Made by a program: the position numbers and the translations under genes. Below, piece by piece: positions 1 to 64,000 of a stretch of 64,000 bases of DNA. The stretch comes from Novosphingobium sp. (GTDB taxonomy: Bacteria > Pseudomonadota > Alphaproteobacteria > Sphingomonadales > Sphingomonadaceae). Each line of letters starts with the position of its first letter. The first letter of the stretch is position 1. The notes beneath the pieces are model-generated. The model did not search any database, had not been told where the DNA came from, and was given only the letters and a program-made list of their open reading frames with translations. The stretch lies in the NCBI GenBank assembly GCA_024236215.1, contig JACKKX010000005.1, forward strand, positions 124,001 to 188,000. The letters are read 5' to 3'.

Positions 1-1
1 C

Positions 2-1276
2 ACGGTCAGTGCGGTCAATGCCGATTTCTACGACGATCAGGGTAATATCATCGAGCAGGTCTATCGCGGGTTGACCCGGCGCGAGCGGCATGACGAACTG
101 ATTGAATTCGGGATCAGGGGCGCAGTCGAGCAGATCAGGCGCGCCTACGATATTGCCAGTGGCAAGGGCGCCATCAATATCAACGTGTTGTGGGAAATGG
201 GCGGCGCCCAGCAGGTGCTTGAGGGGGTTCTTGAGCGGACCCGCGGGCTGGTCACCGGGGTCACCTGTGGGGCCGGGATGCCCTACAAGCTGGCCGAGAT
301 CGCCGCGCGTTTCAACGTCAGCTACCTGCCGATCATCAGCTCCGCGCGCGCTTTCCGCGCCTTGTGGAAGCGGGCCTACAGCAAGGTTTCCGAGCTGATG
401 GCGGCGGTGGTTTACGAAGATCCGTGGCTGGCGGGCGGACACAACGGCCTGTCCAACGCCGAGGACCCACGCAAGCCCGAGGATCCCTATCCCCGCGTCA
501 AGGCGCTGCGCGATACCATGCGGGCTGAGGGGATCGCCGATAGCGTGCCGATCGTGATGGCGGGCGGGGTCTGGTATCTGCGTGACTGGGAACACTGGAT
601 CGACAATCCCGAGCTGGGTCAGATCGTGTTCCAATATGGCACCCGTCCTCTGCTGACCCAGGAAAGCCCGATCCCCCAGGCCTGGAAGGATCACCTGCGC
701 ACGCTCGAGGAAGGCGACGTGCTGCTGCACCGTTTTTCGCCGACGGGCTTCTACAGCTCGGCGGTGCGCAATCCATTCCTACGCAATCTTGAAGAGCGAT
801 CTGCGCGCCAGATTCCCTATTCAAAGGTTGAAGCCGGCGAACATACCGCGCGGCTCGACGTGGGGGTGGGCAACAAGAATTTCTGGGTAGCCCCGGCCGA
901 TCTGGAGCGAGCCCGCGACTGGGTGGGGCAGGGCTATCGCGAAGGCCTGCGCACGCCCGATGACACCATCGTCTTCGTCAGCGAGGAAGAACGCGGTGTG
1001 ATCCAGAAGGATCAGAAAGACTGCATGGGCTGCCTTTCGCATTGCGGTTTTTCGTCGTGGAAGGACCACGACGACTACACCACCGGCTACCTTGCCGACC
1101 CGCGCAGCTTCTGCATCCAGAAAACGCTCAAGGCGATCATCCATGGCGAGGATATCGATCGGAACCTGATGTTCGCCGGTCATGCCGCGTTCAACTTCAA
1201 GACCGACCCGTTCTATTCCAACGGCTTCACGCCGACGGTGAAGCAACTGGTCGACCGGATCCTGACCGGGGACTGA
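2..1276 (+). CDS. Nitronate monooxygenase family flavoprotein (5' end outside window)
   Basis: The reading frame is open from the left edge, so the N-terminus is missing; about 424 residues are visible. The family (NPD/2-nitropropane dioxygenase-like, FMN-dependent TIM barrel) oxidises nitronates or acts as an NAD(P)H:flavin oxidoreductase in the cytoplasm. Family marks seen are GMPYKLAE, the glycine-histidine loop AGGHNG (bases 430-447) and a barrel strand VPIVMAGGVWYL. An unusual cysteine group, CMGCLSHCG, lies near the C-terminus. A TTG at 71 could be read as a start but lies inside conserved-looking sequence, so it is not the real one. Substrate is unknown. Confidence 0.8.
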   Translation, partial: TVSAVNADFYDDQGNIIEQVYRGLTRRERHDELIEFGIRGAVEQIRRAYDIASGKGAININVLWEMGGAQQVLEGVLERTRGLVTGVTCGAGMPYKLAEIAARFNVSYLPIISSARAFRALWKRAYSKVSELMAAVVYEDPWLAGGHNGLSNAEDPRKPEDPYPRVKALRDTMRAEGIADSVPIVMAGGVWYLRDWEHWIDNPELGQIVFQYGTRPLLTQESPIPQAWKDHLRTLEEGDVLLHRFSPTGFYSSAVRNPFLRNLEERSARQIPYSKVEAGEHTARLDVGVGNKNFWVAPADLERARDWVGQGYREGLRTPDDTIVFVSEEERGVIQKDQKDCMGCLSHCGFSSWKDHDDYTTGYLADPRSFCIQKTLKAIIHGEDIDRNLMFAGHAAFNFKTDPFYSNGFTPTVKQLVDRILTGD

Positions 1277-1284
1277 TTGGCCAA

Positions 1285-1314
1285 AGCGGCCTTGCGCTAA
1301 TAAGGAAGGCCGCT
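1285..1314. terminator. Bidirectional hairpin between convergent genes
   Basis: Perfect 9-bp inverted repeat AGCGGCCTT / AAGGCCGCT with a 12-base loop, between the monooxygenase stop and the amtB stop. It can serve both convergent genes; there is no long T-run. Confidence 0.6.
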
Positions 1315-2618
1315 CAATCCATTTCCCAGGCGCGCTCGCCGTGGCTGGCAAGATCCAGCCCTTCGCGCTCGTCGTCTTCGGATACCCGCATCGGGAAGGC
1401 CAGGCTTACCATCACCGCGATCACCGCACTGGCGACCGCCGACCAGATCGCAACCGCGCCGACGCCGACGAATTGGGCGGCGAGCTGGCTGACCATGGTC
1501 TTGCCCTCGTCGAAGCCGACGCCGCCGAAGGCGGGGCTGATCAACACGCCAAGCAGGACCGATCCGGTCATCCCGCCCACCCCGTGAACCGCGAAGACAT
1601 CGAGCGAATCGTCGATCTTGAGCTTCTGTTTGACGATCTGGATCATCGGGAAGCAGACGAGTGCGGCGGCAAGACCAAGCAAGATCGCGCCGCCGGGCGA
1701 AACGTAACCCGCTGCGGGCGTGACCGTCGCCAGTCCGGCGATCGCGCCGGTGGCGAAACCGATGCTGGTGGCCTTGCCGACCTTGATCCGCTCGATCAGG
1801 ATCCACATCAGCGCCGCCACGCAGGCCGCGACATGGGTGTTGATGATCGCCATCGCCGCATCGTCGTTGGCGGCAAGGGCGGAACCGCCGTTGAAACCGA
1901 ACCACCCCATCCACAGCATAGCCGCTCCGACCATGGTCAGCGATGGGCTGTGCGGCAGCATCAGGGTGCGGGGAAAGCCTTGCCGTTTGCCCAGCAGCAG
2001 CGCGGCAACCAGCGCCGATACCCCTGCGGTGGTGTGGACCACGATCCCGCCGGCGAAATCCTTGGTTCCCATAGCTGCCGAAAGCCAGCCGCCACCCCAC
2101 AGCCAGTGCGCAACTGGAGCATAGACTATCAGGCCCCACAAGGCGCTGAACCCGACCACCCAGCCGAACCGGGCACGATCGGCCCAGGCGCCGACCATCA
2201 GCGCCGGAGTGATCGCGGCGAAAATCATCTGGAACAGGGCAAAGGCGCTTTCGGGGATCGCCGTTCCTTCGCGGACATTGCCCAGATCGAGCAGCATCCA
2301 GGCATTCCCGGCACCAAGCCACCCGTTGGTGACATGGCCGAAAGCCACCGAATAGCCGCACACGATCCAAAGTAGTGAAGCGATTGCCGCGATCGCGCCG
2401 ACTTGGATCATCACCGAAAGGAAGTTCTTTGTGCGCACCAGCCCGCCGTAGAACAGCGTAAGCCCGGGCATTGTCATCAGCAGGACGAGCGCCGCCGAAG
2501 TCAGGATCCAGGCCGTGTCGCCGCTGTCGGCCACATCGTCTAGCGCATCCTGCGCCAGTGCAGCGACGGGCATCAGGGCAGCGATGGTGGCAAGGCCCAG
2601 GGCCCCGATCTTGCGCAT
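1314..2618 (-). CDS. amtB: Ammonium transporter AmtB
   Basis: Inner-membrane Amt/Rh channel importing ammonium. 434 residues with a cleavable signal peptide (residues 1-22, ending ALA-Q) followed by about eleven membrane helices. The pore twin histidines are visible at H195 (GGIVVH) and H345 (FAVHG), and D147 in GAWADR matches the structural aspartate of the family. The cytoplasmic tail ends in EREGLDLASHGERAW, typical of the GlnK-regulated C-terminus. No glnK gene is adjacent: the neighbour upstream is a 2-hydroxyacid dehydrogenase, so PII control would come from a gene elsewhere. Confidence 0.95.
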   Translation of the reverse strand: MRKIGALGLATIAALMPVAALAQDALDDVADSGDTAWILTSAALVLLMTMPGLTLFYGGLVRTKNFLSVMIQVGAIAAIASLLWIVCGYSVAFGHVTNGWLGAGNAWMLLDLGNVREGTAIPESAFALFQMIFAAITPALMVGAWADRARFGWVVGFSALWGLIVYAPVAHWLWGGGWLSAAMGTKDFAGGIVVHTTAGVSALVAALLLGKRQGFPRTLMLPHSPSLTMVGAAMLWMGWFGFNGGSALAANDDAAMAIINTHVAACVAALMWILIERIKVGKATSIGFATGAIAGLATVTPAAGYVSPGGAILLGLAAALVCFPMIQIVKQKLKIDDSLDVFAVHGVGGMTGSVLLGVLISPAFGGVGFDEGKTMVSQLAAQFVGVGAVAIWSAVASAVIAVMVSLAFPMRVSEDDEREGLDLASHGERAWEMD

Positions 2619-2682
2619 GAGCAGTCCTCTCCCAGCGCCGCAACCGCGGCGATTCCTTCCGCCGGTCGCTTAGAGCAACAAA

Positions 2683-2702
2683 TGCGGCGCGGGCAAGCCG
2701 CA
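2683..2702 (-). terminator. Terminator after the 2-hydroxyacid dehydrogenase
   Basis: Stem TGCGGC/GCCGCA with an 8-base loop. Read on the minus strand it is followed by TTTGTTGCT, and it lies 29 bases past the dehydrogenase stop, so it probably separates that gene from amtB. Confidence 0.5.
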
Positions 2703-2731
2703 GTCTGAATGGATGTTGCGCGGCGGGACGA

Positions 2732-3751
2732 TCATGCCCAGCCTTCAAGCACCTGATCGGGCGGGCGGTGGCCATCGACCCAGAAGCGGATATTGGCGAT
2801 CACCTTTTCGCCGGCGTGTTCGCGTCCTTCTTCGGTGGCGCTGCCCATGTGGGGCAGTGTGATGACGTTGGGAAGCGCAATCAGGCGCGGATCGACCTGT
2901 GGCTCGCGGGCGTAGACATCGAGTCCCGCGCCGCCGATGTGGCCGGATTGCAAGGCCGCGATCAGGGCTTCTTCGTCGATCAGGTCGCCGCGCGCGGTGT
3001 TGATAACGAATGCGCCTCGCTTCATCGAGGCAAGGCGCGTTGCGTTGAGTACGTGGTGGGTTTCGGCGCCGGCCGGGCAATGCAGGGTCAAGACGTCGGC
3101 CTCTGCGATCAAGCGATCCAGATCGGGTTCGTAGCGTGCACCCAGCATCGATTCGAGGCTGGCGGGAAGCGGGCGGCGGTTATGGTAGGCAACGTCCATG
3201 CCGAAGGCACGCGCCCGGTGCGCCACGGCCTGCCCGATCCGGCCCATGCCCACAATGGCCAGTCGCTTGCCACCGATCGAGCGGCCCAGCAGGGTTGATG
3301 GCGCCCACCCGGTCCACTTGCCGTCGCGCACCAGGCGGCTGCCTTCGCCAAGGCGGCGCGGGACCGAGAGGACCAGCATCATTGTGAGGTCCGCGGTGTC
3401 GTCGGTGAATACGCCCGGAGTGTTGGTGACGATGATCTTGCGCGCCCGCGCGGCACCCAGATCGATATGTTCGATACCGGCACCGAAATTGGCGATCAGG
3501 CCCAGCCGGTCCCCGGCGGCCTCGATCATCCCGGCGTCGATCCGATCGGTCACCGTCGGCACGAGAACATCGCTGGTACGCATCGCCGCGATCATCTCGT
3601 CCCGGCTCAAGGGTCGATCTTCGAGATTGAGCACGACATCGAACAGTTCGCGCATCCGCGCTTCGACCGAGGGCAGCAGATGACGCGTCACATGGACGCG
3701 CGGTTTGCCGTCGATGCGGTGCCTGTTGGGAGTATCGGTGACCACAGTCAT
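2732..3751 (-). CDS. NAD(P)-dependent D-2-hydroxyacid dehydrogenase
   Basis: 339-residue cytosolic oxidoreductase of the D-isomer-specific 2-hydroxyacid dehydrogenase family, closest in style to glyoxylate/hydroxypyruvate reductases. The Rossmann motif GMGRIG is at 168-173. Catalytic Arg254 (NTARGD), Glu283 (AREP) and His301 (LPHMGSAT) are all present, so it should be active. The start is the ATG giving MTVVTDTP. It reads toward amtB but is separated by a hairpin. The exact substrate cannot be told from sequence. Confidence 0.85.
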   Translation of the reverse strand: MTVVTDTPNRHRIDGKPRVHVTRHLLPSVEARMRELFDVVLNLEDRPLSRDEMIAAMRTSDVLVPTVTDRIDAGMIEAAGDRLGLIANFGAGIEHIDLGAARARKIIVTNTPGVFTDDTADLTMMLVLSVPRRLGEGSRLVRDGKWTGWAPSTLLGRSIGGKRLAIVGMGRIGQAVAHRARAFGMDVAYHNRRPLPASLESMLGARYEPDLDRLIAEADVLTLHCPAGAETHHVLNATRLASMKRGAFVINTARGDLIDEEALIAALQSGHIGGAGLDVYAREPQVDPRLIALPNVITLPHMGSATEEGREHAGEKVIANIRFWVDGHRPPDQVLEGWA

Positions 3752-3809
3752 GACAATTGTCTGCGCTAGGCCGTTGCGGGCGCCATGGTCAAGCGGCTAT
3801 CAGTTGGCG

Positions 3810-4280
3810 ATGCGCATCTATCGACCTGCATTTCCCTCGGCCGTGGCACTGACACTCGCGACTCCGCTCCTCGCCCAGGATGTTCAAACCCCTTACTGGG
3901 CTTCGATCCGTCCCGACGAGCTCAACATGCGCGTCGGTCCGGGTGAGGAATACCGTATCGCCTGGGTTTATCGCCGCGCGCACCTGCCGCTCAAGGTGCT
4001 GCGCCTCAAGGAAGGCTGGCGTTTGGTGCAGGATCCCGATGGTGCGCAGGGCTGGGTTCTCGCCCGTTTTCTGACCCGCGAGCGTACCGGCTATGTCCGC
4101 GGACAAGAGCCCGCAGCCATGCGAGAGGAGGGCAATGGATCGGCCCGCCTGCTCTGGCGTGCGGCTCCGGGTGTGATCGGCCTGCTGGGCGATTGCAGCA
4201 ATGGCTGGTGCGCATTCGCGGTCGGTCCACGCAAGGGCTGGATCGAGCAGACCCGGCTCTGGGGCGCGGGTGAACCCTGA
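3810..4280 (+). CDS. Secreted SH3-domain protein
   Basis: 156 residues from ATG 3810 (MRIYRPAF), with a short signal peptide ending near LLAQ and two bacterial SH3-like repeats (about residues 25-85 and 95-150). The sequence NMRVGPGEEYRIAWVY is the typical first SH3 strand pair. Such proteins usually bind cell-wall or envelope targets in the periplasm. A longer in-frame start at 3705 exists but would run into the 5' end of the divergent dehydrogenase and spoil the signal peptide, so 3810 is preferred. A cysteine pair (GDCSNGWC) could form a disulphide. Specific role unknown. Confidence 0.75.
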   Translation: MRIYRPAFPSAVALTLATPLLAQDVQTPYWASIRPDELNMRVGPGEEYRIAWVYRRAHLPLKVLRLKEGWRLVQDPDGAQGWVLARFLTRERTGYVRGQEPAAMREEGNGSARLLWRAAPGVIGLLGDCSNGWCAFAVGPRKGWIEQTRLWGAGEP

Positions 4281-4289
4281 ACGCCTGTC

Positions 4290-4320
4290 CGGAGCCGGGA
4301 TTCAATAAGTCCCGGCTCCG
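4290..4320. terminator. Bidirectional terminator
   Basis: Perfect 11-bp inverted repeat CGGAGCCGGGA / TCCCGGCTCCG with a 9-base loop, exactly between two convergent genes (SH3 protein and lipoprotein). Confidence 0.8.
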
Positions 4321-4328
4321 GCCTGGGT

Positions 4329-4718
4329 TTACTTGGCGCGCGGCTTGACCTGAACCGTGTTGCCCTTGGAATCGGTTGCGGTGAAGCTGCCATCGGCAGC
4401 CCTTGTGCTCTCGGTAAAGCATTCTTCGGCGGCGCCCTCGGGCACGAAGCAGGTCTTGCCATCCTTGACCGCCCAGGTGCCCTTGGCCGTTACCTTGCCC
4501 GCACCATCCTGGTCCGAATAGGTACCGTCGGCATTGAGCGTCGAGCTTCCAGTGGTTCCATCGGGGTTGGTGACATCGTAGGTCCCGGCATCGGGGCTTT
4601 GAACAGCCGCCGGTGCGGCGGCAGCTTCGGTGGGGGCGCTTTCTTCCGCAGCCGGAGCCTCGGCCTTCTGGCAGGCGCCAAGCGACAACGCAGCAGCACC
4701 GACAAGGATTACACGCAC
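4329..4718 (-). CDS. Small lipoprotein, unknown function
   Basis: 129 residues. The N-terminus MRVILVGAAALSLGAC carries a lipobox (LGAC, Cys16), so it should be a diacylated envelope lipoprotein. An Ala/Glu/Pro-rich linker (about 20-42) is followed by a small beta-rich domain with a repeated motif, YDVTNPDGTTG and NADGTYSDQDG, and two further cysteines (CFVPEG, CFTES) that may pair. It is flanked by a strong terminator and lies 74 bases downstream of the thiolase gene. No function can be assigned. Confidence 0.7.
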   Translation of the reverse strand: MRVILVGAAALSLGACQKAEAPAAEESAPTEAAAAPAAVQSPDAGTYDVTNPDGTTGSSTLNADGTYSDQDGAGKVTAKGTWAVKDGKTCFVPEGAAEECFTESTRAADGSFTATDSKGNTVQVKPRAK

Positions 4719-4792
4719 GGTATCTCTCCCTTCCGTTCGCGACCGGAAGGGAGTGCTATCACAGCTGCAGAAGGATGCCTAATTCCGTAGCG

Positions 4793-5989
4793 TCAGACCA
4801 GCTCGACCGCGATCGCCGTCGCCTCGCCGCCGCCGATGCAGAGCGAGGCGATGCCCTTGGTCTTGCCGTGACGCTTGAGCGCGGCGATCAGGGTGGTGAT
4901 GATCCGCGCGCCCGAGGCACCAATCGGATGACCGAGTGCGGTCGCACCGCCGTGGACGTTGATTTTCTCGTGCGGGATGCCAAGATCGTGCATCGCGAAC
5001 ATCGCGACGCAGGCGAACGCTTCGTTCACCTCGAACAGATCGACATCGCCGATCGACCACCCGGCACGTTCCAGCACCTTCCCGATCGCGCCAACCGGTG
5101 CGGTCGTGAAGTCCTTGGGTGCCTGGGCGTGGGCCGCCATGGCGACGATCCGGGCCGCCGGCGTCAAACCCTTTTCGGCGGCGACGCTCTGCCGGGTGAG
5201 GACCAGCGCGGCGGCACCGTCGGAGATCGAGCTTGAGGTTGCGGCGGTGATCGTGCCGTCCTTGGCGAATGCGGGCTTGAGCGCCGGGATCTTGTCGGGA
5301 CGGCCCTTGCCGGGCTGCTCGTCGGTGTCGACCACGGTCTCGCCGGCGCGGCTGACAACCGTGACCGGTGCGATTTCGGCGGCAAAGGCTCCATCGGCAA
5401 TCGCCGCCTGGGCGCGGCGCAGCGATTCGATCGCATAGCCATCCTGCGCCTCGCGGGTCAGCTGGTACTCATTGGCGGTGTCCTGGGCGAAGGTACCCAT
5501 GGCCCGGCTCGGTTCATAGGCGTCTTCAAGTCCGTCGAGGAACATGTGGTCATAGGCGGTATCGTGGCCGATCCGCGCACCCGAACGATGTTTCTTAAGG
5601 ATGTAGGGGGCGTTGGTCATGCTTTCCATGCCGCCCGCCACCACCAGATCGATCGAGCCCGAGGCCAGTGCCTCGGCGCCCATGATCACGGTCTGCATGC
5701 CCGAGCCACAGACCTTGTTGACGGTCGTCGCCTGGACCGACTGGGGAAGCCCGGCCTTGATCGTCGCCTGACGGGCAGGGGCCTGGCCAAGTCCGGCCGG
5801 AAGCACGCAGCCCATATAGACCCGCTCAACCTGGGCGCCATCGACCCCGGCGCGCTCAACCGCAGCCTTGATCGCGCTGGCGCCGAGGTCGGTCGCCGCA
5901 ACGTCAGACAGTGCGCCCTGCATCGCCCCCATCGGGGTGCGGGCATAGGAAAGGATCACGATCGGGTCGGCTGCGGAAAACTGGGCCAT
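4793..5989 (-). CDS. Acetyl-CoA C-acetyltransferase (thiolase)
   Basis: 398 residues from ATG 5989 (MAQFSAADPI); an upstream ATG at 6025 only adds 12 non-conserved residues. Biosynthetic-type thiolase, condensing two acetyl-CoA to acetoacetyl-CoA or the reverse. Catalytic residues are visible: nucleophile Cys94 (NKVCGSGMQ), His354 (LGHPIGASGAR) and Cys384 (CIGGGEA). Length fits the tetrameric thiolase family. No phaB or beta-oxidation partner is next to it, so its pathway (PHB, acetoacetate or isoleucine degradation) is open. Confidence 0.9.
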   Translation of the reverse strand: MAQFSAADPIVILSYARTPMGAMQGALSDVAATDLGASAIKAAVERAGVDGAQVERVYMGCVLPAGLGQAPARQATIKAGLPQSVQATTVNKVCGSGMQTVIMGAEALASGSIDLVVAGGMESMTNAPYILKKHRSGARIGHDTAYDHMFLDGLEDAYEPSRAMGTFAQDTANEYQLTREAQDGYAIESLRRAQAAIADGAFAAEIAPVTVVSRAGETVVDTDEQPGKGRPDKIPALKPAFAKDGTITAATSSSISDGAAALVLTRQSVAAEKGLTPAARIVAMAAHAQAPKDFTTAPVGAIGKVLERAGWSIGDVDLFEVNEAFACVAMFAMHDLGIPHEKINVHGGATALGHPIGASGARIITTLIAALKRHGKTKGIASLCIGGGEATAIAVELV

Positions 5990-6080
5990 TGCTGCATGCC
6001 TCACGGGTTGGGGTTTTCGCCCCACCCATAATGCTGCGTTGCAACAATGGCAACCAGCCTGTCAGCCGCGGAAACGGGCC

Positions 6081-6557
6081 TTACTTGCTGCCCAGCGATT
6101 CCCCGAATGCCTTCGAGGATGCCTGCCAATAGGCCACATTGTCGATGAACAGTTCCTCGCTCATCCCGCCCTGTTCCAGGTCAACGTCGAACTCCATCGT
6201 CGCGTCGCCATCGTTGTCGATATAGAAACGGCCCCAGCGGTGATCGCGTGACCAGGAGTTGATATCGTCAAGCGATGGACGCTTCTTGTTCGCGAAGCTG
6301 GCATAAAACTGGACCGACTTGCAGTTTGCATCGTTGTCGTCGCATCCGGCGAGGATAATCGCGAAGGGTACGCTGGTGTTGGAAACGATCACCATCTTGC
6401 CGCTCTTGGTGCTTTCAAGCTTGGCAGTGGCGCCGGCCTTATTGAGCACATCGGTGATCTGGGCGGCATCGGCCACCACGTTCCTGGCGAGCGCAGGAGC
6501 GGCAACAAATGCGGCGGCGAGAGCAGAAGTGGTGATCAGATTGCTAAGAAGTGACAT
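6081..6557 (-). CDS. Exported YbjN-domain protein
   Basis: 158 residues with a signal peptide (MSLLSNLITTS to about residue 24, AALARN). The mature part resembles the YbjN fold: VADAAQITDVLNKAG, a central beta meander, and FYIDNDGDATMEFDVDLEQGGMSEE. Family proteins in this order are usually annotated as YbjN-domain proteins of unknown role. Two cysteines (GCDDNDANC) may form a disulphide in the periplasm. It stands alone, between the thiolase and the divergent aldehyde dehydrogenase. Confidence 0.65.
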   Translation of the reverse strand: MSLLSNLITTSALAAAFVAAPALARNVVADAAQITDVLNKAGATAKLESTKSGKMVIVSNTSVPFAIILAGCDDNDANCKSVQFYASFANKKRPSLDDINSWSRDHRWGRFYIDNDGDATMEFDVDLEQGGMSEELFIDNVAYWQASSKAFGESLGSK

Positions 6558-6666
6558 GTACGGTTCTCCCTTGTCCCACTTCGCTTAGCGCGATAGGCCG
6601 GACCCTGCTTGGAAAATCGCGACGCGACGGAAAGTGCGCGCGGCAAAAGGTCGGAGAGGAAACAAC

Positions 6667-8100
6667 ATGAGCACATCTGAAATCGAACGCATGGATCGCA
6701 TCCTCGCCGCTCAGCGTGCGTCCTTTACCGCGGCCCTGCCGGAACCGGTTGCTGTCCGGCGTGACCGCATCGATCGGGCAATCGCGTTGCTGATCGATCA
6801 CAAGGATGCCTTTGCCAGTGCCGTTTCGGCGGATTTCGGGCATCGCAGCGTCGAGCAGACCCTGATGACCGATATCATGCCTTCGGTTGGCGCGCTTAAG
6901 CACTCCAAGAAGCATTTCGAGGCCTGGAGCCGCAACGAAAAGCGCAAGCCGATGTTCCCGCTGGGGCTGATCGGCGCCAAGGCGGAAGTGATGTATCAGC
7001 CCAAGGGCGTGGTCGGGGTGATGGCTCCGTGGAATTTCCCCGTGGGCATGGTGATGGTGCCGATGGCTGGTATCCTCGCCGCGGGCAACCGGGCGATGAT
7101 CAAGCCGAGCGAATTTACCGAGCGCGTCGCGGATCTCTTCGCAGAGTTGGTGCCGCAATATTTCGCCGAAGAGGAAATGGCCGTGTTCACCGGCGGGGTT
7201 GAGGTAGGCGTGGCCTTTTCCAAGCTTGCTTTCGATCACCTGATCTTCACCGGGGCGACCAGTGTTGGCAAGCACATCATGCGTGCTGCGGCGGACAATC
7301 TGGTCCCGATCACGCTCGAGCTTGGCGGCAAATCGCCCACTTTTGTCGGTCGCAGCGCCAACAAGAAGCAGGCGGGCGAGCGGATCGCGATGGGCAAGAT
7401 GATGAACGCCGGGCAGATTTGCCTCGCGCCCGACTATCTGATGGTCGCGCGCGAACAGGAAGACGAGGTGATCGGCAGCATCCAGAAAGGCGTGGCCGCG
7501 ATGTATCCGGCGCTGCTCAATAACGATGACTACACTTCGGTGGTCAACGGGCGGAATTACGAGCGCCTTCAGGGCTACCTTGCCGATGCCAGAGAGAAGG
7601 GCGCCGAGCTGATCGAGGTCAACCCGGCTGGTGAGGATTTCTCCAGCTCCAACGGCAACAAGATGCCACTGACCATCGTACGCGGGGTCAACGACGATAT
7701 GAAGGTGATGCAGGAGGAGATCTTTGGCCCGATCCTTCCGGTCATGACCTACGATTCGATCGATCAGGCGATCGACTATGTCAATTCGCATGACCGACCG
7801 CTGGGGCTCTACTATTTCGGCAGCGACCGCGCCGAGGAGCAAAAGGTGCTCAGCCGCACGATCTCGGGCGGGGTGACCGTCAACGATGTGCTGTTCCACA
7901 ACGCCATGGAGGACCTGCCGTTTGGCGGAGTCGGCCCTTCTGGCATGGGTGCCTATCATGGGCTCGACGGGTTCAAGACCTTCAGCCATGCCCGCGCCGT
8001 CTATCGCCAGAGCGGGCTCGACGTCGGCAATTTGTCGGGCTTCAAGCCGCCCTATGGCAAGCAGTCCCAGGCCACGCTCAAGCGCGAATTGAAGAAATAG
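6667..8100 (+). CDS. Coniferyl-type aldehyde dehydrogenase
   Basis: 477 residues from ATG 6667, preceded by GGAGAGGAAACAAC, a good ribosome site. NAD(P)-dependent class-3-like aldehyde dehydrogenase. Catalytic Cys252 (NAGQICLAPDY) and Glu218 (LELGGKSP) are present, with the cofactor motif FTGATSVGKH. The sequence resembles coniferyl aldehyde dehydrogenases, which oxidise lignin-derived aromatic aldehydes to acids; other hydrophobic aldehydes are possible. Monocistronic: followed by a 105-base gap before the nuo operon. Confidence 0.85.
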   Translation: MSTSEIERMDRILAAQRASFTAALPEPVAVRRDRIDRAIALLIDHKDAFASAVSADFGHRSVEQTLMTDIMPSVGALKHSKKHFEAWSRNEKRKPMFPLGLIGAKAEVMYQPKGVVGVMAPWNFPVGMVMVPMAGILAAGNRAMIKPSEFTERVADLFAELVPQYFAEEEMAVFTGGVEVGVAFSKLAFDHLIFTGATSVGKHIMRAAADNLVPITLELGGKSPTFVGRSANKKQAGERIAMGKMMNAGQICLAPDYLMVAREQEDEVIGSIQKGVAAMYPALLNNDDYTSVVNGRNYERLQGYLADAREKGAELIEVNPAGEDFSSSNGNKMPLTIVRGVNDDMKVMQEEIFGPILPVMTYDSIDQAIDYVNSHDRPLGLYYFGSDRAEEQKVLSRTISGGVTVNDVLFHNAMEDLPFGGVGPSGMGAYHGLDGFKTFSHARAVYRQSGLDVGNLSGFKPPYGKQSQATLKRELKK

Positions 8101-8205
8101 GGGATTTTGCCGGTTTCGGCGGTGCTTCTAGGGGTTTGACCACTTGCGTGGGCGGAGCGGCGGGACTAGGGCGCGCACATCGCTTGGCAACGTCGAGTCA
8201 GTGCA

Positions 8206-8580
8206 TTGGTCGACCTTTCGCAATACCTGCCGATCCTCATCTACCTGGGGATTGCTTTCGCCCTTTCCGCGGCCTTTGTGTTTCTGCCGATGGGCGTTTC
8301 GGTGCTGACCGGAACCCATCAGCCGACGGAGGAAAAGAACAGCGAATATGAATGCGGCTTCCCCGCCTTCGAGGAACCGCGCAGCCAGTTTGACGTGCGC
8401 TTCTACCTGGTCGCGATCCTGTTCATCGTCTTCGATCTTGAAGCGGCATTCCTGTTTCCCTGGGCCGTGAGCCTCAACGAGACCGGCTGGGCCGGATGGG
8501 CGGCGATGATGGTGTTCATCTTCGAACTGGTGATTGGCCTGGTCTATGCCTGGAAGAAGGGAGCTCTGGACTGGGAATGA
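8206..8580 (+). CDS. nuoA: NADH-quinone oxidoreductase subunit A
   Basis: First gene of the complex I operon. 124 residues with three membrane helices; the loop [11 protein letters not shown] with its conserved Glu/Cys is the NuoA/ND3 hallmark. The start is TTG 8206 ([10 protein letters not shown]), weak and without a strong ribosome site. I see no convincing promoter in 8101-8205, only a TTGACC without a well-placed -10. Confidence 0.95.
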
Positions 8581-9134
8581 GCACTCTGTTGAACTCCGCG
8601 GGGCAGCCGCTCGCCGCTTCCGGTGCTCCGGCCGCACCCGATCAGGCCTTCTTCACCAGCCTTACCGCCGAGGTGAATGACAAGGGTTTCCTCGTCACCA
8701 GCACCGAAGAACTGTTCCAGTGGGCCCGCACCGGCTCGCTGTGGTGGATGACCTTCGGCCTCGCCTGCTGCGCGGTCGAGATGATCCACGCCAACATGCC
8801 GCGCTACGACCTTGAACGTTTCGGCTTTGCCCCGCGCGCCAGCCCGCGCCAGTCCGACGTGATGATCGTGGCGGGTACGCTGTGCAACAAGATGGCCCCG
8901 GCGCTGCGCAAGGTCTATGACCAGATGTCGGAGCCCAAGTATGTGATCTCGATGGGCTCGTGCGCCAATGGCGGCGGCTACTATCACTATTCCTATTCGG
9001 TGGTGCGCGGGTGTGACCGGATCGTGCCGGTCGACATTTACATCCCCGGTTGCCCGCCGACCGCCGAGGCGTTGATGTATGGGGTGATGCAGCTCCAGCG
9101 CAAGATCCGCCGCGTCGGCACGGTTGAGCGGTGA
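8577..9134 (+). CDS. nuoB: NADH-quinone oxidoreductase subunit B
   Basis: Peripheral subunit carrying the terminal 4Fe-4S cluster N2 next to the quinone site. 185 residues from ATG 8577, overlapping the nuoA stop (ATGA). Cluster ligands are visible at Cys64/Cys65 (LACCAVEM), Cys129 (GSCANGG) and Cys159 (IPGCPPT). Confidence 0.97.
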
Positions 9135-9144
9135 GGGCCAGGCG

Positions 9145-9873
9145 ATGAGCGAAGTCCTCCATTCCGCCCCGCGCTGCGCCTCGAACGAAGGGCGTCTGGC
9201 CGCACTGACCAAGGCGCTGGGCAAGAAGGTCGTCACCGCGAAGGAAGAGCACGGTGAGATCGTGATCACCGTCGTGCGCGAAAGTCTGACCGATGCGCTG
9301 CGCCAATTGCGCGACGAGCACGAATACCAGCAGCTGATGGAAATCGCCGGGGCCGACTATCCTCAGCGCTCCGAGCGCTTCGACGTGGTCTATATGCTCC
9401 TGTCGCTGACGCAGAATCACCGTCTGCTGGTCAAGGTTACCGCCGCCGAGCAGACCCCGGTGCCGACGGTAACCACGCTGTGGCCCAACGCCGGCTGGCT
9501 CGAACGCGAGGTGTTCGACCTTTACGGCGTGATCTTCGAGGGCAACCCCGATCTGCGCCGGATCCTGACCGACTACGGATTTGAGGGCCATCCTTTCCGC
9601 AAGGATTTCCCGCTCACCGGCTATGTCGAGCTGCACTATTCCGAAGAGGAAAAGCGCGTCGTTTACGCCCCGGTGAAGCTGCCACAGGACTTGCGCCAGT
9701 TCGATTTCCAGAGCCCGTGGGAAGGGGCGGAATACGCGCTGCCCGGCGATGAGAAGGCCGCCGCGCCGCCGCCACCACCTCCGGCTCCACCGCCTGCCGC
9801 TGCGGCTCCAGCCAAGAAGGCCACCACTCCGCGCCAAAAGGCACCCGCCAAGCCGAAGGGAGACAAGGCATGA
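9145..9873 (+). CDS. nuoC: NADH-quinone oxidoreductase subunit C with Pro/Ala/Lys-rich tail
   Basis: 242 residues from ATG 9145, ten bases after nuoB. The conserved NuoC/30-kDa domain covers about residues 10-198 (motif [32 protein letters not shown]). Residues 201-242 form a low-complexity tail with a run of prolines, then Ala-rich and Lys-rich segments ending KPKGDKA. The tail is not part of the catalytic fold and is likely disordered. NuoC and NuoD are separate here, overlapping ATGA. Confidence 0.95.
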
Positions 9874-11081
9874 GTCTCCAGCTCGAGCAGTCGCCCACCA
9901 CCGGCGACGAGGTGATCTCCAATTACACGATCAATTTCGGCCCCCAGCACCCGGCCGCGCACGGCGTTCTGCGCATGGTGCTGGAGCTGGACGGTGAAGT
10001 GATCGAACGGGTCGATTGCCATGTCGGTCTGCTCCACCGCGGCACCGAAAAGCTGATCGAGCACAAGACCTACCTCCAGGCGCTGCCATATTTCGACCGG
10101 CTCGACTATTGCTCGCCGCTCGGGATGGAGCATTCCTACGTCCTGGCGGTGGAAAAGCTGCTCAACGTCGAGGTGCCGCTGCGCGGGCAATACCTTCGGG
10201 TGCTGTTCGCCGAGCTGACCCGGATCTGCAACCACATGCTCAACATGGGGTCGCACGTGATGGACGTCGGGGCGATGACCCCCAACCTGTGGCTGTTCGA
10301 GATCCGCGAGGACTGCCTTTCCTTCTTTGAACGCGCTTCGGGCGCGCGGATGCATAGCGCCTGGTTCCGCCCCGGTGGGGTGCATCAGGACGTGCCGCAG
10401 GCGCTGCTCGACGACATGGGCGAGTGGCTCGAACACCGTCTGCCGCAGCTTTATGAGGATGCGCTCAGCCTGGTGGTCGACAACCGCATCTTCAAACAGC
10501 GCAATGTCGATATCGCCAAGGTCAGCAAGGAGGATGCGCTGGCCTGGGGCTTTTCCGGCCCGATGATCCGCGCCGCGGGCATCCCCTGGGATCTGCGCAA
10601 GAGCCAGCCCTACGATGTCTATGACCGGGTCGAATTCGACGTTCCGGTGGGCACCAATTCGGACTGCTACGATCGCTTCATGGTCCGCGCCGAGGAAGTG
10701 CGCCAGTCCGCCCGGATCATGAAGCAGTGCCTGCGCGACATGCCGCAGGGCCCGGTCGCCAGCCTTGACCGCAAGGTTTCGCCCCCCAAGCGGGCCGAGA
10801 TGAAGCAGTCGATGGAAGCGCTGATTCACCACTTCAAGCTCTATACCGAGGGCTTCCACGTGCCCGCCGGCGAGGTTTACGTCGCCACCGAAAGCCCCAA
10901 GGGCGAATTCGGGGTGTACCTGGTTTCGGACGGCAGCAACAAGCCCTACCGCTGCAAGATCCGCCCCACCGCCTTTTCGCACCTGCAGGCGATGGACTTC
11001 ATGTGCAAGGGCCACATGCTGCCCGACGCGACCGCCATCCTCGGCGCGATCGACGTGGTGTTCGGGGAGTGTGATCGGTGA
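9870..11081 (+). CDS. nuoD: NADH-quinone oxidoreductase subunit D
   Basis: 403-residue 49-kDa subunit forming the quinone chamber with NuoB. Conserved [15 protein letters not shown] near residue 50, [10 protein letters not shown], and the C-terminal DVVFGECDR are all present. Starts by ATGA overlap with nuoC. Its stop overlaps the GTG start of a gene that is not a complex I subunit. Confidence 0.97.
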
Positions 11082-11419
11082 TACGCCGCTTATTCTTTGT
11101 GATGGCAGTTCCCTTTCTGGTCGGGGCTCACAAGGCTGACGAGCAGGCTGTCATCTCTGTTCTGTCGAGTATTTCAGCAGGGGACGTACTTCCGGAGGAA
11201 ATTTTGGATCGACAGGTTGGATACGACTTCCCCGATCTGGACCAGTCGCTTGCTCGGGCCAAGGGATGTACGGTTGGCGTCTTAGACCCATTGCAAACCG
11301 GGAATTATGCGGTGCAGTGGCGTTGCAAGGGCCGCAAGCGCAAGGAAATGCCTAGCGCACTCATCTTGTACGTCAAAGATGGCAAAGTGACCAAGATTAC
11401 CACTGCGGTGCTGATGTGA
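11078..11419 (+). CDS. Small exported protein inside the nuo operon (unknown)
   Basis: 113 residues from GTG 11078, in GTGA overlap with the nuoD stop. A short hydrophobic N-terminus ([17 protein letters not shown]) looks like a signal peptide; the remainder is soluble, with two cysteines (GCTVG, WRCKG) that could pair, and a basic patch KGRKRKEM. Base composition is visibly richer in A/T than the flanking nuo genes, with codons such as TTA, ATT and GTA, so it may be a recent arrival. No family recognised. Tight coupling implies it is made with complex I, but a role in the complex is inference only. Confidence 0.65.
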
Positions 11420-11428
11420 GGGCTGCGC

Positions 11429-12097
11429 ATGGCTGACCGTCATCTCGAACCCGATAGCCCCGAACTGCGCGCGCGGTGGGGTTCGTTTGCCTGGACCAAG
11501 GCTAACGTGGCCAAGGCGAAGGAGATCGTCGCGCGCTATCCCGCCGGGCGGCAGCGCTCGGCGGTGATGCCGCTGCTCGATCTGGCCCAGCGCCAAGTGG
11601 GGGCCGAGACCGATACCCAGGGCTGGTTGCCGATCCCGGTGATGGAATTCATCGCCCGCGAACTCGACATGCCGATCATCCGCGTGGTTGAGGTCGCCAG
11701 CTTCTACACCATGTACAATTTGGTGCCGGTCGGCCGCTTTCACGTCCAGGTCTGCGGCACCACGCCGTGCATGCTGCGCGGGTCCGACGATATCCTGGCC
11801 GCCTGCAAGAAGCGCGGGATGGCCAAGGGCCATACCTCTGACGACGGGATGTGGACGTTGACCGAGGTGGAATGCATGGGCAACTGCGCTTCGGCCCCGA
11901 TGGTGCAGATCAACGACGACAATTACGAGGACCTGACCGCCGAGCGGCTCGATGCCGTGCTCGATGCGCTCGCAGCGGGCAACGCGCCCAAGGCCGGCAC
12001 GCAGGAGCCAGGCCGTCACACCGTCGAACCTTCGGGCGGGCCAACCACTTTGAAAGAAATGGTCAAGGCCAACCACGATTACCGGAAGGAATGGTGA
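11429..12097 (+). CDS. nuoE: NADH-quinone oxidoreductase subunit E
   Basis: 222-residue 24-kDa subunit with the 2Fe-2S cluster N1a. Ligands Cys109/Cys114 (CGTTPC) and Cys149/Cys153 (ECMGNC) are present. The C-terminal 45 residues (about 178-222) extend past the usual fold and include an ATG-free hydrophilic stretch ending ANHDYRKEW, common in alphaproteobacterial NuoE. Confidence 0.95.
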   Translation: MADRHLEPDSPELRARWGSFAWTKANVAKAKEIVARYPAGRQRSAVMPLLDLAQRQVGAETDTQGWLPIPVMEFIARELDMPIIRVVEVASFYTMYNLVPVGRFHVQVCGTTPCMLRGSDDILAACKKRGMAKGHTSDDGMWTLTEVECMGNCASAPMVQINDDNYEDLTAERLDAVLDALAAGNAPKAGTQEPGRHTVEPSGGPTTLKEMVKANHDYRKEW

Positions 12098-12264
12098 TGC
12101 AATACGCGATCGGTCTTGGCACCACCCTTGTTGTCGGCTTCCTGATGGGCAAGCTTGTCGGTTTCGGCCTGCTGCCGATGCTCGTCGCGCTGGGGCTGGG
12201 GATCATGGCCTATGGCCTTGCCGACCAGAAGATCAAGAAGGGTGGCGGCACCGATGCTGGCTGA
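12097..12264 (+). CDS. Tiny two-helix membrane protein between nuoE and nuoF
   Basis: 55 residues from ATG 12097, sharing its A with the nuoE stop. The ribosome site GGAAGGA ends seven bases upstream; an in-frame ATG at 12091 is too close to that site. Two hydrophobic segments (about 4-20 and 24-41) are joined by a short GKLVG turn and followed by a lysine/glycine tail. It overlaps the nuoF start by 11 bases. Likely translated, given the spacing and hydrophobic pattern. It could be a supernumerary subunit or an assembly aid, but nothing proves that. Confidence 0.6.
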
Positions 12265-13537
12265 CAAGGACCGCATCTTCACCAATGTCTACGGCTACCA
12301 GCCGTGGAACCTGAAAGCTGCGCAAGCACGCGGAGACTGGGACGATACCAAGGCGATCCTCGCGCGTGGGCGCGATGCGATCATCGAGGAGGTCAAGGCT
12401 TCGGGCCTACGCGGGCGCGGCGGGGCAGGGTTCCCGACCGGGCTCAAGTGGTCGTTCATGCCCAAGGAGAGCAAGGACGGGCGCCCCAGCTTTCTGGTCA
12501 TCAACGCCGATGAGAGCGAACCCGGCTCGTGCAAGGACCGCGAGATCATCCGCCACGATCCGCACAAGCTGATCGAAGGCGCGCTGGTTGCCGGTTTCGC
12601 GATGGGTGCGCGCGCCGCATATATCTACATCCGTGGCGAATATATCCGCGAGGCCGAAGTACTGTTTGCCGCGGTTCAGGAAGCCTATGATGCGGGCCTG
12701 ATCGGCAAGAATGCCTGCAAGTCTGGCTACGATTTCGACGTCTTCGTCCACCGTGGCGCTGGCGCCTATATCTGCGGCGAAGAAACCGCGATGATCGAGA
12801 GCCTGGAAGGCAAGAAGGGCCAGCCGCGCCTCAAGCCCCCGTTTCCGGCGGGTGCGGGGCTTTATGGTTGCCCGACCACGGTCAACAATGTCGAATCGAT
12901 TGCGGTTGCCCCCACGATCATGCGGCGCGGCGCGGCCTGGTTCGCCAGCTTCGGGCGTGAAAACAACAAGGGCACCAAGCTGTTCCAGATCAGCGGGCAC
13001 GTGGAAAAGCCCTGCGTGGTCGAAGAGGCGATGTCGATCCCGTTCAGCGAGCTGATCGAGAAGCATTGCGGCGGGATCCGTGGCGGCAAGGATAATCTGC
13101 TCGCGGTGATCCCTGGCGGCTCTTCGGTCCCGCTGGTTCCGGCGGCGGAAATCTGGGATGCACCGATGGATTTCGACGGCCTGCGCGCCGTGGGCTCGGG
13201 CCTTGGCACGGCAGCGGTGATCGTGATGGACAAGTCGACCGACATCGTCCGCGCGATCAGCCGTCTGTCCTACTTCTACAAGCACGAAAGCTGCGGTCAG
13301 TGCACCCCCTGCCGCGAAGGCACCGGGTGGATGTGGCGGGTGATGGAACGTCTGCGCACCGGCGATGCCGACGTTAGCGAGATCGACATGTTGTGGGACG
13401 TGACCAAGCAGGTCGAAGGCCACACCATCTGCGCCCTGGGCGATGCGGCTGCCTGGCCGATCCAGGGCCTGATCCGCCACTTCCGTCCCGAGCTGGAACG
13501 CCGGATTGGTGAGAATGTGCGGGAGGCTGCAGAATGA
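12254..13537 (+). CDS. nuoF: NADH-quinone oxidoreductase subunit F
   Basis: 427-residue 51-kDa subunit from ATG 12254 (MLADKDRIF). It binds NADH and FMN, the entry point for electrons. The glycine-rich [10 protein letters not shown] is at 54-63. The 4Fe-4S N3 ligands are Cys347, Cys350, Cys353 (CGQCTPC) and Cys393 (TICALG). Confidence 0.97.
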
Positions 13538-14262
13538 AGCTGGCTCCGATCTCCTTGATTCTTGGTCTTGTGGCGGCATCGGTTCCGGCGCAGGCAGCGC
13601 CCGCTCCGTCAGCGCTCCAGGTGCGGCAATTCCTGGCCGACTATGGCACCTGCATCGCCAAGCGTGAGCCCGGTCTTTCCCGTCAGGCCGTTCTGGGTGA
13701 GGTGCGGTTCGATCGCCGGAGCCCCGAAGGAAAGCGGCTGCTGCAGCGCGAATGCGTCGACGCCGAGCAGTTGCGCAATTCCAGCGCCGGTTTCGCCGGC
13801 AAACTGCGGATGGACGATGAAACTTATCGCGGGGTGATCGCCGAGGCGCTGATCGTTTCCGGCAAGATCGCACTGTCTGCGGAGCGAACGGCTTCTATTC
13901 CGGCGCTGACCTATCAGGCGCCGCGCCCGCTGCGCACGGAATATCCTGACGGCAAGCCGATCCCAGAGGAAAACCTTGAGCGCCAGCGCGTGGCGATCGC
14001 TCGCAAGACTTCGGCGATGGCAATGGGTCAGCTGGGCGAATGCGTGGTGCGCGCCGTTCCCGAAAAGTCGCGCGCGGTGTTTGAAACCGCGATCGAGACC
14101 CCTTCCGAGCTTCAGGCGCTTAACGGCCTTGCCGGGGCCCTGCAGCAGTGCATTCCCACCGGGCAGACCCTTGCGCTCGATCGCATGAGCCTGCGCGGGG
14201 CGCTCGCCATTTCGTATTACCGCCTCTCGCAGGCCGCACAGCCTTCCGGAGCCTCCCAGTAA
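13534..14262 (+). CDS. Exported protein between nuoF and nuoG (unknown)
   Basis: 242 residues, starting in ATGA overlap with nuoF and ending on the base that begins nuoG. The signal peptide [21 protein letters not shown] predicts export to the periplasm, opposite to where NuoF and NuoG work. The mature protein is mostly helical with three cysteines (GTCIAK, ECVDAE, GECVVR) and a fourth in QQCIPTG. No catalytic motif or known family recognised. Base use resembles its neighbours. Co-translation with nuoF/nuoG is certain from layout; function is unknown. Confidence 0.7.
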
Positions 14263-16271
14263 TGCCCAAGGTAACCGTAGACGGCATCGAGATCGAAGTC
14301 CCGGCAGGCGCCACCGTGCTGCAGGCCTGTGAGCTTGCCGGCAAGGAAATCCCGCGCTTCTGCTATCATGAACGGCTGTCGATCGCCGGCAATTGCCGCA
14401 TGTGCCTGGTCGAGGTTGCGCCGGGGCCGCCCAAGCCGCAGGCCAGCTGCGCGCTACCCGCGATGGACAACCAGGTGATCCGCACCGACAGCCCGATGGT
14501 CAAGAAGGCCCGCGAGGGGGTGATGGAGTTCCTGCTCATCAACCATCCGCTCGATTGCCCGATCTGCGATCAGGGCGGCGAATGCGATTTGCAGGACCAG
14601 ACCGTGGCCTATGGCCGCAGCCATTCGCGCACCCGCGAAAACAAGCGCGCCGTGACAGAAAAGTACATGGGTCCGCTGATCAAGACGGTGATGACCCGGT
14701 GCATTCACTGCACCCGCTGCGTGCGCTTTTCCGAGGAAGTGGCCGGAGTTGACGAGATAGGCGCGCTCTATCGCGGCGAGGCGACGCAGATCACAACCTA
14801 TCTCGAACGCGCTGCGACCCATGAGATGAGCGCCAATGTGATCGACCTGTGTCCGGTTGGTGCGCTGACCAGCCGGCCCTATGCTTTCGAGGCCCGTCCC
14901 TGGGAGCTGAAGAAGACGCTTTCGATCGATGTTTCCGATGCTTGCGGGGCAAACATCCGGCTCGACAGCCGGGGGCGCGAGGTGCTGCGAATTCTTCCGC
15001 GGGTCAACGACGACGTCAACGAGGAATGGATTTCCGACAAGGCCCGCTTCCAGGTCGATGGCCTCACCCGCCGCCGGCTCGACAAGCCGTGGCTGCGGCT
15101 TGACGGCAAGCTTCAGGCGGCAAGCTGGGACGCGGCTTTCGCGGCCATCGCGCGGATCAATCCGGGCAAGTCGGTGGCGGTCGTGGCCGGCGATCTGATC
15201 GATTGCGAAACCATGTTCGCGGCGAAAAAGCTTGCCGAAGCAATGGGTTCCGATCTTCTCGAAGGACGCCAGACGGGGCTAGACTACGATTGCTCGAACC
15301 TTGCGGCGGTGAATTTCAACTCGGGCCTGGCGGGCATCGAAAATGCCGATGCGGTGATGATCGTCGGCAGCCAGGTGCGCTGGGAAGCCCCGCTGGTGAT
15401 GACCCGCCTGCGCAAGGCAGCAAAGCGCGGAGCGAAGGTTTTCGTGGTCGGGGCGGAATGGGAAACCACCGTTCCCACCACCTTCCTCGGCACCGATCTC
15501 AAGGTGCTCGAGAAGCTGCCCAAGGATGTTGAGGCGGCGCTCAAGGGCGCTGAGCGTCCCGCACTGATCCTAGGCGGGGCCGGGCTGGGCAAGGGCGCGC
15601 TGGGTGCCTGTCTGGCGCTGTGCGAAAAGTTCAAGCTGGTCCGCGAGGGCTGGAACGGTTTCAACGTCCTCCACATGGCGGCAAGCCGGATGGGCGGACT
15701 GATGCTTGGCTATGCGCAAAAGGGCGGCATCGCCGATCTGGTCAAGGCCAAGCCGAAGATGCTGATCTCGCTCGGCGCGGACGAGGTGGATTACACCCGG
15801 TTCGCCAATTCGATGATCGTCTATATCGGCCATCATGGCGACAAGGGCGCCCATTTCGCCGACATTATCCTGCCCGCCGCCGCTTTCAGCGAGAAGCCGG
15901 GCACCTATGTCAACACCGAAGGCCGGGTGCAGTGGGCGGACAAGGCCGTGTTCGCCCCCGGTGACGCGCGCGAGGACTGGACGATCCTGCGCGCCATGGC
16001 CGATGCGCTGGGCGTAAGTATCGGGTTTGACAGCTTCGAGGAGCTTCGCGCCGCGATGGCCGCAGCGGTTCCGGCGCTGGGCCGCGAGGGGCTGGCCGAT
16101 TACGGCGCGCTGCCCAAGGCCCCCAATGGCGCCAAGGCCGAAGGTGAGATCGCGGCCTATCCGATTCTGGATTTCTACCTCACCAACCCGATCGCGCGCG
16201 CCAGCCTGACGATGCAGCGCTGCTCGTCCGAACTGCTCCACGGGGAAAGCTTTGCGGAGGCGGCGGAATGA
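14262..16271 (+). CDS. nuoG: NADH-quinone oxidoreductase subunit G
   Basis: 669-residue 75-kDa subunit from ATG 14262. N1b 2Fe-2S ligands Cys34, Cys45, Cys48, Cys63; N5 ligands His95, Cys99, Cys102, Cys108; N4 ligands Cys147, Cys150, Cys153, Cys197. The molybdopterin-oxidoreductase-like but cofactor-free domain fills the rest. The extra N7 site of some bacterial NuoG proteins is not seen, as in mitochondria. Confidence 0.96.
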
Positions 16272-17308
16272 CCCAATTCTTCCAGCAATGGATGCCCTAC
16301 GAGTGGGCCTGGGGCCTGGCCACGCTGTGCGGCATCCTGCTGATCGCCTTTCCGCTGATGCTGGCGGTGGCGATGATCATCTATGTCGATCGCAAGATCT
16401 GGGCGGCGATGGCGCTGCGGCGCGGGCCCAACGTGGTCGGGCCGCTGGGGCTGCTGCAAAGCTTTGCCGATGGCCTCAAGGTGATGTTGCAAGAAACGAT
16501 CATCCCTTCGTCGACCAGCAAGGCGTTGTTCCTGCTCGCGCCGATCGTCACCTTCACGGTGGCACTGATGGCCTGGGCGGTGATCCCGTTCAACGGCGGG
16601 GCGATCCTGGCCGATATCAACGTCGGGCTGCTTTATGTCCTCGCAGTGTCGAGCCTAGGGGTCTACGGCACGATCGTCGCGGGCTGGTCGTCCAACTCGA
16701 AGTATCCCTTCTTCTCGGCGATCCGCGCTTCGGCGCAGATGATTTCCTATGAAGTTTCGATCGGTTTCATTCTGATCTGCGTGGTGCTGTGGGCTGGGAC
16801 GTTCAACATGAACGGGATCGTTCTGGCACAAAAGAGCCACGTCTGGCTGCTCAACGGCTTCGTGTTCAATCCGCTGCTGTTCCCGATGTGGGTGATGTTC
16901 CTGATTTCCGGCATGGCCGAAACCCAGCGCGCGCCCTTCGACTTGACCGAGGCGGAGAGCGAACTGGTTGCCGGTTACCAGACCGAATATTCCTCGATGG
17001 CCTTCGCGCTCTACTGGCTGGGTGAATATGCCAACGTGCTGCTGATGTGCGCGCTCAACGCCGTGCTGTTCTGGGGCGGTTACCTGCCGCCGCTGGATAT
17101 TCCGGCGCTCTATCTGGTGCCGGGCTGGATCTGGCTGTTCGCCAAGATCTTCCTGTTCTTCTTCATCTTTTCATGGGTCAAGGCCACGGTCCCGCGCTAT
17201 CGCTACGATCAGCTGATGCGGCTGGGCTGGAAGGTGTTCCTGCCGGTTTCGCTGCTGTTCGTGGTGCTGGTGAGCGGGTGGCTGATGTATACGGGGCATT
17301 TCGCATGA
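16268..17308 (+). CDS. nuoH: NADH-quinone oxidoreductase subunit H
   Basis: 346-residue membrane subunit (ND1 type) joining the peripheral arm to the pump and lining the quinone tunnel. About eight helices; the conserved loop [20 protein letters not shown], with its string of acidic residues, is present. ATGA overlap with nuoG. Confidence 0.96.
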
Positions 17309-17790
17309 CCGCCGCGCAACTCATCAAATCATTCACCCTGTGGGAGTTCGTCAAAGCCCACTGGCTGACCCTGAAGTATTTCTTCAAGCCCAAGGCGACG
17401 ATCAACTATCCTAACGAGAAGGCGCCGATCTCGCCCCGGTTCCGCGGCGAGCACGCGCTGCGCCGCTATCCTAACGGCGAGGAACGCTGCATCGCTTGCA
17501 AGCTGTGCGAGGCGGCTTGCCCGGCGCAGGCAATCACGATCGAGGCCGAACCGCGCGAGGACGGCAGCCGCCGCACCACCCGCTATGACATCGACATGAC
17601 CAAGTGCATCTTCTGCGGCTTCTGCCAGGAAGCCTGCCCGGTCGACGCGATCGTCGAGGGGCCGAATTTCGAATATGCCACCGAAACCCATGAGGAGCTG
17701 CTTTACGACAAGGCCAAGCTCCTTTCCAACGGCGACAAGTGGGAGCGCGCGATTGCCGCGAACCTTGAAGCCGATGCGCCGTATCGATAG
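17305..17790 (+). CDS. nuoI: NADH-quinone oxidoreductase subunit I
   Basis: 161-residue TYKY subunit with two 4Fe-4S clusters (N6a, N6b): Cys62/65/68/72 ([11 protein letters not shown]) and Cys101/104/107/111 ([11 protein letters not shown]). Starts at ATG 17305 overlapping nuoH. Confidence 0.97.
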
Positions 17791-17802
17791 GGGGCGCGCG
17801 CC

Positions 17803-18420
17803 ATGATCCAGCTGCTTGCCTTCTACCTTTTCGCCGCGCTGACCCTGGCCGCGGGCGCGCTGACGATCCTGTCGCGCAATCCGGTCCATTCGGTGCTGTG
17901 GCTGATCGTCGCCTTTTTCAACGCCGCCGGGCTGATGGTGCTTGTGGGGGCCGAATTCATCGCCATGCTGCTGGTGATCGTCTACGTCGGCGCGGTTGCG
18001 GTGCTGTTCCTGTTCGTGGTGATGATGCTCAACATCGATTTCGCCGCGCTGAGAGCCGGGTTCATCAAGAACTTTCCGCTCGGCATCCTGCTCGCGGCGG
18101 TGCTGCTGGCCGAGGTGTTGATGGGCGTGGGCGTGGTGCAGGGGGGCGCCCTGCAACTGGGCACCCCCGACGGTTCGGCGCCGGTCCCGGCCGGAGCGCA
18201 GAACATCGAGGCAATCGGCGCGGTGCTTTACGGCAAGTATCTGTTCCTGTTCGAGGTTGCGGGTGTGATCCTGCTGGTGGCGATGATCGGCGCGATCGTG
18301 CTGACCCACCGCGAACGCAAGGGCGTGCGCGGGCAGAACATCGCACGGCAGGTCGCCCGCCGCCCGGACGAGGCAACCGTCAACATGCAGCCGGACGTGG
18401 GCAAGGGGGTTTCGCTGTGA
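17803..18420 (+). CDS. nuoJ: NADH-quinone oxidoreductase subunit J
   Basis: 205-residue ND6-type membrane subunit with five predicted helices. The conserved [16 protein letters not shown] segment, containing the pi-bulge helix that moves during coupling, is clear. Confidence 0.95.
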
Positions 18421-18722
18421 TCGGCATCGGACACTATGTAACCGTCAGCTCGATCCTGTTCGTGCTGGGGGTGCTGGGGATTTTCCTCAACCGCAAGAAC
18501 GTGATCGTGATCCTGATGGCGATCGAGCTGATCCTGCTGGCGGTGAACATCAACCTGGTGGCCTTTTCGGCCTTCCTGCATGACCTTACCGGGCAGATTT
18601 TCGCCATGTTCGTGCTCACCGTGGCCGCCGCCGAAGCGGCGATCGGGCTGGCGATCCTGGTGATCTATTTCCGCGATCGCGGCACCATTGCGGTTGACGA
18701 TGTCAGCCACATGAAGGGGTAA
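18417..18722 (+). CDS. nuoK: NADH-quinone oxidoreductase subunit K
   Basis: 101 residues from GTG 18417 (GTGA overlap with nuoJ). Three helices with the two buried glutamates of the family in [12 protein letters not shown] and [11 protein letters not shown]. Exactly the usual NuoK length. Confidence 0.95.
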
Positions 18723-18728
18723 GCACCA

Positions 18729-20738
18729 GTGGATCCGATCCTCTTCATCGTTTTCCTGCCGCTGCTGGCGGCCGCGATCGCCGGGCTGGGCAACCGGGCG
18801 CTGGGCAATGTCGCGGCCAAGTCGGTAACCACGCTGGCGCTTTTCGCGGCGTGTTTGTTGAGCTGGCCGATCTTTATCGGTTTCGTCTCGGGCCATGCTG
18901 AACCGCATGTGGTCCAGGTGCTGCACTGGGTGCAGTCGGGCAGCCTCAATTTCGATTGGGCGCTTCGGGTCGATACGCTCACGGCGGTGATGCTGGTGGT
19001 GGTCACCACCGTGTCGGCGCTGGTCCACCTCTATTCGTGGGGCTACATGGCCGAGGACCCGGATCAGCCGCGCTTCTTCGCCTATCTCAGCCTGTTCACC
19101 TTCGCCATGCTGATGCTGGTGACGGCGGACAACCTGGTGCAGATGTTCTTCGGCTGGGAAGGGGTGGGGCTCGCCTCGTACCTGCTGATCGGGTTCTGGT
19201 TCCGCAAGCCCTCGGCAAGCGCCGCCGCGATCAAGGCCTTCGTGGTCAACCGGGTGGGCGATCTGGGCTTCATGCTGGGGATCTTCGGCACTTTCCTGGT
19301 GTTCAACACCGTCTCGATCCCCGAAATCCTGGTCCGCGCGCCGGGCATGGCCGGATCGACGATCGGCTTTCTGGGCTACCGTCTCGATACCATGACGGTG
19401 CTGTGCGTGCTGCTGTTCATTGGCGCGATGGGCAAGTCGGCGCAGCTGGGTCTGCACACCTGGCTTCCCGACGCGATGGAAGGGCCGACCCCGGTTTCCG
19501 CGCTGATCCACGCCGCGACGATGGTGACCGCGGGCGTGTTCATGGTCTGCCGGCTTTCGCCGATGTTCCAGACCAGCGAAACGGCGATGAACGTGGTGAC
19601 CTATGTCGGCGCCGCGACGCTGTTCTTCGCCGCAACGATCGGCACCACCCAGTGGGATATCAAGCGGGTGATCGCCTATTCCACCTGTTCGCAGCTGGGC
19701 TACATGTTCGTGGCGGCGGGCGTGGGCGCGCCGGGCGCGGCGATGTTCCACCTGTTCACCCACGCCTTCTTCAAGGCGCTGCTGTTCCTGGGCGCAGGGT
19801 CTGTGATCCACGCCATGCACCACGAACAGGACATGCGCTTCTATGGGGGCCTGAGGAAGCACATCCCGCTGACCTTCTGGGCGATGATGGCCGGAACCCT
19901 GGCGATAACGGGGGTCGGCATCGTCGATCTGTTCGGCTTTGCGGGCTTTTATTCCAAGGATTCGATCCTTGAGGCGGCCTATGCCGCGCACAGCCAGAGC
20001 GGCTCTATCGGCTTCTGGGCCGGGATCGCGGCGGCGCTGCTGACCAGCTTCTATTCCTGGCGTCTGGTGTTCCTGACCTTCTACGGGAAGCCGCGCTGGG
20101 ACCAGTCGGAACATGTCCAGCACGCGGTACACCACGATCACCACGGGCACACACAAAAGCACCACGACGATGGCACCGCGGGTTATCACCCGCACGAAAG
20201 CCCGCTGAACATGCTGATCCCGCTGGGCGTGCTGAGCCTGGGCGCGGTGGCGGCGGGCTATGTCTTCGCGCATGATTTCATCAGCGAGGGCGCGGGCCAT
20301 TTCTGGCGCGGCTCGCTGGCCTTCAGCGAAGAACTGATCCACCACATGCACGGCGTTCCGCTGTGGGTGAAGTGGGCGCCCTTCGCGGTGATGGTCACCG
20401 GATTTGCGATCGCCTTCTACGGCTATCTGATTAACACCGCCTTCCCCGGCAAGCTCGCCGCGGCGCTCGGCCCGGTCTATCGCTTCGTCTACAACAAGTG
20501 GTACTTCGACGAGCTTTACGACCGCCTGTTCGTGCGGCCCGCCTTCTGGCTGGGCGAGAAGTTCTGGAAGCTGGGCGACATCGGGCTGATCGACCGGTTC
20601 GGCCCCAACGGCGCGGCCTGGGCCGTGGCGCGCGGCAGCAGCTTCGCGCAGAAGGTTCAGACCGGTTATCTCTATTCCTACGCGCTGGTCATGCTGCTGG
20701 GGCTGACGGCGGCGATCACCTGGGTGATGGTGCACTGA
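18729..20738 (+). CDS. nuoL: NADH-quinone oxidoreductase subunit L with histidine-rich loop
   Basis: 669-residue antiporter-like distal proton pump (ND5 type) from GTG 18729. Conserved TM motifs include [20 protein letters not shown] and the lysine/glutamate pump residues (FFGWEGVGL). The C-terminal lateral helix is preceded by a loop at bases 20107-20197 with about ten histidines ([20 protein letters not shown]). Such a loop also occurs in other alphaproteobacterial NuoL proteins. Confidence 0.96.
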
Positions 20739-20739
20739 T

Positions 20740-22281
20740 ATGTTCGGACTTCCCATCCTCTCGCTGATGCTGCTGGTCCCGCTGGCCGGTGCAGTCGCCT
20801 GTCTGCTGGTTGAGGCCAAAACCGCGCGGACCATCGCGCTGGCCGCCACCACGGTCGATTTCCTGCTCGGGATCGTGCTGTGGAACCGCTACGAGATCGG
20901 CGGGGCGCAGTGGCAGTTCACCGAGAACGCGCCGCTGTTCGCGGGCTTTGCCTGGAAGCTGGGGATCGACGGCATCGCGCTGATGCTGATCGAGCTTTCG
21001 GTGTTCCTGATGCCGATCTGCATCCTTGCCAGTCATGCGATCGAAAAGCGCGTGGGCGAATACATGGCCGCCTTCCTGCTGATGGAAGTGCTGATGATCG
21101 GCGTCTTCGCGGCGCAGGACCTGTTCCTGTTCTACATCTTCTTCGAGGCCGGGCTGATCCCGATGTACCTGATCATCGGCATCTGGGGCGGGGCCGAGCG
21201 GATTTATGCCAGCTACAAGTTCTTCCTCTACACGCTGCTCGGATCGGTGCTGATGCTGATCGCGATGCTGTGGATGGTGAACGAGGCCGGGACGACCGAC
21301 ATACCGACCCTGATGGCCTACGATTTCCCGGTCGCGGCGCAGAAGTGGCTGTGGCTGGCCTTTTTCGCCAGCTTTGCGGTGAAGATGCCGATGTGGCCGG
21401 TTCACACCTGGCTGCCCGACGCCCACGTTCAGGCGCCTACCGCCGGTTCGGTGATCCTGGCCGGCGTGTTGCTCAAGATGGGCGGCTATGGTTTCATCCG
21501 CTTCAGTCTGCCAATGTTCCCCCAGGCCAGCGCCGACTATGCCGTGCTGATCTTTGCGCTGTCGATGGTCGCTGTGGTCTATACCAGCCTGGTCGCGCTG
21601 GTGCAGCACGACATGAAGAAGCTGATCGCCTATTCCTCGGTCGCGCACATGGCGATCGTTACCGTCGGGCTATTCGCCTTCAACACCCAGGGACTCGAGG
21701 GCTCGATGGTGGTGATGCTTAGCCACGGCCTCGTTTCGGGCGCGCTGTTCCTGTGCGTGGGGGTGATCTATGACCGGCTGCACACCCGCGAGATTGACCG
21801 TTACGGCGGCCTCTCGATCAACATGCCCAAATATGCGCTGTTTTTCATGCTGTTCACCATGGCCTCGGTCGGGCTTCCGGGCACCTCGGGCTTCGTGGGC
21901 GAGTTCCTGAGCCTTGCCGGGATCTACCAGGTCTCTAGCTGGGTGACGCTGGTCTGCACCACCGGGATCATTCTGGGTGCAGGCTATATGCTCTACCTTT
22001 ATCGCCGGGTGGCCTTTGGCGAGCAGAAGAACGCCGATGCCGCCGCCATGCCCGATCTTAATGCGCGCGAATGGATCATGCTCGCCCCGATCGCGGCGGC
22101 GGTGCTGTGGATGGGGGTCTATCCCGAAAGCTTCCTGGCGCCAATGCGCGCGGATATCGCCGCGCTCGACGCCCGGCTTGCCGCCGCTCGGCCCCAAGGC
22201 GATGCCAAGCCCACCGCCGGCCAGCCCATGGTCGCCGAAGAACATGCCGCCCACGGCGCAGCGCCAGAGGGGGCGCACTGA
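20740..22281 (+). CDS. nuoM: NADH-quinone oxidoreductase subunit M
   Basis: 513-residue antiporter-like pump subunit (ND4 type). Key pump residues lie in [14 protein letters not shown] (Glu) and [18 protein letters not shown] (Lys). The last 35 residues form a soluble Ala/His-rich tail. One base separates it from nuoL; it shares its last base with the nuoN ATG. Confidence 0.96.
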
Positions 22282-23744
22282 TGGACCTGATGCACTCGCT
22301 GCGCCTCGTTGCGCCTGAAGAACTGCTCAGCCTGTCCGGGCTGGCGCTGCTGCTGGCCGCGGCCTGGCTGGGAAGCGCCCGCGCGGCCCGGGTCATCACC
22401 TGGCTGAGCATCGCCGTGCTGGCGACCTGCACCGTCCTGGTGCTGCCGGGCCTGTCGAACCCCGCCGGGGCGGAGGTGCAGGCGTTCGGCGGGCTCTATT
22501 CCGCCGACGCCTTTGCCGCCTTTGCCAAGGTGCTGATCTACATCGCCGCCGCCGCGACCCTGGCCGTGGCGCCGCCGTTCCTTGAAAAGGCGGGCGCGGC
22601 GCGGGCCGAATACCCCATCCTGGTGCTGTTCGCGGCGATGGGCATGGGGATCATGGTTTCGGCGCAGAACCTGCTGACGCTCTACATCGGGCTGGAGCTC
22701 AACTCGCTCGCCGCCTACGTTCTCGCCGCCTTCCTCAAGACCGATGAGCGCTCGGCCGAGGCGGGGCTGAAGTATTTCGTGCTCGGCGCACTGGCCAGCG
22801 GCATCCTGCTGTTCGGGATGAGCCTGACCTACGGCTTCACCGGCACCACCAGCTACGCCGGGATCGCGGCGGCCCTGCAGGGCGGGATCGCCAAGGGCGC
22901 GCTGTTCGGGCTGACTTTCGTTCTGGCCGGGCTGGCCTTCAAGGTCAGCGCGGTGCCGTTCCACATGTGGACCCCCGACGTCTACGAGGGCGCACCCACG
23001 CCGGTCACCGCCTTCTTCGCCTCGGCCCCCAAGGTCGCGGCGCTGGGCTTGACCATGCGGGTCGCGCTCGAAGCCTTCGGCACCCAGGCCGCAGCCTGGC
23101 AGCAGATCGTGATCTTCGCCGCGATCGCCTCGATCGTGGTCGGCGCGCTGGGCGCGATCGGCCAGACCAACCTCAAGCGGCTGCTGGCCTATTCCTCGAT
23201 CAACAACGTCGGCTTCATCCTGATCGGGCTGGCCGCGGCGACCCCGGCGGGTGCTTCCGCGATGCTGGTCTATCTCGCGATCTATGTCGCGATGACGGTG
23301 GGCGGCTTTGTTGCGGTTCTGATGCTCAAGGATGGCGCGGGCAACCAGCTGGAGATGCTGGGCGATGTCGCGGGCCTCTCGCGCACGCGCCCGCTGATCG
23401 CGGCGGGGCTTGCGATGGTGATGTTCAGCCTCGCGGGCATCCCGCCGCTGTTCGGATTCTGGGGCAAGTTCGTGGTGTTTCAGGCCGCGGTCGAGGCAGG
23501 AATGGTTCCGCTCGCCGCGCTGGGCATCGCCGCCTCGGTGATCGGCGCCTTCTATTATCTCAAGGTGGTGAAGGTGATGTATTTCGACGATCCGGCGGGC
23601 AAGGTCATCGGCCAGAGCGACATGGTCCACGCGGTGCTGCTGCTGGCTTCGGCGCTGTTCATCTCGCCAGCGGGCTATCTGCTGACCAAGTGCCTCGGCC
23701 ATTTTGCCGAAACCGCTGCTGCGGTCCTGTTCGCCGGCGCTTGA
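22281..23744 (+). CDS. nuoN: NADH-quinone oxidoreductase subunit N
   Basis: 487-residue antiporter-like pump subunit (ND2 type), last of the complex I set. Conserved YIGLELNSLAAYVLAAF and FKVSAVPFHMWTPDVYEGAP motifs are present. Starts at ATG 22281, ends overlapping the TTG start of birA. Confidence 0.96.
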   Translation: MDLMHSLRLVAPEELLSLSGLALLLAAAWLGSARAARVITWLSIAVLATCTVLVLPGLSNPAGAEVQAFGGLYSADAFAAFAKVLIYIAAAATLAVAPPFLEKAGAARAEYPILVLFAAMGMGIMVSAQNLLTLYIGLELNSLAAYVLAAFLKTDERSAEAGLKYFVLGALASGILLFGMSLTYGFTGTTSYAGIAAALQGGIAKGALFGLTFVLAGLAFKVSAVPFHMWTPDVYEGAPTPVTAFFASAPKVAALGLTMRVALEAFGTQAAAWQQIVIFAAIASIVVGALGAIGQTNLKRLLAYSSINNVGFILIGLAAATPAGASAMLVYLAIYVAMTVGGFVAVLMLKDGAGNQLEMLGDVAGLSRTRPLIAAGLAMVMFSLAGIPPLFGFWGKFVVFQAAVEAGMVPLAALGIAASVIGAFYYLKVVKVMYFDDPAGKVIGQSDMVHAVLLLASALFISPAGYLLTKCLGHFAETAAAVLFAGA

Positions 23745-24460
23745 TCCGCTTCATCCCCGAAACCGGCTCGACCAACGCCGATCTCGTCGCAAGGCTTGCT
23801 GCGGGCGAGGCCGTCACCGAGGGCGAATGGCTGGTGGCGGACCGCCAGAGCGCCGGGCGCGGACGGCAGGGGCGGACATGGTTCGACGGCATGGGCAATT
23901 TCATGGGCTCCACCGTGGTGCGGCCCGGTCCGGGCGATCCTCCGGCCAGTACGCTTGCGCTGGTTGCCGGACTTGCGGTGCACGAAACGGTCGCGCCACT
24001 GATTCCGCCACCACAGCGCGCGATGCTCAAGTGGCCAAACGATGTAATGATCGGTCCGGCCAAGCTGTGCGGGATTCTGCTTGAAGGCGCATCGGGATTG
24101 GTGATCGTGGGGATCGGGGTGAATCTTGCTCAGGCCCCGCGAGTGGAGGGGCGCGAAACCATTGCGCTTTCCGCTTTCGGCCCGCCGCCCGATCGCGATG
24201 GCTTTGCCACGGGTCTGGCGCGGCAATTCGATCTTGAACTGGGGCGCTGGCGCAACTTTGGCCTTGAACCGCTGATCCGCCGCTGGCTTGCAGCCGGGCA
24301 TCCCAAAGGCACGTTGCTTTCAGCTGGCGAACCCGGCACTGCACCTCTCGACGGCCGGTTTGACGGGCTGGCTGCCGATGGGGCCTTGCAACTGCTGCTT
24401 GCCGACGGCACGAGGCAGACTATTCACGCAGGCGAGGTTCGCCTCGCACCGGGCAACTGA
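23741..24460 (+). CDS. birA: Biotin-[acetyl-CoA-carboxylase] ligase
   Basis: 239 residues from TTG 23741 (TTGA overlap with nuoN). Activates biotin with ATP and attaches it to biotin carboxyl carrier protein. ATP/biotin loop GRGRQGRTW is at 39-47 and KWPND at 97-101, with Lys108 (KLCGILLE). There is no N-terminal winged helix, so it is the non-repressor (group I) form. Confidence 0.93.
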   Translation: MIRFIPETGSTNADLVARLAAGEAVTEGEWLVADRQSAGRGRQGRTWFDGMGNFMGSTVVRPGPGDPPASTLALVAGLAVHETVAPLIPPPQRAMLKWPNDVMIGPAKLCGILLEGASGLVIVGIGVNLAQAPRVEGRETIALSAFGPPPDRDGFATGLARQFDLELGRWRNFGLEPLIRRWLAAGHPKGTLLSAGEPGTAPLDGRFDGLAADGALQLLLADGTRQTIHAGEVRLAPGN

Positions 24461-24475
24461 AGGGAGCTTGCGGGC

Positions 24476-25261
24476 ATGCTGCTGGCGATCGACAATGGCA
24501 ACACCAATGTCAAATGCGCGCTGGTCGATGGCAGCGGCGCCATCGTGCAACGCTGGCGCATCGCCACCGACGCCAAGCGCACGGCGGATGAATATGCCGT
24601 ATGGCTCGATCAGCTGCTGCGCATGGAAGGCCATTCGCGCAGCGATGTCGATGCGGTGATCATCGCCACGGTGGTGCCGCGCGCGCTGCACAACCTGCAG
24701 GTACTGGCCGAGAAGTATTTCGGAACCGAAGCCCTGATCGCCGGGCGCGCGCCGGTCGAATGGGGCATCGCGCTCAAGGTGGACGAGCCGCGCGCGCTGG
24801 GGGCGGACCGGGCGGTGAATGCCATCGCCGCGCAGTCGCTCGAAGCTGGTGACAAGATCGTGATCAGCTTCGGCACCGCGACCACTTTCGATCACATCGG
24901 CGCCGACGGGGCCTATCTGGGCGGGTCGATCGCCACCGGGGTCAGCCTCTCGCTCGATGCGCTCTACAATGCCGCTGCGATGTTGCCGCGCATCGCGATT
25001 GAGCCGCCGCCCAATCCCAGCGTGATCGGTCGCGATACCGTGGGGCAGATGCAGATCGGGATCTACTGGGGCTATGTCAGCATGATCGAGGGGATGATCG
25101 CGCGAATGAAGGCTGAGATCGGCCGCCCGGTCAAGGTGATCGCGACCGGCGGGCTGGCCTCGCTGTTCCAGGCCCATGCCGACCTGTTCGACCGGGTCGA
25201 ACCCGACTTGACCCTGAAGGGATTGGCCTTGCTTTACGCCAACCGGTCTGCCGGGCAGTGA
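24476..25261 (+). CDS. coaX: Type III pantothenate kinase
   Basis: 261-residue ASKHA-fold kinase doing the first step of coenzyme A synthesis. Phosphate loops DNGNTN (6-11) and [11 protein letters not shown] are present, plus [10 protein letters not shown]. It follows birA after 15 bases with ribosome site GAAGGGAG. Its stop overlaps the RNase J start. Confidence 0.95.
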
Positions 25262-26898
25262 AGCCGGGCAAGGAACTTCTGTTCTGCGCGCTCGGCGGTT
25301 CGGGCGAGATCGGCATGAACGTCAACCTTTACGGGTGCGACGGCAAGTGGCTGATGGTCGATCTGGGGATGAGCTTCGGGTCGAACGAATATCCCGGCAC
25401 CGAACTGGTTTTCGCCGATCTCGAATTCATCGAGGAACGCCGCAAGGATCTGGTCGGGGTGGTGCTGACCCACGCCCACGAGGACCATATCGGCGCGGTG
25501 CCTTATTTCGCGCAGGAACTGGGCGTGCCGCTCTATGCCACCCCGTTCACTGCCAGGCTCGTGGCCGAGAAGCTTGAGGAAGCGGGGCTGACGAAGGAGG
25601 TCGAGCTGACGGTGATCGACCATCTCGATCGCTTCGATCTGGGACCGTTCGGCATCCGCTACGTTCCGCTGGCGCACTCGATCGCAGAGGGTAACGCGCT
25701 GCTGATCGAAACGCCCCATGGGCGGATTTTCCACACCGGGGACTGGAAGCTCGATGACGAGCCGCTGGTCGGCACGCCCGCTACGGCGCAGGAACTGACA
25801 ACGATGGGCGACGCAGGGATCGACGTGCTGGTCTGCGATTCGACCAACGTGTTCAATCCCAAGGCATCGGGCAGCGAGGGCGCGGTCCGCGAGGCCCTGC
25901 TGGCCGAGGTGGCGCGCCATCACGGCAAACGCGTGCTGGTCACCACCTTCGCCTCCAACGTCGCCCGCCTGCAGACGCTGGGCGAAGTGGCGCGGGCCAG
26001 CAACCGGCGGCTGTGCGTGGCGGGGCGCTCGCTCGACCGGATCATTCGCACCGGGCAGGCCAGCGGCTATCTGCGCGATCTGCCCGAACGGGTCGATTTC
26101 GATACCGCGATGGGCCTACCGCGCGGCGAGGTGCTGATCCTCGCCACCGGCGGCCAGGGCGAACCGCGCGCCGCGCTGGCCCGGATCGCCGAAGATACCC
26201 ATCCGCTCGCCCTGGAAGCCGGCGATGTTGTGCTGTTTTCCAGCCGCCAGATCCCCGGCAACGAGATCGCAATCGGGCGGATCCAGAATCGCCTAGCTGC
26301 ACGCGACGTGCTGATCGTGACCGACCGGCAGGCCGATATCCATGTGTCGGGACACCCGGGGCGGCCCGAGCTCGAGGCGCTCTATGGCTGGCTGCGCCCG
26401 AGGGTGCTTGTGCCGGTGCATGGCGAGGTGCGCCATATGAAGGAGCAGGCCCGCCTTGGCCGCTCGTGCGGGATCGGCAAGGTGGTGGTGCAGGAGAATG
26501 GCGATCTGGTGCGTCTGGCGCCGGGCAAACCGGGCAAGATCGACGAAGTGCGCGCCGGGCGGCTGATCCTCGATGGCGAGATCATCGCCCCTGCCGATGG
26601 CGAGGCGATGGTGATGCGCCGCCGTCTGGCCGCCAACGGGCTGGTGATCGTGGTTCTGGATGGCAAGGGCCGGGTCCATGTCGAAAGCATCGGGCTGCCG
26701 CTCGATGAAGATATGGATGAATTCCTGGAAGAGGCGCGCGCCGATGTCGCCGCCGCGCTGGCCAGGCTCAAAGGCGGGCAGCGGCATGACCGGGATGTCA
26801 TCACCGAGGCGGCGCGTCTGGCCGCCCGCCGCGCGGCGCAGCGCTGGTCGGGCAAGAAGCCTCAGGTTCGCGTGGTCCTGCCGGAGCACGGACAATGA
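25258..26898 (+). CDS. rnj: Ribonuclease J
   Basis: 546-residue metallo-beta-lactamase/beta-CASP nuclease with 5'-to-3' exo and endo activity on RNA. GTG 25258 overlaps the coaX stop. Zinc motif THAHEDHIG gives His72, His74, Asp76, His77; later metal and beta-CASP motifs are [35 protein letters not shown] and [14 protein letters not shown]. Full length, so expected to be active in RNA decay and rRNA maturation. Confidence 0.95.
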
Positions 26899-27182
26899 AA
26901 TGGACCTCGGCGCTGGCGATCTATTTCCTGTTCTGGGTGATGAGCGCGTTCTTCGTCCTGCCCTTCGGCGTGCGCACCCACGACGAGGCCGGGCTGGAGA
27001 AGGTAAAGGGGCAGGCGGACAGCGCTCCGGCCGAATTCAACCCCCGCAAGATCGCAAAACGGGCCACCCTGCTGTCACTCGTGCTGTTTGGCCTGTTCTA
27101 TCTGAACTACGCTTTTGACTGGATCGGCACCGACGACATCGATTTCTACAAGGGCGGTGAGACCAGCGCAGCGGCAAGCTAG
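26895..27182 (+). CDS. DUF1467 family membrane protein
   Basis: 95 residues, ATGA overlap with RNase J. Two membrane helices (about 5-25 and 54-72) and the family phrase FVLPFGVRTHDEAG. Conserved downstream of rnj in Sphingomonadales as I recall it; function unknown. Its TAG stop and the stop of the convergent coiled-coil gene share the palindrome CTAG, so no spacer exists. Confidence 0.8.
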   Translation: MKWTSALAIYFLFWVMSAFFVLPFGVRTHDEAGLEKVKGQADSAPAEFNPRKIAKRATLLSLVLFGLFYLNYAFDWIGTDDIDFYKGGETSAAAS

Positions 27183-29686
27183 CCGCGCAATCGCTCGATC
27201 GCCTGGGCAAGGGCAACATAGAGCTTGCCCATATCCGATGAGAGAAGCGTCACACCCAGAGCATGCCCGTCGCGGGTGGAGAGCAACTGGCGCAGCATGG
27301 CCTCGAAATCGTGGATGTAGCGGCTGACGTGATCGCGGAATTCGCGGTCGTTCTCGTAAAGATTGCTGACCGCCCGCGCCTCGGGATTTTCCAGCAGCCG
27401 CACCGCGCGGCGGGTGAAAATGCCGCGATCGCCCCTGAGGTAAGAGGCCCAGGCGGTATCGGTTACTTCGGTGTCCATGGCCCGGGCGATGTCGATCGCG
27501 TTGGAATTGAGGCTTTCGGTAATCAGCGCCACGCGGCGGGCAAAGTCGTTGTCGACCTGTTCTTCCGCGCGGGCCCGGGCATGGGCGACGCGGCGTTCCA
27601 GATTGCCGGCCAGATCGTTGACCTTGGCCAGCTGATCGCGCAGCTGCACCGCCGCCTCGCGGCTGACCCCGGCGGCATGGCCCGCCGCCTCCTCAAGCTG
27701 ACCCGAGATCTCGGCAGCCTTGGCGCGAACCGCGCGATCGATCGCGGCGCCGCTTTCCTCGCCGATCCGCTCGGCCAGATCGGTGACCGCGCTTGCCAGG
27801 TCGCTGCGCGCCTGCTCGGCAAGCGCCGCGCTTTGTTCGCTGAGGTCCTTAAGCGAACCTTGCAGCGCCTCGATTGCCGAGGTCTTGTCCGACAAGGCGT
27901 GCCCAAGCTCGCGGGCGTGTTCGATCCCTTCGGCAAGCCCGGACTTGCTGGCCGCGACATGGTCCAGCAGCGATTCGCCAAGCGTGACGGCATTGCGAGC
28001 CGCAGCGCCCAGCGCCTGCACACGCTCGTCGAACTGCGCCAGCCGCGTTTCGCCAGCGGCGAGGGCGGCAGGGAGGTCTTCTTCGCTGTGCGTCACGCTG
28101 GCACGGATCAGCTCGAGCAGACGCACCGAATTGTCGGTGAGGCCCGCGATCGCCTTGTCGGTTCCCGACAACGCCTCGCGACTGGCCACCAGCTTTTCGG
28201 CCAGAACGGTCAGGCTCGCCCCGATTGCCCCTTCGGCTTCGCCGCCGTGGGCCGCGATTTCGTTCATGCGGGCGGCATAGTCGCCAAGCTGGGTGCCGAT
28301 CGCTTCGCTGTGCGCGCGGAAGGCTTCGGCCTGTTCGCGCTGGGCTGCCATCTGCGCTTCGAGCCGTTCGCCGAATTCGGCGTGGCGGGCTTCGAAATCG
28401 GCACGGCGGCGGTCGATTTCCTCGGCGAAAACACGGTCGCGTTCGGCCATGCGCGCATCGATCTCTTCAGCTTCCTCGGTCAGCGCGGCGATGCGGCGGC
28501 GGGCAGAGACCATCGCCTGTTCGTCGATCTCGCCCACACGCGAAACCGCCTGGCGGAGATCCTCCTCGAGCGAGGCCACGGCGCGGCGCCAGGCATCGAG
28601 CGCCTGGCCTTCGCCTTCGCGCAGCGACCGGGCAATCGCGCCGCTTTCGTCGCGCACTGCGGTAAGCCGCGCGCGCAGCGAGGTAAGGCTTTCCGCCTCG
28701 CTAACATCAAGCAGTTTGCGAACCTCTTCAAGTTCGTCGCCCAGTGCCTTGGCGCGGGTGCGGATCGCGGCCAGCGCCTCGATCTCCTGAGCATCGAGCT
28801 GGGTACGGAATTCCTCGCCGCCTTGCGCCAGCGAAGCGAAGCGCTGCGACGTTATGGCTTCAAGCTGGTCGGCCTGCTGGGTAAATTCGGCGAGGGTCTT
28901 TTCGACCAGCTCGCGCAGCACCTGGACCTGACGCTCGCTCGCCTGCCCGAACTGGTTGAGCTTGTTGAAGCCCTGAACCATTTCCTCGATCTGCGAATGC
29001 GCGGTGCGGCCGGCCGTGGCGATGTTGTTGGTTACGTCCTTGGCCGAGCTGGCGATCACCGGAAGCTGGAAACGCAGCTTTTCCATATTGTCGAGCGCGG
29101 CCTCGCTGACCGTGCCGATCGCCTCGATCCGCGCGCCGTTGTCGGAGACCAGCCCGGCCAGACGGTCTGCATGTTCGGACAGACGCTCACCGGCCACGCG
29201 GCCCAGCGCATCGAGATCGCGGCCCTGGGCAGCCAGGAATTCGCGGGCCAGGCTGAGTTCGCGGTTGACGGTGGACAGACGGGCTTCAAGTCGGGTGGAT
29301 TCTTCGCCCAGCACCCGCGCCGCTTCGCCAAAGCGCAGCGCCTCGCGGCGCGAATTGCGCATCGCCAGCAGCCAGACAACCGCCAGCAACAGCGGAGGGA
29401 CTGACCAGTCACGGATCCACACCGTCCACTGCGCCAGATCGCCGCCTGCCTGCATCGCCGTGAGGTTGGCCATTACGAACAGCGCGGTCCATCCGACCGC
29501 AACGGCAAGAGTAAACATCAGCGCGAGGAGGGCGGGCCAGCGGCGCGGCGCGGGCACGGGCGTATCCTCGTCTTCCCATTGTTCCTCTTCCACCGGCAGA
29601 GGTTCCGCCGCTGGATTGGTCTGCTCCTCGCCAGCACCCTCAGGCCCGGCGGCGTCGATGGCGCGAATGCGCGATCCCCCAGTCAT
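27179..29686 (-). CDS. TipN-like two-TM giant coiled-coil protein
   Basis: 835 residues. Layout: acidic/proline-rich cytoplasmic head (1-48), two membrane helices (about 50-73 and 94-108), then roughly 600 residues of Ala/Glu/Arg/Leu-rich coiled coil with almost no proline, and a compact C-terminal domain (about 700-835; WASYLRGDRGIFTRRAVRLL, YIHDFEAMLRQLLS). This is the architecture of TipN, the new-pole marker of Caulobacter, which also has two N-terminal TM segments and a long coiled coil. The assignment rests on architecture, not alignment. Start is ATG 29686. It faces the Hpt-like gene across a 69-base divergent promoter region. Confidence 0.6.
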   Translation of the reverse strand: MTGGSRIRAIDAAGPEGAGEEQTNPAAEPLPVEEEQWEDEDTPVPAPRRWPALLALMFTLAVAVGWTALFVMANLTAMQAGGDLAQWTVWIRDWSVPPLLLAVVWLLAMRNSRREALRFGEAARVLGEESTRLEARLSTVNRELSLAREFLAAQGRDLDALGRVAGERLSEHADRLAGLVSDNGARIEAIGTVSEAALDNMEKLRFQLPVIASSAKDVTNNIATAGRTAHSQIEEMVQGFNKLNQFGQASERQVQVLRELVEKTLAEFTQQADQLEAITSQRFASLAQGGEEFRTQLDAQEIEALAAIRTRAKALGDELEEVRKLLDVSEAESLTSLRARLTAVRDESGAIARSLREGEGQALDAWRRAVASLEEDLRQAVSRVGEIDEQAMVSARRRIAALTEEAEEIDARMAERDRVFAEEIDRRRADFEARHAEFGERLEAQMAAQREQAEAFRAHSEAIGTQLGDYAARMNEIAAHGGEAEGAIGASLTVLAEKLVASREALSGTDKAIAGLTDNSVRLLELIRASVTHSEEDLPAALAAGETRLAQFDERVQALGAAARNAVTLGESLLDHVAASKSGLAEGIEHARELGHALSDKTSAIEALQGSLKDLSEQSAALAEQARSDLASAVTDLAERIGEESGAAIDRAVRAKAAEISGQLEEAAGHAAGVSREAAVQLRDQLAKVNDLAGNLERRVAHARARAEEQVDNDFARRVALITESLNSNAIDIARAMDTEVTDTAWASYLRGDRGIFTRRAVRLLENPEARAVSNLYENDREFRDHVSRYIHDFEAMLRQLLSTRDGHALGVTLLSSDMGKLYVALAQAIERLRG

Positions 29687-29709
29687 GGCGGCAGTTTACC
29701 ATGTAAGTG

Positions 29710-29731
29710 CCCGGATTAAACCCCGGATTAA
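29710..29731. promoter_or_regulatory. Direct repeat in divergent promoter region
   Basis: CCCGGATTAA occurs twice (29710-29719 and 29722-29731), spaced 12 bases start to start, in the 69-base gap between the TipN-like and Hpt-like genes. The two TTAA halves are 8 bases apart; the CtrA consensus is TTAA-N7-TTAA, so it is one base off. Probably an operator, regulator unknown. Confidence 0.4.
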
Positions 29732-29755
29732 CCAGATTACCCTAAGTCTGAACTC

Positions 29756-30058
29756 ATGGCCTATGAAGCTGGAGCCCTCGATGCCACTCTTGCCGCCGCG
29801 GCGGGCGAAGACGGCGCGCTCTTTTTGGAGCTGCGTCAGGCATTTATAGAGAGCTGCGCGCGCCAGCTCGATCTCCTCAGGCGCTCGCGTTGCGATGGCA
29901 ACTGGCGCATGGCGGCGCTGCGCCTCAAGGGGCTTGCCGCCAGTTTTCACGCCGATGCGCTGCTCGAACTGGCTGAAGAGACGATCGACGCGGCCCCGGG
30001 CGAACCCACGGTGATACGCCGCATCCAGACCTGGCTCGACGAATTTTCGGCCGCCTGA
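29756..30058 (+). CDS. Hpt-like four-helix protein lacking the phospho-accepting histidine
   Basis: 100 residues, helical throughout. The segment AALRLKGLAASF (residues 53-64) matches the Hpt core H-x-L-K-G-x-A, but the position of the active histidine is Leu55. It therefore cannot be phosphorylated in the usual way. The LKG turn and overall length are those of an Hpt domain. It may act as a docking or competitor protein. It opens a plus-strand cluster with an unknown membrane protein, an unknown helical protein and a kinase-like protein that also lacks its histidine. Confidence 0.55.
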   Translation: MAYEAGALDATLAAAAGEDGALFLELRQAFIESCARQLDLLRRSRCDGNWRMAALRLKGLAASFHADALLELAEETIDAAPGEPTVIRRIQTWLDEFSAA

Positions 30059-30153
30059 CGCTTCGGCTTGGCAGGGGCCGTAGCCTCGCCTAGAAGCACC
30101 GCGAAGTTCCCAGCCAGGCGCGGAGAAGAACGCTGCGGGTCGCCCTTTTGACC

Positions 30154-31341
30154 ATGATGGAAGCTGCTGCCCCCGGCAGCACGGCGCCGCGCGCCTTCCT
30201 CAACATCGGCGGGATTTCGGTCGCCCGGCTCCAGCTGGGCATCGTCCTTGCGCTGCGCTGTGAGCGGATCGTCTGTCTGGCGGCGGCCATGGAACCGGAA
30301 ATCGTCGCCCTGCAGCACGCCGCCGAAGCTGCGGGTGCGCAGTTCCACCTGATTTCCTCCCCGCGCCAGCTGGTCGGTCTGGTTACCGCCACCGACGAAG
30401 TTGTGGCACTTGGCGATGGACTGTTCGTTTCCGCTGCCGAAGCGGTGGGGCTGCTCGAACAGGGCCAGGCCGTTCTGGTCCAACCGATCGAGCAGGGCCT
30501 GGCAGCCGGGTTCGAGCGCATCGATTTGAACCACGCGGCAGCCGGCGCGATGCGCATTCCTGGCCGTCTGGTTGAGCGGATTGCCGATCTTCCCTCCGAT
30601 TGCGATGCGGCCTCGGCGTTGCAGCGCATCGCCTTGCAGGCTGGAATCCGCCAGCGCCCGATCCCGGCTCCGCTCGATGCGGGTCTGTTCTGGATGCTGA
30701 TCCGCAGCGAGGATGAGGCGCATGCCGTCGAACCGCTGTGGATCCGCCGTCGCACCCGCGATGACGAGAGCCGGAGTCCATCGCGGCTGATCGCGCTGAT
30801 GGCGGTCCGAGGGTTCGGACCTGCCTTGTTGCACGCCGGAAGCGGACCGAATGCCGCGGTGATTGCCGCGGCTTTCCTTGCCTTGCTGGGGGCGGGGGCA
30901 GGGTGGCTTGGCTGGATTGCGACGGCGTTTGTCCTGCTGGCCGGTGGATGGGTCTTGCGCGAAATTGCCGTGTTGCTTGCCCGGATCGAAGCGGACCCGC
31001 TGGCCATTCCGCGCCGACTTGACAGCAAACTGGTTTATGGCTGGCTGCTCGATGCGATCATGGTCCTGGTCGCCGGATGGAGCCTTCCCGTCAGCGCGGG
31101 CGCCGGACTGGGAGACCGCTTCTTTGCGCCATTCATGCTTGCGGGCTTGTTGCGGCTGATGCCGCGTATCGGCAGCGGGCGCATTGCTGCCTGGATGGGG
31201 GACCGGGCCCTGCTGGCCGGGCTGCTTTGTGCGGCGAGTCTATCAGGGCTGGGGATCGCGGCAATCGAGGCGGCGGCGGCGATCGTGCTGATTTCCGGTT
31301 TTGCCTTGCCTCGCGGGCAGTTGCGGATAACGCAGCCTTAA
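30154..31341 (+). CDS. Nucleotidyltransferase-like domain fused to membrane domain (unknown)
   Basis: About 396 residues from ATG 30154 (a second ATG follows at 30157; neither has a clear ribosome site). Residues 1-200 look like a Rossmann-type alpha/beta domain similar in rhythm to sugar/CTP nucleotidyltransferases (strands around ERIVCLAAAM, QFHLISS, DEVVALGDGLFV). Residues about 225-395 hold five or six membrane helices. The layout recalls bifunctional enzymes that pair a nucleotidyltransferase with a CDP-alcohol phosphatidyltransferase, but the DGxxAR...GxxxD motif of the latter is not present, and neither is a clear GxGxR nucleotide loop. Possibly a degenerate descendant. Function not assigned. 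Confidence 0.55.
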   Translation: MMEAAAPGSTAPRAFLNIGGISVARLQLGIVLALRCERIVCLAAAMEPEIVALQHAAEAAGAQFHLISSPRQLVGLVTATDEVVALGDGLFVSAAEAVGLLEQGQAVLVQPIEQGLAAGFERIDLNHAAAGAMRIPGRLVERIADLPSDCDAASALQRIALQAGIRQRPIPAPLDAGLFWMLIRSEDEAHAVEPLWIRRRTRDDESRSPSRLIALMAVRGFGPALLHAGSGPNAAVIAAAFLALLGAGAGWLGWIATAFVLLAGGWVLREIAVLLARIEADPLAIPRRLDSKLVYGWLLDAIMVLVAGWSLPVSAGAGLGDRFFAPFMLAGLLRLMPRIGSGRIAAWMGDRALLAGLLCAASLSGLGIAAIEAAAAIVLISGFALPRGQLRITQP

Positions 31342-31353
31342 CCAAAACGGACT

Positions 31354-32331
31354 ATGGCCGATGCCATGAACCAGCATGCTGCCCAACCTGTTTCCGCCGC
31401 GCAGATCGAGACGACCCTGTGCGACGAATTGGCGCACGGCGATGCCCTGATCGGCACAATCGCGCCGATCCTGCGTCACCTGCTTGCCAACGACGAGCAC
31501 TCGGTGTTCGGTGACGAGATCATCGCCCGGGTCCGGGGCACGATGGCCGATCTCGCCAGGCAGTTGCTCGATGCCCGCGCCAATGCTTCGGGTGACGGCA
31601 ACGATGGTGAGCACGATCCCGATGATGTTACCGTACTGGTCGAACGCTTTGTGGCTCATCCCGGTTTTCTCCACCACATCCACGCGCTCGCGCTGGAATG
31701 GCAGCTGACCGAGCGGCTCCAGGCGCGTCTGGCTCTCGATCCGGTGCTCTCGCCGCTGCTCCAGTCGCTGATTGCCTCGAGCGAGCCCGGTGTCGCGGCG
31801 GCGGCGATGGCGCTGCTTGCGGCGCAGGCGCGGTTTGCCCAGGCCCAGCGGCGGATGAAGCTGTCGTTGACCGAACTTCCCGGCGATCTGCTGCATGCCG
31901 CGCTGGTGGCGCTGCGCGGTCTTTCCGATCATGACCCGGAGAGTCAGGCGCAGATTGCCGCGGCAGAATCCGAAATTCGCGGCCGCTATGATGAAAGCCG
32001 CAGCCGCCTGGGTCTGACCGCGCGGCTGGTCGCGGCAATGGGCGGAGGCGCGACTGCTGCGCTGTCCGTTTCCCACGCCGGGGTTTGCATCTTCCTGACC
32101 GCGCTCTCGCTCGGTTCCGGCCAGGACCGCGATATTGCCGTGCTGACGACTAATGAGGGGCAACTCGCGCGGCTTGCCCTTGCCCTGCGTGCAGCCGGGC
32201 TCAAACCCGCGACGATTGAAGAGCAGTTCGTTTCGCTCCACCCCGATGTTACCCTGCCCGAAGGCTTTGAGCAGGTCGGAGCCGATCGCGCCGCGGCGCT
32301 GCTGGCGCGCAGCGCGGCTTTTGCGGGTTGA
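31354..32331 (+). CDS. Helical repeat-like protein, unknown function
   Basis: 325 residues from ATG 31354, 12 bases after the previous gene. No signal peptide or membrane helix is obvious. The sequence is rich in Ala/Leu/Glu helices (e.g. SSEPGVAAAAMALLAAQARF), suggesting an alpha-solenoid. I do not recognise a family. It ends 10 bases before the kinase-like gene and probably works with it, judging only from spacing and order. Confidence 0.55.
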   Translation: MADAMNQHAAQPVSAAQIETTLCDELAHGDALIGTIAPILRHLLANDEHSVFGDEIIARVRGTMADLARQLLDARANASGDGNDGEHDPDDVTVLVERFVAHPGFLHHIHALALEWQLTERLQARLALDPVLSPLLQSLIASSEPGVAAAAMALLAAQARFAQAQRRMKLSLTELPGDLLHAALVALRGLSDHDPESQAQIAAAESEIRGRYDESRSRLGLTARLVAAMGGGATAALSVSHAGVCIFLTALSLGSGQDRDIAVLTTNEGQLARLALALRAAGLKPATIEEQFVSLHPDVTLPEGFEQVGADRAAALLARSAAFAG

Positions 32332-32341
32332 TTGGATCGCT

Positions 32342-33781
32342 GTGGCGGAAAGCGCAGTTCTTGCCCGGGCGCAGGTCGATGGCGCGGACCGCCTGGTCAG
32401 CGCGGAAGACCCGCTTGCCGGTCTGCAACTGCGCTGCGGGGGCGAGATACCCGGAACGATTGCAATACCGGCCTTGCTCGAACTGGTCCGCAAGGCGCGT
32501 CACTACGGCTTGAAGCTTGCGCGGACGATCCGGGCCAACGATGGCAGCGATCAGATTTCCGCCTGGATCGAGGTCGTTCCCGAAGCGGAAGGGGCGTGCA
32601 AGGTGGCGCTGCGTTCGTGGCAGGCATCGCCGCTCCCGCCCGAGGACCTGGCGGCAACTGCACAGCACCGCGCGGCGATCGAGCGCGGCCTGGCCGAATT
32701 GACCGCCCAGCTCGATGCCGGGCAATGCGTGCTGGCTTGCGAGAGCGAGGCCGCCGATCTTGCCGCGCTGATCGCCGAAATGCGGGGCGGGATTGGTCGG
32801 CCATGGACCGATTTCATCACCATCGAAGGCTCGGATCATCATCAGCCGCTACATTGGCGCCTGCTCGATGGCGCCAAGGTGAAGATCGAGGGGTCGCCGC
32901 GCGACTGGAAAGCCAGCCTGTTGCCGCGCCAGCTTGCCGGAGGCGAGCCAGCCGGATTCGAGCTGTGTCTTGTTGCCGATCGGCCAGCCAACGAAGTGAA
33001 ACCGGCCATCTCGGCGGCTAGCGCTCCAGCCATGCCCAGCAACGGGCCGGGATTGGTCGGGCGCGATATTGCGCCCGTGCTGCGTCAGCCGATCGCCCGG
33101 ATCATCGCCAACGCCGAAACGATCCGCACCCGGCTTGCCGGGCCACTGGCCGAGGAATACAGCCAGTACGCCGCCGATATTGCTACGGCGGGGCAGCACC
33201 TGCTTTCGCTGGTCGAGGACCTTGCCGATCTGGAGGTCGTCGAGGCCGAGGACTTCAACACCGCGCCCGACCGGATCGATCTGGCCGATGTTGCGCGCCG
33301 CGCCGCGGGCATCCTGGGGGTGCGGGCGCAGGAACGCGGGATCGCGATCGACGCACCCAAGCTGGGCGAGCATCTTCCGGCGATTGCCGAGTTTCGGCGG
33401 GTCTTGCAGGTTCTGCTCAACCTCGTCGGCAACGCGATCCGCTATTCGCCGGAGAATTCACAGGTCTGGATCCGCCTTGAGGACGCCGGCGCGCGGGCGC
33501 GCGTGGTGGTGGCCGATCAGGGACCGGGGATCGGACTGGATCAGCAGGCACGGCTGTTCGAAAAGTTCGAGCGCCTTGGCCGCAGCGACGAGCAGGGCTC
33601 GGGATTGGGGCTCTACATCTCGCGGCGTCTGGCGCGGGCGATGGGCGGCGATCTGACGGTCGAAAGCGCACCCGGGCAGGGCGCACGCTTCATTCTCGAT
33701 GTCCCGGCCGATCTCTTGGCGCTAGCCCCGACGACCGCGCAGCACCCAGATCAGTCCGGCGCCGACAGCAGCCCAGATTGA
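32342..33781 (+). CDS. Histidine-kinase-like protein with His-to-Pro change in the H-box
   Basis: 479 residues from GTG 32342. The N-terminal 230 residues show a PAS-like alpha/beta pattern without clear identity. The dimerisation helix follows at about 238-300: where kinases have S-H-E-L-R-T-P-L, this protein reads A-P-V-L-R-Q-P-I, so the phospho-accepting histidine is Pro245. The ATP-binding domain is intact: N-box LVGNAIRYSPE, G1 DQGPGIG, F-box LFEKFERLG, G2 GSGLGLYI. It can probably bind ATP but cannot autophosphorylate in the usual way. No membrane helix, so cytosolic. The last 20 residues are encoded in overlap with the convergent small membrane gene. Confidence 0.7.
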   Translation: MAESAVLARAQVDGADRLVSAEDPLAGLQLRCGGEIPGTIAIPALLELVRKARHYGLKLARTIRANDGSDQISAWIEVVPEAEGACKVALRSWQASPLPPEDLAATAQHRAAIERGLAELTAQLDAGQCVLACESEAADLAALIAEMRGGIGRPWTDFITIEGSDHHQPLHWRLLDGAKVKIEGSPRDWKASLLPRQLAGGEPAGFELCLVADRPANEVKPAISAASAPAMPSNGPGLVGRDIAPVLRQPIARIIANAETIRTRLAGPLAEEYSQYAADIATAGQHLLSLVEDLADLEVVEAEDFNTAPDRIDLADVARRAAGILGVRAQERGIAIDAPKLGEHLPAIAEFRRVLQVLLNLVGNAIRYSPENSQVWIRLEDAGARARVVVADQGPGIGLDQQARLFEKFERLGRSDEQGSGLGLYISRRLARAMGGDLTVESAPGQGARFILDVPADLLALAPTTAQHPDQSGADSSPD

Positions 33782-33937
33782 TCCATAGAGCGTCCAGGCC
33801 CGGTCAGCGAGCATGAAGCTCTCAGGCGGCCACATGATGATGCCGAGCCCCTGAAGCGCCCAGAACAGCCCGGAAAAGACCATCAGGCCGCCCACGATCA
33901 TGTAGAGCACCCGAAGCAGATTGCGCAGCGCTTCCAT
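33722..33937 (-). CDS. Small membrane protein, unknown
   Basis: 71 residues from ATG 33937, with ribosome site GGGGAG four to five bases upstream. Two membrane helices (about 9-30 and 46-66) with a WPPES loop between. An open frame extends upstream to 34198, but that part is out-of-frame sequence of the gltA end and not protein-like. Its last 60 bases overlap the end of the kinase-like gene on the other strand. Function unknown. Confidence 0.65.
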   Translation of the reverse strand: MEALRNLLRVLYMIVGGLMVFSGLFWALQGLGIIMWPPESFMLADRAWTLYGSIWAAVGAGLIWVLRGRRG

Positions 33938-33977
33938 AACTCTCCCCTTTAATTTGGGAGAGCTTATCGGCCCGCGA

Positions 33978-34034
33978 TCAGCGCTTGTCGAGCGGCACGT
34001 AATCGCGCTGGGCCGGGCCGGTGTAGAGCTGGCG
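33978..34034 (-). pseudogene. Fossil 3' end of a second citrate synthase gene
   Basis: Read on the minus strand, 18 codons plus stop spell RQLYTGPAQRDYVPLDKR, a citrate synthase C-terminus. The intact gltA, ending 62 bases away, closes with the same segment differing at three residues (T for A, GQ for DK). Homology stops abruptly just before RQLYTG on the fossil. Only this tail remains, so a second gltA copy was lost or its end was captured by recombination. Confidence 0.7.
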
Positions 34035-34041
34035 CTGCCAG

Positions 34042-34063
34042 CCGGTTTCTCTCGAGAAACCGG
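34042..34063 (-). terminator. Hairpin downstream of gltA
   Basis: Perfect stem CCGGTTTCT / AGAAACCGG with a 4-base loop, 33 bases past the gltA stop and just before the fossil gltA tail. Suitable as a terminator, though no T-run follows. Confidence 0.45.
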
Positions 34064-34095
34064 ATCGACGGCATTCGCCTGCGCCGACGCTGTGC

Positions 34096-35379
34096 TTAGC
34101 GTTGGCCTAGCGGCACGTAGTCGCGCTGGGTCGGGCCGGTGTAGAGCTGGCGCGGGCGCCCGATCTTCTGGCCGGGATCGCTGATCATCTCGTTCCACTG
34201 CGCCACCCAGCCGACCGTGCGGGCCAGCGCGAACAGCGCGGTGAACATGGTGGTCGGGAAACCGATCGCCGAGAGGATCACGCCCGAATAGAAATCGACG
34301 TTGGGGAATAGCTTCTTCTCGATGAAATAATCATCGTGCAGGGCCATTTCCTCAAGCCGCAGCGCCACCTCGAACACCGGATCGGTGACCTTGAGCGCCT
34401 CGAACACCTCACGCACGGTCTGCTGCATCACGGTCGCGCGCGGATCGTAGTTCTTGTAGACGCGGTGGCCGAAGCCCATCAGGCGGAACGGATCGTTCTT
34501 GTCCTTGGCGCGTTCGATATAGTGCGCGATGCGATCGGGCGTACCGATCTCGTGCAGCATGTTGAGCGCGGCCTCGTTGGCGCCGCCGTGTGCCGGGCCC
34601 CACAGGCAGGCGATCCCCGCCGCGATGCAGGCAAAGGGGTTTGCGCCCGACGAACCGGCCAGCCGGACCGTGCTGGTCGAGGCGTTCTGCTCGTGATCGG
34701 CATGGAGGATGAAAATCCGGTCCATCGCCTTTTCGACAGCGGGAACAACCTCGTATTCCTCAGCCGGGACGCCGAAGGTCATGCGCAGGAAGTTGCCGGT
34801 GTAGGACAGCTTGTTGTCCGGATACATGAACGGCTGGCCGACCGAATACTTGTAGGCCATCGCCGCGATCGTCGGCATTTTGGCGATCAGCCGGTGGCTG
34901 CTGATCTTGCGGTGGACGGGATCGGAAATGTCGGTCGAATCGTGATAGAACGCCGAAAGTGCGCCCACCACGCCGCACATGATCGCCATCGGGTGCGCAT
35001 CGCGGCGGAAGCCGCGATAGAAGGTCGCCAGCTGTTCGTGCAGCATGGTGTGGCGGCTGATCGTGGTCTCGAACTGGTCCAGCTCGGCCTGGCCCGGCAA
35101 TTCGCCGTTGAGCAGCAGGTAGCTGACTTCCATGAAGCTCGAATGCTCGGCCAGCTGGCCGATTGGATAGCCACGGTGGAGCAGCACGCCTTCGTCGCCA
35201 TCGATATAGGTCAGCGCGCTTTCGCAGGCCGCAGTGCTGGTGAAGCCGGGGTCATAGGTGAAAGCGCCCGATTGGCCATAAAGCTTGCGGATATCGACAA
35301 CATCGGGTCCGACAGTGCCGGAAATCACCGGGAGATCATAATCCTTGCCGCCAAGGCTCAGCTTTGCCTGATCGCTCAC
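34096..35379 (-). CDS. gltA: Citrate synthase
   Basis: 427 residues, type II hexameric citrate synthase condensing oxaloacetate and acetyl-CoA. The start is GTG 35379 (VSDQAKLSL), preceded by GAGGAGAA; an upstream ATG at 35394 would lie in the ribosome site. Catalytic histidines and aspartate lie in [28 protein letters not shown] and the C-terminal DFYSGV region. It follows gltX by 11 bases, so the two form an operon. Confidence 0.96.
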
Positions 35380-35390
35380 AATACTTCTCC

Positions 35391-36842
35391 TCAAACCTGT
35401 ACTTTGCCGGTGGCCTGCGCGGCAATGCGCGCAAGGCTCTCGTCCCGGCCAAGAAGTACCAAGACATCGAATATACCTGGGGAAGTCGTTTGACCCGTTA
35501 GCGCGGCCCTAAGGGGTTGTGCAAGCTTGCCGAGTCCCAGGCCAAGCTCTTCCGCCATGCCCTTGAGCAGGCCTTCGAGCGCTTCGAGTGTCCATTCATC
35601 GCTGCCGGCGATCCGGTCAAGGATCCGGCCAAGCAACGCGCGCGCCTCGTCACCCAGAAGCGCTTCGGCCTTGGGATCGATCGCCAGCGGGCGCTTGGCG
35701 AACAGGAACGCGGCGCCGGCAGCAAGTTCGTTGAGATCCCTGGCGCGCACCTTGAGTACCGGCATGGCGCGGGCCAGCAGGTCAGGATCGGCCTCGCCCG
35801 CCATGCGCGGGGCGACCAGTCCGGCCAGCCGGGCATCGTCGGCCTCGCGCAGGTAATGCCCATTGAGGTTGAGCAGCTTGGCCATGTCAAACCGTGCCGC
35901 GCCCTTGCCGACGTGCGCGATATCGAACCACTCGACCGCCTGTTCTCGGCCGATGATCTCGTCATCGCCATGGCCCCAGCCGAGGCGGAGCAGATAGTTG
36001 AACAGTGCTTCGGGCAGGATTCCCATCTCGTCGCGATAGGCATCGACGCCCAGCGCGCCGTGACGTTTGGAAAGCTTGGCTCCATCGGCGCCATGGATCA
36101 GCGGCACGTGGCCATAGACCGGATCGGGCCAGCCGCCCTCAACGGCGTCCATCGCGCGGATGATCAGCAGCTGGCGGAAGGCATTGTTGATGTGATCGTC
36201 GCCGCGGATCACGTGGGTTACGCCCATATCGTGATCGTCGACAACCACCGCGAGCATATAGGTGGGAGTGCCATCGGAACGCAGCAGGATGAAATCGTCG
36301 AGCTCGGCGTTGCTGACGGTGATCGCGCCCTGAACCTGATCGTCGATGGTGGTCTCGCCATCGCGCGGCGCCTTGATACGCACTACGAAAGGGCGATCCT
36401 GGGGCAGGGTAGCGGGATCTGCGTCGCGCCATTCGCTGTGGATGCGGAACGGGCGGCGCTCGGCCTGGGCAGCTTCGCGGCGGGCGGCGAGATCTTCCTG
36501 GGTCAGGTAGCAGCGATAGGCATGGCCGGAGGCGAGCAGCCGGTGCGCCACCTCGGCGTGGCGATCCGAGCGCGCGAACTGGAAGGTGGCGGGTTCATCG
36601 CCCATCAGACCCAGCCACTCGAGCCCGTCGAAGATTGCCGCGATCGCGGGTTCGGTGGAGCGGGCGCGATCGGTATCCTCGATCCGCAGCAGGTATTTGC
36701 CGCCATGATGGCGGGCGAACAGCCAATTGAACAGCGCGGTGCGCGCTCCGCCGATGTGCAGGAAACCGGTGGGAGAAGGGGCAAACCGCGTGACCACGCC
36801 GCGACCGCCTGTCGCTGCCGGGGTTACGCTCGCGCTTGCCAT
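35391..36842 (-). CDS. gltX: Glutamate-tRNA ligase
   Basis: 483 residues from ATG 36842 ([10 protein letters not shown]). Class I aminoacyl-tRNA synthetase. The HIGH motif appears as FLHIGGART and the KMSKS motif as KLSKRHG, both normal for bacterial GluRS. A longer frame reaching 36953 overlaps the comEC start and is not conserved-looking. Only 28 bases separate its start from the divergent comEC. Confidence 0.95.
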
Positions 36843-36870
36843 TGGTCCCACCTTCCTGTTGTCTGCGATT

Positions 36871-39075
36871 ATGGCCAGCACCGCGCCGCCGATCGTGCCC
36901 CTGGGCAACGAACCGCCTGACGGCGCTGCACTGCAACATAGCCATTGGCGCATGCGCGCGCGCTTGGCAAGCGGACTTCGTCGCGGCGAGAGCTTCCTCG
37001 AAAGTGCCGGATTTGACCGGGCGCCCTGGCTGGTTGTGGCGCTGGCTGGCGGGATCGCGGGCTGGTTCGTGCTTCCCGGGCCGGCGCAGTGGGTGGGTCT
37101 GATCGCTTGCGGACTGGTACTTGCCGCTGTTGCTGCCTGGATTTTTCCCGGGGAAGATCAATTTCCCTATCTTCGTCAATCACTTGCCGCCATGAGCCTG
37201 GCACTGGTGGCAGGCTGCGTTCTGGTCTGGGGCAAGTCTGCCCTGGCGGGGGCGGAGCCGATTGCCCGGCCGCAGGTTGCCGTGCTCGATGCGCGGGTGT
37301 TGAGCCGCGAGGATCGTCCTTCGGAAGCGCGGATCCGGCTGATCGCGGCGACGCGCGATCCTGCGACAGGACGGGCGATCAGGGTGCGGCTCAATCTTGA
37401 CGGCGCGCAGGATCAAAGCGGCATCGATACCGGCGCGCTGATCCGCATCAAGACGCGGCTGATGCCGCCCGCGCCGCCGATGCTGCCGGGCGGCTATGAT
37501 TTTGCCCGCAGCGCCTGGTTTGTCGGCCTTGCCGCGACCGGCAGCGTGCTTTCCCAACCCGAAGTGCTTGAACCCGCACCGCCGGGCGGTTCGCTGCAAC
37601 GCCTCCAGCGCAGCCTTTCCGAACATGTACGTGCCAATCTGTCCGGCTCGCCGGGAGCGATAGCAGCGGCCTTTGCCAGCGGAGATCGGGGCGCCATCGC
37701 TGCGACCGACGAGGAGGCGATGCGCGATGCCGGGCTGACCCATCTGCTCTCGATCAGCGGGCTGCATGTCAGTGCGGTGGTCGCGGCGGGATACTTTCTG
37801 GCGCTGCGGTTGCTGGCACTGATCCCATGGCTTGCCTTGCGGTTGCGCTTGCCGCTGGTCGCGGCCGGGGCTGGGGCGCTGGCGGGAATTGGCTATACCG
37901 TGCTGACCGGTGCCGAGGTTCCGACAATCCGCTCGTGCATCGGCGCGGTGCTGGTGCTGCTGGCGCTGGTGCTGGGGCGCGAGCCGCTGTCGATGCGGAT
38001 GGTGGCGGTGGCGGCCTTCTGCGTGTTGTTGTTCTGGCCCGAGGCGCTGGTCGGCCCGAGCTTCCAGATGAGCTTTGCCGCAGTGATCGCGATTGTCGCG
38101 CTGCACGGGTTGCCGCGGGTACGGGCGCTGACCGCCCCGCGCGCGCAGCCGTGGTGGGAGGCCGGGCTGCGCCATATCGCTTCGCTGCTGCTGACGGGGG
38201 TAGTGATCGAGCTGGCGCTGATGCCGATCGGACTGTTCCATTTCCACCGTGCAGGGGTTTACGGGGCGATCGCCAATGTCATCGCCATTCCGCTGACCAC
38301 TCTGGCTTCGATGCCGCTGATCGCGCTGGCGCTGCTGGCCGATCCGATTGGGGCAGGGGCCCCGTTTTGGTGGCTGGCGGGCAAGTCGCTCGAATTGCTC
38401 TTGGGGCTGGCCCATTGGACCGCCGGGCTGCCCGGCGCGGTGACGGCGATGCCGGCGATGGGGCGCGGGGCCTTCGCGCTGTTCCTCGCCGGCGGGGTGT
38501 GGCTGGCGCTGTGGAGCGGACGCGTACGGTTGTGGGGGGTGATCCCGGCCGCGATCGGCACCCTTCTTCTCGCCGCGCTCGATCCGGCCGACCTGCTGAT
38601 CTCCGGCGATGGACACCACGTCGGCATCACCGGCGAGGCGGGCGATGACCTGTTGGTGCTGCGCGACAGCCGCTCCGACTATGCCCGCGACAACCTGACC
38701 GAGATCGCCGGGATGAACGGCACCACCCGGTTGCTCGCCGACTGGCCCGGCGCCCGCTGCAACCCCGATTTCTGCGCGATTACAATGCGGCGGGACGGAC
38801 GAAACTGGAACCTGTTGATCGCGCGGGGCAAGGAACTGATCCGCGAGCGCGAATTGGCCGCCGCTTGCGAACGCGCCGACATAATCATCGCCGACCGGCG
38901 CCTGCCCGGATCGTGCCGTCCGCGCTGGCTCAAGGCGGATCGCGCGTTGCTCTCCCGCACCGGCGGGCTGGCGATCGATCTTGACGGCGGGGAGGTCAAA
39001 ACCGTCGCCGCGCAGGAAGGGCATCATGGCTGGTGGCAACCCGGCCAACCGAAGGCCGAAGCCGCGCCTCAGTGA
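36871..39075 (+). CDS. comEC: ComEC/Rec2-type membrane protein
   Basis: 734 residues from ATG 36871. DNA-uptake channel family: N-terminal helices and a soluble OB-like domain (about 100-230), then the competence domain with many helices ([20 protein letters not shown] is the family signature). The C-terminal part (about 570-734) resembles the beta-lactamase-like domain of ComEC but lacks a recognisable HxHxDH zinc motif, as in many alphaproteobacterial forms. Whether the strain is naturally competent cannot be told. Its 3' end overlaps lexA by 7 bases. Confidence 0.85.
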
Positions 39076-39758
39076 TAGCGGCGCAGCAATCCGGCGAGCT
39101 TGCCCTGAACCAGAACTTCGTCGGGGCGGTAGACCTGCGGTTCATAGGCGGCGTTGGCCGGATCGAGCCGGATCATCCCGTTCTGGCGGCGCAGGTACTT
39201 GAGCGTGGCTTCCTCACCCCGGACCAGCGCGACTACGATCTCGCCATCGCGGGCGGTGTCGGTGCGGCGTACGAGGGCGTAATCACCATCGAAAATCCCC
39301 GCTTCGACCATCGAATCCCCGGAAACCTCAAGCGCATAGTGCTCACCCGCACCCAGCAGCGCGGCGGGAACGGGCAGCGTTGCGCTGGTTTCGAGCGCCT
39401 CGATCGGCACACCGGCGGCAATCCGCCCATGGAGCGGAATCTCGATCACATCGTTGGCCGGGGCGGGGCGCGTCTTGGGCGGGCGGATCACGGCTGCGGC
39501 GGCATTGCTGTTCGCGGCCTTGGCGGGGGCCTTGCTGGATACGTCCTCAGGCTGGCGCAGCACCTCGAGTGCACGGGCGCGGTTGGGCAGACGGCGAATG
39601 AACCCGCGTTCCTCAAGCGCCGAGATCAACCGGTGCACCCCCGACTTCGACTTGAGATCGAGCGCTTCCTTCATCTCCTCAAACGAGGGGGAAACCCCGC
39701 TATCCTCAAGCCGGGCCTGGATGAAGCGGATCAGTTCGTGCTGCTTGCGGGTCAGCAT
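39069..39758 (-). CDS. lexA: SOS repressor LexA
   Basis: 229 residues from ATG 39758 ([10 protein letters not shown]). Winged-helix DNA-binding domain 1-65, long linker (about 70-100), and serine autoprotease domain. The cleavage site is Ala115-Gly116 (IAAGVP); the Ser149/Lys187 dyad is visible (SGDSM; ATLKYL). Represses DNA-damage genes until RecA filaments trigger self-cleavage. Two LexA boxes lie just upstream, so it is autoregulated. Confidence 0.96.
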
Positions 39759-39783
39759 GGGTGTCACTCCGTTGGAACGGCAT

Positions 39784-39798
39784 GTTCCCGTGCCGTTC
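39784..39798. promoter_or_regulatory. LexA box 1 (GTTC-N7-GTTC)
   Basis: GTTC at 39784-39787 and 39795-39798 separated by exactly seven bases, 25 bases upstream of the lexA start. This is the alphaproteobacterial LexA direct-repeat operator. Confidence 0.85.
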
Positions 39799-39801
39799 AG
39801 T

Positions 39802-39816
39802 GAACGAATGCGGAAC
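39802..39816. promoter_or_regulatory. LexA box 2 (GAAC-N7-GAAC)
   Basis: GAAC at 39802-39805 and 39813-39816 with seven bases between, only three bases from box 1 and in the opposite orientation. A double operator in front of lexA. Confidence 0.85.
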
Positions 39817-39854
39817 AAGTAAGCAACACCGCGAATCGAGTCAAGCGGCTTCGT

Positions 39855-41060
39855 TCAGAAAACTCCGCCATTTCCGATCGGATAGGCCCTGACGCGGTCA
39901 CCCGCCGCCAACGAGGGGGCATCGGGAGCGCGCTCGATCAGCACATTGCTCGCCGCCAGGGTGGCGATCGCGCCGCTATCCTGATTGAGCCGTGAGGTCA
40001 CCCGGGTGCCATCCCAACGGCCACGCAGGAATTCGAGCCGGGGGCCACCCGCCGACAGGGGTTCGGCCAGTTCGACCTCGATCGCCTCTGGCAGGGGCTG
40101 GGCCGCACCAAGCAGCGCCCGCAGCAGCGGCAGCAGGAAGAAATAGGCGGTGACATGGCTCGAAACCGGATTGCCGGGTAGACCCACCACCAGCTGGTGG
40201 CCGCGCCGGGCGATCATCACCGGTTTCCCGGGCTTGATCGCCACCTTCCAGAAATCGATAGCGGCCCCCCAGCTTGCCAGCGCGGGACGGATCAGATCGT
40301 GATCGCCGACCGAGGCACCGCCGCTGGTGACCACCACATCGCAGTGCTCGGCCCGGGCCAATGCGGCACCAAGCGCGTCGAGGCAATCCGTGACCGGCCC
40401 GATCCGTTCGACATTGCAAGGCACGGCTGCGCTGGCCAGCGCCGCGAGCATCACCCCGTTGCTGGCCGGAACCTGATGAGGCGCGCAGACGCAGGGATCG
40501 GCGGCGAGTTCATCGCCGCTGTCGATCACCACCAGCCGGGGCTTGCGCCGCACCGCAAGGTGGCTGTGCCCCGCGCCGATCGCCAGCGCGAGCTGGGCCG
40601 GGCCGAGGCGGCTGCCCGCCGCAAGCAGCTCCCGCCCTTGCGAAAAATCGTTGCCACAGGGGCGCACATGTTTGTCGCTGGGGTTGGGCGAGGTGCCGAT
40701 AAGTGTCAGCCGATTGCCTTCGCGCCCGGCATCTTCCTGCATCAGCACCATGTCGGAACCCGCAGGCATCAGCGCCCCGGTGGAAATGCGGATCGCCTCT
40801 CCGGGAGCGACCAGACCGCCGTAAGGGTGCCCGGCGGCGCTTTGGCCTGCCACCTTCCAGGGGCCGGGCAGATCGGCGGCGCGCATGGCATAACCATCCA
40901 TCGCCGAAACGTCCCCGGCGGGCTGGGTGCGCTTTGCCACCAGCGGTTCGGCCAGACAGCGCCCCAGCGCCTCGTCCACCGGAATCCGCTCGATTGGCAG
41001 CGGCTCGGCCAGGGCGAGCAGCCGGGCCTGGGCCTCGGCCAGGGGAAGCAGCGCCGCCAT
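39855..41060 (-). CDS. moeA: Molybdopterin molybdenumtransferase MoeA
   Basis: 401 residues from ATG 41060. Inserts molybdate into adenylylated molybdopterin. Family motifs GDVSAMDGYAMRA, STGALMPAGSD, TSGGASVGDHD and VGLPGNPVSSHVTAYFFL are present. Its ATG overlaps the moaC stop (ATGA). An open frame continues upstream to 41309 but lies inside moaC. Confidence 0.95.
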   Translation of the reverse strand: MAALLPLAEAQARLLALAEPLPIERIPVDEALGRCLAEPLVAKRTQPAGDVSAMDGYAMRAADLPGPWKVAGQSAAGHPYGGLVAPGEAIRISTGALMPAGSDMVLMQEDAGREGNRLTLIGTSPNPSDKHVRPCGNDFSQGRELLAAGSRLGPAQLALAIGAGHSHLAVRRKPRLVVIDSGDELAADPCVCAPHQVPASNGVMLAALASAAVPCNVERIGPVTDCLDALGAALARAEHCDVVVTSGGASVGDHDLIRPALASWGAAIDFWKVAIKPGKPVMIARRGHQLVVGLPGNPVSSHVTAYFFLLPLLRALLGAAQPLPEAIEVELAEPLSAGGPRLEFLRGRWDGTRVTSRLNQDSGAIATLAASNVLIERAPDAPSLAAGDRVRAYPIGNGGVF

Positions 41061-41533
41061 CAGCCTTGCGCTTTCCACTCGCCCGACTTGCCGCCGCGCT
41101 TTTCGAGCAGTCGCACGCCGTCGATCATCATGCCCTTGTCGATCGCCTTGACCATATCGTAGATTGTCAGAAGTGCGATGGAAGCTGCTGTAAGAGCTTC
41201 CATTTCCACACCTGTCTTTCCATCGAGCGAGGCACTGGCCGTCACTTCCACCGCCCCGTCCGCGATCGCGAAATCGACCGTCACCGCATCGAGCGCCAGC
41301 GGGTGACAAAGCGGGATCAGTTCGGCGGTTTTCTTCGCCGCCATGATCCCCGCGATCCGCGCGGCGGCCAGAACATCGCCCTTGGGCACCGCGCCATCGC
41401 AGATCGCGTCGAGCGCGGCTGCCGTCATGCGGATCCGACCGCCCGCCACCGCCACGCGCCGGGTGGGCGCCTTGCCGCCGATATCGACCATCCGCGCCTT
41501 GCCCTGCGCATCGAGGTGGGTGAGTTCGCTCAT
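41060..41533 (-). CDS. moaC: Cyclic pyranopterin monophosphate synthase MoaC
   Basis: 157 residues. With MoaA it turns GTP into cyclic pyranopterin monophosphate. Catalytic Lys51 and the DMVK motif (Asp126, Lys129) match the family, as does LIPLCHPL. First gene of a moaC-moeA operon; the 5' gap upstream belongs to an inserted gene. Confidence 0.96.
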
Positions 41534-41868
41534 CGTCTATTAGCTGCTTCTAAGATGCTGGACACATTGGACACTGTCCTGGGAAAGAAAACCGGAGCCG
41601 CCATTGACCGGGCGCAAATGCCTGGAACTCCTTTGCGAAACGACTGGTTTTGCAAGCTCATCTTCCTACCATGCCAGAGCCTTGAGGAGTAGGACAGGGG
41701 GCCCGGCTGCGTAGACAAATTCGCCCTGTCCTTATGGCCGTATCCCGCTGCATTCAATCGTTTGTGATCTTGTTTTGGCCGATAGCGCGGGTTACCAGCC
41801 GATCCCGATGCACGCGCGGGAGGCTGGAAGCAGTATCTCGCGGCAACGGCAAACCAGGGGATCTTAAG
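41534..41868. other. 335-base intergenic region between moaC and the inserted secreted gene
   Basis: No coding frame looks real on either strand. It holds a 9-bp inverted repeat AGGACAGGG / CCCTGTCCT (41691-41699, 41724-41732, spacer 24) and a small hairpin at 41634-41654 (one G-T pair). It must carry promoters for moaC (minus) and for the 41869 gene (plus), but I see no convincing -35/-10 pair. Confidence 0.5.
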
Positions 41869-42744
41869 ATGAAGCGTATCGTCATGCTGGCAATGATCGC
41901 GAATGCGTCGGCCGCGATGGCGCAGGCGGAACCTGTGCAAGGATCGGCTGAGGCAGCGGCGACACCATCGGCGGCGCCGACGGCCATCGTCTTTTCCGAA
42001 AAGGGCGCAAACGGGATGAGCGATCTTCCCATGGGCGTCCACAGGATCCCCGATAGCAATGTCGTTGTTTCGGGTTACCAGGGCGGCGGCGGGATCGGCC
42101 TGCTGTTCGGCGTGGTCGGCACGCTGGTTCAGAGTTCGATCAACACCCAGACCGGAACGGGCAAGGTCCGCGATGTCGAGGAAGACCTGCGCTTCGACGT
42201 CCGGGCAAGGGCGATCGACATGGTCAACGCGGCCGTGGCGGGGGACCAGTTCCGGACGGCCTTCACACTTGCGCCGCAGCCGGGTGGCAGCACGATGACG
42301 GTAACCCCCTATGTCGTGCTGACCTTCGTGAAGAAGACCGACGATGTGCGACCCTACATCGTGCTCAAGACCAAGGTCGCGACCGGAACCGATTCCGGCA
42401 AGACGATCAAGTACTTCTGCTGCGAAGGCAAGGCGCTGCCGCTTGCCACCCTGACCGAAAACAATGGTGCGCGCCTGACGGAAATCCTGACTTCCGAGCT
42501 TGATACCGCCGTCAACGTGATGCTGCTCGATCGTTCGCAGCCCTATCCCCGCAACGACGATGCCAAACTCGACACCAACGGCTTGCTCCCGTTCGTGGGC
42601 AAGCCGATGAAGTGGAGGGGTTTCGATCTGGGCAGCTACAAGGACTTCAGGCTGATCGAATTCCGTGGCGGGCTGTTCGTGTTCTCGGGCGTCAATATTG
42701 TCGAGCCGGAGGGGCTGGAAATCACGCCCGTGGTCAAGAAATGA
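41869..42744 (+). CDS. Exported protein inserted between trpC and moaC (unknown)
   Basis: 291 residues from ATG 41869. Signal peptide MKRIVMLAMIANASAAMAQA, then an Ala/Pro/Thr linker (about 20-40) and a glycine-rich hydrophobic stretch GYQGGGGIGLLFGVVGTLVQ (residues ~64-83) that could insert in a membrane. The rest is beta-rich with a vicinal cysteine pair (YFCCEG). It is on the opposite strand to both neighbours, which would otherwise be contiguous. No family recognised. Confidence 0.7.
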   Translation: MKRIVMLAMIANASAAMAQAEPVQGSAEAAATPSAAPTAIVFSEKGANGMSDLPMGVHRIPDSNVVVSGYQGGGGIGLLFGVVGTLVQSSINTQTGTGKVRDVEEDLRFDVRARAIDMVNAAVAGDQFRTAFTLAPQPGGSTMTVTPYVVLTFVKKTDDVRPYIVLKTKVATGTDSGKTIKYFCCEGKALPLATLTENNGARLTEILTSELDTAVNVMLLDRSQPYPRNDDAKLDTNGLLPFVGKPMKWRGFDLGSYKDFRLIEFRGGLFVFSGVNIVEPEGLEITPVVKK

Positions 42745-42763
42745 CGATCGAGTCCCGCGCCGC

Positions 42764-43555
42764 CTAGGCGCCGCTCAGTAACCCGAGCGTGGCCGCCGCC
42801 ACATCATGCTGGCGCATCAGGCTTTCGCCGACCAGGAAGGTGCGTACCCCGCAGCGCTCCAGCCGCAGCAGATCGGCGTGGGCGTTGATCCCGCTTTCGC
42901 TAACCAGTAGCGTGCCTGCAGGGGCCAGCGGCGCAAGGCGCTCGGTGGTGGCAAGATCGGTGACGAAGCGCTTGAGATCGCGGTTGTTGACCCCGATCAG
43001 GCGGCTTTGCAGCCGCGCGGCGCGCTCCATCTCGGTCTCGTTGTGCACTTCGACCAGCACGTCCATGCCGCGTTCGCGCGCGGCGGCCTCGATCTCGGCC
43101 ATTTGCGCATCGTCGAGCGCGGCAACGATGATCAGGATCGCATCGGCCCCGATCGCGCGGGCCTCGGCCACTTGCCAGGGATCGACCATGAAATCCTTGC
43201 GCAGCACCGGCAGGTCGCAGGCGGCACGGGCGGCGACCAGATAGTCTTCATGCCCCTGGAAGTAGGGCGCATCGGTCAGCACCGACAGACAGGTAGCGCC
43301 GCCCGCCTGATAGGCTTGAGCATGGGCCGGGGGATCGAAATCGGCGCGGATCAGGCCCTTGGAGGGGCTGGCCTTCTTGATTTCGGCGATCAGCGCGAAG
43401 CCATCGGCGGCCCGCGCGCGCAAGGCCGCCTCGAACCCGCGCGGGGCGCTCTGTGCGGCGGCCCGAGCGTCGAGATTGTCGAGCGAGGCCCCGGCCTTGC
43501 GCGCGGTAACCTCCTGGCGCTTGGTTGCGCAGATTTCGGCAAGTTTGTCGGTCAT
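42764..43555 (-). CDS. trpC: Indole-3-glycerol phosphate synthase
   Basis: 263 residues from ATG 43555, overlapping trpD (ATGA). TIM-barrel enzyme closing the indole ring. Conserved [42 protein letters not shown] and LLVSESGI motifs carry the catalytic Lys/Glu residues. No PRAI (trpF) fusion. Confidence 0.95.
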
Positions 43556-44511
43556 TTCACCACATCGATCCAGCAATCGAGCAAAGCCTTGCTCAGCCCT
43601 TTGTCGAGCGCTTCGGCAGCTTCTTCCACGCCCTCGAACCAGTCCTCGGCCTGTCCGGCGACAATCAGCGCGGCGGCGGAATTGAGCAGCACCGCATCGC
43701 GATAGGCGCCCGTTTCGCCCTGCAGCAGACGGCGCAAGGCTTCGGCATTGAAAGTGGCATCGCCGCCACGCAGCGCGTCAAGCGGATGCGAGGGCAGGCC
43801 CGCGTCCTCGGCGCGCAGTTCGGCGGGCACTGAGCCAAGGCCGATCCCGGCAAGATAGCTGGTTCCCGCGATCGAAAGTTCATCCAGCCCTTCGGCGCCG
43901 GAGACGATCAGTGCTGCTTCGGCACCGAGCATCTGCATCGCATCGCGGTAAAGCGCGATCAGCGCGGGGTGCGATACCCCGACCAGCTGGCGCGTAACCC
44001 CGGCGGGGTTGGCGAGCGGGCCGAGCAGGTTGAAGATCGTGCGCCGGCCCAGCGCCTTGCGGATCGGGGCGATCCGGCCCAGCGCGGGATGGTGCTTTTG
44101 CGCAAAGAGAAAGGCGATGCCGAGATCGCCCAGCGTATCCTCCGCCATGTCCGAGGCGCGCGAAAGATCGAGTCCCAACGCCTCCAGCGTGTCCGCGCCC
44201 CCGGCCTTACTCGATGCGGCGCGGTTGCCGTGCTTGGCGACTGGCACTCCGCAAGCCGCGACCACCAGCGCCACGGCGGTCGATACGTTCAGGCTGTGCT
44301 GGCCGTCGCCCCCGGTGCCGCAGACATCGATCGCGCCCGGCGGGGCGGCAACGCGGATCATCCGCGCGCGCATCGCTCGTGCCGCGCCTGCCACTTCCCC
44401 GGTGCTTTCGCCGCGCTCGGCCATGTCGACCAGGGTCTGGGCGATGGCCTGATCGTCCATCGCACCGTCGAGCATCTGCCCGAACAGTTGCTCCGCCTCA
44501 GCCGCGTTCAC
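43552..44511 (-). CDS. trpD: Anthranilate phosphoribosyltransferase
   Basis: 319 residues from GTG 44511 (MNAAEAEQL), overlapping trpG by GTGA. PRPP-binding [15 protein letters not shown] and the [15 protein letters not shown] motif are present. A little shorter than the usual ~335 but complete. Confidence 0.95.
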
Positions 44512-45107
44512 GCGATCTGGCGGGCCTGGATCCCGCAGATTTCAAGGAAATTGGCCAGCATCGCATGGCCGTGCTGGGTGGCGATGCTCTCCGGGTGGAA
44601 CTGCACCCCGTGGATCGGCAGCGACGTGTGTCGAAAGCCCATTACATGCCCGTCATCCGAGGTGCAGTTGACCACAAGCCCTTCGGGCACATCGTTGACG
44701 ATCAGCGAATGATAGCGCGTGGCGGTGAAGGGCGAGGGGATGTTCTTGAAGATCCCTGTGCCATCGTGCGTAACGGAGCTGGTTTTGCCGTGCATCAGCC
44801 CGCCGCGCACCACCTGGCCGCCGAAATGCTGGCCGATCGACTGGTGCCCAAGGCAGACCCCCAGCAGCGGCTTTGCCGCAGCGGCGCAGGCCCCGACCAG
44901 ATCGAGGCTGATCCCGGCCTCGTTGGGGGTGCAGGGGCCGGGCGAGATCAGAAAGCCCTTCGCTCCGCTGCTCAATGCCTGTCCGGCCGGAATCGCATCG
45001 TTGCGCACCACATCGACCTTGGCCCCCAGCTCCATCAGGTAATGGACCAGGTTCCAGGTGAAGCTGTCATAATTGTCGATGACAAGGATATCGGCGGCGG
45101 CGTTCAT
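44508..45107 (-). CDS. trpG: Anthranilate synthase glutamine amidotransferase subunit
   Basis: 199 residues. Class I glutaminase giving ammonia to TrpE. Nucleophile Cys85 ([10 protein letters not shown]) and the His/Glu of VQFHPESI complete the triad. Separate from TrpE, with an alpha/beta-hydrolase gene in between. Confidence 0.95.
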
Positions 45108-45132
45108 CCGCGCGCCTCTAGTGCCCCGGGCC

Positions 45133-46194
45133 TCATTCCGCCAGCAATTTCGCCAGATCGGCCTTCCAGAACCTGGCCCAGGTATGGGTGCCGTGGCCCT
45201 TGGTTTCGGGGCTGTAGGGGATCAGGATGTAGCGCGCGCGGGGCATCCGGCCCACCATCCGTTCGGGCATCCCCATTTCAGGCGGGTTGATGAAATCGTC
45301 GGCCGAATTGATCCACAGCACCGGGACGGAGATCTTCTCAAGCGCGGCAGAGGGATCGTAGTTGCGGCTGGCATCGTACCAGTAGATCGTATCGTTGGCG
45401 TCGTTGCCGAAGGAATTGGGGGCGTTGAACGCGGCATCGAGCGCGGCCTCGGCCTGCTCGCGGCTCGGGTACTGCTCCTGCATGCCCCATGCATTGCCCC
45501 CGGCGATGATCGAAAGGTCGCGCGCGGTGCGCAGACCGCCCAGCGGAGGACTGGCATAGTTGCCCTCGTTCCACAGCGGATCGGCCTTGATCGCGTCGAT
45601 CGCCATCTTGCGCCACATCCGGTTGCGTCCGGCGATTGCCACCGCGTTGCAGGCGAAAGGGGCAAGACGGCGGGCAAAGCCGGGCCAGGTCTCACCCCAA
45701 ACGAAGGCATGCATGCACCCCATCGAGGTGCCGAGGATCAGCTCGAGCCGTTTCACCCCAAGTCCCTGGATCAGCATGGCGTGCTGGGCGCGGACCATGT
45801 CGTCATAGTCATAGCGCGGGAAGGCCGTGCGCATCCCGTCGCTGGGCTTCGAACTTTTGCCGTGGCCGATATTGTCGGGCAGGATCACGTAGTACTTCGC
45901 GATGTCGAGCGGCTGGCCGGGGCCGTAAAGCTCATCGGCGAACTGCGGGCGGAAGAACTGCCAGCCCGAGCCGCCGGTGCCGTGCAGCACCATCACCGCG
46001 TTGTCGATCTCCCCCGCGGCGTTGCGATGCGGCGTGCCCAGCGTGGTCACGTGGATACGCGTATCCATCACCTCGCCGCTGCCGAAGTGGAAGTCCTTCA
46101 GCATCACGTCGCGTTCGCTGGACCGGGCTTGCCAGTCCTCGGCGTGGAGCGGGGCAGCGAGCAGGGCGAGCAGGGCGAGAAGGAACTTGCGCAT
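45133..46194 (-). CDS. Exported alpha/beta hydrolase, MetX-like
   Basis: 353 residues with a clear signal peptide ([18 protein letters not shown]). The fold and sequence resemble homoserine O-acetyltransferase-like hydrolases. The triad is visible: Ser in [11 protein letters not shown], Asp in [11 protein letters not shown], His in [10 protein letters not shown]. Because it is exported it is unlikely to work in methionine synthesis; a periplasmic esterase or hydrolase is more likely. It sits within the trp operon between trpE and trpG, 25 and 36 bases from them. Confidence 0.8.
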
Positions 46195-46230
46195 GGGAGG
46201 CAGGCTAGCCCACCCGCGCAGCCGGTCAAG

Positions 46231-47748
46231 CTATTGCCCGAACCCCGCCTCGCTCGCCACGCGCACCGCTTCCCTTGCCGCCGCGATCAGCGCGCCGGCC
46301 TTGGCCTCGCATTCGCGCTGTTCGTAGGCCGGATCGCTGTCGGCGACGATCCCGGCGCCCGCCTGGACGTGGAGCGTGCCGTCCTTGACCACCCCGGTGC
46401 GCAGGACGATGCAGCTGTCGAGATTGCCATCGGGGGAGAAATAGCCCACGCCGCCCGCATAGGCGCCGCGGGTTTCGGGTTCGAGCTCGGCGATGATCTC
46501 GCAGGCCCGGACCTTGGGTGCGCCGCTGACCGTTCCCGCCGGGAAGCCCGCGAAGACCGCGTCGATCGCGTCGTGATTGGCCGTATCGAGCCGCCCGACC
46601 ACGTTCGAGACGATGTGCATCACATGGCTGTAACGCTCGATGGTGTAGCTTTCGGTGACCTTGACCGTCCCCGCCGAGGCGACCCGGCCAACATCGTTGC
46701 GACCCAGATCGAGCAGCATCAGATGCTCGGCGCGCTCCTTGGGATCGGCGAGCAGGCTTTCCTCGTTGGCACGGTCGTCTTCCGGTGTGGCTCCCCGGGG
46801 CCGGGTTCCGGCGATGGGGCGGATCGTTACCTCACCATCGCGCACCCGCACCAGGATCTCTGGGCTCGATCCGGTCAAGGCGAAGCCTGGCAGGTCGAGG
46901 AAATAGAGGAACGGTGAGGGATTGACCCGTCGCAGCGCGCGGTAGAGCGCCAGCGGGGGCAGGGTAAAGGGGCAGGTGAAACGCTGCGCCAGCACCACCT
47001 GAAAGATGTCACCCGACTCGATATAGTCCTTGGCCTTCAGCACCATCTGCCCGTACCGGCCCGATTCGAGTACCGGGGTAAGCGCGGGCTCGGGCAACAC
47101 GGCCTGGGCCGGGGATGGCTGGATCGGGGCGGCAAGGCGGCGCAGCGCCTCGTCGATCCGGTCCTCGGCGGCAGACAGGGCGTGTTCTGGTGCGGCTTCG
47201 GAAGGCCAGATCGGCGCGACGCAGATCAGCTCGTCGCTCAGCCGGTCAAACACCAGGATCAGGGCTGGGCGCACGAACAGCATGTCGGGCAGATCGAGCG
47301 GATTTTCCCGCGGGCGGGGGAGCTTTTCCACCAGTCCGTAGGTTTCGTAACCGAAATAGCCGACCAGACAGGCCAGCACCGGGGGCAGAGCGGCGGGCAC
47401 GTCGATCCGGCAGCTTTCCACCAGTGCGCGCAGCTCGGCCAGACTGCCGTCGGCAAGCGGCGCGAAAGCGGCGCGGTCATGCCGCCAGATGCGGTTGATC
47501 TCGGCAGAGTTGCCGCGCGCGCGGAACACCAGATCGGGATCGAGCCCCAGCAGGCTATAGCGCCCGCGCACCTCGCCGCCCTGAACGGATTCGAGCAGGA
47601 AATCGCCCCGGCCCGGCTCGATCAGCCTGGCTGCCGCGCCAACCGGGGTTTCGGTATCGGCGATCAGCCGCCGCCAGACCAGCGCCGGGCGACCGGCTTC
47701 GAGCGCCGCGCGGGCGGAATCGCGGTTATCGATCTGTCCGCCCGCCAT
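46231..47748 (-). CDS. trpE: Anthranilate synthase component I
   Basis: 505 residues. Converts chorismate and ammonia to anthranilate. C-terminal chorismate-binding motifs AGTRPRGATPEDD, LLDLGRNDVGRV and FPAGTVSGAPKVRACEII are present; the N-terminal Trp feedback site region (LLESVQGGEVRGRYS) is intact. It starts eight bases after ppiD, so transcription is probably shared. I see no leader peptide or attenuator. Confidence 0.95.
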   Translation of the reverse strand: MAGGQIDNRDSARAALEAGRPALVWRRLIADTETPVGAAARLIEPGRGDFLLESVQGGEVRGRYSLLGLDPDLVFRARGNSAEINRIWRHDRAAFAPLADGSLAELRALVESCRIDVPAALPPVLACLVGYFGYETYGLVEKLPRPRENPLDLPDMLFVRPALILVFDRLSDELICVAPIWPSEAAPEHALSAAEDRIDEALRRLAAPIQPSPAQAVLPEPALTPVLESGRYGQMVLKAKDYIESGDIFQVVLAQRFTCPFTLPPLALYRALRRVNPSPFLYFLDLPGFALTGSSPEILVRVRDGEVTIRPIAGTRPRGATPEDDRANEESLLADPKERAEHLMLLDLGRNDVGRVASAGTVKVTESYTIERYSHVMHIVSNVVGRLDTANHDAIDAVFAGFPAGTVSGAPKVRACEIIAELEPETRGAYAGGVGYFSPDGNLDSCIVLRTGVVKDGTLHVQAGAGIVADSDPAYEQRECEAKAGALIAAAREAVRVASEAGFGQ

Positions 47749-47756
47749 CGCCGTGC

Positions 47757-49697
47757 TCAGTTGCCGCCGCTCAACTGGTTGCGCAGCGCCTTGATGGTGG
47801 TCTCATTGCGCTTGACCCCAACTTCCTCGCGCAGGGCAAGGCGCATCTGCTCGGTGTAATCCTGGCCATAGCTCTGCGCCATGCGTTTGCCGAGATCGGC
47901 CAGACGCGGGTCTTTCTCATCGACCTGCCCAGGGGTGATGGCGCTGACCGTCACCACGTACCAGCCGCGATTGCGCGGCGCGGCAAGGACCCGGGTCTTG
48001 CCCTTGGCCATCGAGAACAGCAGCAGGATCGGTGCAGGGACGTTCTTGCCCATGGCCTGGACTTCCTGTCGCGGACGATCGACGATCCGGTCAATCATCG
48101 GCGAGGCGTTGCCAAGCTGGCGCATCGCCACGGCCGGATCGGCCCCCTTGGCAATCATCGCCTCAAGCTTCCTGGCCGCTGCTCCGGCTGCTTTCGCGCC
48201 GCTGGCCAGCCTGACGTCTTCGGCCACCTGGGCCCGGATCTGGTCGAGCGGCGCGGGTGCTGCGGCCTCGATCGATCCGACGTCGAACAGCATGAAGGTC
48301 TTGCCCGGTTCAACCTCGGCGAGCTGGGGCTGGTTTTCCGCCTCCATCAGAAAGGCCGTGGGGAGCAGCTTTCCGATCGCCTCCGGCGCGTGGGCGCCTT
48401 GCTGACCATAGACCGAACCGTCGGCGAGCAGCTGCGGGGTCGATTCAACCTTCAGCCCAAGCCTTTCGGCCACCTCGGACAGTGTCGCGCCGTTGGCGAA
48501 CTCATCCTCGATCTGGGCGGAAAAATCGGTCAGCGCGGCGCGGCGCTTGTCGACGATAAGCGCATCGGTGAGTTCGGCGCGGGCCTGCTCAAAGCTCTTG
48601 CCCTCCTTGCGCTCGATCGAATCGACCCGCAGCACCAGCCAGCCCAGCGGCCCCTTGAGCGGCCCGACCAGCTTGCCGCCTGGTGCAGCAAACACCGCAT
48701 CGGCGATCGCGCCCGTGGTCTGGCCGGAAAGGGCTTCCTTGGACAGGCTGCCAAGCGAGCCGGGGGTCAAGCCGCGCGCCTTGGCGGCAGCATCGAGCGA
48801 TTTCCCGCCCGCCACCTCTGCGGCCAGCGCCTTGGCATCGGCTTCGCTGGCGATGACCACCTGGGTGATCCTGCGGCTTTCCGACGCGGCATAACGCGCC
48901 TTGTTGGCCTCATAGCGCGCGGCAAGTTCGGCCTCTGTAGGGGCGGGAACGGCCTTGAGCACGCTATCGTTGAACACGGCGTAGCGCACCACCCGGCGTT
49001 CGGGGCGCATGTAATCGGCGCTGTGGGCCTTGTACCAGGCCAGGATCTCGCTCTCGCTCGGCGCGGCAGCAGAGGCAAACCCGGCCGATGGCAGCAACAC
49101 CACCGTGCCGCTGCGCTCTTCGGTCAGCACTCCGGCATAGCGCACCACCACCGAATGCGGCACCGCGATGCCGAACTGGGTGCCCGAAAGGATCTGGCGC
49201 TGCAGCAAGCCGGCAGCAAGCCGGTTTCGCAGCTCCTCGTCGGTCAGGCCCTGCTGGCTCAGGAAATACTGGTAGGATGCCTGGTTGAAGCGCCCGTCGG
49301 CCCCCTGGACCGAAGGGATCTTGGCGATTTCGCTATCGATCAGGCGCTTGCCGATGTTGATCCCGTGGCGGGCTGCGAATTCGCGCAGCGCTGCCATGTC
49401 GATCAGATCATCCAGCACCTTGTCGAACCCGCCTTCGCTGACGAAGGTTTTCATGTTGAGCGTGGGATACTGGGCGCGTAACTGCTCGACCTGCTTGCGC
49501 GAGGCCTGATCGACTTCCACCGGATCGACCCGCTCGCCGCCGACGGTGGCCAGCCGGTTTCCGCCAATCGACCCGCCGAAGCTGAAATCGGTGGCGACCC
49601 CGCTTCCCAGAAACGCGAGTGAAATCAGGCCGAGAAAGCCAAGCGCGATCGCGACGCCCATTTTGGAAGCAAAGAAGCTGCGAAGAGTCTGGATCAT
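47757..49697 (-). CDS. PpiD/SurA-type periplasmic peptidyl-prolyl isomerase
   Basis: 646 residues from ATG 49697 (MIQTLRSFF). One membrane helix at about 14-33 anchors a large periplasmic part: SurA-like N-domain (about 60-230), a parvulin-type PPIase domain (about 250-370) and a second divergent region. It helps fold outer-membrane proteins. An open frame reaching 49889 adds a proline-rich stretch without a membrane signal and is rejected. Leads the ppiD-trp operon. Confidence 0.9.
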   Translation of the reverse strand: MIQTLRSFFASKMGVAIALGFLGLISLAFLGSGVATDFSFGGSIGGNRLATVGGERVDPVEVDQASRKQVEQLRAQYPTLNMKTFVSEGGFDKVLDDLIDMAALREFAARHGINIGKRLIDSEIAKIPSVQGADGRFNQASYQYFLSQQGLTDEELRNRLAAGLLQRQILSGTQFGIAVPHSVVVRYAGVLTEERSGTVVLLPSAGFASAAAPSESEILAWYKAHSADYMRPERRVVRYAVFNDSVLKAVPAPTEAELAARYEANKARYAASESRRITQVVIASEADAKALAAEVAGGKSLDAAAKARGLTPGSLGSLSKEALSGQTTGAIADAVFAAPGGKLVGPLKGPLGWLVLRVDSIERKEGKSFEQARAELTDALIVDKRRAALTDFSAQIEDEFANGATLSEVAERLGLKVESTPQLLADGSVYGQQGAHAPEAIGKLLPTAFLMEAENQPQLAEVEPGKTFMLFDVGSIEAAAPAPLDQIRAQVAEDVRLASGAKAAGAAARKLEAMIAKGADPAVAMRQLGNASPMIDRIVDRPRQEVQAMGKNVPAPILLLFSMAKGKTRVLAAPRNRGWYVVTVSAITPGQVDEKDPRLADLGKRMAQSYGQDYTEQMRLALREEVGVKRNETTIKALRNQLSGGN

Positions 49698-49908
49698 GGG
49701 TCCGTAGCCAGGTGTTAAGATTGGTCCGGGGCCAAAAAGCGGCCCGCTCGGCGGGGCTTTAGGCCGCCGGAACGCTTCCCGCAATGGCGCAGCCGCTTTT
49801 TGCCCTGCCTTGTCGGCATCGGGCTTTGACAAGCGCTTGGCCCCTGTCCTAGGCGCGGGGCAAACAGGCCCCAGGCGGGCAAAAGGCAAGACTCAGGGGG
49901 CAATCACC

Positions 49909-50655
49909 ATGCCAAACCGGCCCTATATCGTCGGCAACTGGAAAATGAACGGAGTGCGCGCCATGCTGGCCGAGGCACGCGCGATCGATCGCGGCGCGGC
50001 GCGCCATCCTGGGGTGAAGGTGGCGATCGCGCCGCCCTTTACCCTGATCCACGCCATGGCCGAGGATTCGCAATCGATCGCGGTCGGCGGGCAGGATTGC
50101 CATGCCAAGCCAAGCGGCGCCTTTACCGGCGATGTCTCGGCGCCGATGCTCAAGGATGCGGGCGCGGGGTTCACCATTGTCGGCCATTCGGAGCGACGAG
50201 CGATCCACGGCGAGGACGATGCAGCGGTCTGCGCCAAGGCCGAAGCCGCGCTGCAAGCGGGATTGGACGTGATCGTCTGCGTCGGCGAAACCGAGGCGGA
50301 GCGCGATGCCGGAAGCGCCGAGGCGGTGGTCTGCGGGCAGCTTGACGGTTCGCTGCCCCGGAGCGAGAGCGCGACGGCGCATCTGACCGTCGCCTATGAA
50401 CCGGTCTGGGCGATCGGTACCGGGCGGGTTCCTTCGCTCGACGATGTCGGGGCGATGCACCGCGCGATCCGTGCGCGCCTTGGGGCCATCTATGGCGAAG
50501 CTGCCGCGTCGATCAGCATCCTCTATGGCGGTTCGGTCAACGCAGACAACGCAGCGGAACTGCTTCGGGCCGACGAAGTGGGCGGCGCGCTTGTGGGCGG
50601 GGCCAGTCTGGCCGCCGAAAGCTTTCTTGCCATCGTGCTGGCCGCCGAAGGCTGA
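49909..50655 (+). CDS. tpiA: Triosephosphate isomerase
   Basis: 248 residues from ATG 49909. Catalytic Lys12 (GNWKMNG), His in FTIVGHSERR and Glu in AYEPVWAIGTG are present, as is the phosphate loop ILYGGSVN. Divergent from ppiD across 211 bases. Confidence 0.97.
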   Translation: MPNRPYIVGNWKMNGVRAMLAEARAIDRGAARHPGVKVAIAPPFTLIHAMAEDSQSIAVGGQDCHAKPSGAFTGDVSAPMLKDAGAGFTIVGHSERRAIHGEDDAAVCAKAEAALQAGLDVIVCVGETEAERDAGSAEAVVCGQLDGSLPRSESATAHLTVAYEPVWAIGTGRVPSLDDVGAMHRAIRARLGAIYGEAAASISILYGGSVNADNAAELLRADEVGGALVGGASLAAESFLAIVLAAEG

Positions 50656-50730
50656 AGGCGGCGGCTTGCGCAGCGAGCAAAGCGTGCCTAGATGGCGCGC
50701 AATCCGAACCTCTTTCTGCGCAGGGCTGTC

Positions 50731-51129
50731 ATGTCGAGCATTTTCGTCTTTCTCACCGTCGTCCAGGCCATCGTGGCCGCCTTGCTGGTGGGAGTAATCC
50801 TGATGCAGAAGTCGGAAGGCGGGGGGCTGGGCGTTGGCGGCAGCCCCACCGGTCTGATCTCCGCACGCGGCGCGGCCGATCTGCTGACCAGGATGACTGC
50901 CGTTCTTGCGACGCTGTTCGTGGTACTTTCGGTGGCGCTTGCGGCCATGGCGGTGGGCTCGAGCAATAGCGGGGCAATCGACGATTCACTCAACCGCAGC
51001 CAGCCGGCTCCGGTTGCCCCGGCAGACGCTCCTGCCGCCAATCCGCTGGGCGCGGCGGCTCAACCTTCGGGTGCGGCATCGTCCGCGCCGGCGAACGATC
51101 CGCTGGGCGGCGCATCTGCCAGTCAGTAA
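50731..51129 (+). CDS. secG: Protein translocase subunit SecG
   Basis: 132 residues from ATG 50731. Two membrane helices and the conserved loop SEGGGLGVGGSPTGLIS identify SecG, part of the SecYEG channel. The C-terminal 50 residues are a Pro/Ala/Ser-rich tail. An in-frame ATG at 50692 would add a basic 13-residue extension and is less likely. Confidence 0.9.
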   Translation: MSSIFVFLTVVQAIVAALLVGVILMQKSEGGGLGVGGSPTGLISARGAADLLTRMTAVLATLFVVLSVALAAMAVGSSNSGAIDDSLNRSQPAPVAPADAPAANPLGAAAQPSGAASSAPANDPLGGASASQ

Positions 51130-51156
51130 CGCGATTGCATCGCTGACGTTTCGGCG

Positions 51157-51187
51157 CTGCCCGGATCGGGCAGTGCATTCCAATGCA
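51157..51187 (+). terminator. Tandem hairpins between secG and pyrG
   Basis: CTGCCCG/CGGGCAG with a 3-base loop (51157-51173) followed at once by TGCATT/AATGCA (51174-51187). They could end the secG transcript; no T-run follows, so leader structure for pyrG is also possible. Confidence 0.4.
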
Positions 51188-51250
51188 ATTGTGGATTTGG
51201 CAAACCATCGCTTGCCCGATCCCGCCTGATGCGATTAAGGCCCGACTCCC

Positions 51251-52882
51251 ATGGCGCGGTTCATTTTCATTACCGGCGGCGTGGTCTCCTCGCTTGGCAA
51301 GGGTCTTATGGCGGCGAGCCTCGCGGCTCTGCTGCAGGCGCGTGGCTACAAGGTCCGCATTCGCAAGTTCGATCCCTATCTCAACGTCGATCCGGGGACG
51401 ATGAGCCCCTATCAGCACGGTGAGGTCTACGTCACCGACGACGGGGCAGAGACCGACCTCGACCTGGGGCACTACGAGCGCTTCACCGGAGTTTCCGCGC
51501 GCCAGGCCGACAATATCACCTCGGGCCGGATCTACCGCGACATCATCGCCAAGGAACGCCGGGGTGACTATCTTGGCGCCACGGTTCAGGTTATTCCGCA
51601 CGTCACCGACGCGATCAAGGATTTCGCCAAGGCCGATACCGACGATCTCGATTTTGTGCTCTGCGAAATCGGCGGGACGGTCGGCGATATCGAGGGCTTG
51701 CCGTTCATCGAGGCGATCCGCCAGCTGCGCAACGAGTTGGGCCGCGAGGCGACCTGCTTCGTTCACGTCACATTGGTGCCCTACATTGCCGCCGCCGGCG
51801 AGCTGAAAACCAAACCCACCCAGCATTCGGTGCGCGAGATGACCGGGCTGGGAATCCAGCCCGATATCCTGCTGTGCCGCTGCGAAAAGCCGCTGCCGGA
51901 AAACGAACGCGCCAAGATCGCGCTGTTCTGCAACGTGCGCAAGGAAGCGGTGATCCCTGCGCTCGATGCCAGCAGCATCTATGCGGTGCCGCTGCAATAC
52001 CATGCCGAGGGCCTCGATGCCGAAGTTCTGCGCCACTTCGGGCTGAGCGCTCCGGCGCCAGATCTGGCCCGCTGGGACGATATCGTCGATCGCTATCAGA
52101 ACCCCGAAGGCGAGGTGACGATCGGGGTGGTGGGCAAATATGTCGGTCTGCCCGATGCCTACAAGAGCCTCAACGAGGCGCTGGTCCACGGCGGGATGGC
52201 CAACCGGGTCAAGGTCAACATCCGCTGGATCGATGCCGAGCTGTTCGAGGCGGATGACGGCGAAATCGTTTCCCGGCTTGAGCCGATGCACGGGATTCTG
52301 GTCCCTGGCGGGTTCGGGGTGCGCGGGACCGAGGGCAAGATCGCCTCGGTCCGTTTTGCGCGCGAACGCAAGGTGCCGTTCTTCGGGATATGCCTGGGTA
52401 TGCAGATGGCCTGCATCGAAGGCGCGCGCGATGCCGGAATAGCCGATGCCAGCTCAACCGAATTCGGCCCGACCAGCGAACCGGTGGTGGGGATCATCAC
52501 CGAATGGATGAGCCCCGAAGGCCTCCAGCAGCGCGGCGCGGATTCGGATCTGGGCGGAACCATGCGGCTGGGCGCCTATGAGGCCCGGCTGACCGGAAAC
52601 AGCCACGTCTCCGCGATTTACGGCGGGGCCGCCAGCATTTCCGAGCGCCACCGCCACCGCTACGAGGTCAACGGTGCCTATCGCGATGTGCTCGAAAAGA
52701 GCGGCCTGGTGTTTTCCGGCATGTCGCCCGATGGACTGCTGCCTGAAATCGTCGAACGGCCCGAGCATCCCTGGTTCGTGGGCGTTCAGTTCCACCCCGA
52801 ACTCAAGAGCCGCCCGTTCGATCCGCATCCGCTGTTCGCCGGCTTTATCGCGGCGGCACTGGCGCAGGCCCGGCTGGTTTGA
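51251..52882 (+). CDS. pyrG: CTP synthase
   Basis: 543 residues. Makes CTP from UTP, ATP and glutamine. N-terminal synthetase begins [37 protein letters not shown] and [11 protein letters not shown] bind nucleotides and metal. The C-terminal glutaminase carries [12 protein letters not shown] (nucleophile Cys) and [13 protein letters not shown]. Full length. Confidence 0.97.
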
Positions 52883-53012
52883 CCTCCGTCGAAAATCCTG
52901 ATGCGTTTGCAGATGGATAACGAAAGCCGCTCAAATTTGGCCTTGATTGCCCCGGTACATACCCATAGCGCTCCGTATCGATATCGAATCGCAACAGGCG
53001 GTGGTGCGGGGG

Positions 53013-53240
53013 CAAAGCATCGCGCGTTGCTTTGGGGGTAAGCGGGTAGTAACCCAATTCTTTGCGGTTTTGTTCCTCAGACCTTGCCAGAATGCGGCTC
53101 TGAACAGCCGGATTCGCGAAGGGAGTGAAACAGGCTAGTCGTGATGTGATCGTCTTCTGCGACCCGGACGATCAAGCAACGACTTGGCGGCGCGAGAGCG
53201 TCGTGGGGGTGGAACCTTCGGGTTCCACCCCCTATTCGTT
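53013..53240 (+). ncRNA. Candidate structured small RNA downstream of pyrG
   Basis: The 383-base gap 52883-53265 has no credible gene but holds five plus-strand hairpins in series: CAAAGCA/TGCTTTG (53013-53034), CGGCT/AGCCG (53095-53110), TGATCGTC/GACGATCA (53147-53174), ACGAC/GTCGT (53079+100 to 53204, i.e. 53179-53204) and a strong terminator (53205-53232). This is what an independent small RNA with an intrinsic terminator looks like. The 5' end is uncertain; it could begin near 53140. Bases 52883-53012 show nothing else. It does not match the SRP or 6S RNA features I know. Confidence 0.45.
53205..53240 (+). terminator. Strong intrinsic terminator with TTCG tetraloop
   Basis: Perfect 12-bp stem GGGGGTGGAACC / GGTTCCACCCCC closed by a TTCG tetraloop and followed by TATTCGTTT. 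Strongest terminator in the window. It reads on the plus strand; pyrG ends 322 bases earlier. Confidence 0.85.
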
Positions 53241-53265
53241 TGGTTAGTGCGGGTGGTTAGCGCGC

Positions 53266-53745
53266 TCAGGCGGCGGCGCTGTCGCTGCCCGCGCCATCCG
53301 CATCGCTGACCACGCTGAGCGTGCGCTGGGTGCCGACGGCGATTTTCTTGGGCTTCATTGCTTCGGGTACTTCGCGGACCAGATCGATCACCAGCAACCC
53401 GTCTTCCAGATTGGCGCCGTCGACGCGGACATAGTCGGCCAGTTCGAAGCGACGCTCGAACCCGCGCTGGGCGATGCCGACATGCAGGTACTGTCCGGCG
53501 GGGGTCTCATCGCCCTTCTTGCCCTGGATCACCAGCAGGTTCTGCTGGGCGGTGATCTCGATATCGGCGGGGCGGAACCCGGCGACCGCCAGGGTGATGC
53601 GATAGGCATCCTCGCCGCGGCGCTCGATGTTGAAAGGGGGGTAGTTGTCGCCGCTGTTGAAGCGGCCCTGGTTCTCGAGCAGATCGAACAGCCGGTCGAA
53701 CCCGACCATGGTGCGGCGATAGGGGGTGAAATCAAAACGGTTCAT
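53266..53745 (-). CDS. Hsp20/IbpA-type small heat-shock protein
   Basis: 159 residues. Alpha-crystallin domain at about 35-125 (PPFNIERRGEDAYRITLAVAGF; ENQGRF arm before it; IxI-like tail IAVGTQR). Holds unfolding proteins during heat stress in the cytoplasm. Its leader carries a candidate RpoH promoter and a ROSE-like thermometer (separate entries), which fits its role. Confidence 0.93.
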   Translation of the reverse strand: MNRFDFTPYRRTMVGFDRLFDLLENQGRFNSGDNYPPFNIERRGEDAYRITLAVAGFRPADIEITAQQNLLVIQGKKGDETPAGQYLHVGIAQRGFERRFELADYVRVDGANLEDGLLVIDLVREVPEAMKPKKIAVGTQRTLSVVSDADGAGSDSAAA

Positions 53746-53843
53746 GGCAAAATCCTCTTGGGTTGAGCAATTTCACATCGGTGGGGCCCGCGCATGCGGC
53801 GCCCCAGCTTGCGGTGTCATGCCCGCTACGGCCCATGACACCG
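53746..53843 (-). promoter_or_regulatory. Probable ROSE-type RNA thermometer in the hsp20 leader
   Basis: Minus-strand order: hairpin I, perfect 10-bp stem CGGTGTCATG/CATGACACCG (53843-53812); hairpin II, GGGGC..CCGC/GCGG..GCCCC with loop GCAT (53805-53783); then TTGCT (53770-53766) facing the ribosome site AGGA (53756-53753), nine bases before the ATG. Two stable 5' hairpins plus a weak 3' hairpin with the U-U-G-C-U versus A-G-G-A pairing is the ROSE layout known from alphaproteobacterial small heat-shock genes. Confidence 0.65.
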
Positions 53844-53849
53844 AACCCG

Positions 53850-53877
53850 AGATATGATAGCCCGGCGCCGTTTCAAG
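53850..53877 (-). promoter_or_regulatory. Candidate heat-shock sigma (RpoH) promoter for hsp20
   Basis: On the minus strand CTTGAAA (53877-53871) and CATATCT (53856-53850) are 14 bases apart. This fits an RpoH -35/-10 pair and would start RNA near 53843, the first base of leader hairpin I. The -35 overlaps the divergent grxC ribosome site. Confidence 0.6.
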
Positions 53878-53887
53878 AGGAGAGTCC

Positions 53888-54151
53888 ATGTCCGCCCCCA
53901 AGATCGAGATCTACACCAAGTGGGGTTGCCCCTATTGCGTGCGCGCCAAGGCGCTGCTCAAGGACAAGGGCATGGCGATCGAGGAATACGACATCACCCT
54001 GGGCGGCCCCAAGCGTGCGGAGATGCTCGAGCGGGTGCCCGGCGCCGTCACCGTGCCGCAGATCCTGATCGACGGACGCGCGGTGGGCGGGTGCGACGAT
54101 CTCTTCGCACTCGATCGTGCAGGCAAGCTCGATCCCTTGCTTGGGCTCTAG
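53888..54151 (+). CDS. grxC: Glutaredoxin 3
   Basis: 87 residues with the dithiol active site Cys14-Pro-Tyr-Cys17, TVPQ cis-proline loop and GGCDDLF glutathione-binding motif. Ribosome site AGAGGAGAG sits just upstream. First gene of a likely operon grxC-Nit hydrolase-DUF1178. Confidence 0.95.
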   Translation: MSAPKIEIYTKWGCPYCVRAKALLKDKGMAIEEYDITLGGPKRAEMLERVPGAVTVPQILIDGRAVGGCDDLFALDRAGKLDPLLGL

Positions 54152-54158
54152 ATCGGAC

Positions 54159-54986
54159 ATGACCCGCATCGCCCTGTTGCAGATGAATTCGGGGATCGAC
54201 CCCGATGCCAATGCTGCGCGGATTGTCGCGGCGGCTAACGAGGCGGCGGGGCAGGGGGCGGCGATGGTGTTCACCCCCGAGATGTCGGGATTGATCGATC
54301 GCGATCGCGAACGGGCCCGGGCGCATATCGTCCCTGAGGATCAGGACAGGGTGCTGGCGGCGGTGCGCGAGGCCGCGGCGCGGGCCGGGATCTGGGTCGC
54401 GCTGGGCAGCACTCCGGTGCTGCGCGAGGACGGCCGCTTCGCCAACCGTGCCTTCGCGATCGATGCCGCCGGCGCGATCGCCGCGCGATACGACAAGATC
54501 CACATGTTCGATGTCGATCTGGCCACGGGCGAAAGCTGGCGCGAATCCAATGCCTATGCGCCGGGTGAAGAGGTGGTGACAGTTCAAACGCCGGTGGGCA
54601 AATTGGGCCTTGCGATCTGTTATGATCTTCGATTTCCTGCTTTGTTTGAAGAATTTGGCAAGCGAAGATGCGATGTAATCTCAATTCCTGCGGCCTTCAC
54701 AGTTCCGACCGGCCAGGCCCACTGGCACGTGCTGCAACGTGCCCGCGCGATCGAGGCCAGCGCCTATGTGGTATGTGCGGCGCAAGTCGGGCTGCACGAG
54801 GACGGACGCGCGACCTACGGCCACTCCATGGTCATCGATCCCTGGGGGCAGGTGCAGCTCGACATGGGGGGAGATCAGGCCGCGCTCGGCTTTTCCGAGA
54901 TTGACCCGGCGCGCATCGCCGAAGTCCGGGCGCAACTGCCCAGCCTTGCCAACAAGCGCGAAATCCCCAGATTGGCCGGGCGATGA
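54159..54986 (+). CDS. Carbon-nitrogen hydrolase (Nit/omega-amidase-like)
   Basis: 275 residues from ATG 54159. The nitrilase-superfamily triad is Glu41 (FTPEMSG), Lys113 (YDKIHMFD), Cys154 (AICYDLRFP). The sequence style matches Nit1/Nit2 enzymes, which hydrolyse deaminated glutathione or omega-amides; placement next to a glutaredoxin gene makes the deaminated-glutathione role attractive but unproven. Overlaps DUF1178 by ATGA. Confidence 0.85.
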   Translation: MTRIALLQMNSGIDPDANAARIVAAANEAAGQGAAMVFTPEMSGLIDRDRERARAHIVPEDQDRVLAAVREAAARAGIWVALGSTPVLREDGRFANRAFAIDAAGAIAARYDKIHMFDVDLATGESWRESNAYAPGEEVVTVQTPVGKLGLAICYDLRFPALFEEFGKRRCDVISIPAAFTVPTGQAHWHVLQRARAIEASAYVVCAAQVGLHEDGRATYGHSMVIDPWGQVQLDMGGDQAALGFSEIDPARIAEVRAQLPSLANKREIPRLAGR

Positions 54987-55450
54987 TCGTTTTTGACCTG
55001 CAATGCCGTCTTCACGGACACCGCTTTGAGGGGTGGTTCGGCTCATCGGCCGATTTTGAGGCCCAGCAGGCGCGCGGCCTGGTCGCGTGCCCGCATTGCG
55101 GTACATCGGAGGTCGAAAAGGCGCTGATGGCGCCCAATGTTGCTCGCAAGGGCAACCAGGATGGTCCAACGCCGGGTAAGACCCTGCCGGTTGCGCGGAG
55201 CGCTTCACTTCCGCCCGAGGCTCAGCAGGCATTGGCAATGCTGGCGCAGGTGCAGGCCGAAGCGCTCAAGCATTCGCGCTGGGTTGGCGGTGATTTCGCC
55301 GAGCAGTCGCGCGCGATCCATTATGGCGAGCGGGCCGACGAGCCGATCCACGGCCAGGCCACTCCTGAGGAAGCCCGCAGCCTTCTGGACGAGGGGATCG
55401 CCGTCATGCCGTTGTTGGTCCCGGTCGCGCCGCCGGACGAGCTCAACTGA
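54983..55450 (+). CDS. DUF1178 family protein
   Basis: 155 residues starting MIVFDLQCRLHGHRFEGWF, the family signature. Cys8, His11/His13 and the CPHC pair Cys36/Cys39 could bind zinc. Function unknown. It commonly follows grxC and a Nit hydrolase, as here. Confidence 0.88.
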   Translation: MIVFDLQCRLHGHRFEGWFGSSADFEAQQARGLVACPHCGTSEVEKALMAPNVARKGNQDGPTPGKTLPVARSASLPPEAQQALAMLAQVQAEALKHSRWVGGDFAEQSRAIHYGERADEPIHGQATPEEARSLLDEGIAVMPLLVPVAPPDELN

Positions 55451-55491
55451 CAGTTGCGGGATGATCCAGCGCCGCGTAGAGCGCTGCGCGG

Positions 55492-55568
55492 GCGCCCGTA
55501 GCTCAGCAGGATAGAGCACCAGATTCCTAATCTGGGGGCCACAGGTTCGAATCCTGTCGGGCGCACCA
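55492..55568 (+). tRNA. tRNA-Arg (anticodon CCT)
   Basis: 77 bases including an encoded CCA end. Acceptor stem GCGCCCG/CGGGCGC, D-arm TAGCTCAGCAGGATAGAGCA, anticodon stem CCAGA/TCTGG around loop TTCCTAA (anticodon CCT), T-loop GTTCGAATCC. Decodes AGG. Confidence 0.95.
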
Positions 55569-55637
55569 TTTCGCAATTTCCGTATTATGGTAAATTTTCC
55601 GCTTGAATAGCTGATTCACTTGTGATTCTTTAGCCAA

Positions 55638-55949
55638 ATGCGGGGGAATCAACGGGAACCGAAGCTGGCGCGTGAAGGGGTGACCCAGGGGATTGCCCTG
55701 AGTTGCCTGCTGGTCATGGGCGGTCTGGCGCTTTTCGGCCCCTCTGGCTTGCTTGCCTGGAGCGAAAACAATCACTTGCTGAGCGAACGGCAAGTCGAGC
55801 TGAAACAGCTTGAGGCGCAGCGCGACGAATTGAAGAACCGCGTCACCCTGCTTGATCCGCGCCATGTCGATCCCGACATGGCGGGCGAGCTGCTCCGGGC
55901 CAACCTCAACGTCGTCCATCCCGACGAAATGGTGATGCTGCTCAATTGA
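55638..55949 (+). CDS. FtsB/DivIC-like septum protein
   Basis: 103 residues from ATG 55638: short cytoplasmic start, one membrane helix (about 20-38), then a periplasmic coiled coil (SERQVELKQLEAQRDELKNR). Matches the septum formation initiator family that pairs with FtsL and FtsQ. It lies just upstream of pdhA, the usual sphingomonad context. Confidence 0.85.
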   Translation: MRGNQREPKLAREGVTQGIALSCLLVMGGLALFGPSGLLAWSENNHLLSERQVELKQLEAQRDELKNRVTLLDPRHVDPDMAGELLRANLNVVHPDEMVMLLN

Positions 55950-56079
55950 GCCGGGCCTTGGGCAAGCAGGATGGCTTTCGTCGGGCCGGTTGTCACAAAA
56001 TTCGTATGCGGCAGTTTCCCTAGGGGAAGGTTGCTCCTATAGGCTGGCCTGAACCATCCAATCCCCAGGATACCAGTCT

Positions 56080-57156
56080 GTGGCAAGAACCGCTTCTCCC
56101 AAGAAATCCGCCCCGAAAGACGCCGCTGGCGACGAGGCCTTCGCGCTGCGCAGTCTGCAGGAAGCGCATGCCAAAAGCCCGCGCTATCCGGCCTCGGACG
56201 ATGAATTGCTGCACTTCTACGAACAGATGCTGCTGATCCGCCGGTTCGAGGAAAAGGCCGGGCAGCTTTACGGCCTCGGCCTGATCGGCGGGTTCTGCCA
56301 CCTCTACATCGGTCAGGAAGCCGTTGCTGTAGGGCTGCAATCGGCGCTCGACGGTGAAAAGGACAGCGTGATCACCGGCTACCGCGATCACGGGCACATG
56401 CTGGCCTATGGCATCGATCCCAAGGCGATCATGGCTGAGCTGACCGGGCGCGGCGCGGGCATCTCGCGCGGCAAGGGCGGTTCGATGCACATGTTCAGCA
56501 CCGAGCACAAGTTCTACGGCGGGCACGGCATCGTCGGGGCGCAGGTGCCGCTGGGGGCGGGGCTGGCCTTTGGGCACAAGTACCGCGAGGACGGCGGGGT
56601 CTGCATGGCCTATTTCGGCGACGGAGCGTCGAACCAGGGTCAGGTTTACGAAGCCTTCAACATGGCCGCGCTGTGGCAGTTGCCGGTGATCTTCGTGGTC
56701 GAGAACAACGGTTATGCTATGGGCACGGCGGTCAAGCGCGGATCGGCCGAAACCCACTTTTATCGCCGCGGCACCGCGTTCCGCATCCCCGGCATGGACG
56801 TCAACGGCATGGACGTTCTCGAGGTGCGCGCCGCCGCCGAGGTTGCGCTGGAACATGTCCGTTCGGGCAAGGGGCCGGTGCTGATGGAGCTGCACACCTA
56901 TCGCTATCGCGGCCACTCGATGTCCGATCCGGCCAAGTACCGCAGCCGCGAGGAAGTGCAGGAAATGCGTGAGAAGCATGATCCGATCGACGCCGCTCGG
57001 GCCGAGCTGCTGGCGCGCGGCGTGGCCGAGGATCGGCTCAAGGAGATCGAAAAGCAGATTCGTAGCAAGGTCAACGAAGCTGCTGATTTTTCGGAGAACT
57101 CCCCGGAACCCGAATTGTCGGAACTCTACACCGACGTGCTGGTGGAGTGCTACTGA
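56080..57156 (+). CDS. pdhA: Pyruvate dehydrogenase E1 subunit alpha
   Basis: 358 residues from GTG 56080. Thiamine-diphosphate motif [12 protein letters not shown]...NN is intact; phosphorylation-loop-like [11 protein letters not shown] is present as in mitochondrial-type E1. An alanine/lysine-rich head (1-20) precedes the fold. Shares one base with pdhB. Confidence 0.95.
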
Positions 57157-58511
57157 TGGCAATCGAACTCAAGATGCCCGCGCTCTCGCCGACGATGGAA
57201 GAGGGCACCCTTGCCAAGTGGCTGGTCAAGGAAGGCGACACGGTCAAGAGCGGCGATATCCTTGCCGAGATCGAGACCGACAAGGCGACGATGGAATTCG
57301 AAGCTGTCGATGAAGGCACGATCGGCGCGATCCTGGTTCCCGAAGGGACCGAGGGGGTGAAGGTCGGTACAGTGATCGCGGTGATCGGCGAAGATGGCGG
57401 CGCGGCAGCCCCGCTCGTTGCCGAGCCGAAGCCGGCGGTGCCCGAAGTATCACCTGCCAGCGCGGCCAAGGTCACACCGCCGACACCAAAGCCGCGGCCC
57501 GAGGATCCTGCCGTTCCCGCCGGGACCAATATGCGCAGCGCCACCGTGCGCGAGGCGCTGCGCGATGCCATGGCCGAGGAAATGCGCCGTGACAGCCGCG
57601 TCTTCGTGATGGGTGAGGAGGTCGCCGAATACCAGGGCGCCTACAAGGTCACCCAGGGTCTGCTCGAGGAATTCGGACCCAAGCGGGTGATCGATACGCC
57701 GATCACCGAATACGGCTTTGCCGGGATCGGCGCCGGGGCGGCAATGGGCGGTCTGCGCCCGGTGGTCGAATTCATGACCTTCAACTTCGCGATGCAGGCG
57801 ATCGACCACATCATCAATTCGGCGGCCAAGACCAATTACATGTCGGGCGGGCAGATGCGCTGTCCGGTGGTGTTCCGCGGCCCCAACGGCGCGGCCAGCC
57901 GGGTCGGCGCGCAGCACAGCCAGAACTATGCGCCGTGGTACGCCAATGTGCCGGGGCTGGTGGTGATCGCGCCCTACGATGCCGCCGACGCCAAGGGTCT
58001 GCTCAAGGCCGCCATCCGCAGCGAGGATCCGGTGGTCTTCCTCGAAAACGAGCTGGTCTATGGCCGCAGTTTCGAGCTCCCCGAGCTCGACGATCATGTT
58101 TTGCCGATCGGCAAGGCGCGGGTCGTGCGCGAAGGGCGCGATGTGACGATCGTATCCTATTCGATCGGGGTCGGCCTGGCGCTAGAGGCCGCCGAAGCGC
58201 TGGCCGGAGAAGGGATCGATGCCGAAGTGCTCGATCTGCGCACCCTGCGCCCGCTCGACAAGCAGGCGGTGCTCGAATCGCTTGCCAAGACCAACCGCAT
58301 GGTGGTGGCCGAGGAAGGCTGGCCGGTCTGCTCGATCGCGTCGGAAATCATCGCGATCTGCATGGAGGAAGGCTTCGATCACCTCGACGCGCCGGTGCTC
58401 AGGGTCTGCGACGAAGATGTGCCGCTGCCCTATGCCGCCAACCTGGAAAAGGCCGCGCTGATCGATGCCCCGCGGATCGTCGAGGCGGTCCGCAAGGTCT
58501 GCTATCGTTAG
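57156..58511 (+). CDS. pdhB: Pyruvate dehydrogenase E1 subunit beta with N-terminal lipoyl domain
   Basis: 451 residues from ATG 57156. Lipoyl domain at 1-78 with Lys43 (ETDKATMEF), Pro/Ala-rich linker (about 85-125), then the E1 beta fold ([14 protein letters not shown] onward). Fusion of a lipoyl domain to E1 beta is a known alphaproteobacterial trait. The E2 and E3 genes are not in this window. Confidence 0.95.
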
Positions 58512-59206
58512 CCGATCCCGCCGCCCGAGCTGACCGACATTGCGCCGGTATAGGCGGCGCATTGCTGGATATCGTCGGGGCTGGAGGCATCGCGCTGGTA
58601 GATCTGGGTTAGATCGCGGCTGTCGCGCACAGTGAAGGTGGCAATCGAATGGATATCGAGATTGCCCAGGAACCGCGCCGAGATCAGCGGCTGATAGGTG
58701 TAGTTGATCTCCACGAAGATCACTGCACCGTCGGGCTGGGCATAGACCTCTTCGCCTTCGGGACCCATCCCGTTAATCGATCCCGACAAACCATCGCCCG
58801 CCGCCCCATAGGCGGAGGTGACATGCTTGGCGCCGCGGCAGCGCTGCCAATGGATATACTGGTTATCACTCGCCGGATCGATCTCGAGACTGGAAATGAA
58901 AACCCGCCCGTTGTCATAGAGATCGAGGCCCCCGCCGCCCTGGATCTGCGCTCCGTAGAACACGTCGTTGAGGTCGCTCTCGTAGATCTTGCGATCCTGC
59001 AGTGTCGACGTGTCGCCGATCCGCGATGCGTTGTCGGCGATGTGCACCGCAAGCTGGCCGATCTTCATGTTGACCAGCGCGTAATTGGCCTCTTCGGTGC
59101 CCCAAAGCCCGGCGGTGAGCAGGAACGGCGCGCCAAGCGCAAACTCGGTCATGGCCACGCCCGACTTGTGGCGCAGCAAGCGGCGCAAGGTGGAAAGCAG
59201 GCTCAT
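58508..59206 (-). CDS. TadE-like pseudopilin, module 1, last gene
   Basis: 232 residues from ATG 59206. N-terminal basic patch, then the TadE-type hydrophobic segment [20 protein letters not shown] with Glu21. The large C-terminal part is periplasmic, with cysteines (RCRGAK, QQCAAY) and a glycine-rich end. Tad-system pseudopilins assist Flp pilus assembly. Its stop overlaps the pdhB stop on the other strand. Overlaps the next gene upstream by ATGT/4 bases, so it is an operon. Confidence 0.8.
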
Positions 59207-59799
59207 GTGCAGTTCCCCGTCGCGGTCGATGCGGTGTTCTGAAGCCCGTAGGGCTGGTTGCGCAGGACCGTTGTGGCGGTGAGGGTGAAGTTGTCGGTCT
59301 GGCCCGGGATGAGCTTGGCGATCGGAAAGGCGCGCGGGTAGACCACCGTCACCGTATAGAGCACAGCATCGCGCGCACCGCCGAATCCGGACGAACCGGA
59401 ATCTGCATCCCATACCCCGTTGTCGTTCGCATCCTCGAAGGGTTCGCCATCGTTACAGGTGCCGTCGTTGTTGACGTCGGTATAGTCCTCTGGCCGTGCC
59501 ACAGACGCGAAGCTGGCATAGGCCTTGCGTTCGAAGGTCAGCGTGGCGTTGCCGGCTACTGCATGAACCGCGCGGGTCACGATCGCATCGATGTTGGAAA
59601 CATTGGTGCTGGCGCCCTCAAGCGTGGACTGGCGCGCAGCGTTCTGGATCGCCCCCTGCAGCTGCTGCGCGGTGTACATGTTGTAGGCCAGGTCGAACAG
59701 GCCCATCAGCGTGATCAGCAAGGCCGGCGTAATCAGCGCGAACTCGACGATCGTCGCTCCGCGCTCGTCGCGGGCCAGCCTGGTGAGCAGCCCGCGCAT
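59203..59799 (-). CDS. TadE-like pseudopilin with calcium-loop repeat, module 1
   Basis: 198 residues from ATG 59799, ATGA-type overlap with the VWA gene. TadE segment GATIVEFALITPALLITLMG with Glu19. Residues 107-134 carry two aspartate-rich loops (DVNNDGTCNDGE and DANDNGVWDADS) like EF-hand/dockerin calcium sites, unusual for a TadE protein. The C-terminal part is beta-rich. Confidence 0.8.
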   Translation of the reverse strand: MRGLLTRLARDERGATIVEFALITPALLITLMGLFDLAYNMYTAQQLQGAIQNAARQSTLEGASTNVSNIDAIVTRAVHAVAGNATLTFERKAYASFASVARPEDYTDVNNDGTCNDGEPFEDANDNGVWDADSGSSGFGGARDAVLYTVTVVYPRAFPIAKLIPGQTDNFTLTATTVLRNQPYGLQNTASTATGNCT

Positions 59800-61730
59800 C
59801 ACTTCGAGACCCTGAGATCGCCCAGCTGCGCCGCGATCTTGCTGAACACGTCGTTGAGTTCGGAAGCATCGTGCGCTTCGAAATAGTGGCCGGCCCCGGC
59901 GCATTCGGTCATCACCGGATTAAGCGTGGTGCCGAAACCGATGATCCAGACGGTGATGTTGCGCTTCTTGACTTCGTCGCAGGCGACGCCAAACCGGTTC
60001 TCGACCACTTCGGTCAGGGTATCGCTCGAGCTTTGCGACCACCGCCGCTGATCGAGCGGTTCGATCCCGTAGGCGCCATAGCTCAGATCGAGCGGGGCGG
60101 TCTCACCGTCGGTCAGGAAGATCAGGTGGCGGCTGGTCGGCTTGCCCGCGACATCGGCATTCTCGCCCGAAAACAGCCCGGTGGGCGAGAGCAGCCGCCC
60201 GCCCCAGATCATCCCGATATCGTGATAGGTGCTCCCCTGGGGATAGAGGCTGTCGACGTAGTCCGACACCTCGGCCGAGGTCATTTCCTGGAGCTTCTGG
60301 GCCTGCGCCGGACAGGCCGACAGCCCGGCCCACTCGGCCATCAGGTAGTCGTTGCTGGTCAGGACGGGGGTGGTCCTGAACGTGCCCGTTCCGTTCCACC
60401 AGATCTCGGGCTCCCATGATATCTCGTTGAGCATCGGGCGCCACTGGGTGTCGGGATCACCTGGGGTGGGAACCAGATCGATATCGAGATCAAGCGCGCG
60501 GCTCAGATCGACGTGCGAATAGTCGTCAATCTCATAGGTCGAACGCTCTTCCATACAGCCCCGGAACCAGGCCGTCATGTTGGTGGGGGTGGGTGAGGGA
60601 TAGCCGTACATCGGCACCTCCATCGACCCGCCGACCAGGGTGGAATCGCCCGTCGCACCCTTGAGGAAGCTCACATCCTCCGTAACTGGCTGGTACTTCC
60701 ACTTGTAGATTTCTCGTGTGGCATCGCCGGTGTAGGTCTGGTCGACCTTGTAGTGATAGCTGCTGTAGCGTGTGCCCTCGACCGTCACCATCGCCCCGTC
60801 CGAACTGACGTTGCACCAGAAGTTATCGCCAGTGACGATATATTCGGCGTGGACAGCGCCATTGGATTCTCGGGAATAGGATATGGTTGTCCATGTCGCA
60901 GTACTGTCAGGGCACGAGCTCGCCGAATAGCTGGTTATCGAGGTCGCGGTGCCGCCGAGATAGGTATAGACTGTGTTGTAAGTCGGGTAGGTCTCGGTCT
61001 TGCCGGTCTCCTTCGAGATACGGCCGTGGTAATCCCAGCTGTCGACTACCCAGTCGGACTTGAGCAGATAGCCGACATTGACGTTGGTCGAATAGGGAAC
61101 GAAACCATAGCGTACCCGGGTGCCCGGGCTCTTGGCGGCTTCAAGCTGGCTGTGAAACGATTTCACCACCCCGCGCAGCACATCTATCTTGGCTTCGCTG
61201 TCGCCCGGGTTGGTATCGGCCATCGAACCCGTGGTATCGAGCACGAACATCACATCGGTGTTCGAGAAGTTTAGCTTGGCCTGACAATCGACCGTGATCG
61301 GCACCTCGCTGTAACCGAACAGGGTCATGATCGTGGTCGGTACGTTGACGCTTGCCGCGCCGCTGATCGCGTAGTCCGGTTCGAGCGACATCTCGAAGGT
61401 GCGATCGCGGGTGCCATAGGCACCGGTGCGGAAATTGATGTTGAAGAAGCGGTTGCCGATCGTCGCAACATCGGCTGGCACTTCGCCATCGCTCACCGAT
61501 TGCGAGCCCAGCCGTTTGCGTGCGGCAAGCACACCCGCGTCGCAGGCTTGCTGCAGCCGCGTCTGCGCGAGATAGCTGCGCCCCATGTCGACCCCGCCGC
61601 CAACCAGCGCCAGCAGCGGAAACAGCGCAGCGGCGATCATCGCCAGGGTATTGCCGGCAACATCGCGGGCCAGCCTGCGGAGGCAGCCGTTCAGCAAAAC
61701 AATGGCCTGGCCTTGCGCCATAGCAGACAA
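59799..61730 (-). CDS. TadG-like protein with von Willebrand A domain, module 1
   Basis: 643 residues (ATG 61730; MAQGQ at 61721 is an alternative). An N-terminal Tad membrane segment (about 26-46, GNTLAMIAAALFPLLALVGG) is followed by a periplasmic VWA domain: MIDAS-like DTTGSM at 165-170 and LTDGETAP near residue 550. A long insert between the two halves is Ser/Thr/Tyr-rich. It probably anchors or senses surface contact for the pilus. Leads module 1; 204 bases upstream, containing an A/T-rich stretch, may be its promoter. Confidence 0.85.
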   Translation of the reverse strand: MSAMAQGQAIVLLNGCLRRLARDVAGNTLAMIAAALFPLLALVGGGVDMGRSYLAQTRLQQACDAGVLAARKRLGSQSVSDGEVPADVATIGNRFFNINFRTGAYGTRDRTFEMSLEPDYAISGAASVNVPTTIMTLFGYSEVPITVDCQAKLNFSNTDVMFVLDTTGSMADTNPGDSEAKIDVLRGVVKSFHSQLEAAKSPGTRVRYGFVPYSTNVNVGYLLKSDWVVDSWDYHGRISKETGKTETYPTYNTVYTYLGGTATSITSYSASSCPDSTATWTTISYSRESNGAVHAEYIVTGDNFWCNVSSDGAMVTVEGTRYSSYHYKVDQTYTGDATREIYKWKYQPVTEDVSFLKGATGDSTLVGGSMEVPMYGYPSPTPTNMTAWFRGCMEERSTYEIDDYSHVDLSRALDLDIDLVPTPGDPDTQWRPMLNEISWEPEIWWNGTGTFRTTPVLTSNDYLMAEWAGLSACPAQAQKLQEMTSAEVSDYVDSLYPQGSTYHDIGMIWGGRLLSPTGLFSGENADVAGKPTSRHLIFLTDGETAPLDLSYGAYGIEPLDQRRWSQSSSDTLTEVVENRFGVACDEVKKRNITVWIIGFGTTLNPVMTECAGAGHYFEAHDASELNDVFSKIAAQLGDLRVSK

Positions 61731-61934
61731 AAACTCCGGATATGCTGCCTCACCCTAGTTCAGGCACGTAACCTCTTGCCTGATCGATATGGTTAACATG
61801 TTGAGAAATAATGTATTGAAAGCAGATTGTGGTCGCTGCTCGGATTGGCCTGGCACGCGCGGATGGTTACCCGGGCGGCAATGTGCGTGAAGCAGCCGTC
61901 GCAAACTGATCCGCGTCAGCCAGGCTCCGGCCCG

Positions 61935-62390
61935 TCAGGCAATGAAGACCGAGCGGGTATAGGTAATCGGAATCGAATCGATCCCGACCATCCCGAGGAA
62001 CGAGGGCACGTTGTATCGCAGCGTGATCGTGCGCTCGCTGGTCCCGTCGACCCGGGTGGGAACGCTGGTGACGGTTGCCGTCAGATGGCTTGCCTGCAGA
62101 TGGTAGGGCGCAATGGTGCCGATTTCCACAGCGTAGGCTTCAAGCTCGGTATTGGTATCGCGCATGGTCATGTCCGAATGCGCGGCGGCATCCTGGGCAT
62201 TGATCACCGCATAGCGCGCCACTTCCTCGGAAACCGAGCGCAGCGCGTTATAGTTCTGCATCCCGATCCCGAACTGCATCACCCCGAACAGCATCGCCAG
62301 CAGGGCCGGGCCGAGGATCGCGAATTCGACCATCACCGAACCGCGGCAATCGCCACGGAATTTCGTCAGCAGGGCGCTCAGGGCAGTCAT
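61935..62390 (-). CDS. TadE-like pseudopilin, module 2, last gene
   Basis: 151 residues from ATG 62390. TadE segment GSVMVEFAILGPALLAMLFG with Glu22, then a short beta-rich domain. Overlaps the next gene by ATGA. Parallel in order and size class to the TadE genes of module 1. Confidence 0.82.
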   Translation of the reverse strand: MTALSALLTKFRGDCRGSVMVEFAILGPALLAMLFGVMQFGIGMQNYNALRSVSEEVARYAVINAQDAAAHSDMTMRDTNTELEAYAVEIGTIAPYHLQASHLTATVTSVPTRVDGTSERTITLRYNVPSFLGMVGIDSIPITYTRSVFIA

Positions 62391-62851
62391 GATTGCTTGA
62401 TCATCACATAGCGATCGACGTTGAAGTTGATCGGCGAGCCAAAGCCCCACTGCGTCCAGGCCGGAGTGTAGGTGTCGTTGAGCTGGATCAGAACGTAGCT
62501 GGACACCTTGGTGCCGACACAGGTGGAGGACGAATCGACATAGGTAGTCGCCGATCCGCAGCGGAATTTCTCGCTGACGGTCACCTGATCGCTGTCCAGG
62601 CCGGTGGAGGCGACAATCACGCTTTTCAGCGTGGTGCGCTGGTCATTGGTTTCCGGCGGTGAGGCGAGGGCGATCCCGGTCGCCTCCGCAGCGGCACCCT
62701 GCAGCTCGGTCTGCCGGGCGACCACCTGCGAAACCTGAAAGGCACCCATGCTCATCAGCACAAGCACCGGAGCGACGATCGCCGTTTCGACCAGCATCGC
62801 CCCGCGATCGTCGCGCCAAAGCGCTGCCAGCGATTGCAACCGGCGCCTCAC
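62387..62851 (-). CDS. TadE-like pseudopilin, module 2
   Basis: 154 residues from GTG 62851 (GTGA overlap with the gene upstream). TadE segment GAMLVETAIVAPVLVLMSMG with Glu22. Two cysteines (KFRCGS, STCVG) may pair. Middle gene of module 2. Confidence 0.82.
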   Translation of the reverse strand: MRRRLQSLAALWRDDRGAMLVETAIVAPVLVLMSMGAFQVSQVVARQTELQGAAAEATGIALASPPETNDQRTTLKSVIVASTGLDSDQVTVSEKFRCGSATTYVDSSSTCVGTKVSSYVLIQLNDTYTPAWTQWGFGSPINFNVDRYVMIKQS

Positions 62852-64000
62852 GCGATCAGCCTCACCGTTGCGGTGCGATCGCCGATCAGCATGCCGCCGC
62901 CGCCGTCGGGCGAGCAGAAATTGGTCAGGTTGGCCGATCCAGTGATCCAGAACGTATCGGCCACCAGCATGATGCAGCGCGTGCCGCTGCTCATGTTGCC
63001 GTTAATCTTCACCTCTCGCGAGGGCATGTAGAGAATCCCGTTGAGATCGAGCGTGGCATTGCCGTTGATATCGAAATCGCTGGTGTTGTTTTTGTCGAAA
63101 AACAGCATGTTCTTCCACTTCGCAGCCAGGCTGGCAGAATAGCCATAGGTATTCTGCAGCGTATCTGCGGTGATCCCGGACAATGAAACGTTAGATGTGG
63201 AGTTGATCCGGATATCGCCTGAGGTTCCGGTCATCACGAACAAGACATCGGACCCGGTTACAACCCGATTGTTGCCGAAATCGATCGTTCCGCTGATGAA
63301 ATAGATCCCGCTTGAGAAGATCGTGTTGCAGGTGATCGAAATGTTGCTGTAGATCCCCGGCTGGGGCCGGGCGATACCGTCGGATGCCCCGGTCGTTACC
63401 GGGCCTGTGACCGTGCCGATAGTGGTGGTAACCGTGGTCGTCGCTGCGCGCCAGATGCGGTTGTTGCCGTTGCCGGCGACAACGCTGTAGCTGCCCGTGG
63501 TCGGGCCAGACACGGTCGTCCCTGCGGTCGGCGCGCTGGTATAGGTAGTGCTGGTCGGGCCAACTGTATTGTCGCTTGGGGCCATATAGCCGGCATCGCT
63601 TGACGTCAGCGTAACCGGGGTCGCGCTGCTGACTGGATTGCCCTTCTTGTAGCTGTAGGTAACCTGCGTGCGGACTGTCTGGTTCGCGGTCCAGGTGGTC
63701 GTCCCGGCCGAGTATGCCGGGCACGAATAGGTGCGCGATGGCTAGCCGGCCGAGCTTGGCGCAGTCAGTTCGGCGTAGGGATCGGACAGGCCGTCGACAA
63801 ATTCGTGGATCGTGCCGTTGTTCGAGAACGTATCCTCGATCCCGCCCGCCGAGACAATGTCGCCCAACTGCACTTCGGAGTCGCCGGTTTCGACGATCGC
63901 CTGGGTGCCGGTCGAAAGTGCGCCAACGCCGCAGTCCGAACCGCCGGTGATCGCATTGCCGAAGATCGCGGAGCGGTTGTCGGTTGGGTTCACCGAAAGG
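62848..64000 (-). pseudogene. TadG-like gene interrupted by an in-frame TAG and cut by the window edge
   Basis: One minus-strand frame runs from the right edge to the stop at 62848 except for TAG at 63742-63744. Before it: about 85 codons (NRSAIFGNAITGGSDCGVG ... DPYAELTAPSSAG). After it: 297 codons (PSRTYSCPAYSAGTTTW ... GMLIGDRTATVRLIA). The two parts read as one Tad-domain protein. The downstream part has an ATG at 63585 but no ribosome site, so a separate gene is unlikely. The start lies outside the window. Mutation, sequencing error, or true termination are all possible. Confidence 0.65.

Follow-up and report, generated by a model that had tools for sequence, protein, structure and literature searches.

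A gene in a 64,000-nucleotide stretch of Novosphingobium sp. DNA (hereafter the window) encodes a histidine kinase-like protein that has lost the phospho-acceptor histidine of its H-box and retains an intact ATP site. Nearly a whole bacterial family has exchanged the canonical kinase for one without the usual phosphate acceptor, leaving the ATP site unchanged, and the same bacteria retain a second kinase that is defective in the opposite way. The most likely reading, which we put forward tentatively, is that the window kinase phosphorylates this second kinase, a member of the L213 family, the two acting as a split histidine kinase. Should this be the case, the system would show the evolution of a split kinase by reciprocal loss, with intermediates; otherwise, it would represent a deeply conserved pseudokinase bearing an ATP site.

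The cluster lies on the plus strand and begins with an Hpt-like protein of 100 amino acids (29756–30058), followed by a second gene (open reading frame 30148–31341, ATG at 30154), a third gene (31354–32331), and the kinase-like protein of 479 amino acids (32342–33781, GTG start). On the minus strand, the divergent and conserved neighbor (27182–29686) encodes a coiled-coil-like protein in which two hydrophobic segments near the N terminus were recognized by eye; it is at most a conceivable TipN-like candidate. The convergent minus-strand neighbor (34099–35394), which we take from its sequence to be citrate synthase, serves as a syntenic anchor. Comparison of homologous loci revealed that the gene order of the cluster is maintained across genera. 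A CtrA-type site was considered for the divergent promoter, where TTAA-N7-TTAA occurs in 13 of 119 regions and the N8 form, carried by the window, in 16 of 119 (about 0.1 expected in simple shuffles for the two spacings); we make no claim from it.

The kinase-like protein consists of an N-terminal region of ∼240 residues, a HisKA domain, and a HATPase_c domain. When aligned with four His-bearing relatives, Pro245 occupies the position of the H-box histidine (A-P-V-L-R-Q-P versus S-H-E-L-R-T-P); the former H-box, Pro245-Val-Leu-Arg-Gln-Pro250, is encoded at 33074–33091 on the plus strand, where the relatives carry His-Glu-Leu-Arg-Thr-Pro. The original prediction of a proline at residue 245 is thus correct with the GTG start at 32342, and the same proline would be residue 252 if translation began at the alternative TTG at 32321. 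Alignment of 97 orthologues (the window plus 96 genomes of one bacterial family, taken as Sphingomonadaceae sensu lato) confirmed the loss, the histidine being absent in 96 of them. The residue-245 column contains Pro (58), Arg (12), Gly (7), Ser (4), Gln (3), Glu (3), Thr, Asn, and Lys (2 each), and Ala, Val, Asp, and His (1 each). Among the closest relatives, proline is found in 81 of 81 sequences (80 named loci, some from genomes also within the 97-orthologue set, plus the window). The sole histidine, in genome G195, lies in the string HALRSP without an adjacent acidic residue, and its group varies at this column. No orthologue carries a histidine followed by Glu or Asp and LR.P, and none has Glu or Asp at residue 246, so that the neighboring glutamate has also been lost. 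We consider the assignment as a histidine-less kinase firm on the basis of these alignments.

It is quite unlikely that the window kinase autophosphorylates elsewhere, for example on His286, or acts simply as an ATPase or a phosphatase of receivers. The second helix contains His286 in 94 of 97 orthologues, but the four His-bearing relatives share this histidine, suggesting a residue of the fold rather than a replacement; we therefore disfavor it. A receiver phosphatase is likewise poorly compatible with the phosphatase motif, whose threonine is retained in just 4 of 97 orthologues, with glutamine at this position in 62.

The N, G1, F, and G2 motifs of the ATP site are all present, as originally predicted, and the HATPase_c domain scores 97.9 bits in the window kinase and is matched by Pfam in 22 of 22 window-type kinases. 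Eight residues (N360, N364, D392, G394, F406, G419, G421, and G423) are invariant in all 97 orthologues; G396 is found in 96 and the second F-box phenylalanine in 89. The dN/dS ratios of 0.07–0.20 in six comparisons indicate purifying selection. These data support an old loss of the residues that is shared among the relatives and under selection, and local decay was rejected on the grounds of the selection and the invariant ATP site. That the kinase and the Hpt-like protein are dying remnants is hence very improbable: catalytic residues have been lost, no kinase match was found in 9 of 113 sampled genomes of the family, and one genome (G131) carries a remnant, but selection, the ATP site, and a gene order kept across genera all speak against it, and for the genomes read the selection and the ATP site refute it.

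In an IQ-TREE phylogeny, the window kinase is sister to the His-bearing kinases L351–L353 with a support of 100. These sister kinases, from three other families of the same order, carry SHELRTP, and their genes lie directly after a DUF2336 gene. The tree and the gene order show that the ancestor of the window kinase was a PAS-type histidine kinase of the ordinary kind, with a DUF2336 protein as its companion. The wider kinase group is presumably PdhS/PleC/DivJ-like, judging from its motifs. Within the family of the window kinase itself, genome G053 possesses a His-bearing copy of the kinase (SHELRTP) behind DUF2336, and its L213-family partner already lacks the N-box and G1, with a G2-like string still in place. 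This combination fits the expected intermediate of a split kinase; it also places the partner beside a complete kinase, indicating that the loss of the partner's ATP site was at first independent of a His-less kinase. According to the original prediction, homologues bearing histidine would reduce the case to local decay. Such homologues, namely the sister kinases and the G053 copy, all fall outside the clade that lacks the histidine, and they date the loss rather than make it local. The DHp profiles and a FastTree analysis of the genome's own kinases hinted that the window kinase and the L213 partner might be sister paralogues, which the wider IQ-TREE analysis rejects.

DivL, which binds DivK∼P and controls CckA, is perhaps the best-known bacterial histidine pseudokinase, and a DivL-like role is a close rival and a serious possibility. 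The hairpin of the window kinase would bind a response regulator or a kinase, and ATP would set its shape only, with no phosphate being moved; the Hpt-like protein would also only bind, and the partner family would be functionally unrelated. Caulobacter DivL has a tyrosine at the histidine position, shows no autokinase activity, binds nucleotides weakly, and uses its kinase region to sense DivK∼P (PMC4211667). In agreement with such a role, the kinase profile matches the DivL structure 4q20 (E = 4e-23), although this match is surpassed by those to several ordinary kinases; another cluster protein without a phosphate-carrying residue would suit a binding module; and the hairpin has acquired new conserved residues, Arg253 (93 of 97 orthologues) and Asn257 (80 of 97), in place of the Ala and Phe of the four His-bearing relatives. 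However, the eight invariant ATP-site residues exceed the needs of a loose structural role, and the shared distribution of a His-only kinase, described below, would be left unexplained. Moreover, the genome already encodes a kinase with a tyrosine in the H-box (L209), which we take to be DivL-like and which falls outside the window-kinase group in a tree built without the Caulobacter DivL sequence; the window kinase is therefore not simply DivL.

The L213-family partner is encoded outside the window in the same genome (G000:C5:74599-76383, minus strand), flanked by unrelated-looking genes, as judged by eye, and not adjacent to the window kinase. Its histidine is present in 54 of 54 members read (30 of 30, plus a further 24 of 24, 21 by pattern and 3 by eye). 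The ATP site is degenerate: Pfam detects HisKA in 18 of 18 partner proteins and HATPase_c in none of the 18, a defect complementary to that of the window-type kinases with their HATPase_c. A DUF2336-like N terminus of the partner was considered and dropped, as the profile match to the third-gene protein had a probability of 1% and no Pfam match was obtained. The genome thus holds both an ATP-only and a His-only protein, and histidine phosphorylation by the window kinase may persist, with the acceptor residing on a different protein. For this reason, the original proposal that the system works by binding or ATP-driven shape change and not by phosphotransfer does not follow, although its premise that the losses are not mere decay was borne out.

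Among the 113 genomes (presence defined as a match at E ≤ 1e-10), both proteins occur in 104, the partner only in 2, the kinase only in none, and neither in 7; these are raw counts that ignore kinship. Of the 104 kinase matches, 97 were read as lacking the histidine motif and 1 as having it (G053), and 6 are unread. Where the kinase match is missing, the partner is missing too in seven genomes, lacks its His domain in one, and is intact in one. In the former of these two single cases, G193, the partner orthologue has no middle sensor/His section and retains both ends; in the latter, G131, an intact partner coexists with a kinase remnant of 43 codons in the syntenic position. Alternatively, the partner might act as a ChpT-like phosphotransferase that receives its phosphate from another kinase, with the window cluster being independent. 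ChpT likewise combines a DHp domain and a degenerate ATP domain, and the unrelated-looking gene neighborhood is compatible with such a role. We regard this as improbable, because the distribution of the partner appears to track the window kinase and the HPTransfase (ChpT) Pfam profile at E ≤ 1 matches 0 of 18 partner members, compared with weak matches in 5 of 22 window-type kinases.

In the Hpt-like protein, Leu55 aligns with the Hpt histidine (A-L-R-L-K-G versus V-H-T-I-K-G), the hhalign probability being only 0.2%, within a conserved core, RCDGNW..AA.RLKGLAASF. The protein resembles Hpt domains in its length, its LKG motif, and its Pfam trend (Hpt matched at E ≤ 1 by 7 of 19 homologues scanned), and differs from them in its missing histidine, a Pfam score of 21.0 bits below the cut-off of 24.6, and the negative outcome of a profile-profile comparison with a set of Hpt domains. 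A search of solved structures with it returned nothing usable. The Leu55 column reads Met (20), Leu (14), Gln (6), Trp (6), Glu (5), Ala (4), Gly (2), Thr, Ser, and Tyr (1 each), and one gap in 61 rows, and Met (41), Leu (35), Gln (1), and Arg (1) in an overlapping 78-row set. Histidine never occurs, in line with the predicted loss; the Hpt label itself is a weak family assignment.

The second-gene protein combines a degenerate MobA-like nucleotidyltransferase head with a hydrophobic, membrane-like C-terminal half, the layout of the bifunctional IPCT-DIPPS enzyme (4mnd; CTP:inositol-1-phosphate cytidylyltransferase/CDP-alcohol transferase). The predicted head and membrane domain were recovered through weak matches: 4mnd at E = 0.0044, an hhalign comparison at E = 0.0014 (probability 18%), and the NTP_transf_3 profile, which 12 of 24 diverged homologues match at E ≤ 0.1 (best E = 2.9e-7). 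Unlike IPCT-DIPPS and MobA-like enzymes, it has no visible glycine-rich nucleotide loop with Arg and Lys (LAAGxSxRMGxxxK in true members) in its alignment, as inspected by eye, and nucleotidyltransferase activity is doubtful.

The third gene, which precedes the kinase gene as DUF2336 does in the sister families, encodes a putative diverged DUF2336 (SpbR-like) protein. It was linked to DUF2336 proteins by a profile chain (hhalign E = 8e-8). The chain uses 33 open reading frames selected for their location within 40 diverged loci; one or more of these frames (that of L202) overlap the kinase, and the match of the window protein is strongly biased in composition. The window protein itself has no DUF2336 Pfam match and no NCBIfam match at E ≤ 1, and 2 of 22 homologues match DUF2336 weakly; a structure search with it gave nothing usable. 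The kinase-adjacent genes of three sister-family loci score 225–238 bits for DUF2336 and 154–174 bits for SpbR, so that even these fall short of the 400 bits that NCBIfam requires for SpbR. The description of the two middle genes as unknown consequently no longer fully holds.

In a split kinase, the window protein would bind ATP as the ATP half and, across a mixed dimer, phosphorylate the conserved histidine of the partner, from which the phosphate would pass to a response regulator. Judging only by family resemblance, the other three products of the cluster could serve as adaptors without catalytic activity, positioning the kinase or adjusting its output, perhaps at the membrane or a cell pole. 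Counted for this reading are the invariant ATP site and its selection, the complementary defects, the partner histidine, the distribution, and genomes G193, G131, and G053. Counted against it are the unlinked genes, which are not mutual closest relatives in the trees, the intact partner without a kinase in G131, the initial independence seen in G053, the G2-like string still present in the G053 partner, the three cluster proteins it leaves unexplained, and a co-distribution that may stem from shared descent and gene loss. The broader scenario, in which two HisKA kinases decayed complementarily into an obligate split kinase by steps visible in living species, with disarmed enzymes and DUF2336 as adaptors, is possible, and we hold it more loosely. 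In that scenario, the partner's ATP site would have been mostly lost first, as in G053, and the kinase histidine second; upon loss of the ATP half, the other half would also be lost or shed its His domain.

Searches of titles and abstract beginnings found no paper naming this cluster, nothing related on heterodimeric or degenerate kinases, and none on sphingomonad polarity or DUF2336. In Sphingomonadales, the DivJ-PleC-DivK control has reportedly degenerated or disappeared (PMC2877005), and the present system may have taken over part of its role. Like DivL, the window kinase has a kinase fold with the histidine replaced and the DHp and ATP domains kept; it differs in carrying Pro or other residues instead of Tyr, in its gene neighbors, and in grouping with ordinary His-bearing kinases rather than with L209. 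Split kinases of the proposed logic exist: in Rhodobacter sphaeroides, CheA3 and CheA4 pair an ATP-active protein without the acceptor histidine with a His protein without the kinase domain (PMC3591291). Those belong to the CheA family, whereas the putative pair described here is of the HisKA type and has degenerate rather than missing domains and unlinked genes.

The four cluster genes run in the same direction and encode an Hpt-like protein (29756-30058), a membrane-like protein (30154-31341), a third protein (31354-32331), and a kinase with a GTG start (32342-33781). Counting from the GTG at 32342 placed proline at residue 245 of 479, confirming the residue calls of the original prediction, which had noted the loss of the phosphate-carrying histidine in the kinase (Pro245) and the Hpt-like protein (Leu55). 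In the kinase, Pfam recognized HATPase_c at 97.9 bits and, over its cut-off, HisKA at 31.5 bits; the Hpt match in the first protein was sub-threshold (21.0 bits versus a cut-off of 24.6). An ORF for a small hydrophobic protein (33722-34198, minus strand) lies antisense to the end of the kinase gene and overlaps it there. Divergent from the cluster lies a conserved neighbor (27182-29686, minus strand) encoding a large, coiled-coil-like protein whose N-terminal part has, as judged by eye, two hydrophobic stretches; a Pfam scan of this protein found no family above cut-off. The divergent intergenic region (29687-29755) contains a TTAA-N8-TTAA element; of 119 loci, 13 had TTAA pairs with N7 and 16 with N8 spacing, with ~0.1 expected from mononucleotide shuffles.

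A search with the third protein located the cluster in 57 genomes out of 196 from the order. Leaving the window itself aside, all 56 loci had the kinase, third, and coiled-coil genes; 55 had the membrane gene, 53 had citrate synthase, and 45 had the Hpt-like gene, and one of the 11 loci without a recognizable Hpt-like gene was weakly matched in a profile search. Among 80 named relatives (the best 80 of 395, hence biased to close ones; by title mostly Novosphingobium, other sphingomonads, and erythrobacters), the kinase, third, and membrane genes were found in all 80, the Hpt-like gene in 77, and citrate synthase in 75. A profile of the kinase front half revealed more divergent members; 40 of their loci were retrieved, and 15 of these had the Hpt-like gene. 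In a class-wide search of 289 genomes, the only hits outside the family covered just the model's second half (roughly positions 177-286, with the end in the DHp domain) and had E ≥ 7e-15.

We aligned the homologues, as the original prediction had proposed. Proline was the commonest residue at the His position of the 97 genome kinases but was not fixed (P58, R12, G7, S4, Q3, E3, T2, N2, K2, A1, V1, D1, H1). The sole His (genome G195, locus L185) stands in the context HALRSP with the acidic neighbor absent, and probably reflects drift. The ATP-site residues Asn-360, Asn-364, Asp-392, Gly-394, Phe-406, Gly-419, Gly-421, and Gly-423 were invariant in all 97, with Gly-396 in 96 and Phe-409 in 89. 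His never occupied the acceptor position in the alignments of Hpt-like proteins. Compared with the same six close relatives (L088, L089, L091, L094, L101, and L103), the kinase had dN/dS values of 0.07-0.20 and the Hpt-like protein had values of 0-0.13; both are therefore maintained by selection.

The head of the membrane protein matched MobA-like NTP transferases in three of 22 close homologues (E ≤ 1, best 0.0022) and in 12 of 24 diverged homologues (E ≤ 0.1, best 2.9e-7), and its profile matched the bifunctional IPCT-DIPPS structure 4mnd (E 0.0044). True MobA-like members carry an LAAGxSxRMG...K loop, whereas none is visible in the membrane protein alignment. We infer that this protein is probably a third disarmed enzyme.

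The genome has 13 HisKA matches. Among them are L209 (G000:C2), separate from the window kinase, whose H-box His is replaced by Tyr (SYEFRTP) and which we take to be DivL-like, and the CckA-like L216 (550 bits versus a cut-off of 1000). A mirror image of the window kinase is L213 (also L221), a 595-residue protein encoded about 48 kb outside the window (G000:C5:74599-76383, minus strand). Its H-box is intact; Pfam scored HisKA at 42.2 bits and found no HATPase_c at E ≤ 1. This partner family, which occurs in the bacterial family that also has the window kinase, has the His and a degenerate ATP domain. All 30 partners of a first set had the His, as did all 24 orthologues added from other genomes (21 identified by pattern, three by eye). 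None of the first 30 showed N-box, G1, or G2 patterns; among the 24 added, the N-box was absent throughout, two had a G1-like string, and one (genome G053) had a G2-like string. Pfam detected HisKA in 18/18 and HATPase_c in 0/18 partners, versus 21/22 and 22/22 window-type kinases. The two profiles align over 268 columns (E 9.5e-11), placing Pro245 on partner His370, and the two proteins are mutual best DHp matches within this genome.

In a maximum likelihood tree of 60 kinase cores (222 columns), 20 window-type kinases were sister (support 100) to L351, L352, and L353, kinases of other families in the order that carry SHELRTPLNAIIGFAE. The gene directly before each of these was recognized by the third-protein profile (E 3e-4 to 9e-8) and matched Pfam DUF2336 (225-238 bits) and, below the cut-off of 400, NCBIfam SpbR (154-174 bits), a protein that binds PopZ; neither the Hpt-like nor the membrane gene was recognized at these loci. 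In Caulobacter, SpbR is described as regulating dimorphic development, and the title of one paper links it to cell pole development. The window third protein was tied to DUF2336 via proteins lying between the membrane gene and the kinase in divergent loci (linking profiles, best E 1.8e-37 in one direction and 1e-65 in the other), itself entering the chain at E 1.1e-14, with strong composition bias, and by hhalign at E 8.2e-8. Because the sister loci pair SHELRTPLNAIIGFAE kinases with DUF2336 and the third protein is linked to DUF2336, the ancestral unit was a DUF2336 protein with a canonical kinase.

The window type has lost the H-box His and the adjacent Glu (position 246: V45, A44, S4, G2, I1, L1), keeping the Ser before the former His in 7 of 97 and the H-box Thr in 4. 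It has Arg253 (93/97) and Asn257 (80/97) where four His-bearing relatives have Ala and Phe; His286 is an old residue. One of these relatives comes from G053, listed in the same family, which has a DUF2336 protein and a kinase that retains the His (SHELRTPLNAIIGFAE) and scores 223 bits against the kinase profile, at a locus away from citrate synthase. Added to the tree, this kinase joined L351-L353 (support 76-77), and the four formed the sister group of the window type with support 100. The G053 loci (L360 and L361) also hold a partner already without N-box and G1, an arrangement that is possibly an evolutionary intermediate. That the window kinase and the partner are sister genes was ruled out by wider kinase trees.

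Among 113 sampled family genomes (E ≤ 1e-10), 104 had both kinase and partner, a count that includes G053 and six genomes with the kinase sequence unread; two had only the partner (G131 and G193), none only the kinase, and seven neither. Fisher's exact test gave 9e-10, a figure that is not a probability, as the genomes are related. When the nine kinase-less genomes were searched again with looser limits, the two partners came up once more, and all other matches were short and lay within the DHp region. We inspected the citrate synthase locus in these nine and G053. What remains there in G131 is the Hpt-like gene, the membrane gene, and a kinase remnant of 43 codons; with its partner intact, this genome is a counterexample to the co-distribution. 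The membrane gene is the sole cluster gene kept in G193, G181, G135, and G173; it was not recognized either in G121 and G133, and no cluster gene or other cluster neighbor was recognized in G105, G155, and G053. The G193 partner orthologue (L310, a 399-residue ORF on G193:C1), whose genome lacks the window kinase, keeps the N-terminal domain and an ATP-domain remnant and lacks the middle part with the sensor and the His.

Two readings of the sequences fit, each plausible if somewhat doubtful, with the first only narrowly ahead. In the first, a split histidine kinase, the ATP half encoded in the window would phosphorylate the His-only partner; in the second, the window kinase, like DivL, would only bind. 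Invariance of the ATP site and an apparently shared distribution speak for the split kinase. The absence of His from the Hpt-like protein, the lack of linkage between kinase and partner genes, and the partner's occurrence beside a complete kinase in G053 favor a binding role or leave the choice open. DivL itself, according to PMC4211667, has neither kinase nor phosphatase activity, and its nucleotide binding is weak. The logic of a split kinase is known from CheA3/CheA4, and PMC3591291 estimates that 3.66% of HisKA proteins have no HATPase domain, slightly less than half of these having a phosphatase motif.
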